Part shown: one piece after another, positions 1-60,328 of the stretch
Numbering within the stretch: position 1 is the stretch's first letter
How the letters are laid out: every line of letters begins with the position of its first letter
NCBI GenBank assembly: GCA_024637145.1
Contig: JAGXFQ010000013.1
Coordinates: forward strand, 1-60,328
Direction of reading: 5' to 3'
DNA: 60,328 nucleotides
Source: Desulfobulbaceae bacterium
GTDB taxonomy: Bacteria; Desulfobacterota; Desulfobulbia; Desulfobulbales; SURF-16
Program-made: the position numbers and the translations under genes
Notes under the pieces: generated by a model
The model's input: only the letters and a program-made list of their open reading frames with translations
Told to the model about the DNA's origin: nothing
The model's database searches: none

Positions 1-87
1 GTTCCCATTCCGAACACGGTAGTTAAGCTCTTCAGCGCCGATGGTACTGCATGGGTGACTGTGTGGGAGAGTAGGTCGTCGCCGAAT
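1..87 (+). rRNA. rrf: 5S ribosomal RNA, 3' part
   Basis: The first bases read as the 3' portion of a bacterial 5S rRNA: the region around TTCCGAACACGG, then AGTTAAGCTC, GCGCCGATGGTACTGC, and the closing GTGGGAGAGTAGGTCG. The 5' end is cut off by the window edge. An rRNA operon (16S-23S-5S) therefore probably lies immediately upstream, transcribed in the + direction. The exact 3' end is estimated from the usual 5S length and from the terminator that follows. Confidence 0.93.
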
Positions 88-100
88 TTCTTTTATATAA

Positions 101-141
101 AAAGGCCTTATCAGGTAAAACTGATAAGGCCTTTTTTTTTG
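101..141. terminator. Bidirectional Rho-independent terminator of the rRNA operon
   Basis: A 13-bp stem (AAGGCCTTATCAG / CTGATAAGGCCTT) with a 6-nt loop is followed by a run of nine T and preceded by an A-rich stretch. It sits 15 nt after the 5S rRNA and ends 21 nt before the stop of the convergent minus-strand gene at 162. The A-run on the left gives U residues on the other strand, so it can terminate both transcripts. Confidence 0.9.
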
Positions 142-161
142 GTTTATATCCCGGCCGGAAG

Positions 162-467
162 TTATTCGGTTCTTTCCTGTGGCATATCCATCTCCTGTTC
201 ACACTCCCAGCCCCACAGCTGTTGTTTTTTTATGAAGGCGGCGGCCTTTTCCTCACAATAGCCGACCTCTTCCTGGGCCCGCCACAAGATCTGGGTGCCG
301 GTCTCTTTGGAATAATGAACCTCGCAGGGGACCTTGCCTTCTCCAGTATAGACAACCTCAATAAGCCGCTGCTGCCCCTCCTTGCTGCAGATGGTTCTCG
401 GCTTTTCGGTGGCCAGCGCTGTGCTGGCAATGATGGCTAGTAAAAATGCAAAGCATAAAGGCTTCAT
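162..467 (-). CDS. Small secreted cysteine-containing protein of unknown function
   Basis: A 101-residue product with an N-terminal signal peptide: MKPLC followed by a hydrophobic stretch ending about ALA at residue 20. The mature part is charged and contains four cysteines (near ICSKE, PCEV, YCEE and WECE), which could form two disulfides in the periplasm. The start at 467 is chosen over a longer reading to 578 because it begins the signal peptide and has an AAGGAG ribosome site just upstream. It converges on the 5S rRNA and shares its terminator. I do not recognise the family. Small exported hypothetical proteins of this size are common in Gram-negative bacteria. Confidence 0.7.
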   Translation of the reverse strand: MKPLCFAFLLAIIASTALATEKPRTICSKEGQQRLIEVVYTGEGKVPCEVHYSKETGTQILWRAQEEVGYCEEKAAAFIKKQQLWGWECEQEMDMPQERTE

Positions 468-950
468 AGCTTCTCCTTCAAGGGCAGGCAGAGAAGGTCT
501 CTGGCCCAGTTCAGATTTTTTAAGAAGGCCAACAGGACAATACCTCGAGATATTATATATATTATCAAGTGATGGCAAGAATGTTTGGCGACAGGTCGGT
601 CTCTTCTTGTTGCCAGCGCATCCTTGGTGCCGCTTTTGGGCATGATTTTTTTCCGCAATGTCACCGGGCCCCCTCTTGGCACTGGGGGGTCAGGAGCAGG
701 TCCTGCCTTTGATTTCTTCTTTCTGAGGTATTACAAGCGAAATTGTTCGTATTAAGGGGTTGAGCCGGGTGGAGCAAAAAGAGTATAAAGCTGAGTTGAG
801 CAGCTTGCCTACTCAAATGAAACTTATGCCCTTGCGGTATAAAGCTGAGTTGAGCAGCTTGCCTACTCAAACGAAACTTATGCCCTTGCGGTATAAGATA
901 TGAATATTCAATAAGATTTAATTTTATTTTCTGCTTATAAAGGTGATGAA
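468..950. other. Intergenic region with tandem repeat, no gene seen
   Basis: This 483-bp gap separates the divergent small secreted protein and the histidine kinase gene. Its right half holds the 54-bp tandem duplication described separately, and the last 55 bp are AT-rich with TATAA-like stretches that may hold the kinase promoter. Reading frames across the repeat encode only a repeated low-complexity peptide and have no ribosome site, so no gene is called. Confidence 0.6.
783..896. repeat. 54-bp tandem duplication upstream of a histidine kinase gene
   Basis: Two copies of a 54-bp unit lie head to tail at 783-836 and 837-890. They differ at one position (CAAATGAAA versus CAAACGAAA), and the first bases of a third copy (GTATAA) follow at 891. 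Each unit contains a small inverted repeat, TTGAG...CTCAA, able to form a hairpin. The end of the unit (TGCCCTTGCGGT) also occurs near 10,953 before the fumarase gene. Confidence 0.9.
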
Positions 951-1763
951 ATGGCGGCCATGAACAATGCTGAATTACGCACAGCCTGGGAAGATGCCTA
1001 TCTTGCCCAATGTCAGGCAGCCCGGGTGGGGAGAATTTTTAAGGGCACAATTCATAATCTTAATGGTGTGGTGCAGGCATTTTCCATGCAGTCGGAACTC
1101 TTTGCCATGATGTTTACTGAGGCGGATCTGCGCCTTGAGGAGGCCTTGGCCAAGGTGGAGGATGAGGAGGCCCGACAGAAGATTATAACGACCAGGGAAT
1201 TGTTGCAAAAAAGGCAGAGGATTTTGGGACAGGTGGAGGAAAAGATCCAGCTGAGCAAGGAAATTCTGAAGATCAATGAGGATATCAGTCACGCCACGGG
1301 TGAGGGGGGGGTGACCCTGCGGGCCTTAATCAATAATGTCATAGCTTTTTTTCAGGCCCATATGTTCTTTAAGCATAAGGTGCACAAAAATATTACTGTT
1401 GAGGTTGATTTGCCTGTGGGGGGGCATGCCTCTGCCCTCTGTGTGGTTCTGGCAAATCTGGTGGAAAACAGCATTCAGGCCATGGAGGGTAATCCCGGCC
1501 GGGACGCTGTTTTTGCACTTCGTTGCTTTGACAGAGCAGAGAGGGTCATTATTGAGATTGAGGATAATGGTATCGGGGTGCCTGAGCAGAGGCAGGAGGA
1601 CCTCTTTCAGGAATTTATTTCTGCCACCCCGGGACACCCGGGGCTGGGTCTTTACCAGGCCAAAAAATTAGTGACGGCAATGGGTGGCGAAATTGAAATT
1701 ACCGGTCTGGCAAATCCCACTGTCTTTACAATCAGCCTGCCCCTTAACCTGGAAAAGGTCTAA
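951..1763 (+). CDS. Soluble sensor histidine kinase
   Basis: A 270-residue protein with the catalytic signatures of a two-component histidine kinase and no membrane segment. The phospho-acceptor region is near residues 32-40 (IHNLNGVVQ). A helical dimerisation stretch rich in Glu, Lys and Gln follows. The HATPase domain shows the N box (NLVENSIQAM), the G1 box (IEDNGIGVP) and the G2 box (GHPGLGLYQAK). No PAS, GAF or HAMP sensor domain is seen, so the input is probably another protein or a cytoplasmic signal. The ATG at 951 follows AAAGGTGATGAA; an in-frame ATG nine bases later is also possible. No response regulator lies beside it. The nearest is the NtrC-type regulator at 20,810, but pairing is speculation. 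rsmI follows after 3 bp. Confidence 0.88.
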   Translation: MAAMNNAELRTAWEDAYLAQCQAARVGRIFKGTIHNLNGVVQAFSMQSELFAMMFTEADLRLEEALAKVEDEEARQKIITTRELLQKRQRILGQVEEKIQLSKEILKINEDISHATGEGGVTLRALINNVIAFFQAHMFFKHKVHKNITVEVDLPVGGHASALCVVLANLVENSIQAMEGNPGRDAVFALRCFDRAERVIIEIEDNGIGVPEQRQEDLFQEFISATPGHPGLGLYQAKKLVTAMGGEIEITGLANPTVFTISLPLNLEKV

Positions 1764-1766
1764 ACA

Positions 1767-2606
1767 GTGACGAGCCCCGGTACTTTATTTGTCGTTCCCA
1801 CCCCCATCGGCAATCTCGAGGATATCACCATCCGCGCGGCCCGTATTCTGGCCGAGGTTGATCTCATTGCCGCGGAAGACACCCGCCACACCAGAAAACT
1901 GCTGAGTCATCTCGGCATCGCCACCCCCCTGCAAAGCTATTACCGGGGCCAGGAGGCACGACAGGGGCAGCGTCTCCTGGCCGAGCTGCACCAGGGTAAA
2001 AATATTGCCTTGGTCTCTGACGCCGGCACCCCTGCTATTTCTGATCCAGGGACCCGTCTGGTTCGTCTCTGTCATGACCATGGAATCCGGGTGATCCCTC
2101 TGCCCGGACCATCGGCGGTGACCACCCTGGTCAGCGGTTCCGGACTTGCCGATGCAGGCTATGCCTTTGTCGGCTTTCTGCCCGCCAAGGCAGGGCAGCG
2201 GCGGACGGTTTTGCAGAGTCATCTCTTTGATGTTCTTCCCTTTGTGCTCTATGAATCGCCGCGTCGTCTCCTTGACTCTCTGGCTGATATCCTGGCTATT
2301 CTCGGCGACCGGCAGATATGCCTTGGCCGTGAACTCACGAAGATCCATGAGGAGTTGATTCTGACCACGGTCAGCGATTTGCAGGCAGAGATGGCGGCTC
2401 GGCCAGTGGTGAAGGGGGAAATCGTCATGATCGTTGACGGCAGCAAGGTGACGGCTGCGGTGGGCGGCGATGATCTCTATCAACTCCTCACCTCTCTGCG
2501 TCAGCAGGGGCTCTCCATGAAAGACGCGGTCCAGAAGCTCACCCATGATCTGGGGGGCAGTCGTTCTGAAATCTATAAAATAGGCATCGAGGTCTGGAAG
2601 GATTGA
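1767..2606 (+). CDS. rsmI: 16S rRNA (cytidine-1402-2'-O)-methyltransferase RsmI
   Basis: A 279-residue member of the tetrapyrrole-methylase-like SAM superfamily. RsmI methylates the ribose of C1402 in the decoding centre of 16S rRNA. Visible signatures are VVPTPIGNLEDIT at the N-terminus, AAEDTRHTRKLL, the glycine-rich SDAGTPAISDPG loop near residue 87, and PLPGPSAVTT. The C-terminal helices (GGSRSEIYKI) are typical. It starts with GTG at 1767, three bases after the stop of the kinase gene, so the two are probably cotranscribed. Length matches the family. Confidence 0.96.
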   Translation: MTSPGTLFVVPTPIGNLEDITIRAARILAEVDLIAAEDTRHTRKLLSHLGIATPLQSYYRGQEARQGQRLLAELHQGKNIALVSDAGTPAISDPGTRLVRLCHDHGIRVIPLPGPSAVTTLVSGSGLADAGYAFVGFLPAKAGQRRTVLQSHLFDVLPFVLYESPRRLLDSLADILAILGDRQICLGRELTKIHEELILTTVSDLQAEMAARPVVKGEIVMIVDGSKVTAAVGGDDLYQLLTSLRQQGLSMKDAVQKLTHDLGGSRSEIYKIGIEVWKD

Positions 2607-2689
2607 TCAGCAGTGGCTGCGGTGCTGCAGGGGCGTTTTTCAGCTTTGAGAAGTGCCGGCAGCATCTCTGCCTCTGCAGGTCGCGCTTA

Positions 2690-3760
2690 TTATCTCCGGG
2701 ACCATTTTCTCTGCAGGGAGCGCCCTACCGGTTTGATGGAAAGTATGCAGATCAGCAGGGCACTGAGGAACTGGATCTCCTGGGGAATGATCTCCGCCGC
2801 CTGACCCGTTATGGCCCGCACATCAAGATCAAGCAGGACGTAAAGCTGGTCCACTGCCAGGCCAAACAGCACGGCAAAGAAGGCGATGGAGAAGAGATAG
2901 AGCAGGGCCGCCCTTTTACCCAAAAGGCCGATAAGGACTGAGAGGGAGGTGATATTGGTGGCCGGGCCGGTGAGCAGAAAGACCAGGGCGGCACCGGGGC
3001 TGATCCCCTTTAAAATCAGGGCAGCGGCAATGGGGGTGGAGGCGCTGGCGCAGATGTAGATGGGGATGCCCACAACAAGCATGATGAGCATGGAGGAGAG
3101 CCCGCCGCCCAGATAGGAGGTGAGGAAGGCCTCCGGGATAAGAGCGGTGATCACCCCCCCCAGCAGGATACCAAGAAAAAAATAGGCGGCAATATCACCC
3201 CACAGTTCTACAAAGGCATATCGGATGCCCTGGTTAATTTTCTGAAAGAAAGAGGCCTTTTCGCCGCTGAAAGGGGTGGCGCCCGGGGTGGAACGGCCGG
3301 CCATGGGCAGGATGAGGGTTGGTCTGGAAGGGGTGGAGGTGGGCGGGTGCACCATATTTTCGGCAAAGCCGGCAAAGAGAGCCGTGAACAGGGCGGCCAG
3401 GGGGCGGGCGATGGTGAGGAGGGGATCCAGCAGGGCATAGGTGATGGATATGGAGTCCACCCCCGATTCCGGGGTGGATATCAAAAAAGCAATAGTGGCG
3501 CCGTTGTTGGCTCCCTGTTTTTTAAGGCCGGAGGCGGCCGGCAACACCCCGCAGGAGCAGAGAGGTAGGGGGATGCCGAAAACAGCGGCCTTGACCACAG
3601 GCAGAAATTTCCCCTGGCCTAAATGTCTGGCGATAAAATCGGTGGGCATGAAGACCTTGATAAGACCGCCAAAGGCAATACCAAAGAGAATATAGGGCGA
3701 GGCCTCCATGAGCATCTCCCATGATTCAATCAGGATGCGGAGGAAAAGAGATTCATTCAT
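2690..3760 (-). CDS. YraQ/SO_0444-type inner-membrane permease
   Basis: A 356-residue integral membrane protein of the DUF318/YraQ permease family, which includes the SO_0444 Cu/Zn-efflux group. About eight to ten hydrophobic segments fall in two halves separated by a polar linker near residues 140-170. The first half carries the family hallmark PLPLCSCGVLP, a CxC pair suited to soft-metal or thiol chemistry, and the second half has the matching PIYICASASTPIAAA. Members are proposed to move metals or arsenic species; the substrate here cannot be read from sequence. It is transcribed divergently from rlmE and converges on rsmI. The ATG at 3760 lacks a clear ribosome site; a second ATG lies four bases away, out of frame. 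Confidence 0.85.
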   Translation of the reverse strand: MNESLFLRILIESWEMLMEASPYILFGIAFGGLIKVFMPTDFIARHLGQGKFLPVVKAAVFGIPLPLCSCGVLPAASGLKKQGANNGATIAFLISTPESGVDSISITYALLDPLLTIARPLAALFTALFAGFAENMVHPPTSTPSRPTLILPMAGRSTPGATPFSGEKASFFQKINQGIRYAFVELWGDIAAYFFLGILLGGVITALIPEAFLTSYLGGGLSSMLIMLVVGIPIYICASASTPIAAALILKGISPGAALVFLLTGPATNITSLSVLIGLLGKRAALLYLFSIAFFAVLFGLAVDQLYVLLDLDVRAITGQAAEIIPQEIQFLSALLICILSIKPVGRSLQRKWSRR

Positions 3761-3942
3761 CGGTTTTTTTAGTGGTGGGCAGGGGATCTGTCTTAGCCGT
3801 GATCTGTGCTGGATATAAAGGGCGTCAGCCGGGGTGGTGCCGGCAGGCTGCCCTCTTCTGGTGGCCGGATAAAGCTTGTAAACTCATAGTCTATGCGCTA
3901 TTTTGATACGTTTTAACCATTTGGGCACTATATGGCAAGGTC

Positions 3943-4530
3943 ATGAAAAAGGTTCAGGATTATTATTTTGAAAAGGCAAAGCAGGAAAAATATCCGGCCC
4001 GTTCTGTTTTTAAACTGGAGGAGGCGCAGAACCGCTTCAAATTGCTGAAAAAGGGTGATGTGGTCCTTGATCTGGGATGCAGCCCGGGCAGCTGGTCCAT
4101 CTATGCCGCCAAGCAGGTGGGGCTAACGGGCAGGGTTGTCGGTGTTGATCTGCAGACCACCAAGAAATACGCCTTTGCCGGTGCGGCTCCCATGGAACTC
4201 CTGAAGGCAGATATTTTTTCGGAAGAGATCTTCACGCAGCTCGCAGCCCTCCAATTTGATGTGGTTTTGAGCGATATGGCGCCGTCCACCACCGGCCATA
4301 AATTTTCTGATCATCTCAAGAGCCTGGAGCTTTCAAGGCGGGCCCTGGCCATTGCGGCCGCGGTTTTGGCAATGGGCGGCAATTTCTATTGCAAGGCCTT
4401 CCAGGGTGAGGATTTTCCCCACTTCGTAGATGAGGTCCGGCAGTTGTTTAAGACGGTAAAAGTGGTAAAGCCAAAATCGTCACGAGTGGAAAGCCGTGAG
4501 GTTTTTGTCCTTGCCAGGCATTTTAAATAG
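3943..4530 (+). CDS. rlmE: 23S rRNA (uridine-2552-2'-O)-methyltransferase RlmE (FtsJ/RrmJ)
   Basis: A 195-residue Rossmann-fold SAM-dependent methyltransferase that acts on U2552 in the A loop of 23S rRNA during late large-subunit assembly. The N-terminus has the conserved ARSVFKLEEA. The SAM-binding motif is VVLDLGCSPGSWS, and the K-D-K-E catalytic tetrad can be read: K in VFKLEE, D in LSDMAPS, K in YCKAFQG and E in RVESREV. Length is slightly shorter than E. coli RlmE. A hairpin-T-run terminator follows the stop, separating it from yebC. Confidence 0.97.
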   Translation: MKKVQDYYFEKAKQEKYPARSVFKLEEAQNRFKLLKKGDVVLDLGCSPGSWSIYAAKQVGLTGRVVGVDLQTTKKYAFAGAAPMELLKADIFSEEIFTQLAALQFDVVLSDMAPSTTGHKFSDHLKSLELSRRALAIAAAVLAMGGNFYCKAFQGEDFPHFVDEVRQLFKTVKVVKPKSSRVESREVFVLARHFK

Positions 4531-4535
4531 GATGA

Positions 4536-4556
4536 AAGCGGGGCAACCGCTTTTTT
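4536..4556 (+). terminator. Short Rho-independent terminator after rlmE
   Basis: AAGCGG-GGCAA-CCGCTT followed by T residues, six bases after the rlmE stop codon and just before the yebC ribosome site. The stem is only 6 bp, so it may give partial termination or readthrough into yebC-ruvC. Confidence 0.6.
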
Positions 4557-4574
4557 ACATAGGGAGGTTAAGCG

Positions 4575-5324
4575 ATGTCCGGACATTCTAAATGGGCGAA
4601 TATTAAACATCGGAAGGGGGCCCAGGATGCCAAGCGCGGCAAGATTTTCACCCGGTTGATCAAGGAGATTACGGTTGCCGCCCGGGGTGGTGGTGGCGAT
4701 ATCGACGCCAATCCTCGCCTGCGAACCGCTGTTGCCGCCGCCAAAAACGAGAATATGCCCAAGGATAATATTGAAAGGGCGATTAAAAAGGGTACCGGTG
4801 AATTGGCCGGCGAGACCTATGATGAGATTCGCTACGAGGGCTACGGTCCGGGCGGGGTGGCCGTGCTTGTTGATTGCATGACCGATAACCGCAACCGCAC
4901 CGTGGGTGAGGTGAGACATGCCTTCACCAAGAGCGGCGGCAATCTCGGTGAGTCCGGTTGCGTGGCCTTTATGTTTGACCGCAAAGGCTCCATCATCATC
5001 GATAAGGAGACCATTGATGAGGAAAAATTGATGGAGGTGGCGCTGGAGGCGGGTGCCGAAGATGTTGTTGAGGAAGAGACCATCTTTCAGGTCTTGACCA
5101 GTCCGGAGGATTTTGACACGGTCCGCGACGAGTTGGAAAAGGCCAAGATTGAGATGGTGGAGGCCACCATCTCCATGATCCCCCAGAACACGGTGGAGGT
5201 TGCTGAGGAAAAAAAGGCAGCCTCTCTCATGCGTCTCCTTGATACCCTGGAGGATAATGAAGACGTCCAGCAGGTCCACGCCAATTACGATATTCCGGAT
5301 GAGATTATGGAGAAGTTGGCCTAA
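4575..5324 (+). CDS. yebC: YebC/PmpR family transcriptional/translational regulator
   Basis: A 249-residue YebC family protein: [20 protein letters not shown] at the N-terminus, followed by [16 protein letters not shown] and [10 protein letters not shown], all family signatures. YebC proteins were long called DNA-binding regulators of ruvC-linked genes. More recent work links family members to relief of ribosome stalling. It is placed directly upstream of ruvC (12 bp), the classic arrangement. A GGGAGG-type ribosome site precedes the ATG. Full length, no odd features. Confidence 0.97.
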
Positions 5325-5336
5325 AGGGGAGAGCAG

Positions 5337-5837
5337 GTGGCACATCATCCAGGCCCATTGATAATCGGCATTGATCCGGGCTCGCGGATCACCGGCTATG
5401 GCCTGATCAGACAGGAGAGGGGACGACTTCATTTTGTCTCCTGCGGGGTCATCCGTCCCGATGCAAAGCTGGCCTTTGCCGACCGCCTCCATGAGATCTA
5501 TAAGGGGATTTGCCAGGTTATGGAGCAATACCGGCCTGACCAGATGGCCATTGAGGATGTTTTTGTGGCAGTCAACCCCCGTTCAGCCCTGAAGCTTGGC
5601 CATGCCCGTGGTGTCCTGCTGCTGGCCGGCAAAACCCAGGGCCTGCCCATTGGTGAATATACACCCCGCACCGTGAAGCAGTCTGTGGCGGGCCATGGCC
5701 AGGCGGAAAAGGGGCAGATGCAGCACGTGGTGCGGCTCCTGTTAAAGCTCTCCGGCACCCCCAGTGAAGATGCGGCGGATGCCCTGGCCGTTGCCATCTG
5801 CCATGCCCACCATAGCGGGGGGCGTCCTCTTCCATAA
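5337..5837 (+). CDS. ruvC: Crossover junction endodeoxyribonuclease RuvC
   Basis: A 166-residue Holliday junction resolvase with an RNase H-like fold. The first acidic catalytic residue is in IIGIDPGSRITGYG (D13), the second in MAIEDVFVA, and the C-terminal pair in EDAADALAVAICH. It cleaves four-way junctions symmetrically after RuvAB branch migration. It begins with GTG at 5337, preceded by GGGGAGAGCAG. Gene order yebC-ruvC-ruvA-ruvB is standard, and the three Ruv proteins form one complex. Confidence 0.97.
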   Translation: MAHHPGPLIIGIDPGSRITGYGLIRQERGRLHFVSCGVIRPDAKLAFADRLHEIYKGICQVMEQYRPDQMAIEDVFVAVNPRSALKLGHARGVLLLAGKTQGLPIGEYTPRTVKQSVAGHGQAEKGQMQHVVRLLLKLSGTPSEDAADALAVAICHAHHSGGRPLP

Positions 5838-5908
5838 CTAAGCATTGACCAAGCAGGCAAGCCAGGGCTACAGGTTTGCCTGATTTGGCTTTTGATACCA
5901 GAGAATTA

Positions 5909-6523
5909 ATGATCGCTTCGCTTCGTGGCATAGTGCAGTTCAAATACGCAGCCCGCCTTATTGTTGAAGTCCATGGCGTCGGCTATGAGGTCTTCATCCC
6001 GGAAAGCGCCCTTTTAACGGCGCCGGCTGAGGGGCAGGAGGTGTTCCTCCATATCTATGCCCATATCCGGGAAGATGCCTTTTTGCTGTTCGGTTTTTTT
6101 GTCTTTGCGGAGAAACAGGCTTTTCAGCTGCTCATTTCCGTCTCCGGGGTGGGCCCCAAACTGGCCTTGGCCATTCTCTCCGCTCTCTCTCCAGCTGAGC
6201 TGGGGGGCGCCATTGCCAGCGATGACCTCGGCCGCTTGACCAATATCTCCGGGGTGGGAAAAAAAACGGCCGAACGGCTCTGTCTTGAACTGAAGGGGAA
6301 GATCGATTTTATTCCTGCCCCAGGCCCCGTAGTGCCGGCAAAAGGTGACCAGGATGCCCAGGCTGCCACTGCCCTTTTTGACGATGGGGTTTCAGCCCTG
6401 GTCAATCTGGGCTATCCAGCTGCCCAGGCCCGGGAAGCGGTGGCTGGAATCTCTGCCCTGCGGGCCGGTCAGGTCAGTTTGGAAGAGCTGATTCGCCTGG
6501 CTCTTAGGTCACTGGCCTCATAA
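5909..6523 (+). CDS. ruvA: Holliday junction branch migration protein RuvA
   Basis: A 204-residue junction-binding subunit of the RuvAB motor. The N-terminal OB fold starts MIASLRGIV; the two helix-hairpin-helix motifs appear as ISVSGVGPKLALAIL and ISGVGKKTAERLC. The C-terminal domain III (AAQAREAVAGI) contacts RuvB. The start at 5909 is chosen because family members begin MIx-LRG; an upstream in-frame ATG at 5876 would add 11 unrelated residues. It lies 71 bp after ruvC. Confidence 0.96.
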   Translation: MIASLRGIVQFKYAARLIVEVHGVGYEVFIPESALLTAPAEGQEVFLHIYAHIREDAFLLFGFFVFAEKQAFQLLISVSGVGPKLALAILSALSPAELGGAIASDDLGRLTNISGVGKKTAERLCLELKGKIDFIPAPGPVVPAKGDQDAQAATALFDDGVSALVNLGYPAAQAREAVAGISALRAGQVSLEELIRLALRSLAS

Positions 6524-6709
6524 TATGTACTCCCTGCCGCCCATTGCCTTACGCATCCCAGATTATTGCCTTTCCCCCCTCTTCTTGGTTGCTCATGCCT
6601 GGCATAACTCGTTATGCGCTTCTCCCTACCCCATGAATATAATGAGAAAAATTGGCGAATTTGGATCAGGTTACCCCCTTAGTGTCCCTCAAGAAAGTGG
6701 AATTTCAAG

Positions 6710-7759
6710 ATGAACTACGAAGAACGGCTTGTTGCAACAGAAAATATTGAGGACCAGGAGCTCTGCCAGGAGTATGACCTGCGCCCCAAAAGTCTAGCCC
6801 AATATGTGGGCCAGCAGCAGGTAAAGGCCAACCTGGATATCGCCATCCAGGCGGCCACGGCCCGCAATGAGCCCCTGGATCACGTCCTTTTTCACGGTTT
6901 TCCCGGTCTTGGCAAAACCACCCTGGCCTATATCATCGCCCAGGAGATGGGGGCCAATATCAGAGTGACCTCCGGCCCGGTTATTGAGAGGGCCGGCGAT
7001 CTGGCCGCCATTCTTACCAGCCTCCAGGAAGGTGATCTCCTCTTTATTGATGAAATCCATCGTCTCAACCATGTGGTGGAAGAGATCCTCTACCCGGCCA
7101 TGGAAGATTATCAGCTGGATCTCATCATTGGTCAAGGCCCGGGGGCCCGTTCCGTGAAGATGGATCTGCCCCGTTTCACCCTGGTGGGGGCCACCACCAG
7201 GACGGGCCTCCTTACCCCACCCCTCCGCGATCGTTTCGGCGTGGTCTTGCGCCTGGGGTTCTACAGCCCCGAAGAGTTGGTTGCCATTGTGACCCGTTCC
7301 GCCGCCCTGCTTGATGTCCCCATTGATGAAAACGGCGCCCTGGAAATTGGCCGCCGTTCCCGGGGAACCCCGCGCATAGCCAATCGTCTTTTGAAAAGGA
7401 TACGGGATTATGCCCAGGTCAAAGGGGATGGCCGCATTACCGCCGAAATTGCCGATCAGGCCCTGCAACTTCTGGAGGTCGATCATGTTGGTCTTGATGA
7501 GATGGACAGGCGTATTCTGCTCACCATCATCGACAAATTCCAGGGGGGGCCCACCGGTCTGGATACCCTTGCCACGGCTGTCTGTGAAGAACGCAGCACC
7601 CTGGAGGACGTCTATGAGCCATTTCTTATTCAATCTGGCTTTCTGGCCAGAACCCCGCGGGGCAGGGTGGCAACCCTGAATGCCTATAAGCATTTCGGCA
7701 GGAGTGGAGAGTATAAACAGAATCAGGAAATAATAGTGACTCTGCCTTTTACCAGTTAG
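6710..7759 (+). CDS. ruvB: Holliday junction branch migration ATPase RuvB
   Basis: A 349-residue AAA+ hexameric motor that pulls DNA through the RuvA-bound junction. It shows [12 protein letters not shown] at the N-terminus, Walker [10 protein letters not shown], Walker [11 protein letters not shown], sensor [11 protein letters not shown], the arginine-finger segment PPLRDRFG, and the C-terminal winged helix with [11 protein letters not shown] 186-bp spacer from ruvA contains no recognisable gene. Length and motif order are normal. Confidence 0.98.
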
Positions 7760-7825
7760 CTGACCCGGCCAAGAAGGACCTTTTTTGTCCTCCTCAGGGT
7801 GTCATCACGATCAAGGTATGATAAT

Positions 7826-8659
7826 ATGCACAACATGAAACTCTCAGCTCCGGCTATAATCGCCAAAAAGGGTGTGGAAAAGATCACCATGCTCACGGCC
7901 TATGATGCCAGTTTTGCCAGGCTTCTGGAGTCTGCCCAGGTGGATATGCTGTTGGTGGGTGATTCTCTGGGCATGGTGGTCTTGGGCTATGACTCCACAG
8001 TGCCCGTGACCATGGATGAAATGATCCACCATGCCAAGGCAGTGCGCCGGGGGGCGCCTGCCACCATGTTGGTTGGCGATATGCCCTTTCTCTCCTATCA
8101 GGTTTCCAAACAGGCGGCCATTGCCAATGCCGGCCGTTTTTTCAAGGAGGCGGGCTGCGATGCCGTCAAGCTTGAGGGGGGCCGCGAGGTGTGTGAGGCG
8201 GTGCGGGCCATTGTTGATGCAGGCATGCCGGTCATGGGTCATATCGGCCTTACCCCCCAGACAGCAGGCAAACTGGGCGGCTTTAAGGTTCAGGGTAAGG
8301 ACGTCCAGTCGGCCCGCCGCCTCCTGAAAGAGGCCAGGGCCCTTGAAGAGGCCGGTGTCTTCAGCCTGGTCCTTGAGTGTATCCCGGTTGGCCTTGCCAA
8401 GCTCATTTCCGAGGAGTTGGGCATCCCCACCATCGGCATTGGCGCTGGAATCTGTTGTGATGGTCAGGTCCTGGTCACCCACGATCTTCTGGGCCTCTTT
8501 GAGAAATTTGTGCCAAGTTTTGTAAAAAACTATATAAACTTAGCGCCTGAGATAAAAAAGGCGGTCTCTTCCTTTGTCACTGAGGTGAAGGATGAGACCT
8601 TCCCCGATGAGCAGCATAGTTTTCCCCTGCAGATCGATCCGGCGGACATCATATCATGA
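7826..8659 (+). CDS. panB: 3-methyl-2-oxobutanoate hydroxymethyltransferase PanB
   Basis: A 277-residue (beta-alpha)8-barrel enzyme for the first committed step of pantothenate and coenzyme A synthesis: transfer of a hydroxymethyl group from methylenetetrahydrofolate to 2-oxoisovalerate. Motifs include TMLTAYDASFARL, LLVGDSLGMVVLGY (metal-binding Asp), GDMPFLSYQ, VKLEGG, MGHIGLTPQ and the catalytic-Glu segment LECIP. The ATG at 7826 is chosen because AAGG lies nine bases upstream; a GTG at 7799 would add nine residues without a good ribosome site. panC is not adjacent. Confidence 0.95.
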   Translation: MHNMKLSAPAIIAKKGVEKITMLTAYDASFARLLESAQVDMLLVGDSLGMVVLGYDSTVPVTMDEMIHHAKAVRRGAPATMLVGDMPFLSYQVSKQAAIANAGRFFKEAGCDAVKLEGGREVCEAVRAIVDAGMPVMGHIGLTPQTAGKLGGFKVQGKDVQSARRLLKEARALEEAGVFSLVLECIPVGLAKLISEELGIPTIGIGAGICCDGQVLVTHDLLGLFEKFVPSFVKNYINLAPEIKKAVSSFVTEVKDETFPDEQHSFPLQIDPADIIS

Positions 8660-8782
8660 TCGGTTCAGGGAAGATAACATATAGCAGATGCAATCCCGCT
8701 TACCCCTGCTGGTCATGGCGAGCAAAGGGACTAAGGTCTGGTTACGAGAAGGTTTCATTGCCGGGAGTAAAAAAATAAGCCT

Positions 8783-9538
8783 ATGGATATAGCTACCGTT
8801 GTCGGCCTGGCTCTGGGCTCTCTTCTTATTTTGATTGCCATTTTGCTGGGTGGCTCTCTGATCCTCTTTATCAATATTCCCTCGGTGATGATTGTCGGCG
8901 GTGGAGTCCTTGCCACTGTGATGATCCGTTTTGGTCTTGGTGATGTCATTAATGCCACCAAGGTGGCCATGAATGCTTTTTTTACCAAGACCTCAAACCC
9001 TGGCCACGTCATCAAAGAGATTGTCAGTCTCGCCAATATTGCCCGCAAAAACGGCCTGATTGTGCTGGAGCAGCAGCCCATTGAGGATGCGTTCCTGAAG
9101 AAGGCCATCATGTACTGTGTTGACGGTCATGAGGCCGATTTTATCGAAGAGGTCCTCAAAAAAGAGGTGAGTCTCACTGTGGAGCGCCATGATGTAGGAC
9201 GCAAGACCTTTGGCTCCATGGGTGATGCAGCCCCGGCCTTTGGCATGATCGGTACCCTGGTGGGACTGGTGCAGATGCTTGCCAATATGGAGGATCCCGC
9301 CACCATCGGTCCGGCCATGGCCGTGGCCCTGCTCACCACCCTCTATGGCGCTATTCTTGCCAATCTCCTTTTCCTGCCCATTGCCGATAAGCTTGCCCTG
9401 CGCAGTCAGGAGGAAGAGCGCAACCGTCGCCTGATCATCGAAGGGGTTCTCGGCATCCTCAAGGGCCTTAATCCCCGGGTTATGGAAGAGTTTTTGGAAA
9501 CCTTTCTGCCTCCCAACCAACGTGCCACCGGCAAGTAG
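8783..9538 (+). CDS. motA: Flagellar motor stator protein MotA (PomA-like)
   Basis: A 251-residue MotA/TolQ/ExbB family protein with four transmembrane segments: two near residues 5-50, and two near 145-205 containing PAFGMIGTLVGLVQML and VALLTTLYGAILANLLFLP. The cytoplasmic loop between segments 2 and 3 contacts FliG and carries charged residues (VERHDVGRKTFGSMG). It forms the ion channel with MotB. The sequence style recalls PomA-type stators, but whether protons or sodium ions are used cannot be settled here. motB follows after 8 bp. Confidence 0.95.
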   Translation: MDIATVVGLALGSLLILIAILLGGSLILFINIPSVMIVGGGVLATVMIRFGLGDVINATKVAMNAFFTKTSNPGHVIKEIVSLANIARKNGLIVLEQQPIEDAFLKKAIMYCVDGHEADFIEEVLKKEVSLTVERHDVGRKTFGSMGDAAPAFGMIGTLVGLVQMLANMEDPATIGPAMAVALLTTLYGAILANLLFLPIADKLALRSQEEERNRRLIIEGVLGILKGLNPRVMEEFLETFLPPNQRATGK

Positions 9539-9546
9539 GTATCGGT

Positions 9547-10308
9547 ATGGCGGACCAAGAGAAAAAATGCCCGGAATGTCCTCCCGGGGCCCCGGTGTGG
9601 ATGTGTACCTTTGCGGATTTGATGTCGTTGCTGTTATGTTTTTTTGTGCTGCTCCTCTCTTTTGCCGTCATGGACCAGCAGAAGTATCAGATCGTGGCCG
9701 GCTCCATGAAGGATGCCTTCGGGATCCAGCAGGACAAACCGGTGGAGGATGAGATCAAGAAGGGCAATGAGATGATATCTGCCGATTTTCAGACGGTACC
9801 TCTGCAGATCCAGATGGAGATGGCGGAACATTTTACGCAAGAGATAGCAGGCGGTGAATTGGAGACAGAGTATGCCCCCTCTGGTCTCATCCTCCGGATT
9901 AAGGGGAATATGGCCTTTGATTCCGGGCGGGCAAGGCTGCGCCCGGAATTTCTGCCGCTGCTGGATAAGATAGGCCGGCTGGCTCAGCGGGCCGAGCTCA
10001 TGGTGGAGGTGAGTGGGCATACTGATACGCTTCCCCTGCGAGCCGGGCAAAGTTCCTTCAGTTCCAACTGGGCTTTGTCCGCAGCCCGGGCCGTGGCTGT
10101 GGTGGAGTATCTCCTTGATAAATATCAGTTGCCGGCATCGCGACTCGCTGCCATTGGGTATGCCTATGGGCAACCCATTGCCAGCAACAGTACCCCCGAG
10201 GGGCGGGCCCGGAACAGGCGGGTTGAGTTTAAGGTGAAACCCGGGAATGCCCAGTTCGTGCTTGATGGTCTGGAAATTGAGCGCGGCATCATTGACCCCG
10301 GCCTATAA
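9547..10308 (+). CDS. motB: Flagellar motor stator protein MotB (OmpA-like)
   Basis: A 253-residue single-pass membrane protein. The segment near residues 16-40 (TFADLMSLLLCFFVLLLSF) holds the conserved channel aspartate. A periplasmic linker and plug region follow, then a C-terminal OmpA-like peptidoglycan-binding domain with VEVSGHTDTLP, SSNWALSAARA and RRVEFKV. It anchors the MotA4MotB2-type stator to the cell wall. The N-terminus CPECPPGAPVWMCTFAD is cysteine-bearing, as in many deltaproteobacterial MotB proteins. Translationally close to motA and to the PilZ-like gene downstream. Confidence 0.96.
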   Translation: MADQEKKCPECPPGAPVWMCTFADLMSLLLCFFVLLLSFAVMDQQKYQIVAGSMKDAFGIQQDKPVEDEIKKGNEMISADFQTVPLQIQMEMAEHFTQEIAGGELETEYAPSGLILRIKGNMAFDSGRARLRPEFLPLLDKIGRLAQRAELMVEVSGHTDTLPLRAGQSSFSSNWALSAARAVAVVEYLLDKYQLPASRLAAIGYAYGQPIASNSTPEGRARNRRVEFKVKPGNAQFVLDGLEIERGIIDPGL

Positions 10309-10319
10309 GGATGAGAACC

Positions 10320-10919
10320 ATGGAAGATGACAGAGATGATAGACGCAGTTCCGTGCGGATCACCGGCCGCAACCTCTTTGCCTATAAAGAGATTGCCGAG
10401 CAGAGGTATCTAGAATACGCCAAGGATTTTCAGGAGGGGATTTCCCTGTACAGTCAGGAAAGCCTGGCTGATATGCAGATTTTTGTCGGGGCCCAGAGCG
10501 CCCTGGGACGTCTGCGCGATAAAGATGAGGATCTCGCCGATTTTCTGCAGCATCTTGATATGAAGATGAATATCCTGTTGAAGAAGATTGATCACGGTAA
10601 GACGCCCCTTGACGATATGAAGTTGCGGGATCTTAATTTGAGCGGCGCCGGCATCGCCTTCATTGCCTCTGCCGAAACTGCTGTGGGTACCTTCCTTGAG
10701 TTCCGTATTGTTTTGCTGCCTAATTATCTTTTTATCTATGCCATTGGTAGGGTCACAAAGTGCGAAGCCGTGCCCCATGCAGGCGAGCAGCAGTTTTACA
10801 GGGTGAGTGCTGAATTTTACCTCATTATGGATGAGGATCGTGAGCGGCTTATTCAGCATAATTTTCGTCAGCAAAGCCTAGCCCTGCGTAACCGCCGGCG
10901 CCAGCAGGAGAGGGATTGA
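10320..10919 (+). CDS. PilZ-like domain protein linked to the motor genes
   Basis: A 199-residue cytoplasmic protein. The N-terminus has an Arg-rich stretch DDRRSSVRI that could supply the RxxxR part of a c-di-GMP site. After a helical segment of about 85 residues comes RDLNLSGAGIAF, which matches the (D/N)xSxxG half of PilZ, followed by predicted beta strands. PilZ proteins such as YcgR bind c-di-GMP and slow the motor, which would fit the position 11 bp after motB. The helical insert between the two motifs is larger than in simple PilZ domains, so assignment as a c-di-GMP effector is inference. The ATG at 10,320 is preferred because AAGG lies nine bases upstream; the ATG at 10,311 has no room for a ribosome site. 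Confidence 0.65.
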   Translation: MEDDRDDRRSSVRITGRNLFAYKEIAEQRYLEYAKDFQEGISLYSQESLADMQIFVGAQSALGRLRDKDEDLADFLQHLDMKMNILLKKIDHGKTPLDDMKLRDLNLSGAGIAFIASAETAVGTFLEFRIVLLPNYLFIYAIGRVTKCEAVPHAGEQQFYRVSAEFYLIMDEDRERLIQHNFRQQSLALRNRRRQQERD

Positions 10920-10986
10920 TTGCCCTCTCATGCTTTAATAATCTTCATTTTGTGCCCTTGCGGTGCTGAAACAACCTTCTTTTCTT

Positions 10987-11823
10987 ATGCGAAAAATAAC
11001 CTTTCAAGAAATAGCGGCAGCGGTACGGCAGTTGACCATGGAGGCCGGCACCCAACTTGAGCCCGATATCCTCGAGGCCCTTCTGGTCGCCCGCGACACC
11101 GAAGAGTCCCTCCTGGCCAGACACGTCTTGGAACTTTTTATCTCCAATGCCGATATTGCCAGCCGGGAAAAGATCCCCGTCTGCCAGGATACCGGAGTGG
11201 CTGTCCTCTTTGTGGCAATAGGTCAGGATGTCAGGGTGGAGGGCAGCCTTGAGGATGCTCTGCAGGAGGGGGTGCAGAGGGGATATGTGGATGGCTATCT
11301 CCGCAAATCCGTCTGTGATCCCCTCACCAGGGTGAATAGCGGCACCAATACCCCGGCTGTTATTCATTATGAGATCACCTCTGGCGACAAGCTCCATATT
11401 TCCATGCTCCCCAAGGGGTGTGGCAGTGAAAATATGAGTGGTCTCATCATGTTGCCGCCCTCAGCAGGAAAGCAAGGTGTCATTGATTTTGTTGTTGAGC
11501 AGGCAGTCAAGGCCGGTGCTAATCCCTGTCCTCCCATGGTGGTGGGAGTCGGCATGGGGGGCACCTTTGAAAAGGCCGCTTATCTGGCTAAAAAGAGTCT
11601 GTTGCGCCCCCTGGCCGCGGCCAGTCCCCGCCACGATATCGCTGCTTTGGAGCAGGAGATCCTGACCGAGATCAACAGGCGCGGGGTCGGGGTCCAGGGT
11701 TTGGGCGGCAACCATACGGCTCTGGCCGTTCATATTGAGAGCTTCCCCACCCATATCGCCAGTCTGCCGGTGGCGGTGAATATCCAGTGCCACGCCCATC
11801 GCCATAAAGAAATAGTTCTTTAA
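10987..11823 (+). CDS. Class I fumarate hydratase, alpha (N-terminal) subunit
   Basis: A 278-residue Fe-S hydrolyase subunit of the FumA/TtdA type that, with the beta subunit, interconverts fumarate and malate. The three cysteines that ligate the 4Fe-4S cluster are visible: VCQDTGVAV, LPKGCGSENMSG and GANPCPPMVVGVG. Other signatures are GTNTPAVIHYEI and GGNHTALAVHI. The split arrangement and oxygen-labile cluster are typical of strict anaerobes. L(+)-tartrate dehydratase is a close relative, but the pairing and motifs fit fumarase better. The ATG at 10,987 starts the conserved MRKITF; a GTG at 10,963 would add eight residues. Confidence 0.92.
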   Translation: MRKITFQEIAAAVRQLTMEAGTQLEPDILEALLVARDTEESLLARHVLELFISNADIASREKIPVCQDTGVAVLFVAIGQDVRVEGSLEDALQEGVQRGYVDGYLRKSVCDPLTRVNSGTNTPAVIHYEITSGDKLHISMLPKGCGSENMSGLIMLPPSAGKQGVIDFVVEQAVKAGANPCPPMVVGVGMGGTFEKAAYLAKKSLLRPLAAASPRHDIAALEQEILTEINRRGVGVQGLGGNHTALAVHIESFPTHIASLPVAVNIQCHAHRHKEIVL

Positions 11824-11925
11824 TTAAAGAAGTAAAGAAATAAGGAGGTAGAGAAGGTAGAGGATGTCTGGCGTAGTTCTTTCACCCTTCTCTACCTTCT
11901 CTACCTCCTTTAACTTCTCTAAATT
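11822..11925. repeat. Long hairpin element A built of short purine-rich units
   Basis: Two arms of about 40 nt face each other; the core is a perfect 21-nt inverted repeat at 11,842-11,862 and 11,890-11,910. The left arm is itself a tandem run of 8-9-nt units (AAAGAAGT, AAAGAAAT, AAGGAGGT, AGAGAAGGT). The loop contains ATGTCTGGCGTA. It fills the gap between the two fumarase subunit genes. It belongs to the same architectural family as the elements near 28.5, 35.1 and 36.0 kb. It lacks a terminal T run. Confidence 0.9.
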
Positions 11926-11939
11926 CATGAGTTACTTAT

Positions 11940-12521
11940 ATGTCCCTTCTTCGATATCGCCCAGATTTTTTTGACAGCCTGAGAGCGGTCAACCTGCCCT
12001 TTGATGCCGAGGTCCTCTCCTCTTTGCGGGCCGGTGAACTGATCAGCCTGACCGGTACCCTCTATACGGGGAGGGATCAGACCCACCGTCGTTTTGAGGC
12101 CTTGCTGGATAGCGGCGAACCACTGCCCATTGATCTGCGCGGCCAGCTCCTCTACTATGTGGGTCCCAGCCCGGCTCAGCCCGGCCAGGTGATTGGCGCA
12201 GCCGGTCCCACCACCAGCTACCGGATGGATACCTATACGCCACGGCTCCTGGAGCTTGGTCTGGCAGCTACCATGGGCAAGGGGGGCCGCTCTCCACAGG
12301 TGCGGCAGGCCATGGAGCAGCATCAGGCCATTTATCTGGCCACCTTTGGCGGTGCCGGTGCCCTGTTGTCAAAATGCATCAAGGAGGCGGAGGTGGTTGC
12401 CTTTGAGGATGCCGGACCAGAGGCCTTGTTTCGCTTCCGGGTGGAGGAGTTTCCGGCAGTGGTTATTAATGATGTCCTGGGCCATGATTTTTATGAAATG
12501 GTGCGCCAAGACCAGTCGTAG
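11940..12521 (+). CDS. Class I fumarate hydratase, beta (C-terminal) subunit
   Basis: A 193-residue partner of the alpha subunit, belonging to the Fe-S hydrolyase beta/C-terminal family. It shows LRAGELISLTGTLYTGRDQTH, the AAGPTTSYRMD substrate loop, LELGLAATMGKGG and FGGAGALLSKCI, all conserved. The swivelling domain closes the active site over the cluster carried by the alpha subunit. It is separated from alpha by the 116-bp hairpin-bearing gap, so balanced expression may depend on readthrough or RNA processing there. The start ATG at 11,940 lacks a strong ribosome site. A strong terminator follows. Confidence 0.92.
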   Translation: MSLLRYRPDFFDSLRAVNLPFDAEVLSSLRAGELISLTGTLYTGRDQTHRRFEALLDSGEPLPIDLRGQLLYYVGPSPAQPGQVIGAAGPTTSYRMDTYTPRLLELGLAATMGKGGRSPQVRQAMEQHQAIYLATFGGAGALLSKCIKEAEVVAFEDAGPEALFRFRVEEFPAVVINDVLGHDFYEMVRQDQS

Positions 12522-12541
12522 GCACTTTCGATTTTGACCAT

Positions 12542-12581
12542 AAAAAAGCGGCCTGAGGAAATTTCCTCAGGCCGCTTTTTT
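12542..12581. terminator. Bidirectional terminator between the fumarase and ctp genes
   Basis: A perfect 20-bp inverted repeat (AAAAAAGCGGCCTGAGGAAA and its complement) runs from an A6 to a T6 tract. It lies 21 bp after the fumarase beta stop and 23 bp from the stop of the convergent ctp gene, so it serves both strands. Confidence 0.95.
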
Positions 12582-12603
12582 ATGGTCTTTATCTTTATAA
12601 GAA

Positions 12604-13983
12604 TTATTGGGTGGGAGACATGCTGCTGAAGATATGGGCGCTTTTGAGGATGGTCAGCCCCTGTCGCAGTTGATTATCCTTCTCTATGAGGGTCTTGATC
12701 TCATCCAGTTCCTGCTGCTCTTTGTCGTCCACCACGCTCAGTTCCCCATCCTTCTGGGGCTCCTTTTTGACCTTATCCTTTGTCCCTTCGTTGTCAAAAT
12801 GGTGGAGCAGATCTTTTTCGCGGATGAATTTGGGCTTCTCTTTGCCATTCTTTTCCTTAAGCTCTTCTTCCGTGAGAAAGGCGGTGGGCACATTAATGTC
12901 AGGGGTGATGCCCGTGGCCTGAATGGAGCGGCCATTGGGAGTATAATAGCGGGCAGTGGTGATTCTCAGTCCCCCGCCGTTTGACATGGGATGGATGGTC
13001 TGCACAGAGCCCTTGCCAAAGGTCTGGGCGCCAAGAACCAAGGCGCGTTTATGATCCTGCAAGGCCCCGGCAACAATCTCTGAGGCACTGGCACTGCCCT
13101 CATTGACAAGAACGACAATGGGGAAGGTATAGGGGGTGCCGTTCTTATGGGCGGAATAGCTCAGATTGTTTTCCTGGCGGCGTGATTTGGTGTAGACAAT
13201 CAGCCCCTCATCCAGAAAAATGTCAGAAATCCGTACAGCCTGATCAAGAAGACCACCCGGATTATTACGCAGATCAAAGACCAGACCTTTCAGTTTGCCG
13301 TCCTTGGTGAGTTCGGCCATGGCAGTTTTGAAATCTCTGGTGGTGTTGGCCTGGAAGGTGCGGATTCTGATATAGCCGTAACCCGGCTCCAGCATCTTGG
13401 CCTTGACACTGAGCAGCGGGATGTCGTCACGGGTGAGGATGACCTCTTTTAACTCGGTCCAGCCCTCGCGGTGGATAGAGATGGTGACATCCGTGCCTTT
13501 GGGGCCACGAAGAAGTTTGACGGCATCCATCAGGGTCATGTCCTTGGTGGGCTTGCCTTCAATCTGGATGATTCTGTCACCGGCCTGCAGTCCCATTTTG
13601 AAGGCCGGGGTGTCATCAATGGGGCTGACCACAGTGAGAATGGCATCCTTCATGGTGATCTCAATGCCAATGCCGGAGAAGCTCCCCTTGGTTTCAACCT
13701 GCAAATCCTTGAAATCCTCCGGATCCATATAGGAAGAATGGGGATCCAGGGAGTTGAGCATGCCCTTGATGGCGCCCTCAATGAGTTCCTTGGGCTCGAC
13801 TTCCTCCACGTAGTTTTCCTGGAGCATGTGGAGAACAGCGGTGAAGGACTCCAGGTTCTGGTAGATTTCCTCGGTCTGCGCAATAACCCTGGAGTCACGA
13901 TCCCAGAGGGGCAGGGTGGCAACGGGCAGAAGAAGAATAACGACAAAGAGCAGACGCTTGGTGATGGAATTGCCTGATTTCAT
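12604..13983 (-). CDS. Carboxy-terminal processing serine protease (S41, CtpA/Prc type)
   Basis: A 459-residue exported protease. A hydrophobic N-terminal segment near residues 10-27 serves as signal or anchor. A PDZ domain follows (GIGIEITMKD to KLLRGPKGTDVT), then the S41 catalytic core with LVFDLRNNPGGLLDQAV, the catalytic-serine segment VNEGSASASEIVAGAL, and the lysine in GAQTFGKGSVQT. The C-terminal tail is Lys/Glu-rich and coiled-coil-like. Such proteases trim periplasmic proteins and control murein hydrolases, which fits the upstream neighbours envC, ftsX and ftsE. The start at 13,983 has AGTAGG upstream and begins MKSGNSITKR; an upstream extension to 14,064 is not supported. Confidence 0.93.
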   Translation of the reverse strand: MKSGNSITKRLLFVVILLLPVATLPLWDRDSRVIAQTEEIYQNLESFTAVLHMLQENYVEEVEPKELIEGAIKGMLNSLDPHSSYMDPEDFKDLQVETKGSFSGIGIEITMKDAILTVVSPIDDTPAFKMGLQAGDRIIQIEGKPTKDMTLMDAVKLLRGPKGTDVTISIHREGWTELKEVILTRDDIPLLSVKAKMLEPGYGYIRIRTFQANTTRDFKTAMAELTKDGKLKGLVFDLRNNPGGLLDQAVRISDIFLDEGLIVYTKSRRQENNLSYSAHKNGTPYTFPIVVLVNEGSASASEIVAGALQDHKRALVLGAQTFGKGSVQTIHPMSNGGGLRITTARYYTPNGRSIQATGITPDINVPTAFLTEEELKEKNGKEKPKFIREKDLLHHFDNEGTKDKVKKEPQKDGELSVVDDKEQQELDEIKTLIEKDNQLRQGLTILKSAHIFSSMSPTQ

Positions 13984-14172
13984 GGAAAACCTACTGAACG
14001 TTTTATTGATTGTGCGCAGAGTCACCTGGTGACAGGGCACGGAAATTAAAAAATATACATGCAAATAATAACATGGATAGCAGGGGACGACAAAAAATAA
14101 TTTGTTTTACCCGGGCTGGCCTCTTCCTGGGGGCTGGCACCGGGAACAAGGCAGAACCTGAGGCGATGATGA

Positions 14173-15495
14173 TCAGGGCCTTTTCTGGACTCCTGGGGCC
14201 ATGACAATATGACGGGGATCAAGCCAGACAAGTGGGTCCTCAGGCTCTGTCTTGAGACGGATCTCAAGATGAATGGGGCTGCGCAAGGCGCCGCTATGCT
14301 CTGATGCCATACCGATTCCATCTCCCTGGTTGACACTGTCGCCCGGTTTTACCAGAAAGGTGCTCATGCCGCTGGTCAGGGTGTAGTAGCCGTCATTATG
14401 ACTGATAATGACGAGTTGACCGTAGCCTTTGACAAAGCCGGCGTGTACCACCTTGCCTTTAAAAACAGCCCGGACCAGGGCCCCTGGTTCGGTGTTGAAA
14501 TCCACGCCAGGGGAGGGCTGGTCCTCATCGGGGGTGGCGGCGGCATTGTCGCCAGACGCCCCTATCAAGGTACCTGCCACAGGGGGCGGCACGGAACCCT
14601 TCTGCCCTGCAAAGCCCCGCATCCAGCCTGGCCTTCTCTTTTTATGGGGTTCCAGGGGGAAGGTGGCGATCATCCATGCTTCTTTCTGCTTATGGGCGAT
14701 TTCCGACTCCTTCTCGAAATCTTCCAGGCCTGTGAGCAGATCCCTGGCCGCCTCCTCAAGAACATCGGCGGCCTGTCTGTAGAGCTCTTTTTCCATCTTG
14801 ATGCGGCTCAGCACCTCTCTTCTGGCTTCTTTGGCCGCAGCCAGGACTTCCTGCTGCTGCTTGGCCTTGTGCATGGCCTCTTCCAGTTCGGCCTGATGCT
14901 CCTGGTGGGATTGTCTTGATTGTTCCAGATCCACGAGTTTGGCCCGGAATCGGGCGATGAGCGTCTTGTCGTGGCGCAGCATGTGTCGGTAATATTCATG
15001 AAAGGTCACAAGATCGGGCAGGGTGGCGGCTGAAAAGGTGATGTTCAGTAGGCCGATATCCCCCAGGCGGTAATAGGCGGCCAGTCTCTTTTCTGTTTGC
15101 CGGGCCAGGTTGCTTTTTTCGGCTTGGATCGCCTCCAGTCGTACCTGTGATTCTGCTGTCTGGCGCTGTTCTTTCTGCAACTGGTTGGCCAAGCTGACCA
15201 GCTCCTGGCTTTCTTCAATGATTTTGGACTCTATCTCGTCAAGTTCATGGAGGAGGTTCTCCTCGACGCGGCTTTTTTGCTCAAAATTCTCCTGCTGGGT
15301 GTGCAGGCCCTGCTGCACCTGGCGCAGCTTTTTTTTATGCTCAAAAAGGTCCTGCTCGGCAAAACGGACGGCCTCTTCAAGCCCCAGATCATCACCATAC
15401 TCATAGGCCAGGGCCGGACGGCCAAGGGCCACGCCCTGGAGCAGGATGATGAGAAGGGCCCAAAACAGGGACTTCTGGAAAAAACGACAGGTCAT
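14173..15495 (-). CDS. EnvC-like murein hydrolase activator with degenerate LytM domain
   Basis: A 440-residue periplasmic protein: signal peptide (residues 1-30), a long coiled coil (about 35-255), a linker, and a C-terminal M23/LytM domain (about 325-430). EnvC proteins are recruited by the FtsEX complex through the coiled coil and activate amidases at the septum. The metal site looks inactive. The first motif reads SPGVDF without the usual His, the HxH-type strand reads TLTSGMS where active enzymes have YAH, and the last motif keeps only PIHLEIR. Loss of zinc ligands is the EnvC hallmark. It starts six bases after ftsX ends and lies in the ftsE-ftsX-envC-ctp run. Confidence 0.87.
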   Translation of the reverse strand: MTCRFFQKSLFWALLIILLQGVALGRPALAYEYGDDLGLEEAVRFAEQDLFEHKKKLRQVQQGLHTQQENFEQKSRVEENLLHELDEIESKIIEESQELVSLANQLQKEQRQTAESQVRLEAIQAEKSNLARQTEKRLAAYYRLGDIGLLNITFSAATLPDLVTFHEYYRHMLRHDKTLIARFRAKLVDLEQSRQSHQEHQAELEEAMHKAKQQQEVLAAAKEARREVLSRIKMEKELYRQAADVLEEAARDLLTGLEDFEKESEIAHKQKEAWMIATFPLEPHKKRRPGWMRGFAGQKGSVPPPVAGTLIGASGDNAAATPDEDQPSPGVDFNTEPGALVRAVFKGKVVHAGFVKGYGQLVIISHNDGYYTLTSGMSTFLVKPGDSVNQGDGIGMASEHSGALRSPIHLEIRLKTEPEDPLVWLDPRHIVMAPGVQKRP

Positions 15496-15501
15496 TGCTG
15501 C

Positions 15502-16389
15502 TTATACCTTCAGGTATTTTCGGATGGAAATGAGGCTGCCGCAGGTGCACAGCAGCAGGGCAATAAGAAAGATGCTGCCACTGTTGGCCAGCGGCAGAAA
15601 AGAGAGTTCGAAAAAATTCAGGAAGCCAGGTCCGGAAAAATGGTTTTTGATCCATTGAAATAAAAAAAAGAGAGAGAGGAGGCCGCTGCAGGCCCCCAGC
15701 AGTCCAAGCAGAAAACCCTCTACGATAACCGGCCCCCGGATATAGCGGTCTGTGGCGCCGAGGAAACGCAGAATCTCCAATTCCTCCTGGCGGGACTCCA
15801 GGGTGAGGCGGATGGTATAGGAAACCATGAAGACCGAGGTAAGAATAAGCAGGGAGCCGCTTAAGATAACAATCATGCGCAGGAGGCTGATGAAATAGCC
15901 GAAGCGTTCCAGCCATTCCTGACCATATTGTACCTTCACCGCCCCAGGCAGACTCCCCAGATAATCGCTGAAATCCTTGATCCTGGTCAGGCTCTTCAGG
16001 TCGCCGGCGGGGAAAATTTCCACGGTGTAGGGCAGGAAAGAGGGATCAAGGTCTTCCAGGATATCACTGTCGCGACCAAGTTGCTTGCTCAGGCGGGCAA
16101 AGGCCTCTTCCCTGGAGATGAAAACAATTTTGTCCACCTTGGCAAAGTCGGTGATTTTTTTCTTGAATTCCGGGCGGAAGGCGGTCGGCACCTCTTGCTC
16201 AAGAGAGACAATCAGGCGCAATTCATTGCCCAGACGGCTGCTTGCCTTCTCCATATTGACATAGATCAAAAAAAAGAAGGAGAAGATGAGCACGGAAAGG
16301 GAGACCGTAAAGAGGGTCATCACCTGGGAGGTCCAGCCATGGCGGAAGTTGCGGGCAAGCTGGCCAAAGATAAAGGAGAGATAGCGCAT
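15502..16389 (-). CDS. ftsX: Cell division protein FtsX (ABC transporter-like permease)
   Basis: A 295-residue membrane protein of the FtsX family with four transmembrane segments: one near residues 20-45, then three in the C-terminal half. A periplasmic domain of roughly 110 residues (about 50-165) binds the EnvC-type activator. With FtsE it transmits ATP hydrolysis to septal murein hydrolysis. The start at 16,389 begins MRYLSFIFGQLARN, the usual FtsX N-terminus; a longer frame to 16,509 would overlap ftsE with no conserved sequence. GAGAAAAAC precedes the ATG. Confidence 0.93.
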   Translation of the reverse strand: MRYLSFIFGQLARNFRHGWTSQVMTLFTVSLSVLIFSFFFLIYVNMEKASSRLGNELRLIVSLEQEVPTAFRPEFKKKITDFAKVDKIVFISREEAFARLSKQLGRDSDILEDLDPSFLPYTVEIFPAGDLKSLTRIKDFSDYLGSLPGAVKVQYGQEWLERFGYFISLLRMIVILSGSLLILTSVFMVSYTIRLTLESRQEELEILRFLGATDRYIRGPVIVEGFLLGLLGACSGLLSLFFLFQWIKNHFSGPGFLNFFELSFLPLANSGSIFLIALLLCTCGSLISIRKYLKV

Positions 16390-16402
16390 GATGTTTTTCT
16401 CG

Positions 16403-17122
16403 TTATGAGAGGTCGAAATTGACCTTGATGATTTCCTGCAGTTTACCGTTCTCCAGGTTGAGGAGACGATGGGGCGATTTCTGGTAAAGGGTCTGGTCGT
16501 GGGTGGCAATGATAATGGTGGTCCCTTCTTCGTTGAGGCGATGAAAGAGGTTCATGACTAAAGAGGTGGCTGCTGGATCAAGATTGCCCGAGGGTTCATC
16601 CGCCAGGATCAGGGGGGGCCTGTTGGCGCACGCCCTGGCAATGGAAACGCGTTGCTGCTCGCCCCTGGAAAGTTTGGCAGTGGGGGTGTGGATTTTATCA
16701 GTCAGGCCGAGGTCGGCAAGAAGCTCCACGACCCGTTGTTTGATGAACTTGGGATTTTCATAGCGCACCTCCATGGCCAGGGCGATATTTTGATACACCG
16801 TCTGTTTGGGGAGAAGTCTGAAGTCTTGGTAGGCGACGCCAATATGTTGACGCATTTGCTGGAGCTTATGGCCCGAGAGTTTGCCGATATCCCTTTTGTC
16901 GATCTCGATCAGGCCCATGGTTGGTGTTTCGAGAAAACAGAGAAGTTTCAGCAGGGTTGTCTTGCCGGCCCCGCTCGCCCCGGTAAGAAAGAGCATCTCG
17001 CCATGGCCCACGGTGAGAGAGACCTCGTCAAGGGCCATGATGTCGGGTGGGTAGGTTTTGGTGACTTTAACAATGTCGATTAATGCCGTATCAATGGTGG
17101 GGGCGGTAGCAGATGAGCTCAT
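16403..17122 (-). CDS. ftsE: Cell division ATP-binding protein FtsE
   Basis: A 239-residue ABC ATPase. It has Walker [14 protein letters not shown], a Q loop near [11 protein letters not shown] (the FtsE-typical QDFRLL), the signature [14 protein letters not shown], Walker [15 protein letters not shown], and the switch His in IIATHD. It partners FtsX 13 bp downstream. The start is uncertain: ATG at 17,122 is preferred over TTG at 17,155; neither has a clear ribosome site. The N-terminal 15 residues before the conserved IVKVTKTYP are Ser/Thr-rich and not conserved. Confidence 0.94.
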
Positions 17123-17545
17123 AGACGCTGTCAGATGAAAAAGAGGGGTGGCCAAAAAGAAAAATTTCTTGGTTCTAAGTTGTGGAAATTACATGATGTA
17201 AAAAAAGAGTGCCATAATTATGACGCTTAATGCCTTGCAAGCGCCGGAAAGGGATGTTAAAAAAATTGACACTCTCTATGCCGTACTATATACCAGCTTT
17301 TAGGAATAAAAGAAAAACATTGAGTTAGCTATCTTTTTTTGCAGGTCATCGGACAAGGTATTTTTTTTTATGGCCTCTGTTTCTCTGTGTGACAAGGCCT
17401 GAGGCTCATGCTCTTTTTCATATATTTCCTTAGTCCGGAGATATTACAGGAGCACCTGCGGCAGGATTGCGTATCTTTCTGCCTCTGCACAGCGGGGAGC
17501 CTTGATAATTTGTTAAACCTTCTTCACCCCCCAAGCTAGGTGATC
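17123..17545. other. Divergent promoter region between ftsE and the flagellar regulator
   Basis: This 423-bp AT-rich gap separates the divergent ftsE and the first flagellar regulator. I see no gene. It holds one good sigma-70-type promoter candidate on the + strand (described separately), T-rich stretches, and presumably the minus-strand promoter for the ftsE block. No sigma-54 -24/-12 element with correct spacing was found here. Confidence 0.6.
17266..17294 (+). promoter_or_regulatory. Candidate sigma-70 promoter for the flagellar regulator operon
   Basis: TTGACA at 17,266-17,271, a 17-bp spacer and TATACC at 17,289-17,294, in AT-rich DNA. It lies about 250 bp upstream of the sigma-54 activator gene at 17,546. 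A class I (regulator) flagellar gene is expected to use the housekeeping sigma factor, so the position is plausible. Confidence 0.45.
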
Positions 17546-18589
17546 ATGACTATTCATGTTGCAGCTGATGCCCTCCCTGCGAAAAAATCTTCTCTAAAAC
17601 CAAAAACAATTCCCTTCTATAGCAATATCATTGGCAAAAGCCCATCGATTTGTAAGGTTTTTTCCCTTATCGAAAAGGTGCGGGATACCGACTCCACCGT
17701 CTTGATCCAGGGGGAGTCCGGAACAGGTAAAGAATTGATAGCCCAGGCCCTGCATCATGGGGGTGATCGGGGGGGGAAGCCCTTTGTGCCGGTGAACTGC
17801 GGGGCCATCCCGGCAGAGCTTCTTGAGTCTGAGCTTTTTGGTCATGAAAAAGGGGCCTTCACCCATGCCATCCGCACCCGCATCGGCCGTTTTGAGATGG
17901 CGGACGGGGGCACAGTTTTTCTTGATGAGATTGCTGAAATGAGCCCTGTGTTGCAGGTCAAGCTGCTGCGTGTTCTCCAGGAGAAAAAATTTGAAAGAGT
18001 GGGGGGCAGCAAAACAATCAGCTCTGACTTTCGTGTCATTGCCGCCACTAATCGGGATCTTGCTGAAGAAGTGCGGCTGGGAAATTTCCGGGAGGATCTT
18101 TTCTACAGGATTACTGTGATCCCCATTGAATCGCCGCCTCTGCGGGCGCGGAAAAGCGATATTCCTCTTCTCTTGGAGACATTTCTGGAGCGTTTCTGTG
18201 CCTCGAAAAAAAGGGTGATTCGCGGCATAGATGATGATGTCATGGAATGCCTGAAACGGTACCAGTGGCCCGGCAATGTCCGTGAACTGGAAAACATGGT
18301 TGAACGCATGGTTATCTTGGCGGCTGGCGAGATCATAACCATGGAGGATCTGCCGCCCCAGCTCTTAAGTGGTCAGGATCAGGCTGTTTCCCCTGTTGTC
18401 TCCGATATTCCTGAGGACGATTTTTGCCTCAGTGATGTGGTGGCGGACTATGAGCGAAAATTGATTGTCAGGGCCCTGCAACAGACCGGCTGGGTAAAAA
18501 ACAGGGCGGCCAAATTATTGAAGGTAAATCGGACAACCCTGCTGGAAAAGATGAAGCGGCACGGTGTGGTCAAGCCGGCGGTGCGTTGA
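17546..18589 (+). CDS. Sigma-54-dependent activator, probable flagellar regulator (FlrA/FleQ-like)
   Basis: A 347-residue bacterial enhancer-binding protein without a receiver domain. A short N-terminal segment (about 25 residues) leads into the AAA+ domain: Walker A GESGTGKE (56-63), [15 protein letters not shown] (95-108), Walker [13 protein letters not shown], and [13 protein letters not shown]-terminal Fis-type helix-turn-helix follows ([20 protein letters not shown]). The sigma-54-contacting loop is normally GAFTGA but reads GAFTHA here. Position at the head of a flagellar cluster suggests the master activator role played by FlrA/FleQ, but the usual N-terminal FleQ domain is missing. The ATG at 17,546 is preferred over the GTG at 17,540 because AGGTG lies just upstream. 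Confidence 0.85.
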
Positions 18590-18592
18590 GGT

Positions 18593-20701
18593 ATGGGGAT
18601 GATTGATAATTCTTGGTCAGGGGTGCGTTTTACGGCCGGGGCTGGGTGCGGCATCGGCAAACGTCCCCTGGCCTTGGTCATTTTTTTGCCGCTTCTTTTT
18701 CTGGCGGGAAACCCTCTGTTCTGGGTTGGCTCTGCCCAGGCAGCGGCGGCGATCAGTCAGGAGCAGACAGTAAGACAGGATAAGTTATGGGGCCAGGCCC
18801 AGGGCTTCTTGGCGGCCGAGGATGACGAGCAGGCTGCCCTCTATTTCAAATATTACTGGCAGACCTATCCCCGATCGCCGCGGGCTGAGCAGGCCCTCTG
18901 GCAGGCGGCTCGTCTCTATAAGAGAAACGCCCCCCTTGCCCTGTCTCCTGATTGGGAGAGGGTAAAGGATCTTTTTCAAGCCTACATTGTCGACTTTCCT
19001 GATTCTCCGCGGTTGGCTGAGGCCTATTTCGAGGTGGGCAACAGCTATTTTCAGCTGGGGTTTTACCGTGAGGCCCTCAACTACTACTCTATTTTTCTCA
19101 AGGACTATCCTGGCCACGATCTGGAGAATGAGGTCTTTTTCAGGCGGGCCCAGGTCTATCTGCGGCTGGATAAATTCAAGCTGGCCAGCGCTGAATTTGC
19201 CAGACTTCAAGGGAGCACGGATAAAGAGATCAGGCTCCGTGGCGAGATCGGCCAGGCCCATGTCCATTTTTTCAAAGGGGAGTGGCATGACGCCCTGGGG
19301 ATTTTAAAAGGGATAGATCGCCGCAATCCCGATTATTATCTGCGTTATCCGGAGTTACTTAAATATATCGGCATTGCCACCATCAGGGCGGGGAATGTCA
19401 AAGAGGGCCGTGATCATATCCTTCGGTATCTTAATATCACGGATCCGGCCCAGGTCGATGACGCCGCCTTTTTTGAGCTGGCGGAAAGTTTCCTGCAGGA
19501 GGGCATGGTGGATGCGGCCCGGATTTTTTATGAAGGGCTGGTGCGTCAGAACAGGCCTGCTGACAAATATTTTGTCTTGAGTAATTTCCGTCTGGCCCAG
19601 TATAGCGCTATCAATCTGGATAAAATGTCCGAGGAAGAGCGTCGCATCTTTTTTAAGGAAAAGGGGGACAAGCCTTTTCTGGAGGTGCTTGATCGGCTCT
19701 ATAGTGATCCCCTGGCCCAGGAGGCGCGCTACGCCTTGTTCAGGCGCTACCTTGGGCGGCAGGAATGGGACCTGGCCTATAATATCGGCACGGCTTATCT
19801 CCGCTATAAGACCATGGCCAAAAAGCAGCTGGCGGTGGAACAGGGGCTTGCTGATATTCTGATTGCCAAGATCGGCAAGCTCCTCACCGCTGAGAAATAT
19901 CAGGATGTGCGTTTTCTCTACGAAAAAGAGTTTCCCACCATTGCTGCCTGTAAGAAGGCGGATCTCCTCATGCTTATCGGTGAGGCCTATGAGGCGGAGA
20001 GCCTCTATGATCAGGCCTCGGTTTTGTATTATCGAGCCCTGGGCCTGGAGATAAGTGATGAACAGAAGACGAAACTCTACTTTCGGCGTGCCGGAGTATA
20101 TCTGGCCAATAATGATCTGCAGGCAGCGCAAAGGCTTTTGAAATATCTGCGCCGGCTTTACCAGGGGCAAGCCGCCATTGCCGAGGTCAACTGGTTAAGC
20201 GGCCGGCTGCGCGAGATGCAGGGGCGTCCTGAGGATGCCTTGGCTTTTTACAAGATGGCGGTGGAGTCAGGGGGGCAGCAGGAGAGAAAAGGGGTCTATG
20301 CCGCCGCCTACCTGGAGCAGCTTTTTGTCGGGCAGGATCTTGAGCCGGTGGCAGATCTTATTGCCATGTTCCATAACCAGGAGTGGCTCCCCCCCCAACG
20401 CATCCAGTACTGGTACGGCCGGCTGGGAGTGGAACTTGCCAAGGCAGGGGAAAAAGAAGCAGCCACCGTCATTGCCAAAAGGGCGCTGGCAGACGATCTG
20501 CCGGCCACCAGCCCTGAACTTCAGCCCATTCATCTTCATCTTGGCGATTTGCTGGTGGCCCAAGAGAGATACCCGGAGGCCGTTGTTCATTATCGTCTGG
20601 CCCTGACCGGTGAGGATGAACGGCTGGCGCAGCTGGCCCGGACCCGGCTCAATGAGGAACAGATTCGCTCTATCCGGGTTGAGGTGGAGGGGATGTTTTA
20701 A
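18593..20701 (+). CDS. Large periplasmic TPR-repeat protein in the flagellar regulator operon
   Basis: A 702-residue protein with a hydrophobic segment near residues 25-52 ending in AQAAAA, consistent with export to the periplasm. The rest is helical with many TPR/Sel1-like repeats, for example AYFEVGNSYFQLGFYREALNYYSIFLKDYP near residue 140 (quoted in part), LMLIGEAYEAESLYDQASVLYYRAL, and LAQERYPEAVVHYRLAL near the C-terminus. TPR arrays bind proteins. It starts 3 bp after the upstream activator and precedes the NtrC-type regulator, so it is probably cotranscribed with flagellar control genes. The role is unknown; flagellar assembly or cell-envelope positioning are guesses. An alternative ATG lies six bases downstream. 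Confidence 0.75.
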   Translation: MGMIDNSWSGVRFTAGAGCGIGKRPLALVIFLPLLFLAGNPLFWVGSAQAAAAISQEQTVRQDKLWGQAQGFLAAEDDEQAALYFKYYWQTYPRSPRAEQALWQAARLYKRNAPLALSPDWERVKDLFQAYIVDFPDSPRLAEAYFEVGNSYFQLGFYREALNYYSIFLKDYPGHDLENEVFFRRAQVYLRLDKFKLASAEFARLQGSTDKEIRLRGEIGQAHVHFFKGEWHDALGILKGIDRRNPDYYLRYPELLKYIGIATIRAGNVKEGRDHILRYLNITDPAQVDDAAFFELAESFLQEGMVDAARIFYEGLVRQNRPADKYFVLSNFRLAQYSAINLDKMSEEERRIFFKEKGDKPFLEVLDRLYSDPLAQEARYALFRRYLGRQEWDLAYNIGTAYLRYKTMAKKQLAVEQGLADILIAKIGKLLTAEKYQDVRFLYEKEFPTIAACKKADLLMLIGEAYEAESLYDQASVLYYRALGLEISDEQKTKLYFRRAGVYLANNDLQAAQRLLKYLRRLYQGQAAIAEVNWLSGRLREMQGRPEDALAFYKMAVESGGQQERKGVYAAAYLEQLFVGQDLEPVADLIAMFHNQEWLPPQRIQYWYGRLGVELAKAGEKEAATVIAKRALADDLPATSPELQPIHLHLGDLLVAQERYPEAVVHYRLALTGEDERLAQLARTRLNEEQIRSIRVEVEGMF

Positions 20702-20809
20702 AGATGAAAAAGAGAGGATTCAGAAGGCAGGAGGGAGGCTCGGCAGCCAGTGGGGCTGGATATTTCCCTGGGCCCTCTGCTGAATGGGCAATTCTGACCA
20801 CGGCACCTT

Positions 20810-22252
20810 ATGGCCACTTTGAACAATAAAATACTCATCGTTGATGATGATCAGGATGTCCGCATCGGCCTCTTTGAGGCCTTGAGTCTCGGGCAGTTTC
20901 AGGTGATGGCGGCTGAGAACGTCACCATGGCCCTGGAAATGGTGGCAGACGAGCAGCCTGATCTGGTCCTGACCGATTTGAAAATGGCGGACGGCTCTGG
21001 CCTGGATCTTTTGAAAAAACTTAAGGTCCAGATCCCTGACCTGCCGGTTATTCTGGTCACCGGCCACGCCTCAGTGGATACAGCGGTGGAGGCCATGCGG
21101 TTGGGGGCCGAGGACTATATCCTCAAACCTTTTCAGCAACAAGCCGTTCTGGAGACGGTCCGCATGGTGCTGCGCCGTCAGCGTCTTACCCCGGTGACCA
21201 GTGCCTTAACGGCCGCCCGGCGTCAGAAGGGGGGGGCGGATAAACCCATTGTCGGCAACTCGGAGAATCTTCGAAAAATCATGATCAAGGCTAAGAGTGT
21301 AGCGTCCAGCAAGGCCACGGTTCTTATCCTCGGCGCCTCGGGAACGGGCAAGGAGGTCTTTGCCCGCTACATTCATAATGAAAGCGATCGCCGCCATGGC
21401 CCCTTTGTGGCCCTGAATTGCGCCGCTCTGCCGGAGGGGCTGCTGGAGAGTGAACTCTTTGGTCATGAAAAAGGGGCCTTTACCGGAGCGGTGACTGCCA
21501 AGAAGGGCAAGTTTGAGCTGGCCAACAACGGCACCCTGCTCCTGGATGAAATAGGGGAATTGCCCCTGCATCTGCAGGCCAAGCTCCTGAGGGTGCTGCA
21601 GGAGGAAGAGGTGGACCGGGTCGGCGGCAATCTGCCGGTAAAGGTGGATGTCCATGTGGTGGCCACTACCAATAGAGACCTGGCGGCAATGGTGCGGGAG
21701 AAGACTTTTCGTCAGGATCTCTTTTATCGCCTTAATGTCATTCCCCTCCACCTGCCTTCCTTGGCGCAGCGGCCCGGTGATATTCCTCTGCTGGCCCAGT
21801 TTTTCCTGGAAAAGTATACTAGTCAGTACAAGAAGGATCTGAAAAGATTTTCCGAACCGGTGCGCCGTTATTTTCTTGACTATGAGTGGCCCGGGAATGT
21901 CAGGGAGATGGAAAACCTGGTGGAGCGCGCCGTTCTCCTCAATCAGGGCCGGGAATACGTGTTGGAAGACCTGTGGGATGATGTGGTTCCTGACCCGGGG
22001 GCTGATGCACCCGCTCCCCAGTGGCAGGTCCCGGAATCTCCCCTTGCAGGTGATGAGCCGCCGGCGACCCCTGGCGTCCCTCATGATGACAGCGCCATTG
22101 TGCCGCTGAAGGATGTAGAGCGTCAAATGATCTTACATGCCCTTCAAAAAACTGACAATAATCGGACCCATGCGGCCAAGATGCTCGGTATCTCCGTGCG
22201 TACCCTGCGGAATAAATTGCATGAGTATCGGACCATGGGCATTTTGGCCTGA
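20810..22252 (+). CDS. NtrC-family response regulator, probable flagellar class (FlrC/FlgR-like)
   Basis: A 480-residue protein with three domains. The receiver (residues 5-120) has acidic residues at 12-13, phospho-acceptor D56 in VLTDLKM, and K109 in ILKPF. The AAA+ sigma-54 activation domain shows Walker A GASGTGKE, the intact [15 protein letters not shown] loop, Walker B GTLLLDEIGEL and FRQDLFYRLNV. A Fis-type helix-turn-helix closes the protein (THAAKMLGISVRTLRNKL). A proline-rich linker lies near residues 395-430. It sits 230 bp before flgB, whose promoter is sigma-54 type, so it is the likely activator of the hook-basal-body operons. No cognate kinase is adjacent. Confidence 0.9.
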   Translation: MATLNNKILIVDDDQDVRIGLFEALSLGQFQVMAAENVTMALEMVADEQPDLVLTDLKMADGSGLDLLKKLKVQIPDLPVILVTGHASVDTAVEAMRLGAEDYILKPFQQQAVLETVRMVLRRQRLTPVTSALTAARRQKGGADKPIVGNSENLRKIMIKAKSVASSKATVLILGASGTGKEVFARYIHNESDRRHGPFVALNCAALPEGLLESELFGHEKGAFTGAVTAKKGKFELANNGTLLLDEIGELPLHLQAKLLRVLQEEEVDRVGGNLPVKVDVHVVATTNRDLAAMVREKTFRQDLFYRLNVIPLHLPSLAQRPGDIPLLAQFFLEKYTSQYKKDLKRFSEPVRRYFLDYEWPGNVREMENLVERAVLLNQGREYVLEDLWDDVVPDPGADAPAPQWQVPESPLAGDEPPATPGVPHDDSAIVPLKDVERQMILHALQKTDNNRTHAAKMLGISVRTLRNKLHEYRTMGILA

Positions 22253-22366
22253 TTTTTTTTCATAAGTAATTCTAAATAGTTATCTTGATTTCGTTCCGTC
22301 TTTTTCCTTGCTGCCTTCCTGTGGAGCCATTTTTTGCTCTGAGGGGTGGCGGCAGAAGAATCTTTC

Positions 22367-22384
22367 ACGGCACACTCTTTGCTT
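22367..22384 (+). promoter_or_regulatory. Sigma-54 (-24/-12) promoter of the flgB operon
   Basis: ACGGCACACTCTTTGCTT has GG at 22,369-22,370 and GC at 22,381-22,382, exactly ten bases apart, matching the (T)GGCAC-N5-TTGC(A/T) consensus except for the first T. It lies about 100 bp upstream of flgB and downstream of the gene for a sigma-54 activator. Confidence 0.85.
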
Positions 22385-22479
22385 GACATCTATCAGTACC
22401 CCATTGTGTTCATTCCCAAAACATAATGCCCAAAAGAGATGCCACACCCCGGTGGCGCTGACGAGAAAGGAAGAGAAAA

Positions 22480-22866
22480 ATGCCCATAAATAAGCTGTTT
22501 GGCGGCAATATCCCCGTGCTGGAGCAGGCCTTGAATCTCCGTTATGAAAAGCAGGGGCTCATCCAGTCAAACATTGCCAACCTGGAAACACCGGGCTATA
22601 CCGTGCAGGATTTTCCCTTTGCCACGGTCATGGAATCAGCCATGCAGGGCAGCGGTTCTCTCAGTAAGACCCATGCCGGTCATCTGGCGCTTGATCCGGT
22701 TGATGCCGGTATGAGTCATCAATTCTCCGAGGAAAAAAGACCTGTGGATCTTGATGAGGAAATGCTCAAGCTCTCTGAGAACCAGCTCATGTATGAGATT
22801 GCCGCCAAAATTATCGCTAAAAAATTTGACGGGTTGAAGTACGCCATTGACGAAGGAGGCAAATAA
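22480..22866 (+). CDS. flgB: Flagellar basal-body rod protein FlgB
   Basis: A 128-residue proximal rod protein. The N-terminal flagellar rod signature is clear: QALNLRYEKQGLIQSNIANLETPGY (in part IQSNIANLETPGY). The C-terminal helix DLDEEMLKLSENQLMYEIAAK is the second half of the coiled-coil rod domain. It assembles on FliE/FliF and is followed by FlgC. It is the first gene behind the sigma-54 promoter and has an AAGGAAGAG ribosome site. Length is typical. Confidence 0.97.
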   Translation: MPINKLFGGNIPVLEQALNLRYEKQGLIQSNIANLETPGYTVQDFPFATVMESAMQGSGSLSKTHAGHLALDPVDAGMSHQFSEEKRPVDLDEEMLKLSENQLMYEIAAKIIAKKFDGLKYAIDEGGK

Positions 22867-23297
22867 TGGACATCTTGACGGCATTAAAGATTAGCGGCTC
22901 CGGCCTGAAGGCGGAAAGGGCCCGGCTCAATGTGACGGCCATGAATCTGGCCAATGCCAATACCACCCGGACCATGGAGGGCGGCCCCTACAAGGCAAAA
23001 TCCGTGGTCTTCGGTTCCCGGCCGGTGGACACGTTTCATGACACCTTGAACGCCAGCCAGGACCGGTTGCGAACGGTTGAAGTGGTGGCGGTTGTTGAGG
23101 ACGACAAACCTTTCAAGGAGGTGTACGATCCCTCTCATCCTGATGCGGATGCCCAGGGTATTGTCCGTTTCCCCAATGTTGATACCGTCGAGCAGATGGT
23201 GGACATGATCAGCGCCAAGCGTGGCTTTGAGGCCAATGTCACGGCCATTGATGCCATAAAGAGCATGGCCTTGAAGGCCTTGGACATCAGCCGCTAA
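22866..23297 (+). CDS. flgC: Flagellar basal-body rod protein FlgC
   Basis: A 143-residue rod protein. It has the N-terminal motif GLKAERARLNVTAMNLANANTTR (in part LNVTAMNLANANTT), a central variable region, and the C-terminal VEQMVDMISAKRGFEANVTAI typical of rod and hook proteins. The start ATG overlaps the flgB stop (TAATG), with GAAGGAGG upstream, so translation is coupled. Acts with FlgB, FlgF and FlgG in the rod. Confidence 0.97.
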   Translation: MDILTALKISGSGLKAERARLNVTAMNLANANTTRTMEGGPYKAKSVVFGSRPVDTFHDTLNASQDRLRTVEVVAVVEDDKPFKEVYDPSHPDADAQGIVRFPNVDTVEQMVDMISAKRGFEANVTAIDAIKSMALKALDISR

Positions 23298-23337
23298 CAG
23301 GGCGGATGACAATCTTTTTTAAGGAAGGACCCGGACC

Positions 23338-23631
23338 ATGAAGATATTACCCCTGACTCAGATGCAGCAGCCCCTTACCCTGGAAAAGAGCGCCAAAAGT
23401 CCCGGCGATGGTGCCGGTTTCGGCGAGGTGCTCAAGAAATCCCTGGAGGGGGTCAATGCCACTATCCAGGAAGCCGGCCAGATGACAGAAGGACTGGTCA
23501 CCGGTCAGCATTCCAACATCCATGAGACCATGATCGCCATGGAGAAATCCACCGTATCCTTTCGCATGCTGACCAAGGTCCAACAGAAGGTCATTGCTGC
23601 CTATCAGGATGTTATGCGCATACAGGTCTGA
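23338..23631 (+). CDS. fliE: Flagellar hook-basal body complex protein FliE
   Basis: A 97-residue adaptor between the MS ring and the rod. The C-terminal two thirds carry the family pattern: FGEVLKKSLEGVNATIQEAG, IHETMIAMEKSTVSFRMLTKVQQKVIAAYQDVMRIQV (in part TKVQQKVIAAYQDVMRIQV). An AAGGA site precedes the ATG. Order flgB-flgC-fliE-fliF is the standard arrangement. Confidence 0.96.
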   Translation: MKILPLTQMQQPLTLEKSAKSPGDGAGFGEVLKKSLEGVNATIQEAGQMTEGLVTGQHSNIHETMIAMEKSTVSFRMLTKVQQKVIAAYQDVMRIQV

Positions 23632-23743
23632 AATATCTTGAAGCGGCAACACTCTCTTGGAGAGAGGTCCGCCGGGATTTTTTTCTATAAAAAAAGCGAC
23701 CTTTTTCCCTGGCAAGGCTGTCTTACCTTTACAACTGACAATT

Positions 23744-25330
23744 ATGGCGAGCGCAAAAGATATTTTTAAACAGGGCTCTGATGTCCTCAGAAGCCTCACC
23801 CTCATGCAGAAGATCATTGCTGGGCTGGTGGTGGCAGTGGTCCTCTTTGGCCTCTTGAGTTTGACCTTTGTGGGAAGTAAGCCGGCTATGAAGGTGCTTT
23901 TCGCCAATCTCAACACCACGGATGCGGCAGATATCGTTGCCCAGCTCAAGGATAAGCGTATCCCTTATGAGTTGGCGGAAAACGGCACAGCCATTCTCGT
24001 GGAACAGAATACCGTTTACGACACCCGGCTCAGTCTGGCTGCTGAGGGTCTGCCCCGGGGAGGGGGAATCGGCTTTGAAATCTTTGACAAGGTCAGCCTC
24101 GGCACCACGGATTTTGTTCAGAAATTAAATTACCACCGGGCCCTGCAAGGGGAACTGGCCCGCACCATCAGCCAATTTGACAAGATCAAGTCGGCCCGGG
24201 TCCATCTGGCCCAGGCCAAGGAATCGGTCTTTGTCGAAGATACCCTGCCCCCTTCGGCCTCCATCAGCGTTTCCCTGGCCGGTCGCGACAAGCTCTCCGG
24301 CAATGAGATCAAGGCCATTGTCAATCTGGTGGGCAGCGCCATTCCAGGGCTCAAAGAGGCCAATATCACCCTGGTGGACACCGCCGGCCATCTCCTTTTC
24401 CGGCAGGAGGGCGATGCGGGATCCCTGCTTTCCGCCACCCAGATTGAATATCAGCGCCAGATAGAGCGCATTCTGGGCGCTAAACTGGAAACCATGTTTG
24501 AAGGGGTGGTGGGGGCTGAAAAGGTTATCGCCCGGGTGAGCGCTGATGTTGATTTTGATCAGGTGGATGTCTCTGAAGAGCTTTTTGATCCTGAGGAGCC
24601 GGTGGTGCGCAGTGAACATCTTGTTGTCCAGCGGGATGGTTCCCTTGATCTCCAGGAGGGTATTCCCGGGGTAAAGGGGCAGTTGGCCACCTACACGGAG
24701 GCCGGCCAGGTTGATGGCGAAGGAGCAGCCTTTAACCGCAAGAATATCACCCGTAATTATGAGATCAGCAAGACCGTGACCAGGACCAAGTCCGGCATGG
24801 GACAGGTGCGCAAACTGTCGGTGGCGATTATGGTGGATGGGACATATAGGAAGACCGAGAAGGATGGCGAGGTGGTCAAGGAATACCAGCCCCGTAGCGA
24901 GGAGGAGCTCGCCACCTTTTTGAAAATGGCCCAGAATACCATGGGCTATGATCCGGAGAGGGGTGATCAGGTGGAGGTTGTTTCCATGCCCTTTTACCTC
25001 TCCAGTTATGTGGAACCCGAGCCTGACGTCCTTGACCAATATCGTCAGCTCCTGAATCAACTGGCCTACCCTGTGGTGCTTCTTTTGGTGGCCATCTGCT
25101 TCTTTATCTTTATTGTCCGCCCCTTCTTTCGCCTTATGGCAAATCAGCACCTGGCCGAGCAGCAGGCCGCTGACCAGGCTGAACAGGAGCTGGCCGGCGC
25201 CCAGTACCCTGAGGATCTCTCTTTGACTCCTCTCGGCATGACCGATAAGGAACGTATCTATAAACTTGCTCAGTCTGACCCGGACCGGGCTGCAGATCTG
25301 GTCCGCCGCTGGCTGCGCACGGAGAAGTAG
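23744..25330 (+). CDS. fliF: Flagellar MS-ring protein FliF
   Basis: A 528-residue membrane-ring protein. Transmembrane segments lie near residues 25-45 (IIAGLVVAVVLFGLLSLTF) and 445-465 (YPVVLLLVAICFFIFIVRP). Between them are the ring-building motifs including VLFANLNTTDAADIVAQL and the RARVHLA-like KSARVHLAQAKESVF. The C-terminal tail (DPDRAADLVRRWLRTEK) is the FliG-binding segment. The start at 23,744 (MASAKDIF) is chosen because an upstream frame from 23,657 adds a non-conserved peptide. Base on which the rotor and export apparatus assemble. Confidence 0.96.
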   Translation: MASAKDIFKQGSDVLRSLTLMQKIIAGLVVAVVLFGLLSLTFVGSKPAMKVLFANLNTTDAADIVAQLKDKRIPYELAENGTAILVEQNTVYDTRLSLAAEGLPRGGGIGFEIFDKVSLGTTDFVQKLNYHRALQGELARTISQFDKIKSARVHLAQAKESVFVEDTLPPSASISVSLAGRDKLSGNEIKAIVNLVGSAIPGLKEANITLVDTAGHLLFRQEGDAGSLLSATQIEYQRQIERILGAKLETMFEGVVGAEKVIARVSADVDFDQVDVSEELFDPEEPVVRSEHLVVQRDGSLDLQEGIPGVKGQLATYTEAGQVDGEGAAFNRKNITRNYEISKTVTRTKSGMGQVRKLSVAIMVDGTYRKTEKDGEVVKEYQPRSEEELATFLKMAQNTMGYDPERGDQVEVVSMPFYLSSYVEPEPDVLDQYRQLLNQLAYPVVLLLVAICFFIFIVRPFFRLMANQHLAEQQAADQAEQELAGAQYPEDLSLTPLGMTDKERIYKLAQSDPDRAADLVRRWLRTEK

Positions 25331-25343
25331 GAAGTAGAAAGAA

Positions 25344-26369
25344 ATGGCAAAACTCAAAGATTCTTCAACCGATACCCTTACCGGCCCTGAAAAGGCGGCT
25401 ATTTTTCTCCTGACCCTGGGAGAGGATTACGCCTCAGAGGTGTTTAAGCGCCTCGATCATGATGAGATTCGCGCCGTGGGCCGCCAGATGGCCAAGATTG
25501 ATCGGGTGGACAAGGAGGATGTGGCCGGCCTTCTTGCCGAATTCAGGGGAGATGCCGGCGGCGGTGACATCTTTCTCTCCGGCGATGATATGCTTGAATC
25601 GGCCCTGCGCCGGGCCCTTACCGGTGACAAGGCCGGTGAGATTCTCGAAGATATCCGCTCCGACTGGCGCCTTACCCTGTTCCAGAAGGCGCGGAAGCTG
25701 GATCCCAAGGTCCTGGTCAATTTTCTGCGCAATGAACATCCCCAGACCGTTGCCCTGGTGCTGGCGGTTCTTGATCATACCCAGGCGGCCAGTATCCTTG
25801 CCGAACTCAAGGAGGATGTCCAGGTGGAGGTGGTTATCCGCATGGCAGAGCTTGACAAGGTCAGTCCTGATGTCTTGGTTGAAATAGACCGCGTTCTCCA
25901 GGAGGAACTTCTTTCTGTGGAAGGCATGGAGGGCCAGCGTCTGGGCGGCGCGGAAACAGTGGCTGAGATTCTCAATAATGCCGAAAGGGCCCTGGAGGGC
26001 CAGATTCTGGAGGGGGTTGAGGAGCAGCGCGAGTCCCTTGCCGAAGAGATCAGGCGGCTCATGTTCGTGTTTGAGGATCTGCTCGGCGTTGATAATCGCG
26101 GCATCATGGCCATTCTCAAGGAGGTTTCCACCGATGATCTCAAGCTGGCCCTGAAGACCGCTTCTGAGGAACTCCAGGACAAGATTTTCAGCAATATGTC
26201 CCAGCGGGCTGTGGAAATGCTCAAAGAGGATATGGAAATTATGGGTCCCACCCGCATCAAAGATGTGGAGGCCGCCCAGCAGGCCATCATCAAGATTGCC
26301 AAGCGTCTTGAGCAGGAAGGCAAGGTCCAGTTGGCGGCAAGCGGCGGCGGGGAGGATGAATTTGTCTAG
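25344..26369 (+). CDS. fliG: Flagellar motor switch protein FliG
   Basis: A 341-residue rotor protein. It shows the N-terminal FliF-binding part (GPEKAAIFLLTLGEDYA), the middle EHPQTVALVLAVLDHTQAA with the FliM-binding motif, and the C-terminal torque domain with FVFEDLLGVDNRGIMAILKEV and charged residues that meet MotA. The motif MSQRAVEMLKEDMEIMGP is typical. It lies 13 bp after fliF and overlaps fliH by 14 bp. The partner switch proteins FliM and FliN are not in this window. Confidence 0.97.
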   Translation: MAKLKDSSTDTLTGPEKAAIFLLTLGEDYASEVFKRLDHDEIRAVGRQMAKIDRVDKEDVAGLLAEFRGDAGGGDIFLSGDDMLESALRRALTGDKAGEILEDIRSDWRLTLFQKARKLDPKVLVNFLRNEHPQTVALVLAVLDHTQAASILAELKEDVQVEVVIRMAELDKVSPDVLVEIDRVLQEELLSVEGMEGQRLGGAETVAEILNNAERALEGQILEGVEEQRESLAEEIRRLMFVFEDLLGVDNRGIMAILKEVSTDDLKLALKTASEELQDKIFSNMSQRAVEMLKEDMEIMGPTRIKDVEAAQQAIIKIAKRLEQEGKVQLAASGGGEDEFV

Positions 26370-27141
26370 TATCATTGAGTTCAAAGACCTGGGCGCAGCC
26401 CATGATGAAGAGAATTTTATCTCCTTTGAGTCTCTGATGGATGACGCCGGCGGGGAGGGGGGGCAGGCTCGTGATTTTTTGGAGGTTGCCCGTCAGGAGC
26501 TTGACCAGGCCAAGGCCCAGGCCCTGCGTCTTGTTGCAGAGGCCGAGGCCCGGGTTGCTGCCCTGGAAAATGAGGCCTATGACCGGGGTTTTGCGAAAGG
26601 TGAAGAAGAGGGGCGGCGGGTCGGCGAAGAGGCCCTGGCCGGGAAAATAAGCCAGGCTGCCCAGATTATTGCGGCGGTGAAGGTGGAGCGTCAGCGTATC
26701 GGCGCCCTTTATGAAAAGGATATTTTCCAGCTGGTGGTTGCCATGGTGGAGCAGCTGGTTAATCATGAGGTCTCTGTTAATTACCGGGTCATTGAAAAAT
26801 GCCTGCACAAAGCCCTGCAATATGTGGTGGACAATTCCCAGGTGGTGGCCCATCTGCATCCGGATGATTTTTTACGGATCAAGGATGCCGTGGTGGCGGA
26901 TCCGCTTTTTCTTGACAACGCCGAACAGGTGGAGCTCATGGAGGACCAGGCCATCAGCCAGGGGGGCTGCCTGCTGAAAACCTCCTTCGGGGAGATTGAC
27001 GCCACCCTGGAAAAATGCAAGGCAAAGCTCCTGAAGGCGGTTGAACACTCTTTTCTGGCTGCCCTTGCTGAGACAGACGAGGAGCCCTCTGCAGGATCAG
27101 GGCGGCCGGATTCTTCTTCTGACCCTGATCTGCAATCTTGA
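26356..27141 (+). CDS. fliH: Flagellar assembly protein FliH
   Basis: A 261-residue cytoplasmic export regulator that binds the ATPase FliI. A Glu/Ala-rich helical region near residues 55-110 (LDQAKAQALRLVAEAEARVAALE and YDRGFAKGEEEGRRVG) matches the FliH/HrpE coiled coil with GxxxG-like spacing. The C-terminal domain (VVAHLHPDDFLRIKD, GGCLLKTSFGEIDATLE) is the FliI-binding half. It overlaps the end of fliG. The start is ambiguous: ATG at 26,356 abuts the GGGGAGG sequence, while a TTG at 26,362 is at ideal spacing from it. Confidence 0.9.
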   Translation: MNLSSIIEFKDLGAAHDEENFISFESLMDDAGGEGGQARDFLEVARQELDQAKAQALRLVAEAEARVAALENEAYDRGFAKGEEEGRRVGEEALAGKISQAAQIIAAVKVERQRIGALYEKDIFQLVVAMVEQLVNHEVSVNYRVIEKCLHKALQYVVDNSQVVAHLHPDDFLRIKDAVVADPLFLDNAEQVELMEDQAISQGGCLLKTSFGEIDATLEKCKAKLLKAVEHSFLAALAETDEEPSAGSGRPDSSSDPDLQS

Positions 27142-27142
27142 T

Positions 27143-28450
27143 ATGCTCGATCTCTCCCCCTGCATAAAAACGGCCCAAACCACGGAAACCGTCACCATTC
27201 TCGGCCGGGTGAGCCAGGTTATCGGTATGGTCATTGAGTCCCAGGGCCCGGGTATTTCCGTGGGCTCCATGTGTGAGGTTGATGTCTTTAAGGGGGCCAG
27301 TAGTATCCCGGCCGAGGTGGTCGGCTTTCGGGAAGGCAAGGTGCTGCTGATGCCTCTGGGGGAAATGCGGGGGGTGGAGCCGGGCAGTGCCATTCGGATG
27401 GTGGGCGGCCAGGCCCGGGTGCCGGTGGGGAACGGCCTGCTGGGCCGCATTATTGACGGCATGGGCCGTCCCATGGATGGCAAAGGCCCTCTCCAGGTTG
27501 AGCAGGATTATCCCCTTTATGCTGAGCCCTTAAATCCCATGGCCCGGGAGCGGATCCTGGAGCCCATTGATGTCGGGGTGCGGGCCATCAACGGCCTGCT
27601 CACCCTGGGTAAGGGCCAGCGTATCGGCATCATGGCCGGCTCCGGGGTGGGCAAGTCAACCCTGCTGGGCATGATTGCCAAAAATACCGCGGCGGATGTC
27701 TCGGTGATCGCCCTTATCGGCGAACGCGGCCGGGAACTGCGGGATTTTATTGAACGCGATCTGGGGCCGGAAGGGCTGGCCAGGTCGGTGGTGGTGGTGG
27801 CCACCTCAGATCAACCGCCCCTGGTGCGCATGCGCGGGGCCTATATGGCCATGTCCATTTCTGAATATTTCCGTGATCAGAGCCGGGACGTCATCCTGAT
27901 GATGGATTCCGTGACCCGCTTCGCCATGTCAAGCCGGGAGGTGGGGCTGGCCATTGGCGAGCCCCCCACCTCCCGGGGCTATACACCGTCGGTCTTTTCC
28001 CAGTTGCCCAAACTGCTGGAGCGGGCCGGCACCTGCGTGGGGAAAGGCAGTATTACCGGGATCTATACGGTGCTGGTGGAGGGTGATGATATGAATGAAC
28101 CCATCGGTGACGCGGTACGTTCCATTGTGGATGGCCATATCGTCCTTGACCGCGATCTTGCCAATCGGGGCCATTACCCCTCCATCGAGGTGCTGGCCAG
28201 TGTCAGCCGCTGCATGACGGATGTTGTTTCTGCCGAACAGGCCAGAAAGGCCAAAGAATTACTGGAGGTGCTGGCCACCTACCGCCGTTCCGAAGATTTG
28301 ATCAATATCGGCGCCTACGCCAAGGGTTCCAATCCCAAGATCGACAGGGCCATTGGTCTGATTGACCCCATCAATGATTATCTCTGTCAGGCCGTTGATA
28401 AAAAGAGCACCATGGATGAATCCATTCAGCAGCTGTTAACCTTGATTTGA
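27143..28450 (+). CDS. fliI: Flagellum-specific ATP synthase FliI
   Basis: A 435-residue F1-beta-like ATPase of the flagellar type III export system. Walker A is IMAGSGVGKSTLLGMI, then IALIGERGRELRDFIE, Walker B VILMMDSVTRFAMSSREVGLAIGEPP (in part VILMMDSVTRFAMSSREVG), and the export-ATPase signature TSRGYTPSVF. The N-terminal domain covers residues 1-90. The ATG at 27,143 follows the fliH stop by one base and gives the normal family length; a longer frame from 27,041 lies inside fliH and is rejected. Confidence 0.97.
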   Translation: MLDLSPCIKTAQTTETVTILGRVSQVIGMVIESQGPGISVGSMCEVDVFKGASSIPAEVVGFREGKVLLMPLGEMRGVEPGSAIRMVGGQARVPVGNGLLGRIIDGMGRPMDGKGPLQVEQDYPLYAEPLNPMARERILEPIDVGVRAINGLLTLGKGQRIGIMAGSGVGKSTLLGMIAKNTAADVSVIALIGERGRELRDFIERDLGPEGLARSVVVVATSDQPPLVRMRGAYMAMSISEYFRDQSRDVILMMDSVTRFAMSSREVGLAIGEPPTSRGYTPSVFSQLPKLLERAGTCVGKGSITGIYTVLVEGDDMNEPIGDAVRSIVDGHIVLDRDLANRGHYPSIEVLASVSRCMTDVVSAEQARKAKELLEVLATYRRSEDLINIGAYAKGSNPKIDRAIGLIDPINDYLCQAVDKKSTMDESIQQLLTLI

Positions 28451-28456
28451 GGAGGA

Positions 28457-28586
28457 AGGGATAAAGAAGATTGAGAAGGTAGAGAAGATAAAGGAGTTAA
28501 AGAAGGTAAAGAATACGGCATTTTGAGGTGTTCTTTCTCTTTTTTTTGTCTTCTTGAACTCCTTTAACTCCGCCGCATTCTTTATT
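28457..28586. repeat. Long hairpin element B between fliI and fliJ
   Basis: A left arm (about 28,461-28,514) made of 8-9-nt units (AAAGAAGAT, GAGAAGGT, AGAGAAGAT, AAAGGAGTT, AAAGAAGGT) faces a right arm (about 28,531-28,585) rich in the complementary CTCCTTTAACT and CTTCTTGAACT. The arms pair imperfectly over about 50 nt. Its unit sequence is very close to element A at 11.8 kb. It sits inside the flagellar operon, 12 bp before fliJ, and has an internal T8 run. Confidence 0.8.
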
Positions 28587-28597
28587 TCATCGACAAT

Positions 28598-29038
28598 ATG
28601 TTTCATTTTCGCCTGCAGGCCGTGGAAACCATCCGCCGCAACGAAGAGGAGCTGGCCCAGCTCAGCCTGGGCCGGCAGCAGAAAATTCTCCAGAAGCATC
28701 TGGACCGTTTGGCAGAGCGCCGCGCGGAACGGCTGGAGATGATCGCCTCTCTCACCAAGAAGGAAGAGAAAAAGATAACCGGCTCCCTGGTGCAGTTTTA
28801 CATGGAGGCCGTCCGTTCCAGAGAGGTGCTCATCAAGATGCTGGAAAATACCATTGCCAGTCAGAAGCAGGTGGTGGAGCGAGCCCGGAAAAAATTGGCG
28901 GCCACCGTTAAGGAGCGGAAGATCATTGAGGTGGTCCGCAAAAGGGATCAGGAGAGATATCTGGTGGCCGAGCGCAAAAAAGAGCAGGATGAAAGTGATG
29001 AGATGGCGGTTCTGCGCTATGGTCGTCCACCCCAATGA
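28598..29038 (+). CDS. fliJ: Flagellar export protein FliJ
   Basis: A 146-residue, almost entirely helical coiled-coil protein starting MFHFRLQAVETIRRNEEELA, a typical FliJ N-terminus. The rest is rich in Lys, Arg and Glu (VVRKRDQERYLVAERKKEQDE). FliJ sits as a stalk in the FliI hexamer and escorts export chaperones. It follows fliI, separated by hairpin element B. The 3' end overlaps possible upstream starts of the next gene. Confidence 0.88.
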   Translation: MFHFRLQAVETIRRNEEELAQLSLGRQQKILQKHLDRLAERRAERLEMIASLTKKEEKKITGSLVQFYMEAVRSREVLIKMLENTIASQKQVVERARKKLAATVKERKIIEVVRKRDQERYLVAERKKEQDESDEMAVLRYGRPPQ

Positions 29039-29075
29039 TTTCCCCTCGGACGCCAAAAAAATGTATGTGGTTGAC

Positions 29076-29570
29076 ATGAAAAAGATAATAAAAATCACCC
29101 TGCTTGCCCTGGCGGCCCTCACCTTGAGCACGCCGGGACAGAGCGCTGATGGGCCGGTGAAAGCCTCCCCGGCAGAGGCCAATTTTTCTTCCTCCTTGAA
29201 GGCGCGGGAGGAGGCGGTGGCGGCCAAGGAAAAGGCTCTTGCCCGGCGCGAGCAGAATCTCGACCTGATGGAGCAGGATGTTGACGGCAAGGTTGCTGAA
29301 TTGCTTGCTTTGCAGGAGGTCATTACGGCAAAATTGGTGGAGATTCGGACCGAGCAGGATCAGGAGTTTAAAAATTTGATTAAGGTCTATGCCACCATGA
29401 GTGCCTCCAAGCTGGCGCCCCTTTTGAACCAGATGGCAGATGCCCATGTTGCAAAAATATTGCGGGCCATGAAAAATGAGTTGACCGGAAAAATTATTCC
29501 CAAGCTTGAACCGACCAAGGCCGTACGAATCAGCCTTTTGCTGGGCCGTATCAGCGAATCTTCCCAGTAA
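29076..29570 (+). CDS. MotE-like periplasmic flagellar protein (MgtE-N-like domain)
   Basis: A 164-residue protein with a signal peptide (MKKIIKITLLALAALTL...QSA). A coiled-coil stretch follows, rich in Ala, Glu and Lys (REEAVAAKEKALARREQNLD), then a C-terminal domain (KVYATMSASKLAPLLNQMAD, ISLLLGRISE) resembling the MgtE N-terminal/FliG-like helical fold. MotE proteins in alphaproteobacteria are periplasmic chaperones for motor proteins, and similar proteins are common beside fliJ in other phyla. Start chosen at the signal-peptide Met; in-frame ATGs at 29,061 and 29,019 would add N-terminal residues. Confidence 0.75.
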   Translation: MKKIIKITLLALAALTLSTPGQSADGPVKASPAEANFSSSLKAREEAVAAKEKALARREQNLDLMEQDVDGKVAELLALQEVITAKLVEIRTEQDQEFKNLIKVYATMSASKLAPLLNQMADAHVAKILRAMKNELTGKIIPKLEPTKAVRISLLLGRISESSQ

Positions 29571-29599
29571 CCCTTCCCCTTCCCCTCCCCCTTAAAAAT

Positions 29600-29641
29600 A
29601 GACCACCCCAGAGCGCTACCTCTATCTCTCTGGGGTGGTCT
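29600..29641 (+). terminator. Strong hairpin after the motE-like gene, possible terminator
   Basis: AGACCACCCCAGAG and its exact complement CTCTGGGGTGGTCT form a 14-bp GC-rich stem with a 14-nt loop, 30 bp after the stop codon. There is no run of T after it (TGCTTGCCC), so it may be a weak terminator or an RNA-stabilising 3' end. Confidence 0.5.
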
Positions 29642-29875
29642 GCTTGCCCACCAGCCCCGTTAGCGGGGGGCAGCTTTCCACTGCTCTGCTCTGCTAAGGG
29701 CAATTTCTGCCCTTGCCGTTCTCCTTACTATCTCGCGCACTACCCGGTAAATCTTGCCTATTGCCCCTGGCGGGCCGCTCGGCAGGCAATTGCTGATGAA
29801 AAATAGCGCATTGTATCTCCTTGTAAATTCGACATAAAGGCCGACTCTTTTTTTTTAAGCGGGGAATCTCCTTGT

Positions 29876-29892
29876 TTGGCACAGCCGTTGCT
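29876..29892 (+). promoter_or_regulatory. Sigma-54 (-24/-12) promoter of the fliK-flgD-flgE operon
   Basis: TTGGCACAGCCGTTGCT matches the sigma-54 consensus TGGCAC-N5-TTGCT in every fixed position, with GG (29,878-29,879) and GC (29,890-29,891) ten bases apart. It is 85 bp upstream of the fliK start. Confidence 0.92.
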
Positions 29893-29975
29893 CTCTGTAA
29901 GAGTCAATACAGGGCACCAGGGAAAAACATACCCGGGTGGTGTCTGGGGCAATGTGCCAACAAAGGAGAACAGCT

Positions 29976-31727
29976 GTGTCAAATATCATCAATCCACTGC
30001 TGCCGGTGGCGGGCAAAGAACTTTCTGTTGATCGGACGCGAGGTTCGGAAAAGACAGGTCAGAAATTTTCCGATCATCTTGATCGCCGTCTCAATGCCAG
30101 TCAGGAGCGCCGGGAAGATCAGCTGGGGGTAAGACGCTCTTTGGAGCGGTCCGCCCGTGCTGCCCAGGCTGAGGCCGGCCGGGATGCGGCAAAAAGCGGG
30201 CGGCCTGAAGATGAGAAGATCAGCGGGGATCAGGGTGATGTACAGAACCTGAGCCTTTTTCTTCAGGACCTGCAGCAGGTGGCGCAGGAGAAAACATTGG
30301 TGCCGGGGGCGTGGACCGTGGCCCTGCCTGAGGCGGAAATTGTTGCCGATCTTGCCCGGCAGGCCGGCATGAGCGAGGCCGATCTCACAGCCCTGGTGGA
30401 ACAGTTTCAGGCGAAAAACAGTGAGCTCGATCTTGACGCCTTCCTGCAGGTCTTGATTCATCATTTTGATGGCTATCAAGTTGATTCCCCCATTGTGGTG
30501 CCGGAAACCGAGTTGCCCATGCTGGAGGCATTGCTGGCCAAGATGGGCCTTAATCCTGAACAGCTGGCCCAGATATCCTCGCAGGCGGTGGAAGGCGGCG
30601 GCGAGCTTGATCTTGCCCTTCTCGGCCAGGCCCTGGAGGAGTTGCCCGTTGATCTTAAGGGTCTGCAGGCCATTACCCTGTCGCCCTGGGAGGCGGAACA
30701 GCTCCAGGCCCTGCTCGGCAAGGCAGGGGTGTCGCTGGGGGGGCAGCTTGAGTTGTTACCGGAGCGGGTTTTTGGCCAAGAGCTGGTGGTTGGTTTTGAG
30801 CGCCTGCAATCCCTGCTGAAAGAGGCGGTGGCTCAGGCCAAGGCGGCTCAGCACCAGCTCGATTTGCCCAAATTTCTGGGCAGCCTTGAAGAGGTGATGA
30901 AACAGTCCACCTTTGCGGATCAATCGGTGGGTTTCAGCCCGGTGATACAGGGATCCCTGGGTGAGGCCTATGAAGATCTACTGCAGATGTATAACCAGGC
31001 CCGCCTCCGCTATGAAGAAGGAATCGGGGCCGAGGAGGAGCAGCGGCAGGGTGAAATTCAGAAATGGCTCGCCGGCATCGTTGCCCAAGGGGAAGAGGGC
31101 CGGGGGGCAGCCGGAGAGGGGGGTAAAGAGCAGCCAGCGGCTCTCTTTATCAAAAATAAGCAGGTGGTGGAAAACCTGGGTGGCGGCAGCAGGGAAGAAT
31201 TTGCCCTGCCTCGTCAGGATGGCATGACTGCCGGCCAAACAGCGGCGGATCAGGCCATTGCCAAGCCCGTTGAGCTGCCCCAGCCTGTTCGCCATTTTCC
31301 TGTTCAGCAGCAACAGCAGATTTTAAACCAGCTCTCTCTGGCCGTGGCCCGGGGCATGAAAAGTGGCGAGCAGCATATGGTCCTCCGGCTGCATCCGGCA
31401 GAGCTTGGCGAGGTCAAGGTGGACCTTACCCTCCGCAATGAGATGATCTCCGTCTCCTTTACCATGGCCAACAGCAAGGTCAAGGAGACCCTGGAAGGCT
31501 CCATGGAAGAGTTCCGCCACAACATGGAAAGCAAGGGTTTTTCCCTCAGTGATGTCAATGTCTCCGTGGGTGAGGATCAGGAGGATACCGGAACCTGGCA
31601 ACGTTTTGAGATGGCCTGGAGCGGTGAGCGGCTGCAGGCCCAGAATCTGGGGGATATTGCCGGGGATGGCCTTTATTATGCTCGACAATATGTCAATCAG
31701 GAAGAAGGGGTCAGCCTCTTTGTCTAA
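29976..31727 (+). CDS. fliK: Flagellar hook-length control protein FliK
   Basis: A 583-residue ruler/substrate-switch protein. The N-terminal and central parts are of low conservation and rich in Gln, Glu, Ala and Leu. The C-terminal Flg_hook domain (about 460-560) is recognisable: MVLRLHPAELGEVKVDLTL and VKETLEGSMEEFRHNMES. The start is GTG at 29,976, set by a clear AAGGAG seven bases upstream; an ATG-led frame from 29,937 lacks a site. It is the first gene behind a sigma-54 promoter, followed by flgD and flgE whose product it measures. Confidence 0.9.
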   Translation: MSNIINPLLPVAGKELSVDRTRGSEKTGQKFSDHLDRRLNASQERREDQLGVRRSLERSARAAQAEAGRDAAKSGRPEDEKISGDQGDVQNLSLFLQDLQQVAQEKTLVPGAWTVALPEAEIVADLARQAGMSEADLTALVEQFQAKNSELDLDAFLQVLIHHFDGYQVDSPIVVPETELPMLEALLAKMGLNPEQLAQISSQAVEGGGELDLALLGQALEELPVDLKGLQAITLSPWEAEQLQALLGKAGVSLGGQLELLPERVFGQELVVGFERLQSLLKEAVAQAKAAQHQLDLPKFLGSLEEVMKQSTFADQSVGFSPVIQGSLGEAYEDLLQMYNQARLRYEEGIGAEEEQRQGEIQKWLAGIVAQGEEGRGAAGEGGKEQPAALFIKNKQVVENLGGGSREEFALPRQDGMTAGQTAADQAIAKPVELPQPVRHFPVQQQQQILNQLSLAVARGMKSGEQHMVLRLHPAELGEVKVDLTLRNEMISVSFTMANSKVKETLEGSMEEFRHNMESKGFSLSDVNVSVGEDQEDTGTWQRFEMAWSGERLQAQNLGDIAGDGLYYARQYVNQEEGVSLFV

Positions 31728-31774
31728 CAGAATAAACCCCTTTTCATTTCAACAGTAACGCGAGGCAGAAAAAA

Positions 31775-32437
31775 ATGGAAACTTCAACCATAGGCGTTCC
31801 CCTGGCCCAGGCCGATCCCCTCTTCAAACCAGTGGGCAAACAGGAGCTTGATTCTAGTGATTTCATGACCCTCTTTATTACCCAGCTCCAGCACCAGGAC
31901 CCCATGGAGCCCATGGACAGCAGTCAAATGGCCACTCAGCTGGCTGATTTTTCCAACATGGAGGCCACCATGCAGATGGCGGACAGTATGGATCAGCTCC
32001 TGGAATACCAGACTTCTCAGAATAACCTGCAGCTTCTTTCTCTCCTGGATAAGGAGGTACAGGTTTTCGGCCATAGTATTGGGGTAAACGGCGAGGAGAT
32101 CGGTGGAGGTGAGTTCAACCTGCAGCAGGATGCCGACATGGCCGTTCTGGAGATCCGCGATGCCGCTGACCGGCTGGTGAAGATCGTTGATCTCGGCAGG
32201 ATTTCCAGGGGTACTCATTCGGTGGAATGGGACGGTACGGACATGCTCGACAAGAAGGTGGAGGACGGCGCTTATAGCTTTGAGGTCAAGGCCTATGACC
32301 AAGCGGGTCAGCAGATCGTCGCTGATTACAAGGCCAGCGGCAAGGTGACCGGCATTGATTACGAGAGCGGCACCGCCCTCTTGGTCCTTGATCATCATGT
32401 GCCCACCAGTGTGGGCGCTGTGGCCGGGGTGATTTAA
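31775..32437 (+). CDS. flgD: Flagellar hook assembly (capping) protein FlgD
   Basis: A 220-residue hook scaffold. The N-terminal signature DFMTLFITQLQHQDPMEPMD and the following SSQMATQLADFSNMEAT are diagnostic. The C-terminal half has the FlgD Ig-like/tudor-type beta region (GTHSVEWDGTDMLDKKVEDG, in part). It caps the growing hook while FlgE subunits polymerise and is then replaced. Located between fliK and flgE as usual. Confidence 0.96.
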   Translation: METSTIGVPLAQADPLFKPVGKQELDSSDFMTLFITQLQHQDPMEPMDSSQMATQLADFSNMEATMQMADSMDQLLEYQTSQNNLQLLSLLDKEVQVFGHSIGVNGEEIGGGEFNLQQDADMAVLEIRDAADRLVKIVDLGRISRGTHSVEWDGTDMLDKKVEDGAYSFEVKAYDQAGQQIVADYKASGKVTGIDYESGTALLVLDHHVPTSVGAVAGVI

Positions 32438-32577
32438 GCAAGAGCAGGAGGCGCAGGCCGGCAAGGGTAGTGATGAGGCCGGCTCTGTACTTCTAAAAAA
32501 AACATAGAAAAGAGAACACTAAAAAGTTTGGCTGGGCTGCACACGGTCCGCAATATCCTGCAAAGGGAGGAAGCATA

Positions 32578-34983
32578 ATGTCCATTTCAAGTTCACTCTA
32601 CTCAAGTATCTCCGGTCTCTCCACCATGGGCAACGCCATGTCCGTATTGGGTGATAACGTCGCCAATGTCAATACCGTGGCCTACAAGTCAAGCCGGGCC
32701 ACCTTTCAGGATGTCTTGTCCCAGTCGGTCTCCACCGCTTCCGGCTCCCGCCAGGTGGGCCGCGGCGTCACCCTCTCCACGGTGGACGGCCTCTTTGCCC
32801 AGGGCTCTTTTGAGAGCTCTTCCACCCCCACGGATATGGCCATTGGCGGCCAGGGGTTTTTCATGCTCCGTGGCCCGGACAGCTCTGAGGCGGATATGTA
32901 TACCCGGGCCGGTGAGTTCCGGTTTGATCTGGAGGGTAATCTGGTCAACCCCATGGGCTATTTTGCCCAGGGCTGGACCCTGGAGGACGGCGATCGCTCA
33001 GGCACCATCGGCGATCTCAATATCGGCAAGTCCACGCCGCCCATTACCACCAGCAATGTAGAGGTGATTGCCAATCTCGACTCCCGCATTGGCGACGAGA
33101 CCAGTGAAGAGCGCCTCTTTGAGAGCTGGAACGGCACCAATGCCGCCCTGGTAACGCCCACCCCGCCCATCGACTCCACCAAGTATGAGTACACCAGCGC
33201 CATCAAGGTCTATGACTCCCAGGGGGCCAGCCATGATGTCACCATCTATTTTGACAAGACCACCACGAATAACGAGTGGGAGTTCATGGTCACCACTGAT
33301 CCCACCGATGATCTGCGTAATCTCTCTGCGAACGATCAGCAGATGTTCGCCCCGAGTGAGCAGATGGACTACACGCTGCATAGGGGGGCCGGCGCCCTCA
33401 TGTACGGCACGATCCAGTTCACCACCTCCGGGGAGATCGACAAGATCGATGCCTGGAATATTCCGCCCGATGGTCAGGTGGATCCGGCCAGAAACGATAA
33501 CCGCATTGTCCTGGATACGGACGACAGCTATTTCGAATTCCCGGCCAACTTCACCGGCGAGGCCATCGATTACACCGCCAATCCCCCGGTGATTAATCCC
33601 ACCATGCGCCTCAATCTGGGGGCCCAGTACGGTGGTGTCACCACCACCCAGCCCCAGGTCCTGGTCAGTGACGGCGGGGCCAGAAGCGATACCCAGACCG
33701 GCGCGGTGATCACCTCCGCCACCCAGTGGAGCTCGGTTTATGATAGTAACAATACCCGCATAGAGGCTGGAGATAGCTTTACCTTTGCGGGTTTTGATCA
33801 TGACGGCTCAGCGGTAGGGCCCTGGATTTATACGGTCGTTCCTACGGACCGGGTCCAGGTTCTTCTTGATGGGTTGCGCACCAACTTCGGCGTCAATGCT
33901 GAAATCGACGAGCAGGGGCGTCTGCGGATGACCGATGCCATCCAGGGTGACTCGGCCCTGGCCGTCACCCAATTTACCACCGACTCTACTGCCAGTACCA
34001 GTGGCTCGTTGCCTTTTGGTGGAGGCAATATTGATATCACCACCGCAAAAAAGCAGATCTTCTCCGCTGGTCGGGCGCTCAGTACTGCTGGCGGCACCAT
34101 TCCTCCAGTGACGGCGCAGACGCCCTGGAGCAGTGTTTATGATGAGAGTGGCGACGGTGGTATCGTCTCTGGTAATACCATCACCTTTAATGGGACCATG
34201 AGCGATGGTACAGGTGTCAGCAAGATATTTACCGTAATGGCACCAGGGGCACAGCCAGACTGGTCAGGGACCGCCCCTCTGGCTACGGGTACGGTGCAGG
34301 ACATGCTCAACTTTCTGGAGTTCAATTTTGAGGCCGAGGCCCGCATCGATCCGGCCGGCCGCCTGCAGCTCACCGACTGGCTGGCGGATACCTCATCCTA
34401 TACCAGCCAACTGAATATAACGGATATTGATTATGTCGGGACGACATCTGTACCATGGGGGCCTACTGATACGCCCTTTGAGGTTCATGCCGCCGATGTC
34501 GGCACCGAAGACGGCAGCCAGATGGGGGACACGGTGAGTAATAAGTTCAAGCCCGAGGCCCTGGCCACCACCCAGTACGCCAACTCCTCCACCACCATCT
34601 TCCAGGATCAGGACGGCTATGCCTCCGGCTTCCTGCAGTCGGTCTCCGTGGATACCGAAGGGGTGGTCACCGGTCATTATTCCAATGGCCAGGTTATCGA
34701 GAAGGTCCAGGTGGCCCTGGCCTCCTTTAATAATCCCACCGGCCTCTTTAAAAACGGCGGCAATATCTTCACCGAGACCACCACCTCCGGCGCCCCCACC
34801 ACCGGCGCCCCCGGCGATAATGGTCTGGGCAGTATCGCCCCCAACGCCCTGGAGCAGTCCAACGTGGATCTGGGGGTGGAGTTTGTCAAGCTGATTACGG
34901 TGCAGCGCGGCTTCCAGGCCAACTCCAAGATCATCACCACCACGGATGAGATGCTCAACGACCTGATCAATATCAAGCGGTAA
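32578..34983 (+). CDS. flgE: Flagellar hook protein FlgE, unusually long
   Basis: An 801-residue hook subunit, about twice the length of the enterobacterial protein. The conserved N-terminal rod-type helix is LYSSISGLSTMGNAMSVLGD with NVANVNTVAYK. The C-terminal helix is EFVKLITVQRGFQANSKI. The central surface-exposed part contains two related copies of a beta-rich module, each opening with WSSVYD (residues about 384 and 517) and closing with a DxxGRLxxTD segment. A GGGAGG ribosome site precedes the ATG. A strong terminator follows, so this ends the fliK-flgD-flgE unit. Confidence 0.95.
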   Translation: MSISSSLYSSISGLSTMGNAMSVLGDNVANVNTVAYKSSRATFQDVLSQSVSTASGSRQVGRGVTLSTVDGLFAQGSFESSSTPTDMAIGGQGFFMLRGPDSSEADMYTRAGEFRFDLEGNLVNPMGYFAQGWTLEDGDRSGTIGDLNIGKSTPPITTSNVEVIANLDSRIGDETSEERLFESWNGTNAALVTPTPPIDSTKYEYTSAIKVYDSQGASHDVTIYFDKTTTNNEWEFMVTTDPTDDLRNLSANDQQMFAPSEQMDYTLHRGAGALMYGTIQFTTSGEIDKIDAWNIPPDGQVDPARNDNRIVLDTDDSYFEFPANFTGEAIDYTANPPVINPTMRLNLGAQYGGVTTTQPQVLVSDGGARSDTQTGAVITSATQWSSVYDSNNTRIEAGDSFTFAGFDHDGSAVGPWIYTVVPTDRVQVLLDGLRTNFGVNAEIDEQGRLRMTDAIQGDSALAVTQFTTDSTASTSGSLPFGGGNIDITTAKKQIFSAGRALSTAGGTIPPVTAQTPWSSVYDESGDGGIVSGNTITFNGTMSDGTGVSKIFTVMAPGAQPDWSGTAPLATGTVQDMLNFLEFNFEAEARIDPAGRLQLTDWLADTSSYTSQLNITDIDYVGTTSVPWGPTDTPFEVHAADVGTEDGSQMGDTVSNKFKPEALATTQYANSSTTIFQDQDGYASGFLQSVSVDTEGVVTGHYSNGQVIEKVQVALASFNNPTGLFKNGGNIFTETTTSGAPTTGAPGDNGLGSIAPNALEQSNVDLGVEFVKLITVQRGFQANSKIITTTDEMLNDLINIKR

Positions 34984-35023
34984 AAAACTAGGCAGCTGAT
35001 AGCTGTTATCAGTAGTTGGAAAT

Positions 35024-35066
35024 AAAAGAACCCACCTGGAATGAATCCGTAGGTGGGTTCTTTTTG
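35024..35066 (+). terminator. Rho-independent terminator after flgE
   Basis: A 10-bp perfect stem, GAACCCACCT / AGGTGGGTTC, with a 13-nt loop is followed by TTTTTT. It lies 45 bp after the flgE stop. An additional small hairpin (CTGATA-GCTGT-TATCAG) precedes it. Confidence 0.92.
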
Positions 35067-35071
35067 CTCGT

Positions 35072-35138
35072 CAACACAAAGGCACAAAGACACAAAGAGA
35101 TACTAAAAAATTCTCTGTGTCTTTGTGCCTTTGTGTTT
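35072..35138. repeat. Long hairpin element D built of 8-nt ACACAAAG units
   Basis: The left arm is a tandem run of (G/A)CACAAAG units (period 8) at 35,073-35,100. The right arm at 35,112-35,137 is its complement, including a perfect 22-nt match. The 11-nt loop is A-rich and the right arm runs into T6. It sits just past the flgE terminator and 90 bp from the end of the convergent cooC-like gene, and could also end transcription. Confidence 0.9.
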
Positions 35139-35227
35139 TTTATGGAAGCTGGAGTGGTTACACGAATGGCGGGTGCAAACTCTTTCGGTGGGTAGATGAA
35201 GGGAGCGGCCGGCTTACGTGCCCGGAA

Positions 35228-35992
35228 TCACTGGGCAAAGATCTTGTCAAAGGCGGCAAAGACGGTCTGCAGCACAGGCACATCCTCTTCCAGTTCAAGG
35301 TAGGAGCCGCCCCGGATCTCCTGCTGGATAAGCTCGTCACTGGCGGGGAAGATGCCGCCTAAGGGCAGGTGGCTGTCGGCCACGGCCTCGCTGATCTTGG
35401 CCTCCAGCTCCGGAGAAAGGGGGGTGGGGGTGCGGTTGACCATGAGGTATTTGTTTTTGACCTCCAGCCCCAGCGGCTTGGTGATGTCGGCAATGCGGCG
35501 GGCCGTGAGGATGCCCCGGGCCGAAGGATCGGAGACGATGAGCAGGTAGTCTATGACGCGCAGGTTGAGGCGGCTTAAGTGCTCCATGCCCGCCTCGTTG
35601 TCGACGATGATGTAGCGATAATTGCCGGCCAGCCGCTCCATGGTCATGGCCAGGTACTGGTTGGCCGCACAGTAGCAGCCCGGGGCGTCCGGCTGGCCCA
35701 TGACCAGCAGGTCATAGCCCGATTCTTCAATGATGGCCTGCTGGATCTTCATCTCCATGAACTGGTCGCGGGTCATGCCGATGGGCAGATCGCCCTTCAG
35801 CTCCTGTCTGATCGCGCCGATGGTCATGTCGATGTCCAGGCCAAGCAGTTCGTTGAGGTTGGCGTTGGCGTCGGCATCCACGGCCAGGATGGGCGTCTGC
35901 TGGCGGCTCACCAGATATTTGATGAGCAGAGCCGAGAGGGTGGTCTTGCCGGTGCCGCCCTTGCCGGCCATGGCTATTATTTTTGGGGTCAT
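35228..35992 (-). CDS. CooC-type nickel-insertion ATPase
   Basis: A 254-residue MinD/SIMIBI-class ATPase. The deviant Walker A is MAGKGGTGKTTLSALL, followed by AVDADANANLNELLG (Walker A' Asp) and IIVDNEAGMEHLSR. The CxC pair in PGCYCAANQ matches the metal-binding dimer-interface cysteines of CooC, which loads nickel into carbon monoxide dehydrogenase. No CODH gene is nearby, so its client is elsewhere. The start at 35,992 is chosen because it begins the conserved MTPKIIAMAGKGG; an open frame continuing to 36,130 only translates hairpin element C into a repeated Lys/Arg/Asn peptide. Confidence 0.88.
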   Translation of the reverse strand: MTPKIIAMAGKGGTGKTTLSALLIKYLVSRQQTPILAVDADANANLNELLGLDIDMTIGAIRQELKGDLPIGMTRDQFMEMKIQQAIIEESGYDLLVMGQPDAPGCYCAANQYLAMTMERLAGNYRYIIVDNEAGMEHLSRLNLRVIDYLLIVSDPSARGILTARRIADITKPLGLEVKNKYLMVNRTPTPLSPELEAKISEAVADSHLPLGGIFPASDELIQQEIRGGSYLELEEDVPVLQTVFAAFDKIFAQ

Positions 35993-36005
35993 ATTTAGAG
36001 AATGT

Positions 36006-36117
36006 CTGGAGTAAGAAGTTGAGAAATAAGAATGGGGAAGCCCATATTGAAAATTACCTCTTTTTTGTTTACCTGCTAACTTCTTATTTCTCAACTCCTT
36101 ATTTCGCAACTTCTTGC
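36006..36117. repeat. Long hairpin element C upstream of the cooC-like gene
   Basis: The right arm (36,078-36,117) is a tandem array with a 15-nt period (complement reads AAGAAGTTGCGAAAT, AAGGAGTTGAGAAAT). The left arm (36,008-36,032) pairs with it, including a perfect 15-nt match (36,018-36,032 with 36,081-36,095). It starts with ATGTCTGGAGTA, nearly the same string found in the loop of element A. It lies in the divergent gap between the cooC-like gene and ileS. Confidence 0.85.
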
Positions 36118-36260
36118 CTGTGGCCGCCACATAACCCTTGCAAGAAAAGGGGGAGTTGGTATTTTAGCGGGTTTATGTCCTCCCTTAGGGTAGGCCATTT
36201 TACAGTGCAAACCCGGCCGATGTCGAGGTCGTGCGGATATTTTCTCATGGAGATGATTTT

Positions 36261-39047
36261 ATGGATTACAGGGAAACCCTGAACCTGCCAGCAACAAATT
36301 TTAAAATGAAGGCCAATCTTACCCAGAAGGAGCCTGAATATTTGAAAAAATGGCAAAAGGATGATCTCTACGCCCAGGTCCAGGAGGCCACCCGGCACCG
36401 GCCTCTGTATATTCTGCATGACGGCCCTCCTTATGCCAATGGGCATCTCCACATGGGCCATGCCTTCAATAAGATCTTAAAGGATATTATCCTCAAGTCC
36501 CGCCGCATGGCAGGCTTTCACGCCCCCTTTGTGCCGGGCTGGGATTGTCACGGTCTGCCCATTGAGCTCAATGTCGACAAGGAGATGGGGGCCAAGAAGA
36601 AGGAGGTGCCCAAGCTCTCTTTCCGGGCCGCCTGCCGCAAATATGCCGAAAAATGGGTAAAGACCCAGAAGGCGGAGTTTCAGCGTTTCGGGGTGCTGGC
36701 GGACTGGGACAACCCCTATATCACCATCCATTATTCCTACGAGGCGGCCATTGCCCGGGAGTTCAACCGTTTTCTGATGAACGGCTCCGTGGTGCGCAGC
36801 AAAAAGCCGGTCTATTGGTGCTCTTCCTGTGTCACTGCCCTGGCTGAGGCCGAGGTGGAGTATGACGACCACACCTCCCACTCCATCTATGTCAAATTTG
36901 AGGTGGAGCAGGATCTGGGTGACCTTATCCCGGAGCTGGCCGGCAAAAAGAGTTCGGTGGTGATCTGGACCACCACCCCCTGGACCCTGCCCGCCAATAT
37001 GGGGGTGGCCCTCCATCCCCAGTTTGATTACGCCGCCGTGGAGGTAAATGGCGAGGTGCTGATCATGGCCCAGGCCCTGGTGGAAAAGGCCATGGCCGTC
37101 TTTGGCCTGGAGGAGTACCGGGAGCTCGCCGTTTTTTCTGGCCGTCTGCTGGAAGGCCGCCGCTGTCGGCATCCTTTCCTGGCCCGCCACTCCCAGATCG
37201 TTCTGGCCGATTACGTCACTCTGGAGACGGGTACCGGCTGTGTCCACACCGCCCCCGGTCATGGCCGCGAGGATTACATCACCGGCCTCAACTATGATCT
37301 GGAGGTGCTGAGCCCGGTGGACGATAAGGGTGTTTTCACCGAAGAGGCGGGCGTCTATGCCGGCATGCATATCAGGGATGCCAATCTGCTGATCTGCGCG
37401 GATCTGGCGGCAAGCGGTCATCTGCTGGCCCAAAAAGAGATGAGCCACAGCTATCCTCATTGCTGGCGCTGCCGGCAACCGGTGATCTTCCGGGCCACGG
37501 AACAGTGGTTCATCGGCATGGAGAGCAATCAGCTCCGCGCTAAGGCCCTGGCCGCCATCAAGGAGGTGGCCTGGACGCCGAGCTGGGGGATGGAGCGCAT
37601 TCACGGCATGGTGGAGAACCGGCCTGACTGGTGCCTCTCCCGGCAACGGGCCTGGGGAGTGCCCATCACCGCTATTCTCTGCGAAAAGTGCGGCCAGATC
37701 ATGAACACCGACCAGGTGAATGGGCGCATTGACGAGCTCTTCCGGCAGGAGGGGGCTGATGCCTGGTTTATTCATGATGTCAGCGCCTTCCTCGGCAAGG
37801 ACGCGGTGTGCGGTTGCGGCTCCACCGAGTTCAAGAAGGAAGAAGATATTCTGGACGTCTGGTTTGATTCCGGGGTCAGCTATGCCGCCGTACTCGAGGA
37901 GCGCGGTCTGCCCACCCCGGCCGATCTCTACCTGGAGGGTTCTGACCAGCATCGCGGCTGGTTTCAGAGCGCGTTGCTGGCCTCGGTGGGGACCCGGGGC
38001 ACCGCCCCCTACAAGGGCGTGCTCACCCACGGCTTTGTGGTGGACAAGCACGGTCGGAAGATGTCCAAGTCTGTGGGCAATGTCATCGCCCCTGAAGAGA
38101 TCATCAAGGAATACGGGGCCGAGATCCTGCGTCTCTGGGTCTCCTCCGAGGATTATAGCGACGAGATCAAGATCTCCAAGGAGATGCTGAAGCAGCTCGC
38201 CGATGCCTATCGCAAGATCAGAAACACCATCCGGTATCTGCTCAGCAATCTCGGGGATTTTAATCCAGCCACCGACATGGTGGCCTTTGCCGAGATGGAG
38301 GAGCTGGACCGCTGGGCCCTGGCCCAGTATGAGCGCATGAAGCGCCGGGTCCGCAATGGCTATGATTCCTATGAGTTTCACCACGTCTTCCATGGTCTCC
38401 ACCAATTCTGCACCGTGACCATGAGTAATTTCTACCTGGATATCCTCAAGGACCGTCTCTATTCGGAGCTCCCCGCCTCCCGGCTGCGCCGTTCCGCCCA
38501 GACCGTGCTTTACGAGGTCCTGGTGGGCATGCTTAAGCTGATGGCGCCGGTGGCCACCTTTACGGCGGTGGAGTCATGGGAGTATCTGCCCGCCGATGCC
38601 CAGCGGGAGGAGAACATCTTCATTGCCCTCTTTCCCGAGGAGAACGACGCCTATCTCCAGGATGAGCTGCATGCCACCTGGAAACGTCTGCAGGAGGTGC
38701 GGGGCGAGATCACCAAGGTCCTGGAGGCGGCCCGCCGCGACAAGGTGATCGGCCATCCCCTGGAGGCCGAGGTGGTACTCACCGCCGGCCCTGAGCTGAC
38801 CGCTTTTCTGGCCGATAAGTGGCAGACCCTGGAGAGGATCTCCAATGTCTCCGTGCTGACCCGGGCGGAGGTGCCACCTGCCGGCGCCGTGGCCTGCCAG
38901 GAGCTGGCCGGCCTTCATCTCCTGGTCAGACCGGCCAGCGGCGACAAATGTGAGCGGTGCTGGACCCGCAGCACCACGGTTGGTGCCGCGGACGAGCATC
39001 CCACCCTGTGCAGCCGCTGCCTCGGGGTGATCAACGAACTTGTATAA
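36261..39047 (+). CDS. ileS: Isoleucyl-tRNA synthetase IleS
   Basis: A 928-residue class I synthetase charging tRNA-Ile. It has the HIGH-type motif PPYANGHLHMGHAFNK, the CP1 editing domain (IWTTTPWTLPANMGVALHP, HTAPGHGREDY), LDVWFDSGVSYAAVL, and the KMSKS loop KHGRKMSKSVGN. The C-terminal zinc module reads CERCW...CSRC, the bacterial type I form. The start at 36,261 (MDYRETLNLP) has GGAG upstream. lspA follows after 79 bp, a common pairing. Confidence 0.98.
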   Translation: MDYRETLNLPATNFKMKANLTQKEPEYLKKWQKDDLYAQVQEATRHRPLYILHDGPPYANGHLHMGHAFNKILKDIILKSRRMAGFHAPFVPGWDCHGLPIELNVDKEMGAKKKEVPKLSFRAACRKYAEKWVKTQKAEFQRFGVLADWDNPYITIHYSYEAAIAREFNRFLMNGSVVRSKKPVYWCSSCVTALAEAEVEYDDHTSHSIYVKFEVEQDLGDLIPELAGKKSSVVIWTTTPWTLPANMGVALHPQFDYAAVEVNGEVLIMAQALVEKAMAVFGLEEYRELAVFSGRLLEGRRCRHPFLARHSQIVLADYVTLETGTGCVHTAPGHGREDYITGLNYDLEVLSPVDDKGVFTEEAGVYAGMHIRDANLLICADLAASGHLLAQKEMSHSYPHCWRCRQPVIFRATEQWFIGMESNQLRAKALAAIKEVAWTPSWGMERIHGMVENRPDWCLSRQRAWGVPITAILCEKCGQIMNTDQVNGRIDELFRQEGADAWFIHDVSAFLGKDAVCGCGSTEFKKEEDILDVWFDSGVSYAAVLEERGLPTPADLYLEGSDQHRGWFQSALLASVGTRGTAPYKGVLTHGFVVDKHGRKMSKSVGNVIAPEEIIKEYGAEILRLWVSSEDYSDEIKISKEMLKQLADAYRKIRNTIRYLLSNLGDFNPATDMVAFAEMEELDRWALAQYERMKRRVRNGYDSYEFHHVFHGLHQFCTVTMSNFYLDILKDRLYSELPASRLRRSAQTVLYEVLVGMLKLMAPVATFTAVESWEYLPADAQREENIFIALFPEENDAYLQDELHATWKRLQEVRGEITKVLEAARRDKVIGHPLEAEVVLTAGPELTAFLADKWQTLERISNVSVLTRAEVPPAGAVACQELAGLHLLVRPASGDKCERCWTRSTTVGAADEHPTLCSRCLGVINELV

Positions 39048-39126
39048 ACAGCGAGGCGGTAGGGAGGAGGGCCGGCCGCGCTCATCCCTGGCCATTGCTC
39101 CTCTCTCATTTCTTTTGAAAAAAACT

Positions 39127-39651
39127 ATGGCATCTCAAGCAACCCCGTCTCATGTCAACCTGGCCATGCGCCGCTTTTACTCCATGCTTTCCATCCTCTG
39201 GGGGATGGTAGCCCTGGATCAGGCCACGAAATGGTGGATCATGGAGAGCTTCAGGCTCCATGAGCTGCGGGAGGTGATCCCCGGCTTTTTCAACCTGGTC
39301 TATCTCCATAACAGCGGCGCCGCCTTCAGCCTGCTCGCCTCGGCGGAGGGCGCCTGGAAAAAGTGGTTCTTTATTGTCGTGGCGGTCGGCGCCCTGGCCT
39401 TTATCCTGGTGTTGTTCAAGCAGTACTGCCTGAAAAACAGGACCTATACCGTGGCCTTGGGTCTTATCGCCGGCGGCGCGGTGGGCAACCTCATTGATCG
39501 CCTCCGTTTTGGCTCTGTGGTGGATTTTCTCGATTTTTATCTGGCCGGCTATCACTGGCCCGCCTTCAATGTGGCTGATTCCGCCATCTGTATAGGGGTG
39601 GGGTTGTTTCTCTACCGGAACCTGCGGGACGGCAACCCGGACAAAATATAA
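39127..39651 (+). CDS. lspA: Lipoprotein signal peptidase LspA
   Basis: A 174-residue inner-membrane aspartic protease that removes lipoprotein signal peptides after diacylglyceryl attachment. Four transmembrane segments are apparent. The catalytic aspartates sit in GAVGNLIDRLRFG and AFNVADSAICIG, and the conserved VYLHNSGAAFSLL loop is present. The start at 39,127 is by homology; there is no strong ribosome site. It processes clients such as the two lipoproteins at 48-50 kb. Confidence 0.96.
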   Translation: MASQATPSHVNLAMRRFYSMLSILWGMVALDQATKWWIMESFRLHELREVIPGFFNLVYLHNSGAAFSLLASAEGAWKKWFFIVVAVGALAFILVLFKQYCLKNRTYTVALGLIAGGAVGNLIDRLRFGSVVDFLDFYLAGYHWPAFNVADSAICIGVGLFLYRNLRDGNPDKI

Positions 39652-39690
39652 TTCTTTCCCCTCTTGATCTCACTGCCTAGGAGTAGAAAA

Positions 39691-40626
39691 ATGGCGAAAA
39701 CAGCAATTCTCTTTCCCGGCCAGGGCTCGCAGTTTGTCGGCATGGGCAGGGATTTTCTTGACACAGACAGCGATGCCCAGGCCCTGATGGCCAAGGCCGA
39801 AGAGATTTCCGGCTTCCCCCTGGAGAAGCTGTGCCTGCAGGGCCCCCTGGAGGAGCTCACCCGTACCCTTCATCTGCAGCCGGCCGTGACCGTGCTCAAT
39901 CTCATCTGCTGGCAGGCCCTGGCCAAGGCCGGCGTTAAGGGTGATTTCTTTGCCGGCCATTCCCTGGGGGAATATGCCGCCCTCCAGGCCGCCGGCGTCC
40001 TCAGCGCTGAGGACGCCCTGCAGCTGGTCACCGAAAGGGGCCGGCTCATGGAGCGGGAGGCCCGGGCCAATCCCGGTGCCATGAGCGCCATCTTGAAACT
40101 GGGCATCGAGGAGGTGCAGGGGCTTGTTGCCGCCTGTCGGGAGAGGGGAGAGGTGACAATCGCTAACTATAACTCGGCCCAGCAGATCGTCATTTCCGGC
40201 GTCAAGGAGGCGGTGGAGGCGGTGGGCGTCCTGGCGGCGCAAAAGGGGGGCAAGGCCATTGCCCTGCCGGTGAGCGGCGCCTGGCATTCCCGGCTGGTGG
40301 CCGGTGCCATTGCCGATTTTGAAAAGGCCATGGCTGGGGTGACCTTTAACCCGCCCCGGGCCACCATGCTCTTTAATGTCACTGCCGCCCCGGAGACGGA
40401 TCCCCAGCTCATCCGCGCCATGATGAGCCAGCAGATTGCCGCCATGGTCAGGTGGTATGAGATCATCATGGCCATGTACCACCAGGGTGCCACTACCTTC
40501 ATCGAGGTGGGGCCCAAAAAGGTGCTCACCGGCCTGATGAAAAAAGTGCTGCCACCGGGTCATAACTGCACCTGTCTGCAGGTGGAGGATCCAGCCACTT
40601 TGGCCGTCTGTCTGGAAAGGATCTAA
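39691..40626 (+). CDS. fabD: Malonyl-CoA:ACP transacylase FabD
   Basis: A 311-residue alpha/beta-hydrolase-like enzyme transferring malonate from CoA to acyl carrier protein for fatty acid elongation. Motifs are ILFPGQGSQFVGMG, the nucleophile elbow GHSLGEYAAL, GAMSAIL, and the catalytic His in GAWHSRLV, with IEVGPKKVLTGL at the C-terminus. TAGGAG precedes the ATG at 39,691. The rest of the fab cluster is not adjacent, which is less usual. Confidence 0.96.
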   Translation: MAKTAILFPGQGSQFVGMGRDFLDTDSDAQALMAKAEEISGFPLEKLCLQGPLEELTRTLHLQPAVTVLNLICWQALAKAGVKGDFFAGHSLGEYAALQAAGVLSAEDALQLVTERGRLMEREARANPGAMSAILKLGIEEVQGLVAACRERGEVTIANYNSAQQIVISGVKEAVEAVGVLAAQKGGKAIALPVSGAWHSRLVAGAIADFEKAMAGVTFNPPRATMLFNVTAAPETDPQLIRAMMSQQIAAMVRWYEIIMAMYHQGATTFIEVGPKKVLTGLMKKVLPPGHNCTCLQVEDPATLAVCLERI

Positions 40627-40931
40627 AGGGTTTTTCCTGTCTGCCATCACCCCGGGGCCTGAGGCCGTTTCCTCTCTGCTGGGGAAAAAACAGCTTTGGG
40701 GAAGGCCGCAGGTTGTTGCAGTGGTAAAGCGTCCGGGTTGGCCGTTAAGGGGGGAATCCACCCTGAAAGAGGCGGGTCGGCGTCGCCTGGGGAGTCCCTT
40801 TAAAAACTTGACATCCAAAGGCAGACCAAGTAATTTCTCCTGTTTCCATATTCAGGTGTATGGGTGCGCCCTTGGTGTGGCCCCATCTCTTATTAATTGC
40901 AGCCCCTGACATGCAGTGCCTATAAAATAAA
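40627..40931. other. Intergenic region upstream of ffh
   Basis: This 305-bp gap between fabD and ffh holds a sigma-70-type promoter candidate about 100 bp before ffh. A 62-codon frame crosses it but has no ribosome site or recognisable content. I saw no tRNA or 4.5S RNA fold here. Confidence 0.55.
40808..40836 (+). promoter_or_regulatory. Candidate sigma-70 promoter of the ffh-rpsP operon
   Basis: TTGACA at 40,808-40,813, a 17-bp spacer and TAATTT at 40,831-40,836. The -35 is perfect, the -10 moderate. It lies 96 bp before the ffh start, heading the ffh-rpsP-khpA-rimM-trmD-rplS run. Confidence 0.5.
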
Positions 40932-42296
40932 ATGTTTGATAATCTTTCCGATCGCCTCAATAAAGTGTTCCGCGACCTGCGCGGCCACGGCAAGCTCTCT
41001 GAGAAGAATATTCAGGAAGCCCTGAAAGAAGTGCGTATGGCCCTGCTGGAGGCCGACGTCAACTTCAAGGTGGTCAAGGATTTTATCGCCACCATCGAGC
41101 AGAAGGCCGTGGGCCATGAGGTCACGGAAAGCCTTTCTCCTGGCCAGCAGGTGGTCAAGATCGTCCATGATGAGCTGGTAGAGCTCCTGGGCGGCCAGGC
41201 CGCGCCCCTGCAGCTGGGCGGCAAAGGGCCGGCTATTATCATGCTGGTGGGTCTGCAGGGTTCCGGTAAGACGACCTCTGCCGGTAAGCTGGCAAAATTA
41301 TTGAAGAAGCAGGGGAGGCGTCCCTACCTGGTCCCGGCGGACGTCTATCGGCCTGCCGCTATCCAGCAGCTCACCATCCTGGGCGAGAGCCTGGCCATTC
41401 CGGTTCATCCCTCCACCGCGGATCAGGATCCGGTGGCCATTGCCAGGAATGCCGTAAAGGCGGCCGTCAACAACAATTATGATACCCTGCTCATTGATAC
41501 GGCCGGTCGTCTCCATGTTGATGAAACGCTCATGGCAGAGCTGCGCAATATCAAGGCAGCGGTAAACCCCGCGGAGATCCTCTTTGTGGCAGATGCCATG
41601 ACGGGTCAGGATGCGGTCACTGTTGCCGAAAAATTTAATCAGGACCTGGCCATCTCCGGTGTCCTGCTCACCAAGATGGAGGGCGATGCCCGCGGCGGTG
41701 CAGCGCTTTCCATCAAAAAGGTGACCCAGCGCCCCATCAAGTTTGTCGGGGTTGGTGAAGAGCTTGACGCCCTGGAGGTCTTTCATCCTGACAGGGTGGC
41801 CTCCCGTATCCTGGGCATGGGCGACCTTCTTACCCTCATTGAAAAGGCGGAAGAGGTTGTTGACAAGAAGCAGGCCGACCAGCTGGCCAGGAAGATCAGC
41901 AGGGATGCCTTCACCCTGGAGGATTTTCTCGATCAGATCCAGCAGATCAAGAAGATGGGTTCCCTGGAGCAGATCATGGGGATGATCCCGGGCCTGAACC
42001 GCATGAAGCAGATGCAGAATATGCAGAAGCCTGATGAAAAGGAACTGGGCAAGGTGGAGGCGGTTATCCGCTCCATGACCCGTGAGGAACGGCGCAAACA
42101 TCAGATCATCACCGCCAGCCGGCGGCAGCGCATTGCCCGGGGCAGCGGCACTACGGTGCAGGATGTCAACAAGGTGCTCAAGAGCTACACCGAAATGCTC
42201 AAGATGATGCAGAAGATGAAGGGCAAGATGGGTGGTGGCCCTGTTATGGCCGGCGGCAAGAAGAAGCGCAAGCGACCTAAAGGATTAATGAGATAG
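40932..42296 (+). CDS. ffh: Signal recognition particle protein Ffh (SRP54)
   Basis: A 454-residue SRP GTPase. The N domain is [17 protein letters not shown]-domain motifs are [42 protein letters not shown] and [13 protein letters not shown]. The methionine-rich M domain ([15 protein letters not shown]) binds signal peptides and 4.5S RNA. The C-terminus is Lys-rich with a Met/Gly linker. Neighbouring rpsP and trmD genes are the standard context. Confidence 0.97.
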
Positions 42297-42418
42297 AGGC
42301 GGTGGTTGGCGCTTCTTTAACCAATAACAAAGATAGATTGTATTATAAAATAAAGGGTTTTTGGGAGGGTGGTCTTGGCCATTGCTCCCTGGAAAACGCT
42401 CTTTTTAAGGAGAACAAC

Positions 42419-42661
42419 ATGGCTGTAAAAATTCGTTTGACCAGAATGGGTAAGAAGAAAAAGCCCTTTTACCGCATTGTGGCGGCAAACTCTGAGGCCC
42501 CCCGTGATGGTAAATTCCTGGATGTGGTGGGCACCTATGACCCCATGCAGGATCCGGCAGCAGTCACGATCAATCAAGAGAAGCTGCAGCATTGGCTTGC
42601 CCAGGGCGCTACCCCCTCCACCACCGTCAAAAGCCTGATGGCTAAGGTTGTTGCCGAATAA
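42419..42661 (+). CDS. rpsP: 30S ribosomal protein bS16
   Basis: An 80-residue ribosomal protein, starting [20 protein letters not shown], the hallmark of bS16, with [12 protein letters not shown] and [15 protein letters not shown]. The start at 42,419 has AAGGAG upstream; an upstream frame from 42,302 is rejected. khpA starts immediately after the stop. Confidence 0.98.
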
Positions 42662-42898
42662 ATGCAGGAACTTGAACTCATTCGGTATATAGCCACGGCC
42701 CTGGTCGAAGATCCGGCCAGTGTGGAGGTCAAGGAAATTGACCAGGATGAGGCCCGGATCATAGAGCTGCGCGTGGCGCCGGATGATCTTGGCAAGGTGA
42801 TCGGCAAGCAGGGCCGCACCGCCCGGGCCATGCGCTCGTTGCTGGCTGCGGCCACTGCCGGCAGCGGCCAGGATATCCGGCTGGAGATTGTTGAATAG
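42662..42898 (+). CDS. khpA: KH-domain RNA-binding protein KhpA (YlqC family)
   Basis: A 78-residue single KH domain with the GxxG loop in LGKVIGKQGRTARAMRSLL. KhpA is a small RNA chaperone that pairs with KhpB in some bacteria. The ATG directly abuts the rpsP stop codon, so translation is coupled. The position between rpsP and rimM is conserved across many phyla. Confidence 0.95.
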   Translation: MQELELIRYIATALVEDPASVEVKEIDQDEARIIELRVAPDDLGKVIGKQGRTARAMRSLLAAATAGSGQDIRLEIVE

Positions 42899-42901
42899 CA
42901 G

Positions 42902-43444
42902 ATGGCAGGTGGCAAGGTGACAGGACCTCCAGGTCTGATCCAGGTGGGCACTATCACCAAACCGCAAGGTATTCGCGGTGAGGTGAGGATCCACAGCCTC
43001 TCGGGCCAGCCGGAGAATTTCCGCGACTACCCCGAGCTTGTCCTGATTGCGGCGAAGGACCGGCCCCGGAATTATAAAGTGACCTCTTTTCGGAGCCAGG
43101 GCAATGTTGCCGTGGTGGCCCTGGCCGGAGTGGCTGACCGCAACGACGCCGAAGCCCTGGTGGGCTGCCAGGTCTGGGTGGCTGAGGAGGCCCTCGCCCC
43201 TTTGGCCGCGGACGAGTTTTATTGGCATGAGGTCATGGGCGCGGAGGTGAAGGACGTGGAGGGCAATTTCTTGGGCAACCTTACCTCTCTGTTGACCGCC
43301 GGCGGCACCGAGTTGATGGTGGTTCAGCAGGATGGGGAGGAGATGCTTATCCCCAGTGGGCCGGAATTTGTGGTGGAAATCGGGCCGGCAGGGATTATTG
43401 TTGATCTGCCCCCTGGTTTCCGTGATATCAACCGCGCACAATGA
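42902..43444 (+). CDS. rimM: Ribosome maturation factor RimM
   Basis: A 180-residue 16S processing factor that binds ribosomal protein uS19. The N-terminal domain begins VGTITKPQGIRGEVRIHSL and the C-terminal PRC-barrel shows FYWHEVMGAEV and MLIPSGPEFV. Four bases after khpA; the stop overlaps the trmD start (ATGA). Confidence 0.95.
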   Translation: MAGGKVTGPPGLIQVGTITKPQGIRGEVRIHSLSGQPENFRDYPELVLIAAKDRPRNYKVTSFRSQGNVAVVALAGVADRNDAEALVGCQVWVAEEALAPLAADEFYWHEVMGAEVKDVEGNFLGNLTSLLTAGGTELMVVQQDGEEMLIPSGPEFVVEIGPAGIIVDLPPGFRDINRAQ

Positions 43445-44172
43445 GTCTTCGTTTTGATGTCCTCACCATCTTTCCGGACCTGCTCACCTCCCCTCTAGAG
43501 GAAGGGATCATCCGCCGGGCCCGCCAGGATGGCAAGATCGAGGTTGTCATCACCAATATCCGTGATTTTGCCACGGATAAGCATGCCATGACCGATGACC
43601 GCCCCTTTGGCGGCGGGGAAGGCATGGTCATGAAACCGGAACCCCTCACCGCGGCCACCAACCAGGTGCGGCGGGCAGGAAGCGGCAAGGTCGTGCTGCT
43701 GAGTCCTCAGGGGCGCCGTTTTGACCAGAAGGTGGCGGAAGAATTTGCCGGCCTGGAGCAGCTGATCCTGGTCTGCGGACGGTACGAGGGCGTTGACCAG
43801 CGTTATATTGAGCAGCAGGTGGATGAAGAGATTTCCATCGGTGACTATATCCTCACCGGTGGCGAGTTGGGGGCCATGATCATCATTGACGCCGTGACCA
43901 GGCTTCTGCCCGGGGTCCTGGGCTGTGCGGATTCGGTGAGTGGCGACACCTTCAGCCGGGGCAGCCTCAAGTATCCGCAATATACCCGGCCGCGCCTCTT
44001 TGTAGATCAGGAGGTGCCGGCGATTCTGCTCTCTGGCGATCACGCCAAGATTGAGCAGTGGCGCTGGCTGCAGGCCGTGACCAAGACAAAAAACAGACGG
44101 CCTGATCTCTTTGCCACCATGGAGTTTTCCGGCAAAGAGCGTAACCTTCTAAAAAAACACGGCATTATTTGA
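43441..44172 (+). CDS. trmD: tRNA (guanine-37-N1)-methyltransferase TrmD
   Basis: A 243-residue SPOUT-class knotted methyltransferase that makes m1G37 and prevents frameshifting. Signatures are FDVLTIFPDL, the DDRPFGGGEGMVMKPEP segment, VCGRYEGVDQRYIE and the trefoil-knot region SIGDYILTGGELGAM. Overlaps rimM by 4 bp. Length is typical. Confidence 0.98.
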   Translation: MSLRFDVLTIFPDLLTSPLEEGIIRRARQDGKIEVVITNIRDFATDKHAMTDDRPFGGGEGMVMKPEPLTAATNQVRRAGSGKVVLLSPQGRRFDQKVAEEFAGLEQLILVCGRYEGVDQRYIEQQVDEEISIGDYILTGGELGAMIIIDAVTRLLPGVLGCADSVSGDTFSRGSLKYPQYTRPRLFVDQEVPAILLSGDHAKIEQWRWLQAVTKTKNRRPDLFATMEFSGKERNLLKKHGII

Positions 44173-44200
44173 CCGGCTGTGTTGGGCCATGGTGGAACCT

Positions 44201-44758
44201 ATGCTGGATATCGCTCTTATTCATTATCCGGTATATAATAAAAATCGGGAGATCATCGGTTCCGCGGTCACCAATCTTGATCTCCATGATTTGGCTCGGG
44301 CCGGTCGAACCTACGGGGTGGGGACGGTCTACATCGTGACCCCCTTTGCAGATCAGCAGGAACTGGTGCGGGAAATTGTCAGCCACTGGCAGGAAGGTCA
44401 CGGCGCTCTCTACAACAAGGACCGCAAAGAGGCCTTGACCGTTATCGAGATCTGCACGGATCTTGACGAACTTTTTGAGCGCGTCACCAGCGCCAGGCAG
44501 GGCAGGCCCACCATCCTGGCCACCTGTGCCGCTGACCAGAAGAAGACCATTGGTTTTCAGGACGTCCGGGCCGGTGTGGCGGCAAAGGAAAATTTTCTGC
44601 TGCTTTTCGGAACCGCCTGGGGGTTCACGGAAGAAGTTTTTGCCATGGTGGACGGCACCTTGCCGCCCATCGTCGGCGCCGGTGACTATAACCATCTTTC
44701 GGTACGGTCAGCGGTTGCCATAATATTGGATAGAATTCTCGGATCGAGAGATTTGTAA
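44201..44758 (+). CDS. SPOUT-type RNA methyltransferase of the trmD-rplS linkage (PF09936-like)
   Basis: A 185-residue protein starting [20 protein letters not shown], the opening of the RNA-methyltransferase family often found between trmD and rplS in deltaproteobacteria and relatives. Other conserved parts are [34 protein letters not shown] and [13 protein letters not shown], which resemble the SAM-binding knot of the SPOUT fold. The RNA target is unknown. The start at 44,201 has GGTGG upstream; an ATG at 44,189 would add four residues. Confidence 0.85.
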
Positions 44759-44810
44759 GATAAATACCCGGTTTGCCAATCGGATCAACACAACAAAGAG
44801 AGTGACAACA

Positions 44811-45161
44811 ATGAGCATCATCATCGACCAGATTGAAAAAGAGAATATGAAGTTTGATCTCCCCGACTTTCGTTCCGGTGACTCCGTCAAGGTTCACATC
44901 CGCATTGTTGAGGGTGCCAAGGAAAGGATCCAGATCTTTGAGGGCGTGGTTATCGGCCGTCGGAATCGCGGCATGGGTTCCAACTTCACCGTGCGCAAGA
45001 TCTCCCACGGCGTCGGCGTCGAAAAGATTTTTGCCCTCCACAATCCCCGTCTTGAGAAGATTGAGGTGGTTACCCGCGGCCGGGTTCGGCGCTCCAAGCT
45101 CTACTATCTGCGTGACCTGCGTGGCAAGGCGGCTCGTATCCGCGAGCGCGGCGTCAACTAA
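44811..45161 (+). CDS. rplS: 50S ribosomal protein bL19
   Basis: A 116-residue ribosomal protein at the subunit interface. It has [23 protein letters not shown] (in part), [19 protein letters not shown] and [21 protein letters not shown] (in part), all diagnostic. ATG at 44,811 is chosen over an upstream GTG at 44,802. A terminator follows. Confidence 0.98.
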
Positions 45162-45189
45162 TTTCTGTCGCTGCTTCCTGGCTCTTTGC

Positions 45190-45244
45190 CTCCGGAGACG
45201 GGCTGCTCCTTGAGAGGGGATGGCCCAACTCCGGCTTTTTTTTA
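45190..45244 (+). terminator. Rho-independent terminator after rplS
   Basis: CCGGAG (45,192-45,197) pairs with CTCCGG (45,229-45,234), with a nested GGGC/GCCC inside, followed by a run of eight or more T. It ends the ffh-to-rplS operon before rnhB. Confidence 0.8.
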
Positions 45245-45443
45245 GCGGGCGGTGCTCCCCCTGGCAAGGGCTGGTTGCTTTTGGCCATGAGATGCAGCAG
45301 GCCATAGCCGGTTCCGGCCGGTGAGAGCTCCTCCCTGGCAGGGTGCAGGTGATCTCTTTTTTATGAAGGCGTGAGTGCAGCGAGGTGTCAACCTCTGCAT
45401 TTGCGCCTTTGTTATGTGGGCCCAGCAAGGAGAGCTGTCAGAG

Positions 45444-46049
45444 ATGGATACTTTTTCTTATGAACGTCGCCTGCAGCGCCAGGGCCTGATGCCGGTGGCC
45501 GGGGTGGATGAGGCCGGCCGCGGCCCCCTGGCCGGACCCGTGGTGGCGGCCGCGGTTATCCTGCCTGCTGGTCTCGATTATAGCCCCTTCCGGGATTCAA
45601 AAAAAATGACGGCCCAGGCCCGGGAGAGGGTCTTTGCCCTGCTGACGGAACTGCGGGTTGCCATGGCAGTGGGTATCTGCTCGGCCCAGGAGGTGGATGC
45701 CATCAATATCCTGCAGGCCTCCCTCCTGGCCATGAAAAGGGCGGTGGAGAAACTCTGCCAGGCGCCGCTCTTTGTCCTGGTGGACGGCAAATTTACCATC
45801 AAGATGGATCTGCCCCAGCAGGCCCTGGTGCGGGGCGAAAGCAAGAGCGCCTCCATTGCCGCCGCCTCCGTGGTTGCCAAGGTGACCAGGGACAGGCTGA
45901 TGCGCGCCTATGATGAGAAATACCCCCTCTATAATTTTCGCCAGCACAAGGGCTACCCCACCAGGGAGCACAAGGCGCTCATTGCCCTGCACGGCCCCTG
46001 TCCCATCCACCGCATCACCTTTAAAGGTGTCCAGGAGCATCTGGGATGA
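45444..46049 (+). CDS. rnhB: Ribonuclease HII
   Basis: A 201-residue enzyme that removes ribonucleotides and RNA primers from DNA. The catalytic Asp-Glu pair is in VAGVDEAGRGPLAGPVV, then DSKKMTAQARERV, the catalytic Asp in FVLVDGKFT, and SIAAASVVAKVTRDRLM. The start at 45,444 gives the normal N-terminus; AAGGAG is 12 bases upstream. The stop overlaps yraN. Confidence 0.96.
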   Translation: MDTFSYERRLQRQGLMPVAGVDEAGRGPLAGPVVAAAVILPAGLDYSPFRDSKKMTAQARERVFALLTELRVAMAVGICSAQEVDAINILQASLLAMKRAVEKLCQAPLFVLVDGKFTIKMDLPQQALVRGESKSASIAAASVVAKVTRDRLMRAYDEKYPLYNFRQHKGYPTREHKALIALHGPCPIHRITFKGVQEHLG

Positions 46050-46408
46050 GTCTGCGGGGCAAGGCACTGGGCAAGGCAGGGGAGGGGCAGGCCGCCCTTT
46101 TTCTCCAGCAAGAGGGGCTGGTCATTGTCGAGCGCAATTTTCGGACCCGCAGCGGCGAGATTGATCTTATTGCCCGGGACAAAAAAGAACTGGTTTTTGT
46201 CGAGGTCAAGACCCGCAGCGGCACCACCTTCGGCTCTGCCCTGGAGGCGGTGGATGCCCGTAAATGCCGGCAGATTGTTCGGGTGGCCACCGAATATCTG
46301 GTCAAAAACGGCGGTTTTGACCAGCCGGCCCGCTTTGATGTGGTTGGTATTCTGCTGGGTGACCCCATCCAGATCGAACATATAAAAAACGCCTTTGAGG
46401 CCAGCTGA
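46046..46408 (+). CDS. yraN: YraN family (UPF0102) endonuclease-like protein
   Basis: A 120-residue restriction-endonuclease-fold protein. GKAGEGQAALFLQQEG, NFRTRSGEIDLIARD and LVFVEVKTRSG carry the E-D-ExK-type residues of the PD-(D/E)XK fold. It overlaps rnhB by 4 bp (ATGA), the usual pairing. The function of the family remains poorly defined. Confidence 0.94.
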   Translation: MSLRGKALGKAGEGQAALFLQQEGLVIVERNFRTRSGEIDLIARDKKELVFVEVKTRSGTTFGSALEAVDARKCRQIVRVATEYLVKNGGFDQPARFDVVGILLGDPIQIEHIKNAFEAS

Positions 46409-46414
46409 CAGACC

Positions 46415-47431
46415 ATGACCACGTACGCCCCAACCATACCGCCTCTGGCCATTTCCATGGGCTGCCCGGTGGGGATCGGCCCGGAGCTGATCCTTAAACT
46501 CTTTGCCGCGGCTCCCCAAGACGCCGTGGTGATCGGCGATGGGGAGGCCTTGCGCTGGTGCGCCGAGGAGACAGGTTTGCCCGCCCCTCTCCTGCCCTGG
46601 CAGCCCGGCGAGCCGCTCCAGAGCGGCACCATTCCCCTCTATACCCCGGCGGATACCCGCCTGACCAGGAACGATCTGCAGTGGGGGAGACCAAGCACCA
46701 AAACCGGCCACGCCATGGGCCGCTATATTGAGGAGGCGGTGGCCCTGGTCCAGGGCGGCTGGGCCAGCGCCCTGGTGACCTGTCCCATCACCAAGCGCGC
46801 CCTTAATGACGGGGGATATCCTTTCCCCGGTCATACCGAGATGCTGGCCCACCTCTGCGGGGCCAAGCGCTTTGCCATGATGATGGCCGGCCCCCTCCTG
46901 CGCGTTACCCTGGTTACCATTCATACTCCCCTGGCGGCCGTGCCGGCCTTGGTGACTCAAGAGGCAGTGGCTGACATGATCGACATGACCTGGCAGGCCC
47001 TCCAGCATGATTTTGCCATTGCCCGGCCGCGTCTGGCAGTGGCTGGTCTTAATCCCCATGCCGGTGAGGATGCCCTGTTCGGCAGCCAGGAGAGGGAGGT
47101 GATCGGGCCGGCCATTACAGCGGCCCGGGCCCAAGGCAGGGATGTCCAGGGACCTTTCCCGCCTGATACGGTGTTTCATAAGGCCAGCCAGGGTCTTTTT
47201 GACGCCGTGGTCTGCATGTACCACGATCAGGGATTGATTCCCTTCAAGCTCCTCCATTTCAGCGATGGCGTCAATGTTACCCTGGGTCTGCCCCTGGTCC
47301 GCACCTCGGTGGACCATGGCACTGCCTATGATATTGCCGGCCAGGGCGTGGCCAGCCCGGCCAGCCTGCAGGCCGCCTGTGTCCTGGCCCGGCAGATCCA
47401 TGCAAATCGAAGCAAAAAAGGTGTGTCATGA
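46415..47431 (+). CDS. pdxA: 4-hydroxythreonine-4-phosphate dehydrogenase PdxA
   Basis: A 338-residue metal-dependent dehydrogenase of the pyridoxal phosphate pathway. Family motifs are ISMGCPVGIGPE (usually GDPAGIGPE; note GCP here), TCPITKRALNDGGYPFPGHTEML (in part), AGLNPHAGEDALFG, and YHDQGLIPFKLL with the metal-binding His. The Asp of the GDPAG motif is replaced by Cys, a small deviation. It overlaps the downstream kinase gene by 4 bp. Confidence 0.93.
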   Translation: MTTYAPTIPPLAISMGCPVGIGPELILKLFAAAPQDAVVIGDGEALRWCAEETGLPAPLLPWQPGEPLQSGTIPLYTPADTRLTRNDLQWGRPSTKTGHAMGRYIEEAVALVQGGWASALVTCPITKRALNDGGYPFPGHTEMLAHLCGAKRFAMMMAGPLLRVTLVTIHTPLAAVPALVTQEAVADMIDMTWQALQHDFAIARPRLAVAGLNPHAGEDALFGSQEREVIGPAITAARAQGRDVQGPFPPDTVFHKASQGLFDAVVCMYHDQGLIPFKLLHFSDGVNVTLGLPLVRTSVDHGTAYDIAGQGVASPASLQAACVLARQIHANRSKKGVS

Positions 47432-48006
47432 CGGAATATGCAGGGATCGGGCTGTGCGGCAGCCATCGCACCGGTAAAACAACCACGGCCACCAAGCTGG
47501 CCCAGGATAATGGCATCCCCTTTGTGGAGACCACCACCAGCGCGGTTTTTGCCCGGCATGACCTGCAGCCCTCTTCCCCCATGGATTTTGCCACCCGGCT
47601 CTGGATTCAGGACAAGGTACTGGCGGCTGCTGAGGAGATCTGGGTGCAGCATCGTCATTTTATCACCGACCGGACCCCCCTGGATATGCTGGCCTATACC
47701 CTGGCTGATATCCAGGGCCGGACCCAGGTTGATTTTACTGCCCTGGAAGGTTATGTTCAGCGCTGCTTTGCCGCCACTAACCATTATTTTGTCTCTCTCT
47801 GTGTGGTCCAACCCGGCATTCCCCTCATGGCTGCGCCGGGCAAGGCGGCCCTCAACGAGGCCTATATCGAACACCTCAACACCTTGGTTTTGGGCCTCTG
47901 CCTCGATGAGCGTCAGCAGGTGCCTTTCTCGGTGATGCCCAGAAAGTGCATTGCCATCAGCAGCCGCGCTCTCTTTATCCAAGAGAAGTGCTTTACCCCT
48001 CTCTAG
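47428..48006 (+). CDS. P-loop kinase/ATPase of unknown substrate (AAA_28-like)
   Basis: A 192-residue protein with a P-loop, GLCGSHRTGKTTTATKLA, close to the N-terminus, and ITDRTPLDMLAY in a second nucleotide-kinase-like motif. The pattern resembles AAA_28/NadR-type small-molecule kinases, but the substrate cannot be inferred. The ATG overlaps the pdxA stop, so expression is coupled with a vitamin B6 biosynthetic enzyme. Phosphorylation of a cofactor or metabolite is a reasonable guess. Confidence 0.7.
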   Translation: MTEYAGIGLCGSHRTGKTTTATKLAQDNGIPFVETTTSAVFARHDLQPSSPMDFATRLWIQDKVLAAAEEIWVQHRHFITDRTPLDMLAYTLADIQGRTQVDFTALEGYVQRCFAATNHYFVSLCVVQPGIPLMAAPGKAALNEAYIEHLNTLVLGLCLDERQQVPFSVMPRKCIAISSRALFIQEKCFTPL

Positions 48007-48086
48007 ATTCAAGATAGAATAAATTTTTTTATTGAGCCATTGCCTGGAAAGAGAAAAGGGGCGGCTCCAATCTTCTGAAGAACTCT

Positions 48087-49814
48087 ATGAACTACCGAAA
48101 GATATTTATTATTCCAGCCACCAGCCTCTTGTTGCTGCTGCTCCTTGCCGGCTGCGCGGCCCATCATCCTCCTTCCGCCATCCCTGAGGAGATTGCCGTT
48201 GCTGAACCGGATGACCCTTCCTGCGCCTCTTTCTATTTTAGCTGGGGGCATATTGCTGAAATGGACGGCCGTCTTGAGGAGGCCCAGGACGCCTATACCA
48301 AGGCCCTGGTTTGTGACCAGCATTCGATCTATATCCGTCAGCGCCTCGCCTATCTGCTCATTGCCATGGGCAAGAAGGAGCAGGCCACTCTTCAGCTTGA
48401 GAAGATCCTGGAGAGTTCCCCTGTCGATAATAGCACCCGCCTCGATCTTGCCGGCATCTTTGAAAATCTTGGGAAAACAGCAAAGGCCATTGCGATTCTC
48501 CAAAAAAATATCAGCCATGATCCCAAGGACAACCAGAGCCGGCTCACCCTGGGCTATCTCTATTTCCGTCATGAGCGCTTTGCCGAGGCCAGAAAGGCCC
48601 TGGAAGAACATATGGCCCAGGAACCCGACTCGTATGCCGGCTCGGTGATGCTCGCCAAGCTCTATCGGACCATGGGCGAGGTGGAACGGGCCCGGACCAT
48701 GTATGACCAGATTCTTGAGCGCAACTGGTCCTCTTTGCAGGCCCTGGATGCCGCCGAATTTTATGAGCAGATCATGGAGTATGACCAGGCGGTTGCCATC
48801 TACCAGAAGCTGCTTGAGGAAGAACCTGATCAGGATACCTACCGCCGTAAGCTGGCTGGTCTCTACATGGTTCTTGGCAAGCCTGAGCAGGCGGTGGTGG
48901 AACTCAAAACTCTGAAAAAAAGCAGCCCGGAGCCGGAAAAGGTGGATCTGGCCATTGGTCGTCTCCTGCTGGAACAGAAGAAATATGAGGAGGCCATCAG
49001 CCATTTGCGCCGGATGTTGGTTGACTATCCCCGGATGGATATGGTCCGGCCCCTGCTGGCCCTGGCCTATTATGAGACAGGGGACAGCAAGGCCGCCCAG
49101 AAGGAGCTGGCGCAGGTGGAAGTGGACTCCAAAGGCTATGAGGATGCCATCCTTATGCTGGTTCGCCTTTATCAGGATGAAAACAAGCTGGCCGAGGCGG
49201 CGGAGATTTTAGAGCAGGCCCTGCAGGTAAGTTCTGAGGAGCACCAGCGTTTTTTCTTCATGCTGGCCGCCGTTTATCACAAGAATAAGGAGCCCCAGAA
49301 GGGAATCGCTGTTTTTGAGCGCGCTGTCCAGCGCTTCCCTGAAGAGAGTCAGGTCTGGTTTGAGTATGGCCTCTACATGGACAGAATAGGAAGGCAACAG
49401 GAGGCCTTAAACCATATGGTCCGGGTGCTGGAGCTTGACCCCGATGATCCTTATGCCCTCAATTATGTGGGCTATACCTGGGCTGAAGCCGGTATCAATC
49501 TTGATCAGGCCCTGGATTATGTCCAGCGGGCCGTGGCCGCCCTTCCTGAGGATGGATTTGTCCGTGATTCCCTGGGCTGGGTCTATTACCGGCGGGGAGA
49601 TTTCGACCAGGCCGTCACTGAGCTGGCCAGGGCCTGGGCGCTGCAGCCGGAAGATCCCACCATCAACGAGCACCTGGGCGACGCCTATAGGAAAACCGGC
49701 AGCCTGACCCAGGCCGCGGAATATTATGAGAAGGCCATAGAATTATTTGAAGATGCCAAAAAGAGGGCGCTGGTGCGGCGCAAGCTCGAAGAGATCCGCC
49801 CGGTGGCCAGGTAG
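48087..49814 (+). CDS. TPR-repeat outer-membrane-type lipoprotein
   Basis: A 575-residue lipoprotein. The signal peptide ends in the lipobox LLAGC (C23). The body is a near-continuous array of 34-residue TPR motifs, for example WGHIAEMDGRLEEAQDAYTKAL, LGYLYFRHERFAEARKALEEH and VGYTWAEAGINLDQALDYVQ (each in part). Such proteins scaffold envelope complexes or secretion systems. It lies 7 bp before another lipoprotein gene, so the two products probably act together. Confidence 0.88.
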   Translation: MNYRKIFIIPATSLLLLLLLAGCAAHHPPSAIPEEIAVAEPDDPSCASFYFSWGHIAEMDGRLEEAQDAYTKALVCDQHSIYIRQRLAYLLIAMGKKEQATLQLEKILESSPVDNSTRLDLAGIFENLGKTAKAIAILQKNISHDPKDNQSRLTLGYLYFRHERFAEARKALEEHMAQEPDSYAGSVMLAKLYRTMGEVERARTMYDQILERNWSSLQALDAAEFYEQIMEYDQAVAIYQKLLEEEPDQDTYRRKLAGLYMVLGKPEQAVVELKTLKKSSPEPEKVDLAIGRLLLEQKKYEEAISHLRRMLVDYPRMDMVRPLLALAYYETGDSKAAQKELAQVEVDSKGYEDAILMLVRLYQDENKLAEAAEILEQALQVSSEEHQRFFFMLAAVYHKNKEPQKGIAVFERAVQRFPEESQVWFEYGLYMDRIGRQQEALNHMVRVLELDPDDPYALNYVGYTWAEAGINLDQALDYVQRAVAALPEDGFVRDSLGWVYYRRGDFDQAVTELARAWALQPEDPTINEHLGDAYRKTGSLTQAAEYYEKAIELFEDAKKRALVRRKLEEIRPVAR

Positions 49815-49821
49815 GCCTTTT

Positions 49822-50613
49822 ATGCTCTGGTGCAGGCGTTCCATAATTCTTATGGCCTCTCTTTTGTTGCTGGCAGGCTGTGCCGGGTTGCCGACTTTTC
49901 ACGGGATCAGTGGCGAGGAAGAGCGGGAGGTGCGCCGCCGTTTTAACGAGATGGTGGCCTCTCAGGCCCAATGTCCGTGTTGTCTTGATGGCGCGGCCCA
50001 TGTCACTGTTAAAAATCTCTTTTCTTCCGGCTTCATCAGCGGCTATCTCCAGGCCATGAGCCCCTCTTCTCTGAAGTTTGTGGGGGTCAATCCTCTGGGG
50101 CAGCCCCTGCTGATTTTCACCACCAACGGCCGGCACTTTCAATATGTGGCCATTGAGGAGGGCACGGTCTACCAGGGGGAGGTAAGCAGTGCAACATTTC
50201 GCAAATACACCCCTGAGGGCTTTAATCCCGCCTTCTCTTATTACTGGCTCACCGGCCGCCTGCAGCCCGGGCCGGTTGAATTGACCGGGGTGAGCCGGGA
50301 TGAGCAGGGCGGCTATTGGGTTGATCTCCTGATGGCAGGCGGCAACCGGGCCCTGGTCCTTTTTGAGCCGGAGACCCTGCAGATCCGCCGTCATATCGTC
50401 GTAAACAGCGACGGCAAGCGGGTCCTGAATATCCTCTATGACCAGTATGGCCGTAGGGAGTGTGCTGTGCCGCGCCACATCAAAGTGACCTCGCTGGCCA
50501 TGGACTCTGTCCTTGAGATCCGTCTTGATGATCTCCTGGATGAGGTCTCCCTCTCCCGTGGCGATTTTGAATTTTCTCCCCCGGCCGCCTTTAAAGAGGT
50601 GCTGGTGGAGTAA
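49822..50613 (+). CDS. Lipoprotein of unknown function (LolB/DUF4292-like fold possible)
   Basis: A 263-residue lipoprotein with lipobox LLLLAGC (C20). After the lipid anchor come a CPCC cluster, then alternating beta strands (VGVNPLGQPLLIFTTNGRHF in part, ALVLFEPETLQIRRHIVV) suggesting a half-barrel like LolB or DUF4292 proteins. Start at 49,822 because it begins the signal peptide; it follows the TPR lipoprotein by 7 bp. Partnering with that protein in outer-membrane biogenesis is inference. Confidence 0.75.
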   Translation: MLWCRRSIILMASLLLLAGCAGLPTFHGISGEEEREVRRRFNEMVASQAQCPCCLDGAAHVTVKNLFSSGFISGYLQAMSPSSLKFVGVNPLGQPLLIFTTNGRHFQYVAIEEGTVYQGEVSSATFRKYTPEGFNPAFSYYWLTGRLQPGPVELTGVSRDEQGGYWVDLLMAGGNRALVLFEPETLQIRRHIVVNSDGKRVLNILYDQYGRRECAVPRHIKVTSLAMDSVLEIRLDDLLDEVSLSRGDFEFSPPAAFKEVLVE

Positions 50614-50711
50614 AGATGTTTCTGTGTCCTCTTTGTCTATCGGTGATGGTTCGGCCTTCCTTTCTGCCATCTATTTCGCATTTTCTCCTGATTTAACCCC
50701 TTATAAATAAC

Positions 50712-53210
50712 GTGAATCCAGAACAACTCCTGCCTTTAGTCCGCAAGGCAAGCAGATATTGCGGCAATGAATTCAATGTCCCTGCCAAAGAGTGGCAGGA
50801 TGTCTCCCTGCGCTATCTCCTGGCCTTTCCTGATATGTACGAAATCGGCATGTCCCACCAGGGCCTGCAGATCCTCTATCATATCATCAACGGCCGGAGC
50901 GACCTCCTGGCCGAACGGGTCTATGCCCCTGATACGGATCTTGAGGATCTATTGCGGCAGACCAAGACCCCCCTGTTCAGTCTGGAGTCACGCCACCCAC
51001 TTCTTGATTTTGATGTCCTGGCCTTTACCCTGCCCTATGAGCTGTGCAATACCAATATTCTCACCATCCTGGATCTGGGCGGGCTGCCTTTTTACAGCAG
51101 GGACCGCAGTGAAGAGCACCCCCTTCTCCTTGGCGGCGGACCCGGCGCCTTTCACCCTGAGCCGGTGGCTGATTTTTTTGATGCCATCCTGCTGGGGGAT
51201 GGGGAGGAGGCCATTGTCGAGATCAGTGATTTTCTGCTGGCCGCCAAGCAGGCTGGCTGGTCCCGCCAGCAGGTGCTGGCCGGGTTGGCGGAGATTGAAG
51301 GGATCTATGTGCCCGCCTTCTTTGCGCCCCAGTATGGCCCCGGCCATGCTTTTGAGGGGATAAAGCCGCTGAGAGCGGGGTATGAAAAGGTGCGGCGCCG
51401 CGTGCTGCCGGAGCTGAGCAATGATCCGGCCCCTGCACCCCTGGTTCCCCTGAACAAGATTGTCCATGACCGGCTGGGGATTGAGGTGGCCCGGGGCTGT
51501 ACCCGGGGCTGCCGTTTCTGTCAGGCCGGCATTGTCTACCGGCCGGTGCGGGAGCGCGCCCCGGAGCAGGTCCTGCGTCTTGCCAAGGAAGGCATCAGGG
51601 CCAGCGGTTTTGAGGAGCTGGCCCTGCTGTCGCTTTCCACCGGCGATTATTCCTGCCTGAGCCCTCTGCTGGTCAAGCTGATGGATACCTTTGCCCAAAA
51701 GCGGGTGTCGGTATCCATGCCCTCCATGCGGGTGGGCACCCTGACTCCGGAGATCATGGAGCAGATAAAGAGGGTGCGCAAAACCGGCTTTACCGTGGCC
51801 CCGGAAGCGGGTACCGATCGCCTGCGGCAGGTGCTTAACAAGGGGATCACGGAGGAGGATCTCCTGGCCACCTGCGGTTCCGCCTTTAGTCTGGGCTGGA
51901 AAACCATCAAGTTTTACTTCATGTTCGGCCTGCCCACCGAGACCCAGGAGGATCTGGACGCCATACCCGAGCTGGCCTTAAAGGCCCTGCGGGCCGGCAG
52001 CGGGCCGGGCCGGCGGATCACGGTGAGTGCGGCCACCTTTATTCCCAAGCCGCACACCCCCTTCCAGTGGGAGCCCCAGCTCTCCGTTGCTGAGGGCTTT
52101 GAGCGTATTGATTTCCTCAAGGCAAAATTGCGGGATAACGGCGTGCAGCTGCGCTGGGGTGATCCCCGTCAGAGTTTTCTGGAAGGGGTCTTTGCCAGGG
52201 GTGACCGGCGGCTTGCCGCCCTTATTGTCGAGGCCTGGCAGCGCGGTGCCCGTTTTGATGCCTGGAATGATCATCTGCGTCTTGATACCTGGAAAGAGGC
52301 GGCAGCCGCCCTGGGGGTGGATCTGGAGCACTATCTGCGCCGCCGTGATTTCCATGAGCCCCTGCCCTGGGATCATCTCGACTGCGGGGTAGACCAGGCC
52401 TTTATCCGGGCGGAGTATGCCAAGGCCATGGAAGGGGTCTATACCCCTGATTGCCGCGTCCACGGCTGTCAGAAATGCGGCCTCTGCGATTTCAAGACCG
52501 TCTTTCCCCGGACCTGCCAGGGGGAGCCTGATTGGCCGGCAGAGGAAGAGGGTGACGGCCGGGAAGAGGAGGGTGAGGCCCCTCATTTCCATTATCGCCT
52601 CGATTATTCCAGGCTGGACCGGGCCCGTTTCCTCTCCCATCTGGAGCTGCTCCAGGTCTTTTTCAGGGCCTTTAACCGGGTCGGCCTGCCGCTGCATTAC
52701 TCCAAGGGCTTTAACCCCTCACCCAAGGTCTCCTTCAGCCCGGCCCTGCCCCTGGGTACCGAAAGCAGGGCAGAGTATCTTCTGGTGGATCTGCGCACGG
52801 AGATTAAGCCGCAAGAGTGGCTCAGCGCCATTAATGAGCAGCTTCCCCAGGGGCTTTGTGTCCAGGCCTTGGGGCAGGCCGAGTCAAAAAAGATTCCGGC
52901 AAAGGTGGAAACATGTTACACCTTGTACCTGCCCATGCCGGTGGCCGAGGAACCCCTGGCCTCTTTTATGGCCGCAGCCGCCTTTCCGGTGACGGTGACC
53001 AGGAAAAAGAAGGAACGCGTCATTGACGGGCGGCCCCAGGTCACGGAGCTGCGGCTCCTTGATGAAAAGACCGTTGTCCTGCAGATGATATCCGAGGTGA
53101 GCAAGGCAGCGCTGAAACCCCTGGAGATCATGCGGGCGGTCCTGGAGCTCACTGAAGAGGAATTAATACAAATCAGGGTGGTGAAGGAGTGGTTCAAGGC
53201 CGCTTGCTGA
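50712..53210 (+). CDS. Fused B12-binding-like radical SAM protein and DUF2344 domain
   Basis: An 832-residue fusion. The first part (about 1-600) is a TIGR03960-type radical SAM protein with the CxxxCxxC motif in VARGCTRGCRFCQAG, an N-terminal B12-binding-like region, and a cysteine-rich C-terminal insert (CRVHGCQKCGLCDF). The last part (about 640-830) is the TIGR03936/DUF2344 domain (LDYSRLDRARFLSHLELLQV, SKGFNPSPKVSF). The two domains often occur as neighbouring or fused genes next to rng, rplU, rpmA and obgE, as here. Function is not established; a role in RNA or ribosome modification is suggested only by context. GTG start at 50,712. Confidence 0.9.
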   Translation: MNPEQLLPLVRKASRYCGNEFNVPAKEWQDVSLRYLLAFPDMYEIGMSHQGLQILYHIINGRSDLLAERVYAPDTDLEDLLRQTKTPLFSLESRHPLLDFDVLAFTLPYELCNTNILTILDLGGLPFYSRDRSEEHPLLLGGGPGAFHPEPVADFFDAILLGDGEEAIVEISDFLLAAKQAGWSRQQVLAGLAEIEGIYVPAFFAPQYGPGHAFEGIKPLRAGYEKVRRRVLPELSNDPAPAPLVPLNKIVHDRLGIEVARGCTRGCRFCQAGIVYRPVRERAPEQVLRLAKEGIRASGFEELALLSLSTGDYSCLSPLLVKLMDTFAQKRVSVSMPSMRVGTLTPEIMEQIKRVRKTGFTVAPEAGTDRLRQVLNKGITEEDLLATCGSAFSLGWKTIKFYFMFGLPTETQEDLDAIPELALKALRAGSGPGRRITVSAATFIPKPHTPFQWEPQLSVAEGFERIDFLKAKLRDNGVQLRWGDPRQSFLEGVFARGDRRLAALIVEAWQRGARFDAWNDHLRLDTWKEAAAALGVDLEHYLRRRDFHEPLPWDHLDCGVDQAFIRAEYAKAMEGVYTPDCRVHGCQKCGLCDFKTVFPRTCQGEPDWPAEEEGDGREEEGEAPHFHYRLDYSRLDRARFLSHLELLQVFFRAFNRVGLPLHYSKGFNPSPKVSFSPALPLGTESRAEYLLVDLRTEIKPQEWLSAINEQLPQGLCVQALGQAESKKIPAKVETCYTLYLPMPVAEEPLASFMAAAAFPVTVTRKKKERVIDGRPQVTELRLLDEKTVVLQMISEVSKAALKPLEIMRAVLELTEEELIQIRVVKEWFKAAC

Positions 53211-53217
53211 GCCAGGA

Positions 53218-54828
53218 ATGGACACCACCTCTACTTCTTATATAAAAAATATGGCAACAGATCTTCTTATAAACGCCACCTCCTATGAGGTACGCATCGC
53301 TCTTATTGAACATGGCAATCTTGTCGAGTTCCATGTGGAGAGACCCACGGAAAAAGGGTTGGTGGGTAATATCTACCTGGGCAAGGTGGTCCGTGTTCTG
53401 CCGGGAATGCAGGCCGCTTTTGTGGATATCGGGCTTGACCGCACCGGTTTTCTCTATGTGGATGATGTCCACATCTCGCCCGCGGCCTTTGAGAAGCGTC
53501 TCAATAACTGCGGAGAAGGCACCTCCTGCTGCGAGAACGAGCCCCCGGATTCCCTGGCTGTCCGCACGCCGGGTAAATCCATTGAGGACCTGCTCGTGGA
53601 GGGCCAGGAAATTCTGGTGCAGATCTGCAAGGAGCCCATCGGTACCAAGGGCGCCCGTCTTACCTGTCATATAACCCTGCCCTGCCGCAATCTGGTCTTT
53701 ATGCCCATGACCGATCATATCGGCATATCCCGGAAGATGGAGGACGAGGAGTTACGCCAGCGCCTGCGCAAGGATATCGAGGAATTGCGGCCGGCCGGCA
53801 CGGGTTTTATCGTGCGGACCGTGGCCGAGGATGCCAGCCGGGAGGATCTGGAGGCGGATATGGAGTTTCTCCTCCATCTGTGGAGTGAGATTCAGGATAT
53901 TGCCGGCAGAACAGGGCCCATGAGCCTGGTCTATGAGGATCTTGATATCATTCTCCGGGTGGTGCGCGATATGTTCACCACTGAGGTGGATCGCCTGGTG
54001 GTGGATGATCCCAAGACCTACCAGCGGGTGGTGAAATTTGTGCAGACCTTTGCCCCCCACATGCATGAGCGGCTCCACCTCTATGAACAGAATGCCCCGA
54101 TATTTGACGCCTACGGCGTTGAGATGGACATCAGCCGGGCCCTGGATAAGAAGATCTGGCTGCGATGCGGCGGCTCTATTATTATCGAGGGTACCGAGGC
54201 CCTCACTGTTATCGATGTCAATACCGGCCGCTATGTGGGGAAAAATGATCTTGAGGAAACTATTTTCAAGACCAATATGGAGGCGGTCCGCGAAATCGCC
54301 TATCAGCTCAGGCTCCGCAATATCGGCGGCATCATCATTGTGGACTTCATCGACATGGAAGAGGAGGCCCACCGGGAAGAGGTGTTTAGGGCCATAAGCG
54401 AGGCGGTTCTCAAGGATAAGAGCCGGGTCAATATCCTCAAAGTCTCCGAGTTCGGCCTGGTCCAGATGACCAGGAAGCGTAACCGGGAAGACCTGGTCCG
54501 GATGATGTGTGAGCCCTGTCCTTATTGCGGCGGTGATGGCCTGCTCAAGTCCAACCGGACGATCTGTTATGAGATCTTCCGTCGTATCTCCCTTGGCGCC
54601 AAAAACATCTTGGGTCCCAGTGTGACCATCAAGGTCCATCCCAAGGTGGCGGGCATGATGCTGAAGGAAGAGGCGGTGACCATCCATCATCTGGAGGATG
54701 AGCTCAACAAAAATCTCATCATTATCCCCCACAAGGATATCCATATGGAAAAATATGAGATTATCTGGGCCAGCGACAGCAGTGCTGCTGCCGCCAAACA
54801 ACTGCCGGGGAAGGTCAAGGCCCTCTAA
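53218..54828 (+). CDS. rng: Ribonuclease G
   Basis: A 536-residue RNase E/G family endoribonuclease for 16S rRNA 5' maturation and mRNA decay. It has the S1 RNA-binding domain (GNIYLGKVVRVLPGMQAAFVDIG in part), the DNase I-like catalytic aspartates in LTVIDVNTGRYVG and IIIVDFIDM, and the Zn-link CPYCGGDG. The S1 domain holds a longer loop with cysteines 98, 104 and 105 (NNCGEGTSCCENE). No C-terminal degradosome scaffold, hence RNase G rather than E. A downstream ATG at 53,251 is an alternative start. Confidence 0.95.
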   Translation: MDTTSTSYIKNMATDLLINATSYEVRIALIEHGNLVEFHVERPTEKGLVGNIYLGKVVRVLPGMQAAFVDIGLDRTGFLYVDDVHISPAAFEKRLNNCGEGTSCCENEPPDSLAVRTPGKSIEDLLVEGQEILVQICKEPIGTKGARLTCHITLPCRNLVFMPMTDHIGISRKMEDEELRQRLRKDIEELRPAGTGFIVRTVAEDASREDLEADMEFLLHLWSEIQDIAGRTGPMSLVYEDLDIILRVVRDMFTTEVDRLVVDDPKTYQRVVKFVQTFAPHMHERLHLYEQNAPIFDAYGVEMDISRALDKKIWLRCGGSIIIEGTEALTVIDVNTGRYVGKNDLEETIFKTNMEAVREIAYQLRLRNIGGIIIVDFIDMEEEAHREEVFRAISEAVLKDKSRVNILKVSEFGLVQMTRKRNREDLVRMMCEPCPYCGGDGLLKSNRTICYEIFRRISLGAKNILGPSVTIKVHPKVAGMMLKEEAVTIHHLEDELNKNLIIIPHKDIHMEKYEIIWASDSSAAAAKQLPGKVKAL

Positions 54829-54837
54829 TGCGGGGCG

Positions 54838-54875
54838 GAAAAAAGAGGCTGCCGATAGCGGGGCGCCCTTTTTTC
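54838..54875 (+). terminator. Possible terminator after rng
   Basis: GAAAAAAG...CTTTTTTC flanks imperfect GC-rich inner arms (GGCTGCC and GGCGCC) and ends in T6, starting about ten bases after the rng stop. The inner stem has mismatches, so efficiency is uncertain. Confidence 0.45.
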
Positions 54876-54879
54876 GGTG

Positions 54880-54907
54880 TTGACAAAAAAAAGAAATGTG
54901 GTATCTA
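54880..54907 (+). promoter_or_regulatory. Candidate sigma-70 promoter of rplU-rpmA
   Basis: TTGACA at 54,880-54,885, a 16-bp A-rich spacer and TATCTA at 54,902-54,907. The roughly 130-bp leader to rplU could host ribosomal-protein autoregulation, but I see no firm fold. Confidence 0.55.
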
Positions 54908-55039
54908 TCACTGTTTCCGTATCCGGGAATTTCTCCTTGTTAAGAGGGATGCGGAATTTTAATCAGAATAATGAAACGTGGCTCCCTGTGGGTCACGGGC
55001 TGCTTCCCTGGGGAAGCGTTTTCGTTTTGGAGGAAGGGC

Positions 55040-55351
55040 ATGTACGCAATTATTCGTACCGGTGGTAAACAGTATCAGGTTGCAGAGGGAGATCGTCTGC
55101 GGGTTGAAAAGCTGGTGGGTGAGGTTGGTGATACCGTGGAACTCAATGAGGTTCTTCTGGTTGCTGATGGAGAGGCGGTGCAAATTGGCCAGCCTGTTCT
55201 TGAGGGTGCCAAGGTAACTGCCAAGATCGTTGAGCAGGATAAAGGCAAAAAGGTAATTGTCTTTAAGAAAAAGCGTCGGCAGGGCTACTCCTTAAAGCAG
55301 GGCCACCGTCAATTTTTCACCGCCCTTGAAATTCAGGGTATCTCTGCGTAA
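55040..55351 (+). CDS. rplU: 50S ribosomal protein bL21
   Basis: A 103-residue ribosomal protein starting MYAIIRTGGKQYQVAEGD, diagnostic of bL21, with KIVEQDKGKKVIVFKKKRRQ (in part) near the C-terminus. GGAGGAAGG precedes the ATG at 55,040. rpmA is next, the invariant order. Confidence 0.98.
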   Translation: MYAIIRTGGKQYQVAEGDRLRVEKLVGEVGDTVELNEVLLVADGEAVQIGQPVLEGAKVTAKIVEQDKGKKVIVFKKKRRQGYSLKQGHRQFFTALEIQGISA

Positions 55352-55406
55352 ACAAGTATTGCCGGCCTGGTAAAAAGCCGGTTTGAACCATATAGAGGAA
55401 GAAACA

Positions 55407-55667
55407 ATGGCTCATAAAAAAGCAGGCGGTAGTTCCAGGAACGGACGGGACAGTAATTCTCAGCGCCGCGGCGTCAAGCGTTTTGGCGGTCAGATTGTCC
55501 GGGCTGGTAATATTCTGGTCCGTCAGTTAGGCACCAAGATCCATCCCGGCCAGAATGTCGGTCTGGGTCGTGATTTCACTCTGTTTGCCTTGGTTGACGG
55601 CGTGGTTACCTTTGAAAATTTCGGTCGTAACCGGAAAAGGGTATGTGTTTATCCGGCAGCCGAATAA
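55407..55667 (+). CDS. rpmA: 50S ribosomal protein bL27
   Basis: An 86-residue ribosomal protein starting [20 protein letters not shown], with [20 protein letters not shown]. It reaches the peptidyl-transferase centre. The N-terminus begins directly with the mature sequence, with no cleavable extension. Followed by terminator-like hairpins before obgE. Confidence 0.98.
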
Positions 55668-55680
55668 ATTTTCTTATACG

Positions 55681-55747
55681 TGGTCAGAGGGCGTCTTGCC
55701 AGCTGGCCACTTTTTTTTAACGGGCTCTTTGTGGCCCGTTCTTTTAT
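55681..55747 (+). terminator. Two successive terminator-like hairpins after rpmA
   Basis: First, TGGTCAG (55,681) pairs with CTGGCCA (55,703) with one wobble and is followed by T8. Second, AACGGGC (55,719) pairs with GCCCGTT (55,734) and is followed by CTTTTA. Both lie between rpmA and obgE and may reduce transcription into obgE. Confidence 0.65.
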
Positions 55748-55761
55748 GAAGGCGTCTCACC

Positions 55762-56772
55762 ATGTCATTTATTGATGAAGCAAAGTTCTTTGTCAAGGCC
55801 GGTGACGGCGGTCGGGGCTGTGTCAGTTTTCGGCGGGAGAAGTATGTCCCCCGGGGCGGCCCTGACGGCGGCGACGGCGGCCGGGGGGGCTCTGTCTATA
55901 TCGAGGCATCCCCTCGTCTGCAATCGCTCATAGATTTCAAGTATCGTTCCCATTTCATCGCCAAAAGCGGTGCCCATGGCAAGGGCAAAAAAATGCACGG
56001 CCAGCGGGGCAAGGACTGCGTTATTGAGGTCCCCCTGGGCTCTCTGGTCAAGGATGCCGAGACCGGCGAGGTCATTGTTGATCTTGTGGAAGAGGGTCAG
56101 CGCTATCTGGCGGCCCGCGGCGGTCTGGGCGGCCGCGGCAATGTCCATTTTGCCTCAGCCACCAACCGGGCGCCCCGCATAGCAGATAAGGGCATGCCCG
56201 GCGAAGAGCGTTGGCTGCGTATTGAGCTGAAGCTCATTGCCGACGTCGGCCTCATCGGTCTGCCCAATGCCGGCAAGTCAACCCTGCTTTCCCGTCTCTC
56301 TGCAGCCAACCCTAAAGTGGCGCCCTATCCCTTTACCACCCTCGACCCTCAGCTCGGGGTGGTTAATTTCGAATATGGCGAATCCTGTATCCTTGCCGAT
56401 ATCCCCGGTCTTATCGAGGGGGCTCATGCCGGTGCCGGCCTGGGCCATAAATTCCTGCGTCATGTTGAACGGACCCGGATTCTGCTCCATGTCCTTGATG
56501 CCACGGGCATGGAGGCTGATCCCTGGCACCAGTACCAGGTTCTGGAGAATGAGCTTGCCCAGTTCAACGCCGAATTAATCGACAGAAAACGGCTGGTCCT
56601 GCTCAACAAGACAGATCTGATGAGCCCGGAATATGTAGCGCAGGTGACGGCCCGTTTCCAGGAGGCCCAAATCCCGCATCTGGTTATCTCCGCGGAAACC
56701 GGGGCAGGTCTTGATGCCTTGAAGGAGTGGCTGGCGGAAATTCTCTTTGAGGGTGAAGAAGGGCATGCCTGA
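55762..56772 (+). CDS. obgE: GTPase ObgE/CgtA
   Basis: A 336-residue Obg GTPase of ribosome assembly. The glycine-rich N-terminal Obg fold (FVKAGDGGRGCVSFRREKYVP in part, GGPDGGDGGRGG) is followed by the G domain: GLPNAGKSTLLSRLS, YPFTTLDPQLGVV, DIPGLIEGAHAGAGLGHKFL (in part) and NKTDL. No extended C-terminal OCT domain is present. It overlaps proB by 8 bp. Confidence 0.98.
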   Translation: MSFIDEAKFFVKAGDGGRGCVSFRREKYVPRGGPDGGDGGRGGSVYIEASPRLQSLIDFKYRSHFIAKSGAHGKGKKMHGQRGKDCVIEVPLGSLVKDAETGEVIVDLVEEGQRYLAARGGLGGRGNVHFASATNRAPRIADKGMPGEERWLRIELKLIADVGLIGLPNAGKSTLLSRLSAANPKVAPYPFTTLDPQLGVVNFEYGESCILADIPGLIEGAHAGAGLGHKFLRHVERTRILLHVLDATGMEADPWHQYQVLENELAQFNAELIDRKRLVLLNKTDLMSPEYVAQVTARFQEAQIPHLVISAETGAGLDALKEWLAEILFEGEEGHA

Positions 56773-57925
56773 GCGTATCACCGCGGAAGAAGGAAGGAAA
56801 CTGCGCCTGGCCCATCTCAAGGGTATCAAGCGGGTGGTGGTGAAGGTGGGCAGCGCCGTTTTAACCGGGGACGCGGGTCTCCATCCCGAGACCATGGAAA
56901 ATCTGGCCGATGAGCTTGCCTTTTTGCGGGAGAGCGGCCGGGAGGTCATTCTGGTCAGCTCGGGGGCCGTGGCCGTGGGACGCCGCAAGCTCTGCATTAT
57001 CCAGCCGGTCTTGTCTCTGAAGGAGAAGCAGGCCACCGCTGCTGTGGGCCAGTGCGGACTCATGCATTATTATGACTCCCTCTTTGCCAGGCGCAACCTC
57101 CGGGTGGCCCAGGTGCTTCTCACCCATTCGGATCTGGCCCATCGCGGCCGTTATCTCAATATCAAAAATACCATGGCCACCCTCTTTGAGTGGGGGGTCC
57201 TTCCCATTATCAATGAGAATGACACGGTGAGTGCCGAGGAGCTGCAGTTCGGGGATAATGATACCCTGGCGGCCCTGGTCACCAATCTCATTGATGCGGA
57301 TATCTTTATCTGTCTCACCGATGTGGACAGTCTCTACACCGCCAATCCCACCACCGACCCTGCGGCCACCCCGGTCCATACCGTTGCCGCCATCACCGAC
57401 AAGGTCATTAATATGGCCGGCAATTCCGGCTCCATGCTGGGCACCGGCGGCATGCACAGCAAGATCCGGGCGGCCCAGATGGTGGCTGCCGGGGGCGGCT
57501 ACTCCTTTATCGGCCCGGGCCGCCGGCCAGGGGTGATTCAGTCCCTCTTCAAGGGCGAGCTGGTGGGCACCTTTTTCCTGCCCCAGGCGGAGAAAGAGAA
57601 ACTCCATTCCCGCAAACACTGGATCGCCTACGTGCTGCGTCCCAAGGGCTACCTCGTCCTGGATGACGGCGCCTGTCGGGCCCTGGCCCGCCAGGGCTCC
57701 AGTCTTCTGCCCTCCGGCATCCTGGAGGTGCGCGGCGATTTTGCAGCCGGTGACCCCGTCCATTGCCTGAACAGGGAGGGCCGGGCCGTGGCAGCCGGTC
57801 TGATTAATTACCCCAAGGCAGAGGTGGAGAAGATCTGCGGTCATCACAGTTCCCAGATCCCTGAAATCCTCGGCTACCAAGGGGATGACGAGGTCATCCA
57901 CCGTGACAATCTGGTGAAGTTGTAA
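56765..57925 (+). CDS. proB: Glutamate 5-kinase ProB with PUA domain
   Basis: A 386-residue enzyme for the first step of proline synthesis. The kinase domain (about 20-270) shows VVVKVGSAVLT, VILVSSGAVAVGRRKL, INENDTVSAEELQFGDNDTLAALV (in part) and the GTGGMHSKIRAAQ phosphate-binding loop. The C-terminal PUA domain covers about 290-370 (GSSLLPSGILEVRGDF). Start at 56,765, overlapping the end of obgE. The obgE-proB linkage is common. It is the last housekeeping gene before the accessory region. Confidence 0.97.
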   Translation: MPERITAEEGRKLRLAHLKGIKRVVVKVGSAVLTGDAGLHPETMENLADELAFLRESGREVILVSSGAVAVGRRKLCIIQPVLSLKEKQATAAVGQCGLMHYYDSLFARRNLRVAQVLLTHSDLAHRGRYLNIKNTMATLFEWGVLPIINENDTVSAEELQFGDNDTLAALVTNLIDADIFICLTDVDSLYTANPTTDPAATPVHTVAAITDKVINMAGNSGSMLGTGGMHSKIRAAQMVAAGGGYSFIGPGRRPGVIQSLFKGELVGTFFLPQAEKEKLHSRKHWIAYVLRPKGYLVLDDGACRALARQGSSLLPSGILEVRGDFAAGDPVHCLNREGRAVAAGLINYPKAEVEKICGHHSSQIPEILGYQGDDEVIHRDNLVKL

Positions 57926-57943
57926 GGGCTTTGCCGTCCAGAT

Positions 57944-57988
57944 CAGGCCAGTCGTCTCCCTCCCCTGCAGAGGGAGGCGTGTGGCCTG
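57944..57988 (+). terminator. Large hairpin after proB, possible terminator
   Basis: An outer stem CAGGCCA/TGGCCTG and an inner stem CGTCTCCCTC/GAGGGAGGCG (one wobble) form a strong hairpin 18 bp after the proB stop. No T run follows (GGGTAAAAAA), so Rho-independent termination is uncertain. Confidence 0.5.
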
Positions 57989-58184
57989 GGTAAAAAACTG
58001 GTTCTCTTCCAAGAGCTGCTACCCGCAAATCCTGCGGACGAGTCTCTTTCAAAATATATTCGTAAATCAGCGGCGCGGGGAAGCTCTCCAAAAACCGTTT
58101 ATTCGTCCTGCTTGGCAGGATATGCAGAAAAGCAATCCCGTCTCAAAAAATCGGTTGTCCGGATATTCTTTGCGCAGTATCTTT

Positions 58185-58310
58185 GCGTAACAAGGCTGAT
58201 AGGCACCCCGCATAAACGCCATATTTCACCTGTCGGTCAAGCAAACCAACCATATTGCCCACTCGGGTTCTGCAGGGTGATACACAGACCTATAGAATTA
58301 CTTGTTAGAT
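58185..58310 (+). repeat. Probable integron attC-like site (126 bp)
   Basis: Imperfect palindrome: TAACAAG (58,188) complements CTTGTTA (58,301). TAGG pairs with CCTA, and CACCCCGCA with TGCAGGGTG (one wobble). The right end is GTTAGAT, matching the GTTRRRY core-site consensus; the left end GCGTAAC deviates from RYYYAAC at one base. Its length is in the range of the long VCR-type attC sites. It ends 45 bp before the HNH gene start, as expected at a cassette junction. Confidence 0.5.
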
Positions 58311-58355
58311 TTTAAAGCACCCTAGCTCTATCAAAAGACAAAGGACTTAGAGAAA

Positions 58356-59510
58356 TTGCCAAACTGTCTTTATTGCAATAATGATAAGCCAGCCGATGAG
58401 TTTACTTTGGAGCATGTAATTCCGCAGTTTCTTGGAGGAGCGCAAGCACCAGATGAACTAAAAACAAGGAGAGTATGCAAGACTTGTAACAGCAATCTAG
58501 GATTGTTTGTAGATGCAGGTTTTGAGAAGGATTTTCTTGTTTTTAATCAGTTGAATGAGGCTGCATATGCCTTTTTTAATCCAGACGAACCTTCTTCACT
58601 TCCATTGCACAACATGGGCATTTCTGACCTTACCCCACCTGGAATGAAAGAAGATGAGGTGTGTGAGTACTGGTTAGGCCCTCTCGGTGAACAAATTATT
58701 TGGATACGACCATCTGATGAGCGCATGTATTGGTATTCAGGAGGAAACCCAAGGACGGTAAAGAAAGTCAGAACTAGAGCATATTTTCTTTGGGCAGAAC
58801 GTTCGCAGAAAAACCCAATAATCACTTGGCTTGCTTTTCGAGACGCATTTTTAGGTCGAAAAGTAAAGAAGCTTATGTGCACTAAGTTAGATGGTGCTGA
58901 TCCGAAATATATCGGTTTTTCTGAGCCTGATGAATTAGATAATGAGCGTATTGAATATTTCAAAAAGGAATGCAGCAATGGCGAAGAAAGAAAAAACAAG
59001 CTGTCAATGTACGTTCGTTACGATATCCGCTTTATGGCAAAACTTGCAATCGGTTTAAGTCACGTAATATTTGGGAGTACTATAGAAAAAAGTCATTATT
59101 CTAATGCGTTGCGTCAAGCCCTGTGGTTCAGAGAGGGAGATTCAGAGCCTACAATTGAGGGGCAAAGTAACCTTGGTGAACAGGATCAATTTCTGAAAGA
59201 GCAATGCGGTGTCTCTAATGGTGTGACTGTCACTATATTGCCAGTTTCAACTGGTGTTGCTGTTAATTTGAACCTTAACAAAAAAATGAACTGGGTCGTG
59301 AATTGCGCAAAGATTGATGAAGTAAGTGATCAAATAACCAGCGAATTGTCCCATGGTATATGTGTGATTTTATATAGGTCATTAAACAAAGGGATAAAAT
59401 TAAGTCTGCCTGAGTTAATTGCACATAATCAGGGAAGCATCATCCATCAAGAGCTAGCTGAAGTTGAAAAATTAGCAGGGCTAAATGAAGGCTATTTTGC
59501 AAATTTATAG
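58356..59510 (+). CDS. HNH-endonuclease-like protein encoded in a probable gene cassette
   Basis: A 384-residue protein. The N-terminal 50 residues form an HNH_5-like zinc-supported nuclease motif: C4-x2-C7, then E19-H20 in LEHVIPQFLGG, then C41-x2-C44-N45. The remaining 330 residues have no family I recognise; they are mixed helical and strand with aromatic clusters and no membrane segment. It starts with TTG at 58,356 and is markedly AT-richer than its neighbours. It is bracketed by attC-like sites with its stop ten bases before the right one, so it looks like a horizontally acquired cassette. A role as a DNA nuclease, perhaps in defence, is inference. Confidence 0.8.
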   Translation: MPNCLYCNNDKPADEFTLEHVIPQFLGGAQAPDELKTRRVCKTCNSNLGLFVDAGFEKDFLVFNQLNEAAYAFFNPDEPSSLPLHNMGISDLTPPGMKEDEVCEYWLGPLGEQIIWIRPSDERMYWYSGGNPRTVKKVRTRAYFLWAERSQKNPIITWLAFRDAFLGRKVKKLMCTKLDGADPKYIGFSEPDELDNERIEYFKKECSNGEERKNKLSMYVRYDIRFMAKLAIGLSHVIFGSTIEKSHYSNALRQALWFREGDSEPTIEGQSNLGEQDQFLKEQCGVSNGVTVTILPVSTGVAVNLNLNKKMNWVVNCAKIDEVSDQITSELSHGICVILYRSLNKGIKLSLPELIAHNQGSIIHQELAEVEKLAGLNEGYFANL

Positions 59511-59519
59511 AACAAAAGA

Positions 59520-59594
59520 ACCTAACAAACGCATAAGCGCGGACAATTTGCTACGCTGCGCTTCGCAAATTTCCGGTTATGCGAAGCGTTGGGC
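59520..59594 (+). repeat. Integron attC recombination site (75 bp)
   Basis: Core sites at both ends match consensus: ACCTAAC (59,520-59,526; RYYYAAC) and GTTGGGC (59,588-59,594; GTTRRRY). Inside, CGCATAA and TTATGCG form the paired L boxes. The central stem CGGA-C-AATTTGC / GCAAATT-TCCG shows an extrahelical base, the feature that orients strand choice in attC recombination. It sits directly between two genes, 9 bp after one stop and 17 bp before the next start. Confidence 0.85.
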
Positions 59595-59611
59595 GTCAGG
59601 AATTCACCGCT

Positions 59612-60061
59612 ATGCCTACTCCAGCTGAGTTCATCGTTTTTGCCGTACAGCAGGCCCGAGAAGCAGAACGGTTTGGCTTTTCTCGCAACGAGTGTTGCAG
59701 GAACCTTAAAACCGCGTTGCACCAACACTGGCAAAACAAAACGATGGGACTGCACGGTCAGAGCCGAAAACATGAAATCCCGAGATCAAAGGCCGCTAAA
59801 GACCTGACATTGCGAGAATGCGAAGTCGAGCATGCTGTGCCACAGATGGAAATTGTAAACTGGCTTATGGACATAAACCCCCTAACTCCAGAAGCTGTCG
59901 TCGCACTTCTAGAGAAATATTTTCGAGTGATGCTGGTTACCAAAGAAGAGCACGCGCGGCTCAATGCAAGCGGAATGAGATCAAAGATGCCAAAAGATTG
60001 GGATCGCTCGGACGTATTTGCAAGATACCGATTGGTAGGCATCGAATTGATTGCTGGGTAG
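59612..60061 (+). CDS. Cassette-like gene, unknown function
   Basis: A 149-residue soluble protein. The N-terminal half is helical (AEFIVFAVQQAREAERFGFS). The C-terminal half carries CEVEHAVPQMEIVNWLM (E73-H74) and VTKEEHARLNASG (H114), then MPKDWDRSDVFARY. The EH...P and later EH pairs recall a cysteine-free beta-beta-alpha/HNH-like metal site, but this is a guess. The ATG at 59,612 is 17 bp after the attC site, a typical cassette position; an in-frame ATG at 59,579 lies inside the attC. No following attC is visible, so the cassette may be truncated or the array interrupted. Confidence 0.6.
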   Translation: MPTPAEFIVFAVQQAREAERFGFSRNECCRNLKTALHQHWQNKTMGLHGQSRKHEIPRSKAAKDLTLRECEVEHAVPQMEIVNWLMDINPLTPEAVVALLEKYFRVMLVTKEEHARLNASGMRSKMPKDWDRSDVFARYRLVGIELIAG

Positions 60062-60142
60062 GAGATGGGGACGTCCATAAGATTATAAGTTTCTCAAACT
60101 AGAGGCAGATTTTTATGATTTTATCAGAGTTCCGAGAGTTCC

Positions 60143-60184
60143 GGACACGAGTTCCGGGGACACGGACACGAGTTCCGGGGACAC
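60143..60184. repeat. 21-bp tandem repeat with TTCCGGGGACAC core
   Basis: Two perfect copies of GGACACGAGTTCCGGGGACAC lie head to tail (60,143-60,163 and 60,164-60,184), preceded by partial copies (AGAGTTCCG, GAGTTCCGG) and followed by CATAG. The TTCCGGGGACACCAT string resembles sequences I recall flanking IS200-like/REP-associated transposase genes; that link is from memory, not tested. Confidence 0.8.
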
Positions 60185-60280
60185 CATAGAATGGCACTAG
60201 TTTAAGCCTTTTTCAGCCTAAAAATCAGCTGAAAATATCAGCTGGAATTAGTATATTTCTGCATGAAAAACATGCGGAAA

Positions 60281-60328
60281 TCATTGCCAATGCTCCCAGG
60301 GTTTCACCTGCGGGCCAGGCGTCGAAAA
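60281..60328 (-). CDS. Possible C-terminal end of an open frame cut by the window edge
   Basis: On the minus strand, 15 codons run from the window edge to a TGA at 60,281, ending in KPWEHWQ. Given the adjacent repeats, it could be the tail of a transposase, but too little is visible to call a family. A GCATG-AAAAA-CATGC hairpin follows it. Confidence 0.2.
   Translation of the reverse strand, partial: FSTPGPQVKPWEHWQ

Follow-up and report, generated by a model that had tools for sequence, protein, structure and literature searches.

Positions 58,078–60,061 of the window (the whole contig JAGXFQ010000013.1 of a Desulfobulbaceae bacterium, assembly GCA_024637145.1, 60,328 bp, forward strand) hold an ordinary pair of gene cassettes behind an unusual integron attachment site, an attI that lacks an integrase gene and belongs to a family of such orphan sites spread over the order. 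From sequence comparisons we consider it probable that this attI is a copy left without its integrase after deletion of intI, with cassettes behind it, and that it would still accept cassettes when an integrase acts in trans. For the coordinates of all features see Table 1.

Table 1. Features of the cassette region and its surroundings, in positions of the window (a slash within a motif marks the crossover point).
Feature	Position	Strand	Remarks
proB (glutamate 5-kinase)	56765..57925	+	PF00696 and PF01472; gene left of the insertion
Orphan attI, no integrase gene	58078..58304	+	Assigned by homology to attI beside intact long intI; crossover G/TT between 58,304 and 58,305
attI core motif GATACACAG..CTATAGAATTACTTG/TT	58279..58306	+	Alignment A2 (11 sites); model R1, E 2.9e-11 at 58,262–58,310
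Gene cassette 1	58305..59588	+	From attI crossover to attC crossover; layout attI, gene, attC
Gene 1, HNH_5 endonuclease-like	58356..59510	+	384 aa; PF14279, 59.6 bits (cut-off 27.5)
attC	59520..59594	+	Score 20.5; cores ACCTAAC and GTTGGGC; crossover between 59,588 and 59,589
Gene cassette 2, start only	59589..60061	+	Position after attC; no further site above 11.5 before the contig end
Gene 2, unknown function	59612..60061	+	149 aa; 179 homologues besides itself (E≤1e-3), best 83%
Short palindromic repeat copy	60056..60124	.	Matches C12:79,780, 80,609 and 85,976 at 89–93%
Multicopy element end, contig stop	60172..60328	.	Copies on C35 and C39 near contig ends, 93–95%

The attC and the two genes on either side of it agree with the initial annotation. 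It had described a site with both core boxes and paired arms at 59,520–59,594, and this site stands well above the runner-up in the window (11.5). The scorer, our own and not the IntegronFinder covariance model, looks for the two cores and a paired inner stem and leaves the spacers free; it replaced cruder versions that had penalised unpaired spacers. At a threshold of 18 it reported no site in 276 Markov sequences (644 kb). As single-stranded DNA the site folds moderately well (bottom strand z = -1.94, 8 out of 200 shuffles as good; top strand z = -2.28) and folding does not distinguish the strands. The gene claimed in front of it was found with its stop codon nine bases ahead of the site, and the ATG of the second gene lies, as claimed, 17 bp past it. 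The drop in base composition is also clear: positions 58,307–59,588 have a GC content of 39.8%, whereas none of 567 segments of equal size from 1–57,925 was as low (minimum 47.8%).

A search with gene 1 at E≤1e-3 gave 284 homologues in addition to the gene itself, the best at 71%; those named among the best 120 of the 284 come from Shewanella, Vibrio, Acinetobacter and others. Gene 1 found no match at E≤1e-10 in the 394 other genomes of the phylum sample and no relative among viral contigs. For gene 2 there was no match at E≤1e-20 in the 256 other genomes of its class, no Pfam family over the cut-off and no match in plasmids. Neither gene gave a PADLOC match. Judged by these sequence searches, both genes are alien to the lineage.

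The attI was assigned by homology. In relatives, the sequence conserved at 58,078–58,304 lies between an intact long intI (open frames of ~450–570 aa) and the first cassette, and the homology to this spacer stops at the crossover. Within the genome studied here, 58,078–58,309 is 76% identical to two copies on contig C15. Its last ~35 bp come back in other genomes of the order: a search of 38 genomes at E≤0.01 gave matches in 9 (the own genome is one of these), some of them through different short segments of the query. In genome G025 the motif GATATACAGAAACAGTAGAATCACTTG/TTAT is found between a complete integron integrase of 500 aa and the immediately following gene. The window is itself one of the 11 rows from which model R1 was built, which qualifies its R1 match; independent support for its membership in the family comes from the DNA similarity and from its place in a group of four elements of genus g1 (tree support 81/66). 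The attI pattern occurred in no stretch of the IMG/VR viral contigs. Two candidates for further copies in the same genome were discarded by eye: the sequence preceding the first cassette in the C12 array does not resemble attI, and TTACTTGTTA at C23:97,909 is a chance match with nothing of the attI element around it.

The statement of the initial annotation that the cassettes have no integrase in view was borne out, as contig C24 (the window) gave no IntI match. No complete integrase was found in the assembly; the IntI matches of this genome are partial and lie on other contigs, the best covering positions 63–315 and 101–315 of 315. On the left of the window attI, an HMM of the long-IntI N-terminus scored -0.4 bits at best and revealed no recognisable integrase codons; remnants are present at 11 other sites of the family. 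A stub of the integrase gene had been read by eye in 58,034–58,091; this reading was dropped because the profile of the long-IntI N-terminus did not uphold it.

The window is one of 41 contigs of a 2.86-Mb assembly that is 86% complete; its start cuts a 5S rRNA gene (positions 1–87). A proB match was present in 36 of 38 genomes, own included. We examined 30 proB loci, among them three of congeners; the own locus and one short locus were left unscored. In all 28 loci of relatives with both genes found, proB and proA are adjacent with a gap of 16–373 bp, and 57,926–60,328 had no match at E≤1e-3 in any of 29 relatives' proB loci. The locus is thus not collinear with that of related genomes, an arrangement that would have spoken against inserted cassettes. 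In the own genome proA sits on another contig, 689 bp from the end of C1, and for this reason an insertion between proB and proA is likely, although the assembly does not close the gap. An integron continuing to the right, as also suggested at first, can be followed only to the contig end, 267 bp past gene 2, where C24 stops within a repeat that is also present near the ends of two other contigs. The C39 copy of this multicopy element carries an IS4-like transposase (PF01609, 24.5 bits, cut-off 23; PF13006 Nterm_IS4, 21.6 bits, below its cut-off of 25). A palindromic repeat of ~68 bp (GGGACGTCCATAAG... ...TTATGGACGTCCC) at the end of gene 2 has matches in the own genome only on C12 near an integron array. 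These copies lie 4–10 kb from a piece of intI, and one of them touches, by eye, the 3' half of an attC-like site.

Two readings of the region differ from ours in the nature of the site in front of gene 1. The palindrome at 58,185–58,310 had been taken for a further attC, which would place gene 1 in a chromosomal array between two attC sites. Its outer arms do complement each other over 7 bp (TAACAAG/CTTGTTA), and its GTTRRRY end is real and stands as the crossover between attI and cassette. Its identity as an attC did not survive: the part 58,244–58,310 scores 6.5, and 58,185–58,311 folds no better than its shuffles (z = -0.54 for the bottom and +0.36 for the top strand). Moreover, the stretch has homologues in intact integrons, where they form the spacer that separates intI from the first cassette, and an array between two attC sites is very improbable. 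By this homology the palindrome is the right part of the attI. Cassettes can also integrate at a chromosomal target that is not part of an integron (attG-type), and cassettes behind a housekeeping gene with the integrase absent would suit such an event. It would need no attI, whereas the cassette here follows an attI-type sequence of 227 bp, and this sequence is missing from the proB loci of the 29 relatives searched; integration of this type is hardly credible here.

In order to follow the attI through the order we used R1, a sequence-only model of alignment A2 with a shortened calibration. It matched 61 of 257 genomes at E≤1e-3, with 130 places in total and up to nine matches per genome. Of the 93 places that reached E≤5.2e-5 we inspected 92, usually together with at most 3.5 kb of sequence per side; they include the 11 model rows, and two of the 92 (in G171) are exact duplicates. 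The genomes are mostly drafts. An integrase gene is complete beside six of the 92 sites, interrupted by one in-frame stop near the N-terminus at one, large but broken at three and reduced to short remnants at 11 (two of them weak, one nearer the short integrase class). At the other 71, one of them the window site, no integrase is detectable, and 66 of these have at least 1.2 kb of sequence on the left. The profile for long integrases was made from the seven best long frames, which match it by construction. Among the sites counted as without integrase, S7 has a match of 8.1 bits (E 0.9) and S84 (G163:C28) an IntI frame of 496 aa 4.7 kb away on the cassette side. At least one of the 38 remaining places, G008:C168, adjoins an intI. 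Orphan attIs are common in the order.

At intact loci the integrase starts 208–230 bp left of the crossover and N-terminal remnants lie at 202–234 bp; the homology of the elements reaches a median of 216 bp leftward. On the other side, 253 of 264 left-flank alignments (at least 100 bp long and lying within 450 bp of the junction) end at most 6 bp from the crossover. Beyond it the right flanks of most site pairs have unrelated starts. Seven sites (S18, S22, S25, S32, S36, S59 and S71) share the start of the right flank over 42–218 bp with 80–96% identity, so the first cassettes are not always different. This shared start (TTCCCGGCGACTGCGTC...) lies at or close to the crossover across genera (genomes G015, G094, G029, G018 and G019) and also follows the first cassette at S15. 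At least 110 bp of the element are common to a further site for 54 of the 92 sites, in each case including one in a different genome; the other 38 include three with complete integrases, and the lack of such sharing is therefore in itself no sign of a false site. Of the 90 sites whose right flank is 150 bp or longer, 76 have an open reading frame of at least 80 aa that starts within 110 bp past the crossover, against 37 of 450 in a Markov control. Within 3 kb to the right of the attI sites we found 15 attC sites scoring at least 18 (215 kb; 13 of 92 loci), against one in 251 kb of left flanks. A laxer rule gave 25 sites at 20 of 92 loci, two in the left flanks and three in 716 kb of Markov sequence.

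In a tree of 53 rows and 225 columns the elements cluster by genus (14 changes against a shuffled mean of 29.1; 0 of 200 shuffles as low), and six sister pairs are copies within one genome. On one contig of G171, the surroundings of the sites L159 and L160 (C46:15345 and 147822) are identical over at least 6.8 kb, and the two copies lie at a distance of 132,477 bases. A second pair of attI matches in this genome has the same spacing. These repeated stretches are either a recent duplication or an assembly artefact.

Pairs of related loci indicate how an attI may lose its integrase gene. G208:C16 carries a long intI with one in-frame stop, and G206:C8 is 87% identical to it over 1,544 bp of left flank and 89% over 384 bp of attI. 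Of the 1.48-kb intI, only 31 bp are left between the aligned parts of G206:C8; codons from within the first 55 are kept and, judged by eye, so are the last ones. A complete intI is present at G220:C46; G219:C5 has no intI, shares its left flank (88% over 1,100 bp) and has the sister attI in the tree (100/100). Here we infer loss of intI as the direction of change. At G182:C86 and G023:C74 both ends of intI are matched and the middle is gone, with one end match weak in each. Decay of the integrase gene that leaves the attI behind is well supported by these comparisons.

Duplicated orphan attIs suggest that such sites exchange cassettes in trans. The C15 array of the own genome contains two copies of a unit made up of the 3' end of a gene (which we take to be larC), a spacer and an attI, with 465 of 486 positions identical. 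The identity ends at ACTTGTTA; beyond it the copies, larC1 and larC2, are followed by different genes (156 aa, no Pfam match; 179 aa, DUF4238 below its cut-off). The shared part already has no recognisable intI; therefore, the different cassettes came in later, unless the crossover was also where the duplication stopped. In both cases recombination at the orphan attI would be the simplest account. A second pair, G199:C297 and C347, is 93.6% identical over 767 bp ending 5 bp short of the crossover, with unrelated right flanks. Re-use of orphan attIs in trans would be a good reading of these pairs. More tentatively, the integrons of the Desulfobulbales may be of a distributed type, in which dispersed integrase-free attI sites multiply within genomes and capture cassettes through IntI acting in trans, one (or a transient) IntI serving many platforms; we hold this wider picture to be possible, not probable. 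The left ends of duplicated attIs (L196 on G199:C326, and C15 of the own genome) lie, by eye, beside short REP-like repeats (GGGGTCAG...), which may mark how attI copies multiply.

Based on these results we propose the following history for the window. An integron would have landed between proB and proA, and its integrase gene would have been lost there by deletion with the attI left over. This attI would then take up cassettes whenever an integrase comes in trans, as the duplicated orphan attIs suggest. Since no integrase codon remains at the window, we infer the loss in place, and a copy that arrived already without an integrase would be equally compatible with this absence. Such arrival is the core of a different account, in which attI and the first cassettes move as an integrase-less unit that landed after proB and never had an integrase there. 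Besides the missing codons in the window, it could draw on 25 elements of genera g55, g49, g47 and g41 that fall on one side of a branch (90/82) with no complete intI and remnants at four, on the six sister pairs within single genomes and on the 22 of 48 genomes that hold at least two of the 92 sites. We nevertheless think it unlikely: G206 represents a deletion in place with both gene ends kept, integrase remnants occur at 11 of the 92 sites (two weak), the left ends vary, and no terminal repeats or transposase delimit such a unit.

It is also conceivable, though not what we expect, that there was only decay of the integron and that the orphan attI no longer recombines. The absence of a complete intI from this assembly, 86% complete, would fit, as would the 14 of the 48 site-bearing genomes without a TIGR02249 match over the cut-off, by which many orphan attIs may be dead. 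The larC1/larC2 and G199 pairs argue against it, because they diverge from the crossover or 5 bp before it and their shared part is already integrase-less. A left-over attI that would still accept cassettes in trans accommodates these pairs, and we retain it for the window.

Several known arrangements are similar. A CALIN is a cluster of attC sites lacking an integron-integrase (IntegronFinder), and CALINs have been proposed to be degraded integrons (PMC9024848). The window resembles them in having cassettes and an attC with no integrase nearby. It differs in that the attI itself is preserved and traceable across an order, and in that our scorer finds one attC, compared with at least two in the IntegronFinder 2 default, on a contig that ends 267 bp past gene 2. 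With sedentary chromosomal integrons the region shares the attI, cassettes in the same orientation and an attC behind the first gene; here, however, no intI lies beside the attI and none is complete in the assembly. The delta-attI-type cassettes of mobile integrons contain misplaced, attI-derived sites that are recombination substrates of IntI1, according to PMC12901181, which also uses the term attG. These too are attI-derived sites outside their normal place. There a truncated attI closes the cassette instead of an attC, whereas here the attI precedes gene 1, the gene is followed by a normal attC and the integrase side is missing. Among the listed titles and abstract openings of the open-licence PMC literature on integrons, attI, CALIN, attG and IS91 we found no orphan attI families; one integron paper uses the term 'attI-like site' (PMC10127599).

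Cassette clusters without an integrase are common. Since attC sites are what identifies them, their formation and present function are hard to see. An attI family that can be traced makes this step directly visible, with the integrase gone and attI and cassettes kept. It also offers a route to finding such platforms by sequence and makes re-use in trans testable. An orphan attI is likely a docking site that outlives its enzyme and may still be reused.

The family also draws attention to the long integron integrases as a class with an apparent second core-binding domain. Three of them score 357.1 (G025:C1, L065), 381.6 (G029:C80, L075) and 342.9 bits (G020:C394, L067) with TIGR02249 (cut-off 265), and the nearest solved structure to L065 is the recombinase IntI4 (PDB-entry 2a3v, E 6e-71). 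All three (L065:814-2316, L067:1069-2436 and L075:1006-2451) have an N-terminal extension of ~145–190 aa. With the SAM-like core-binding family PF13495 (cut-off 27) the extension scores 36.2 bits in L067 and, below the cut-off, 23.1 in L065 and 18.6 in L075. Probably it is a duplicated core-binding domain.

At least two further integron integrases are represented in the own genome by pieces of intI (C12:75640-75828, C3:3677-4321, C22:7018-7776 and C13:216621-216914). On C12 the N-terminal part has cassette-like genes alongside and, by eye, looks like one half of a short-class intI whose C-terminal half is on C3. The start of an attC-like hairpin, AACGAA(C/T)AAGG... (a pattern that includes the AAC), was seen at seven places in several genera with different genes upstream: L028:1399-1461 (C15), L013:3635-3690 (C3), L209, L191, L055, L167 and L223. 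The base ahead of AAC is C or T in six of the seven and G on C3. The C3 copy lies inside an intI gene, ~270 bp from a Y2/IS91-type transposase that is preceded by a tyrosine recombinase. An IS91-like element ending in, or aiming at, the R'' boxes of attC sites would fit this arrangement.
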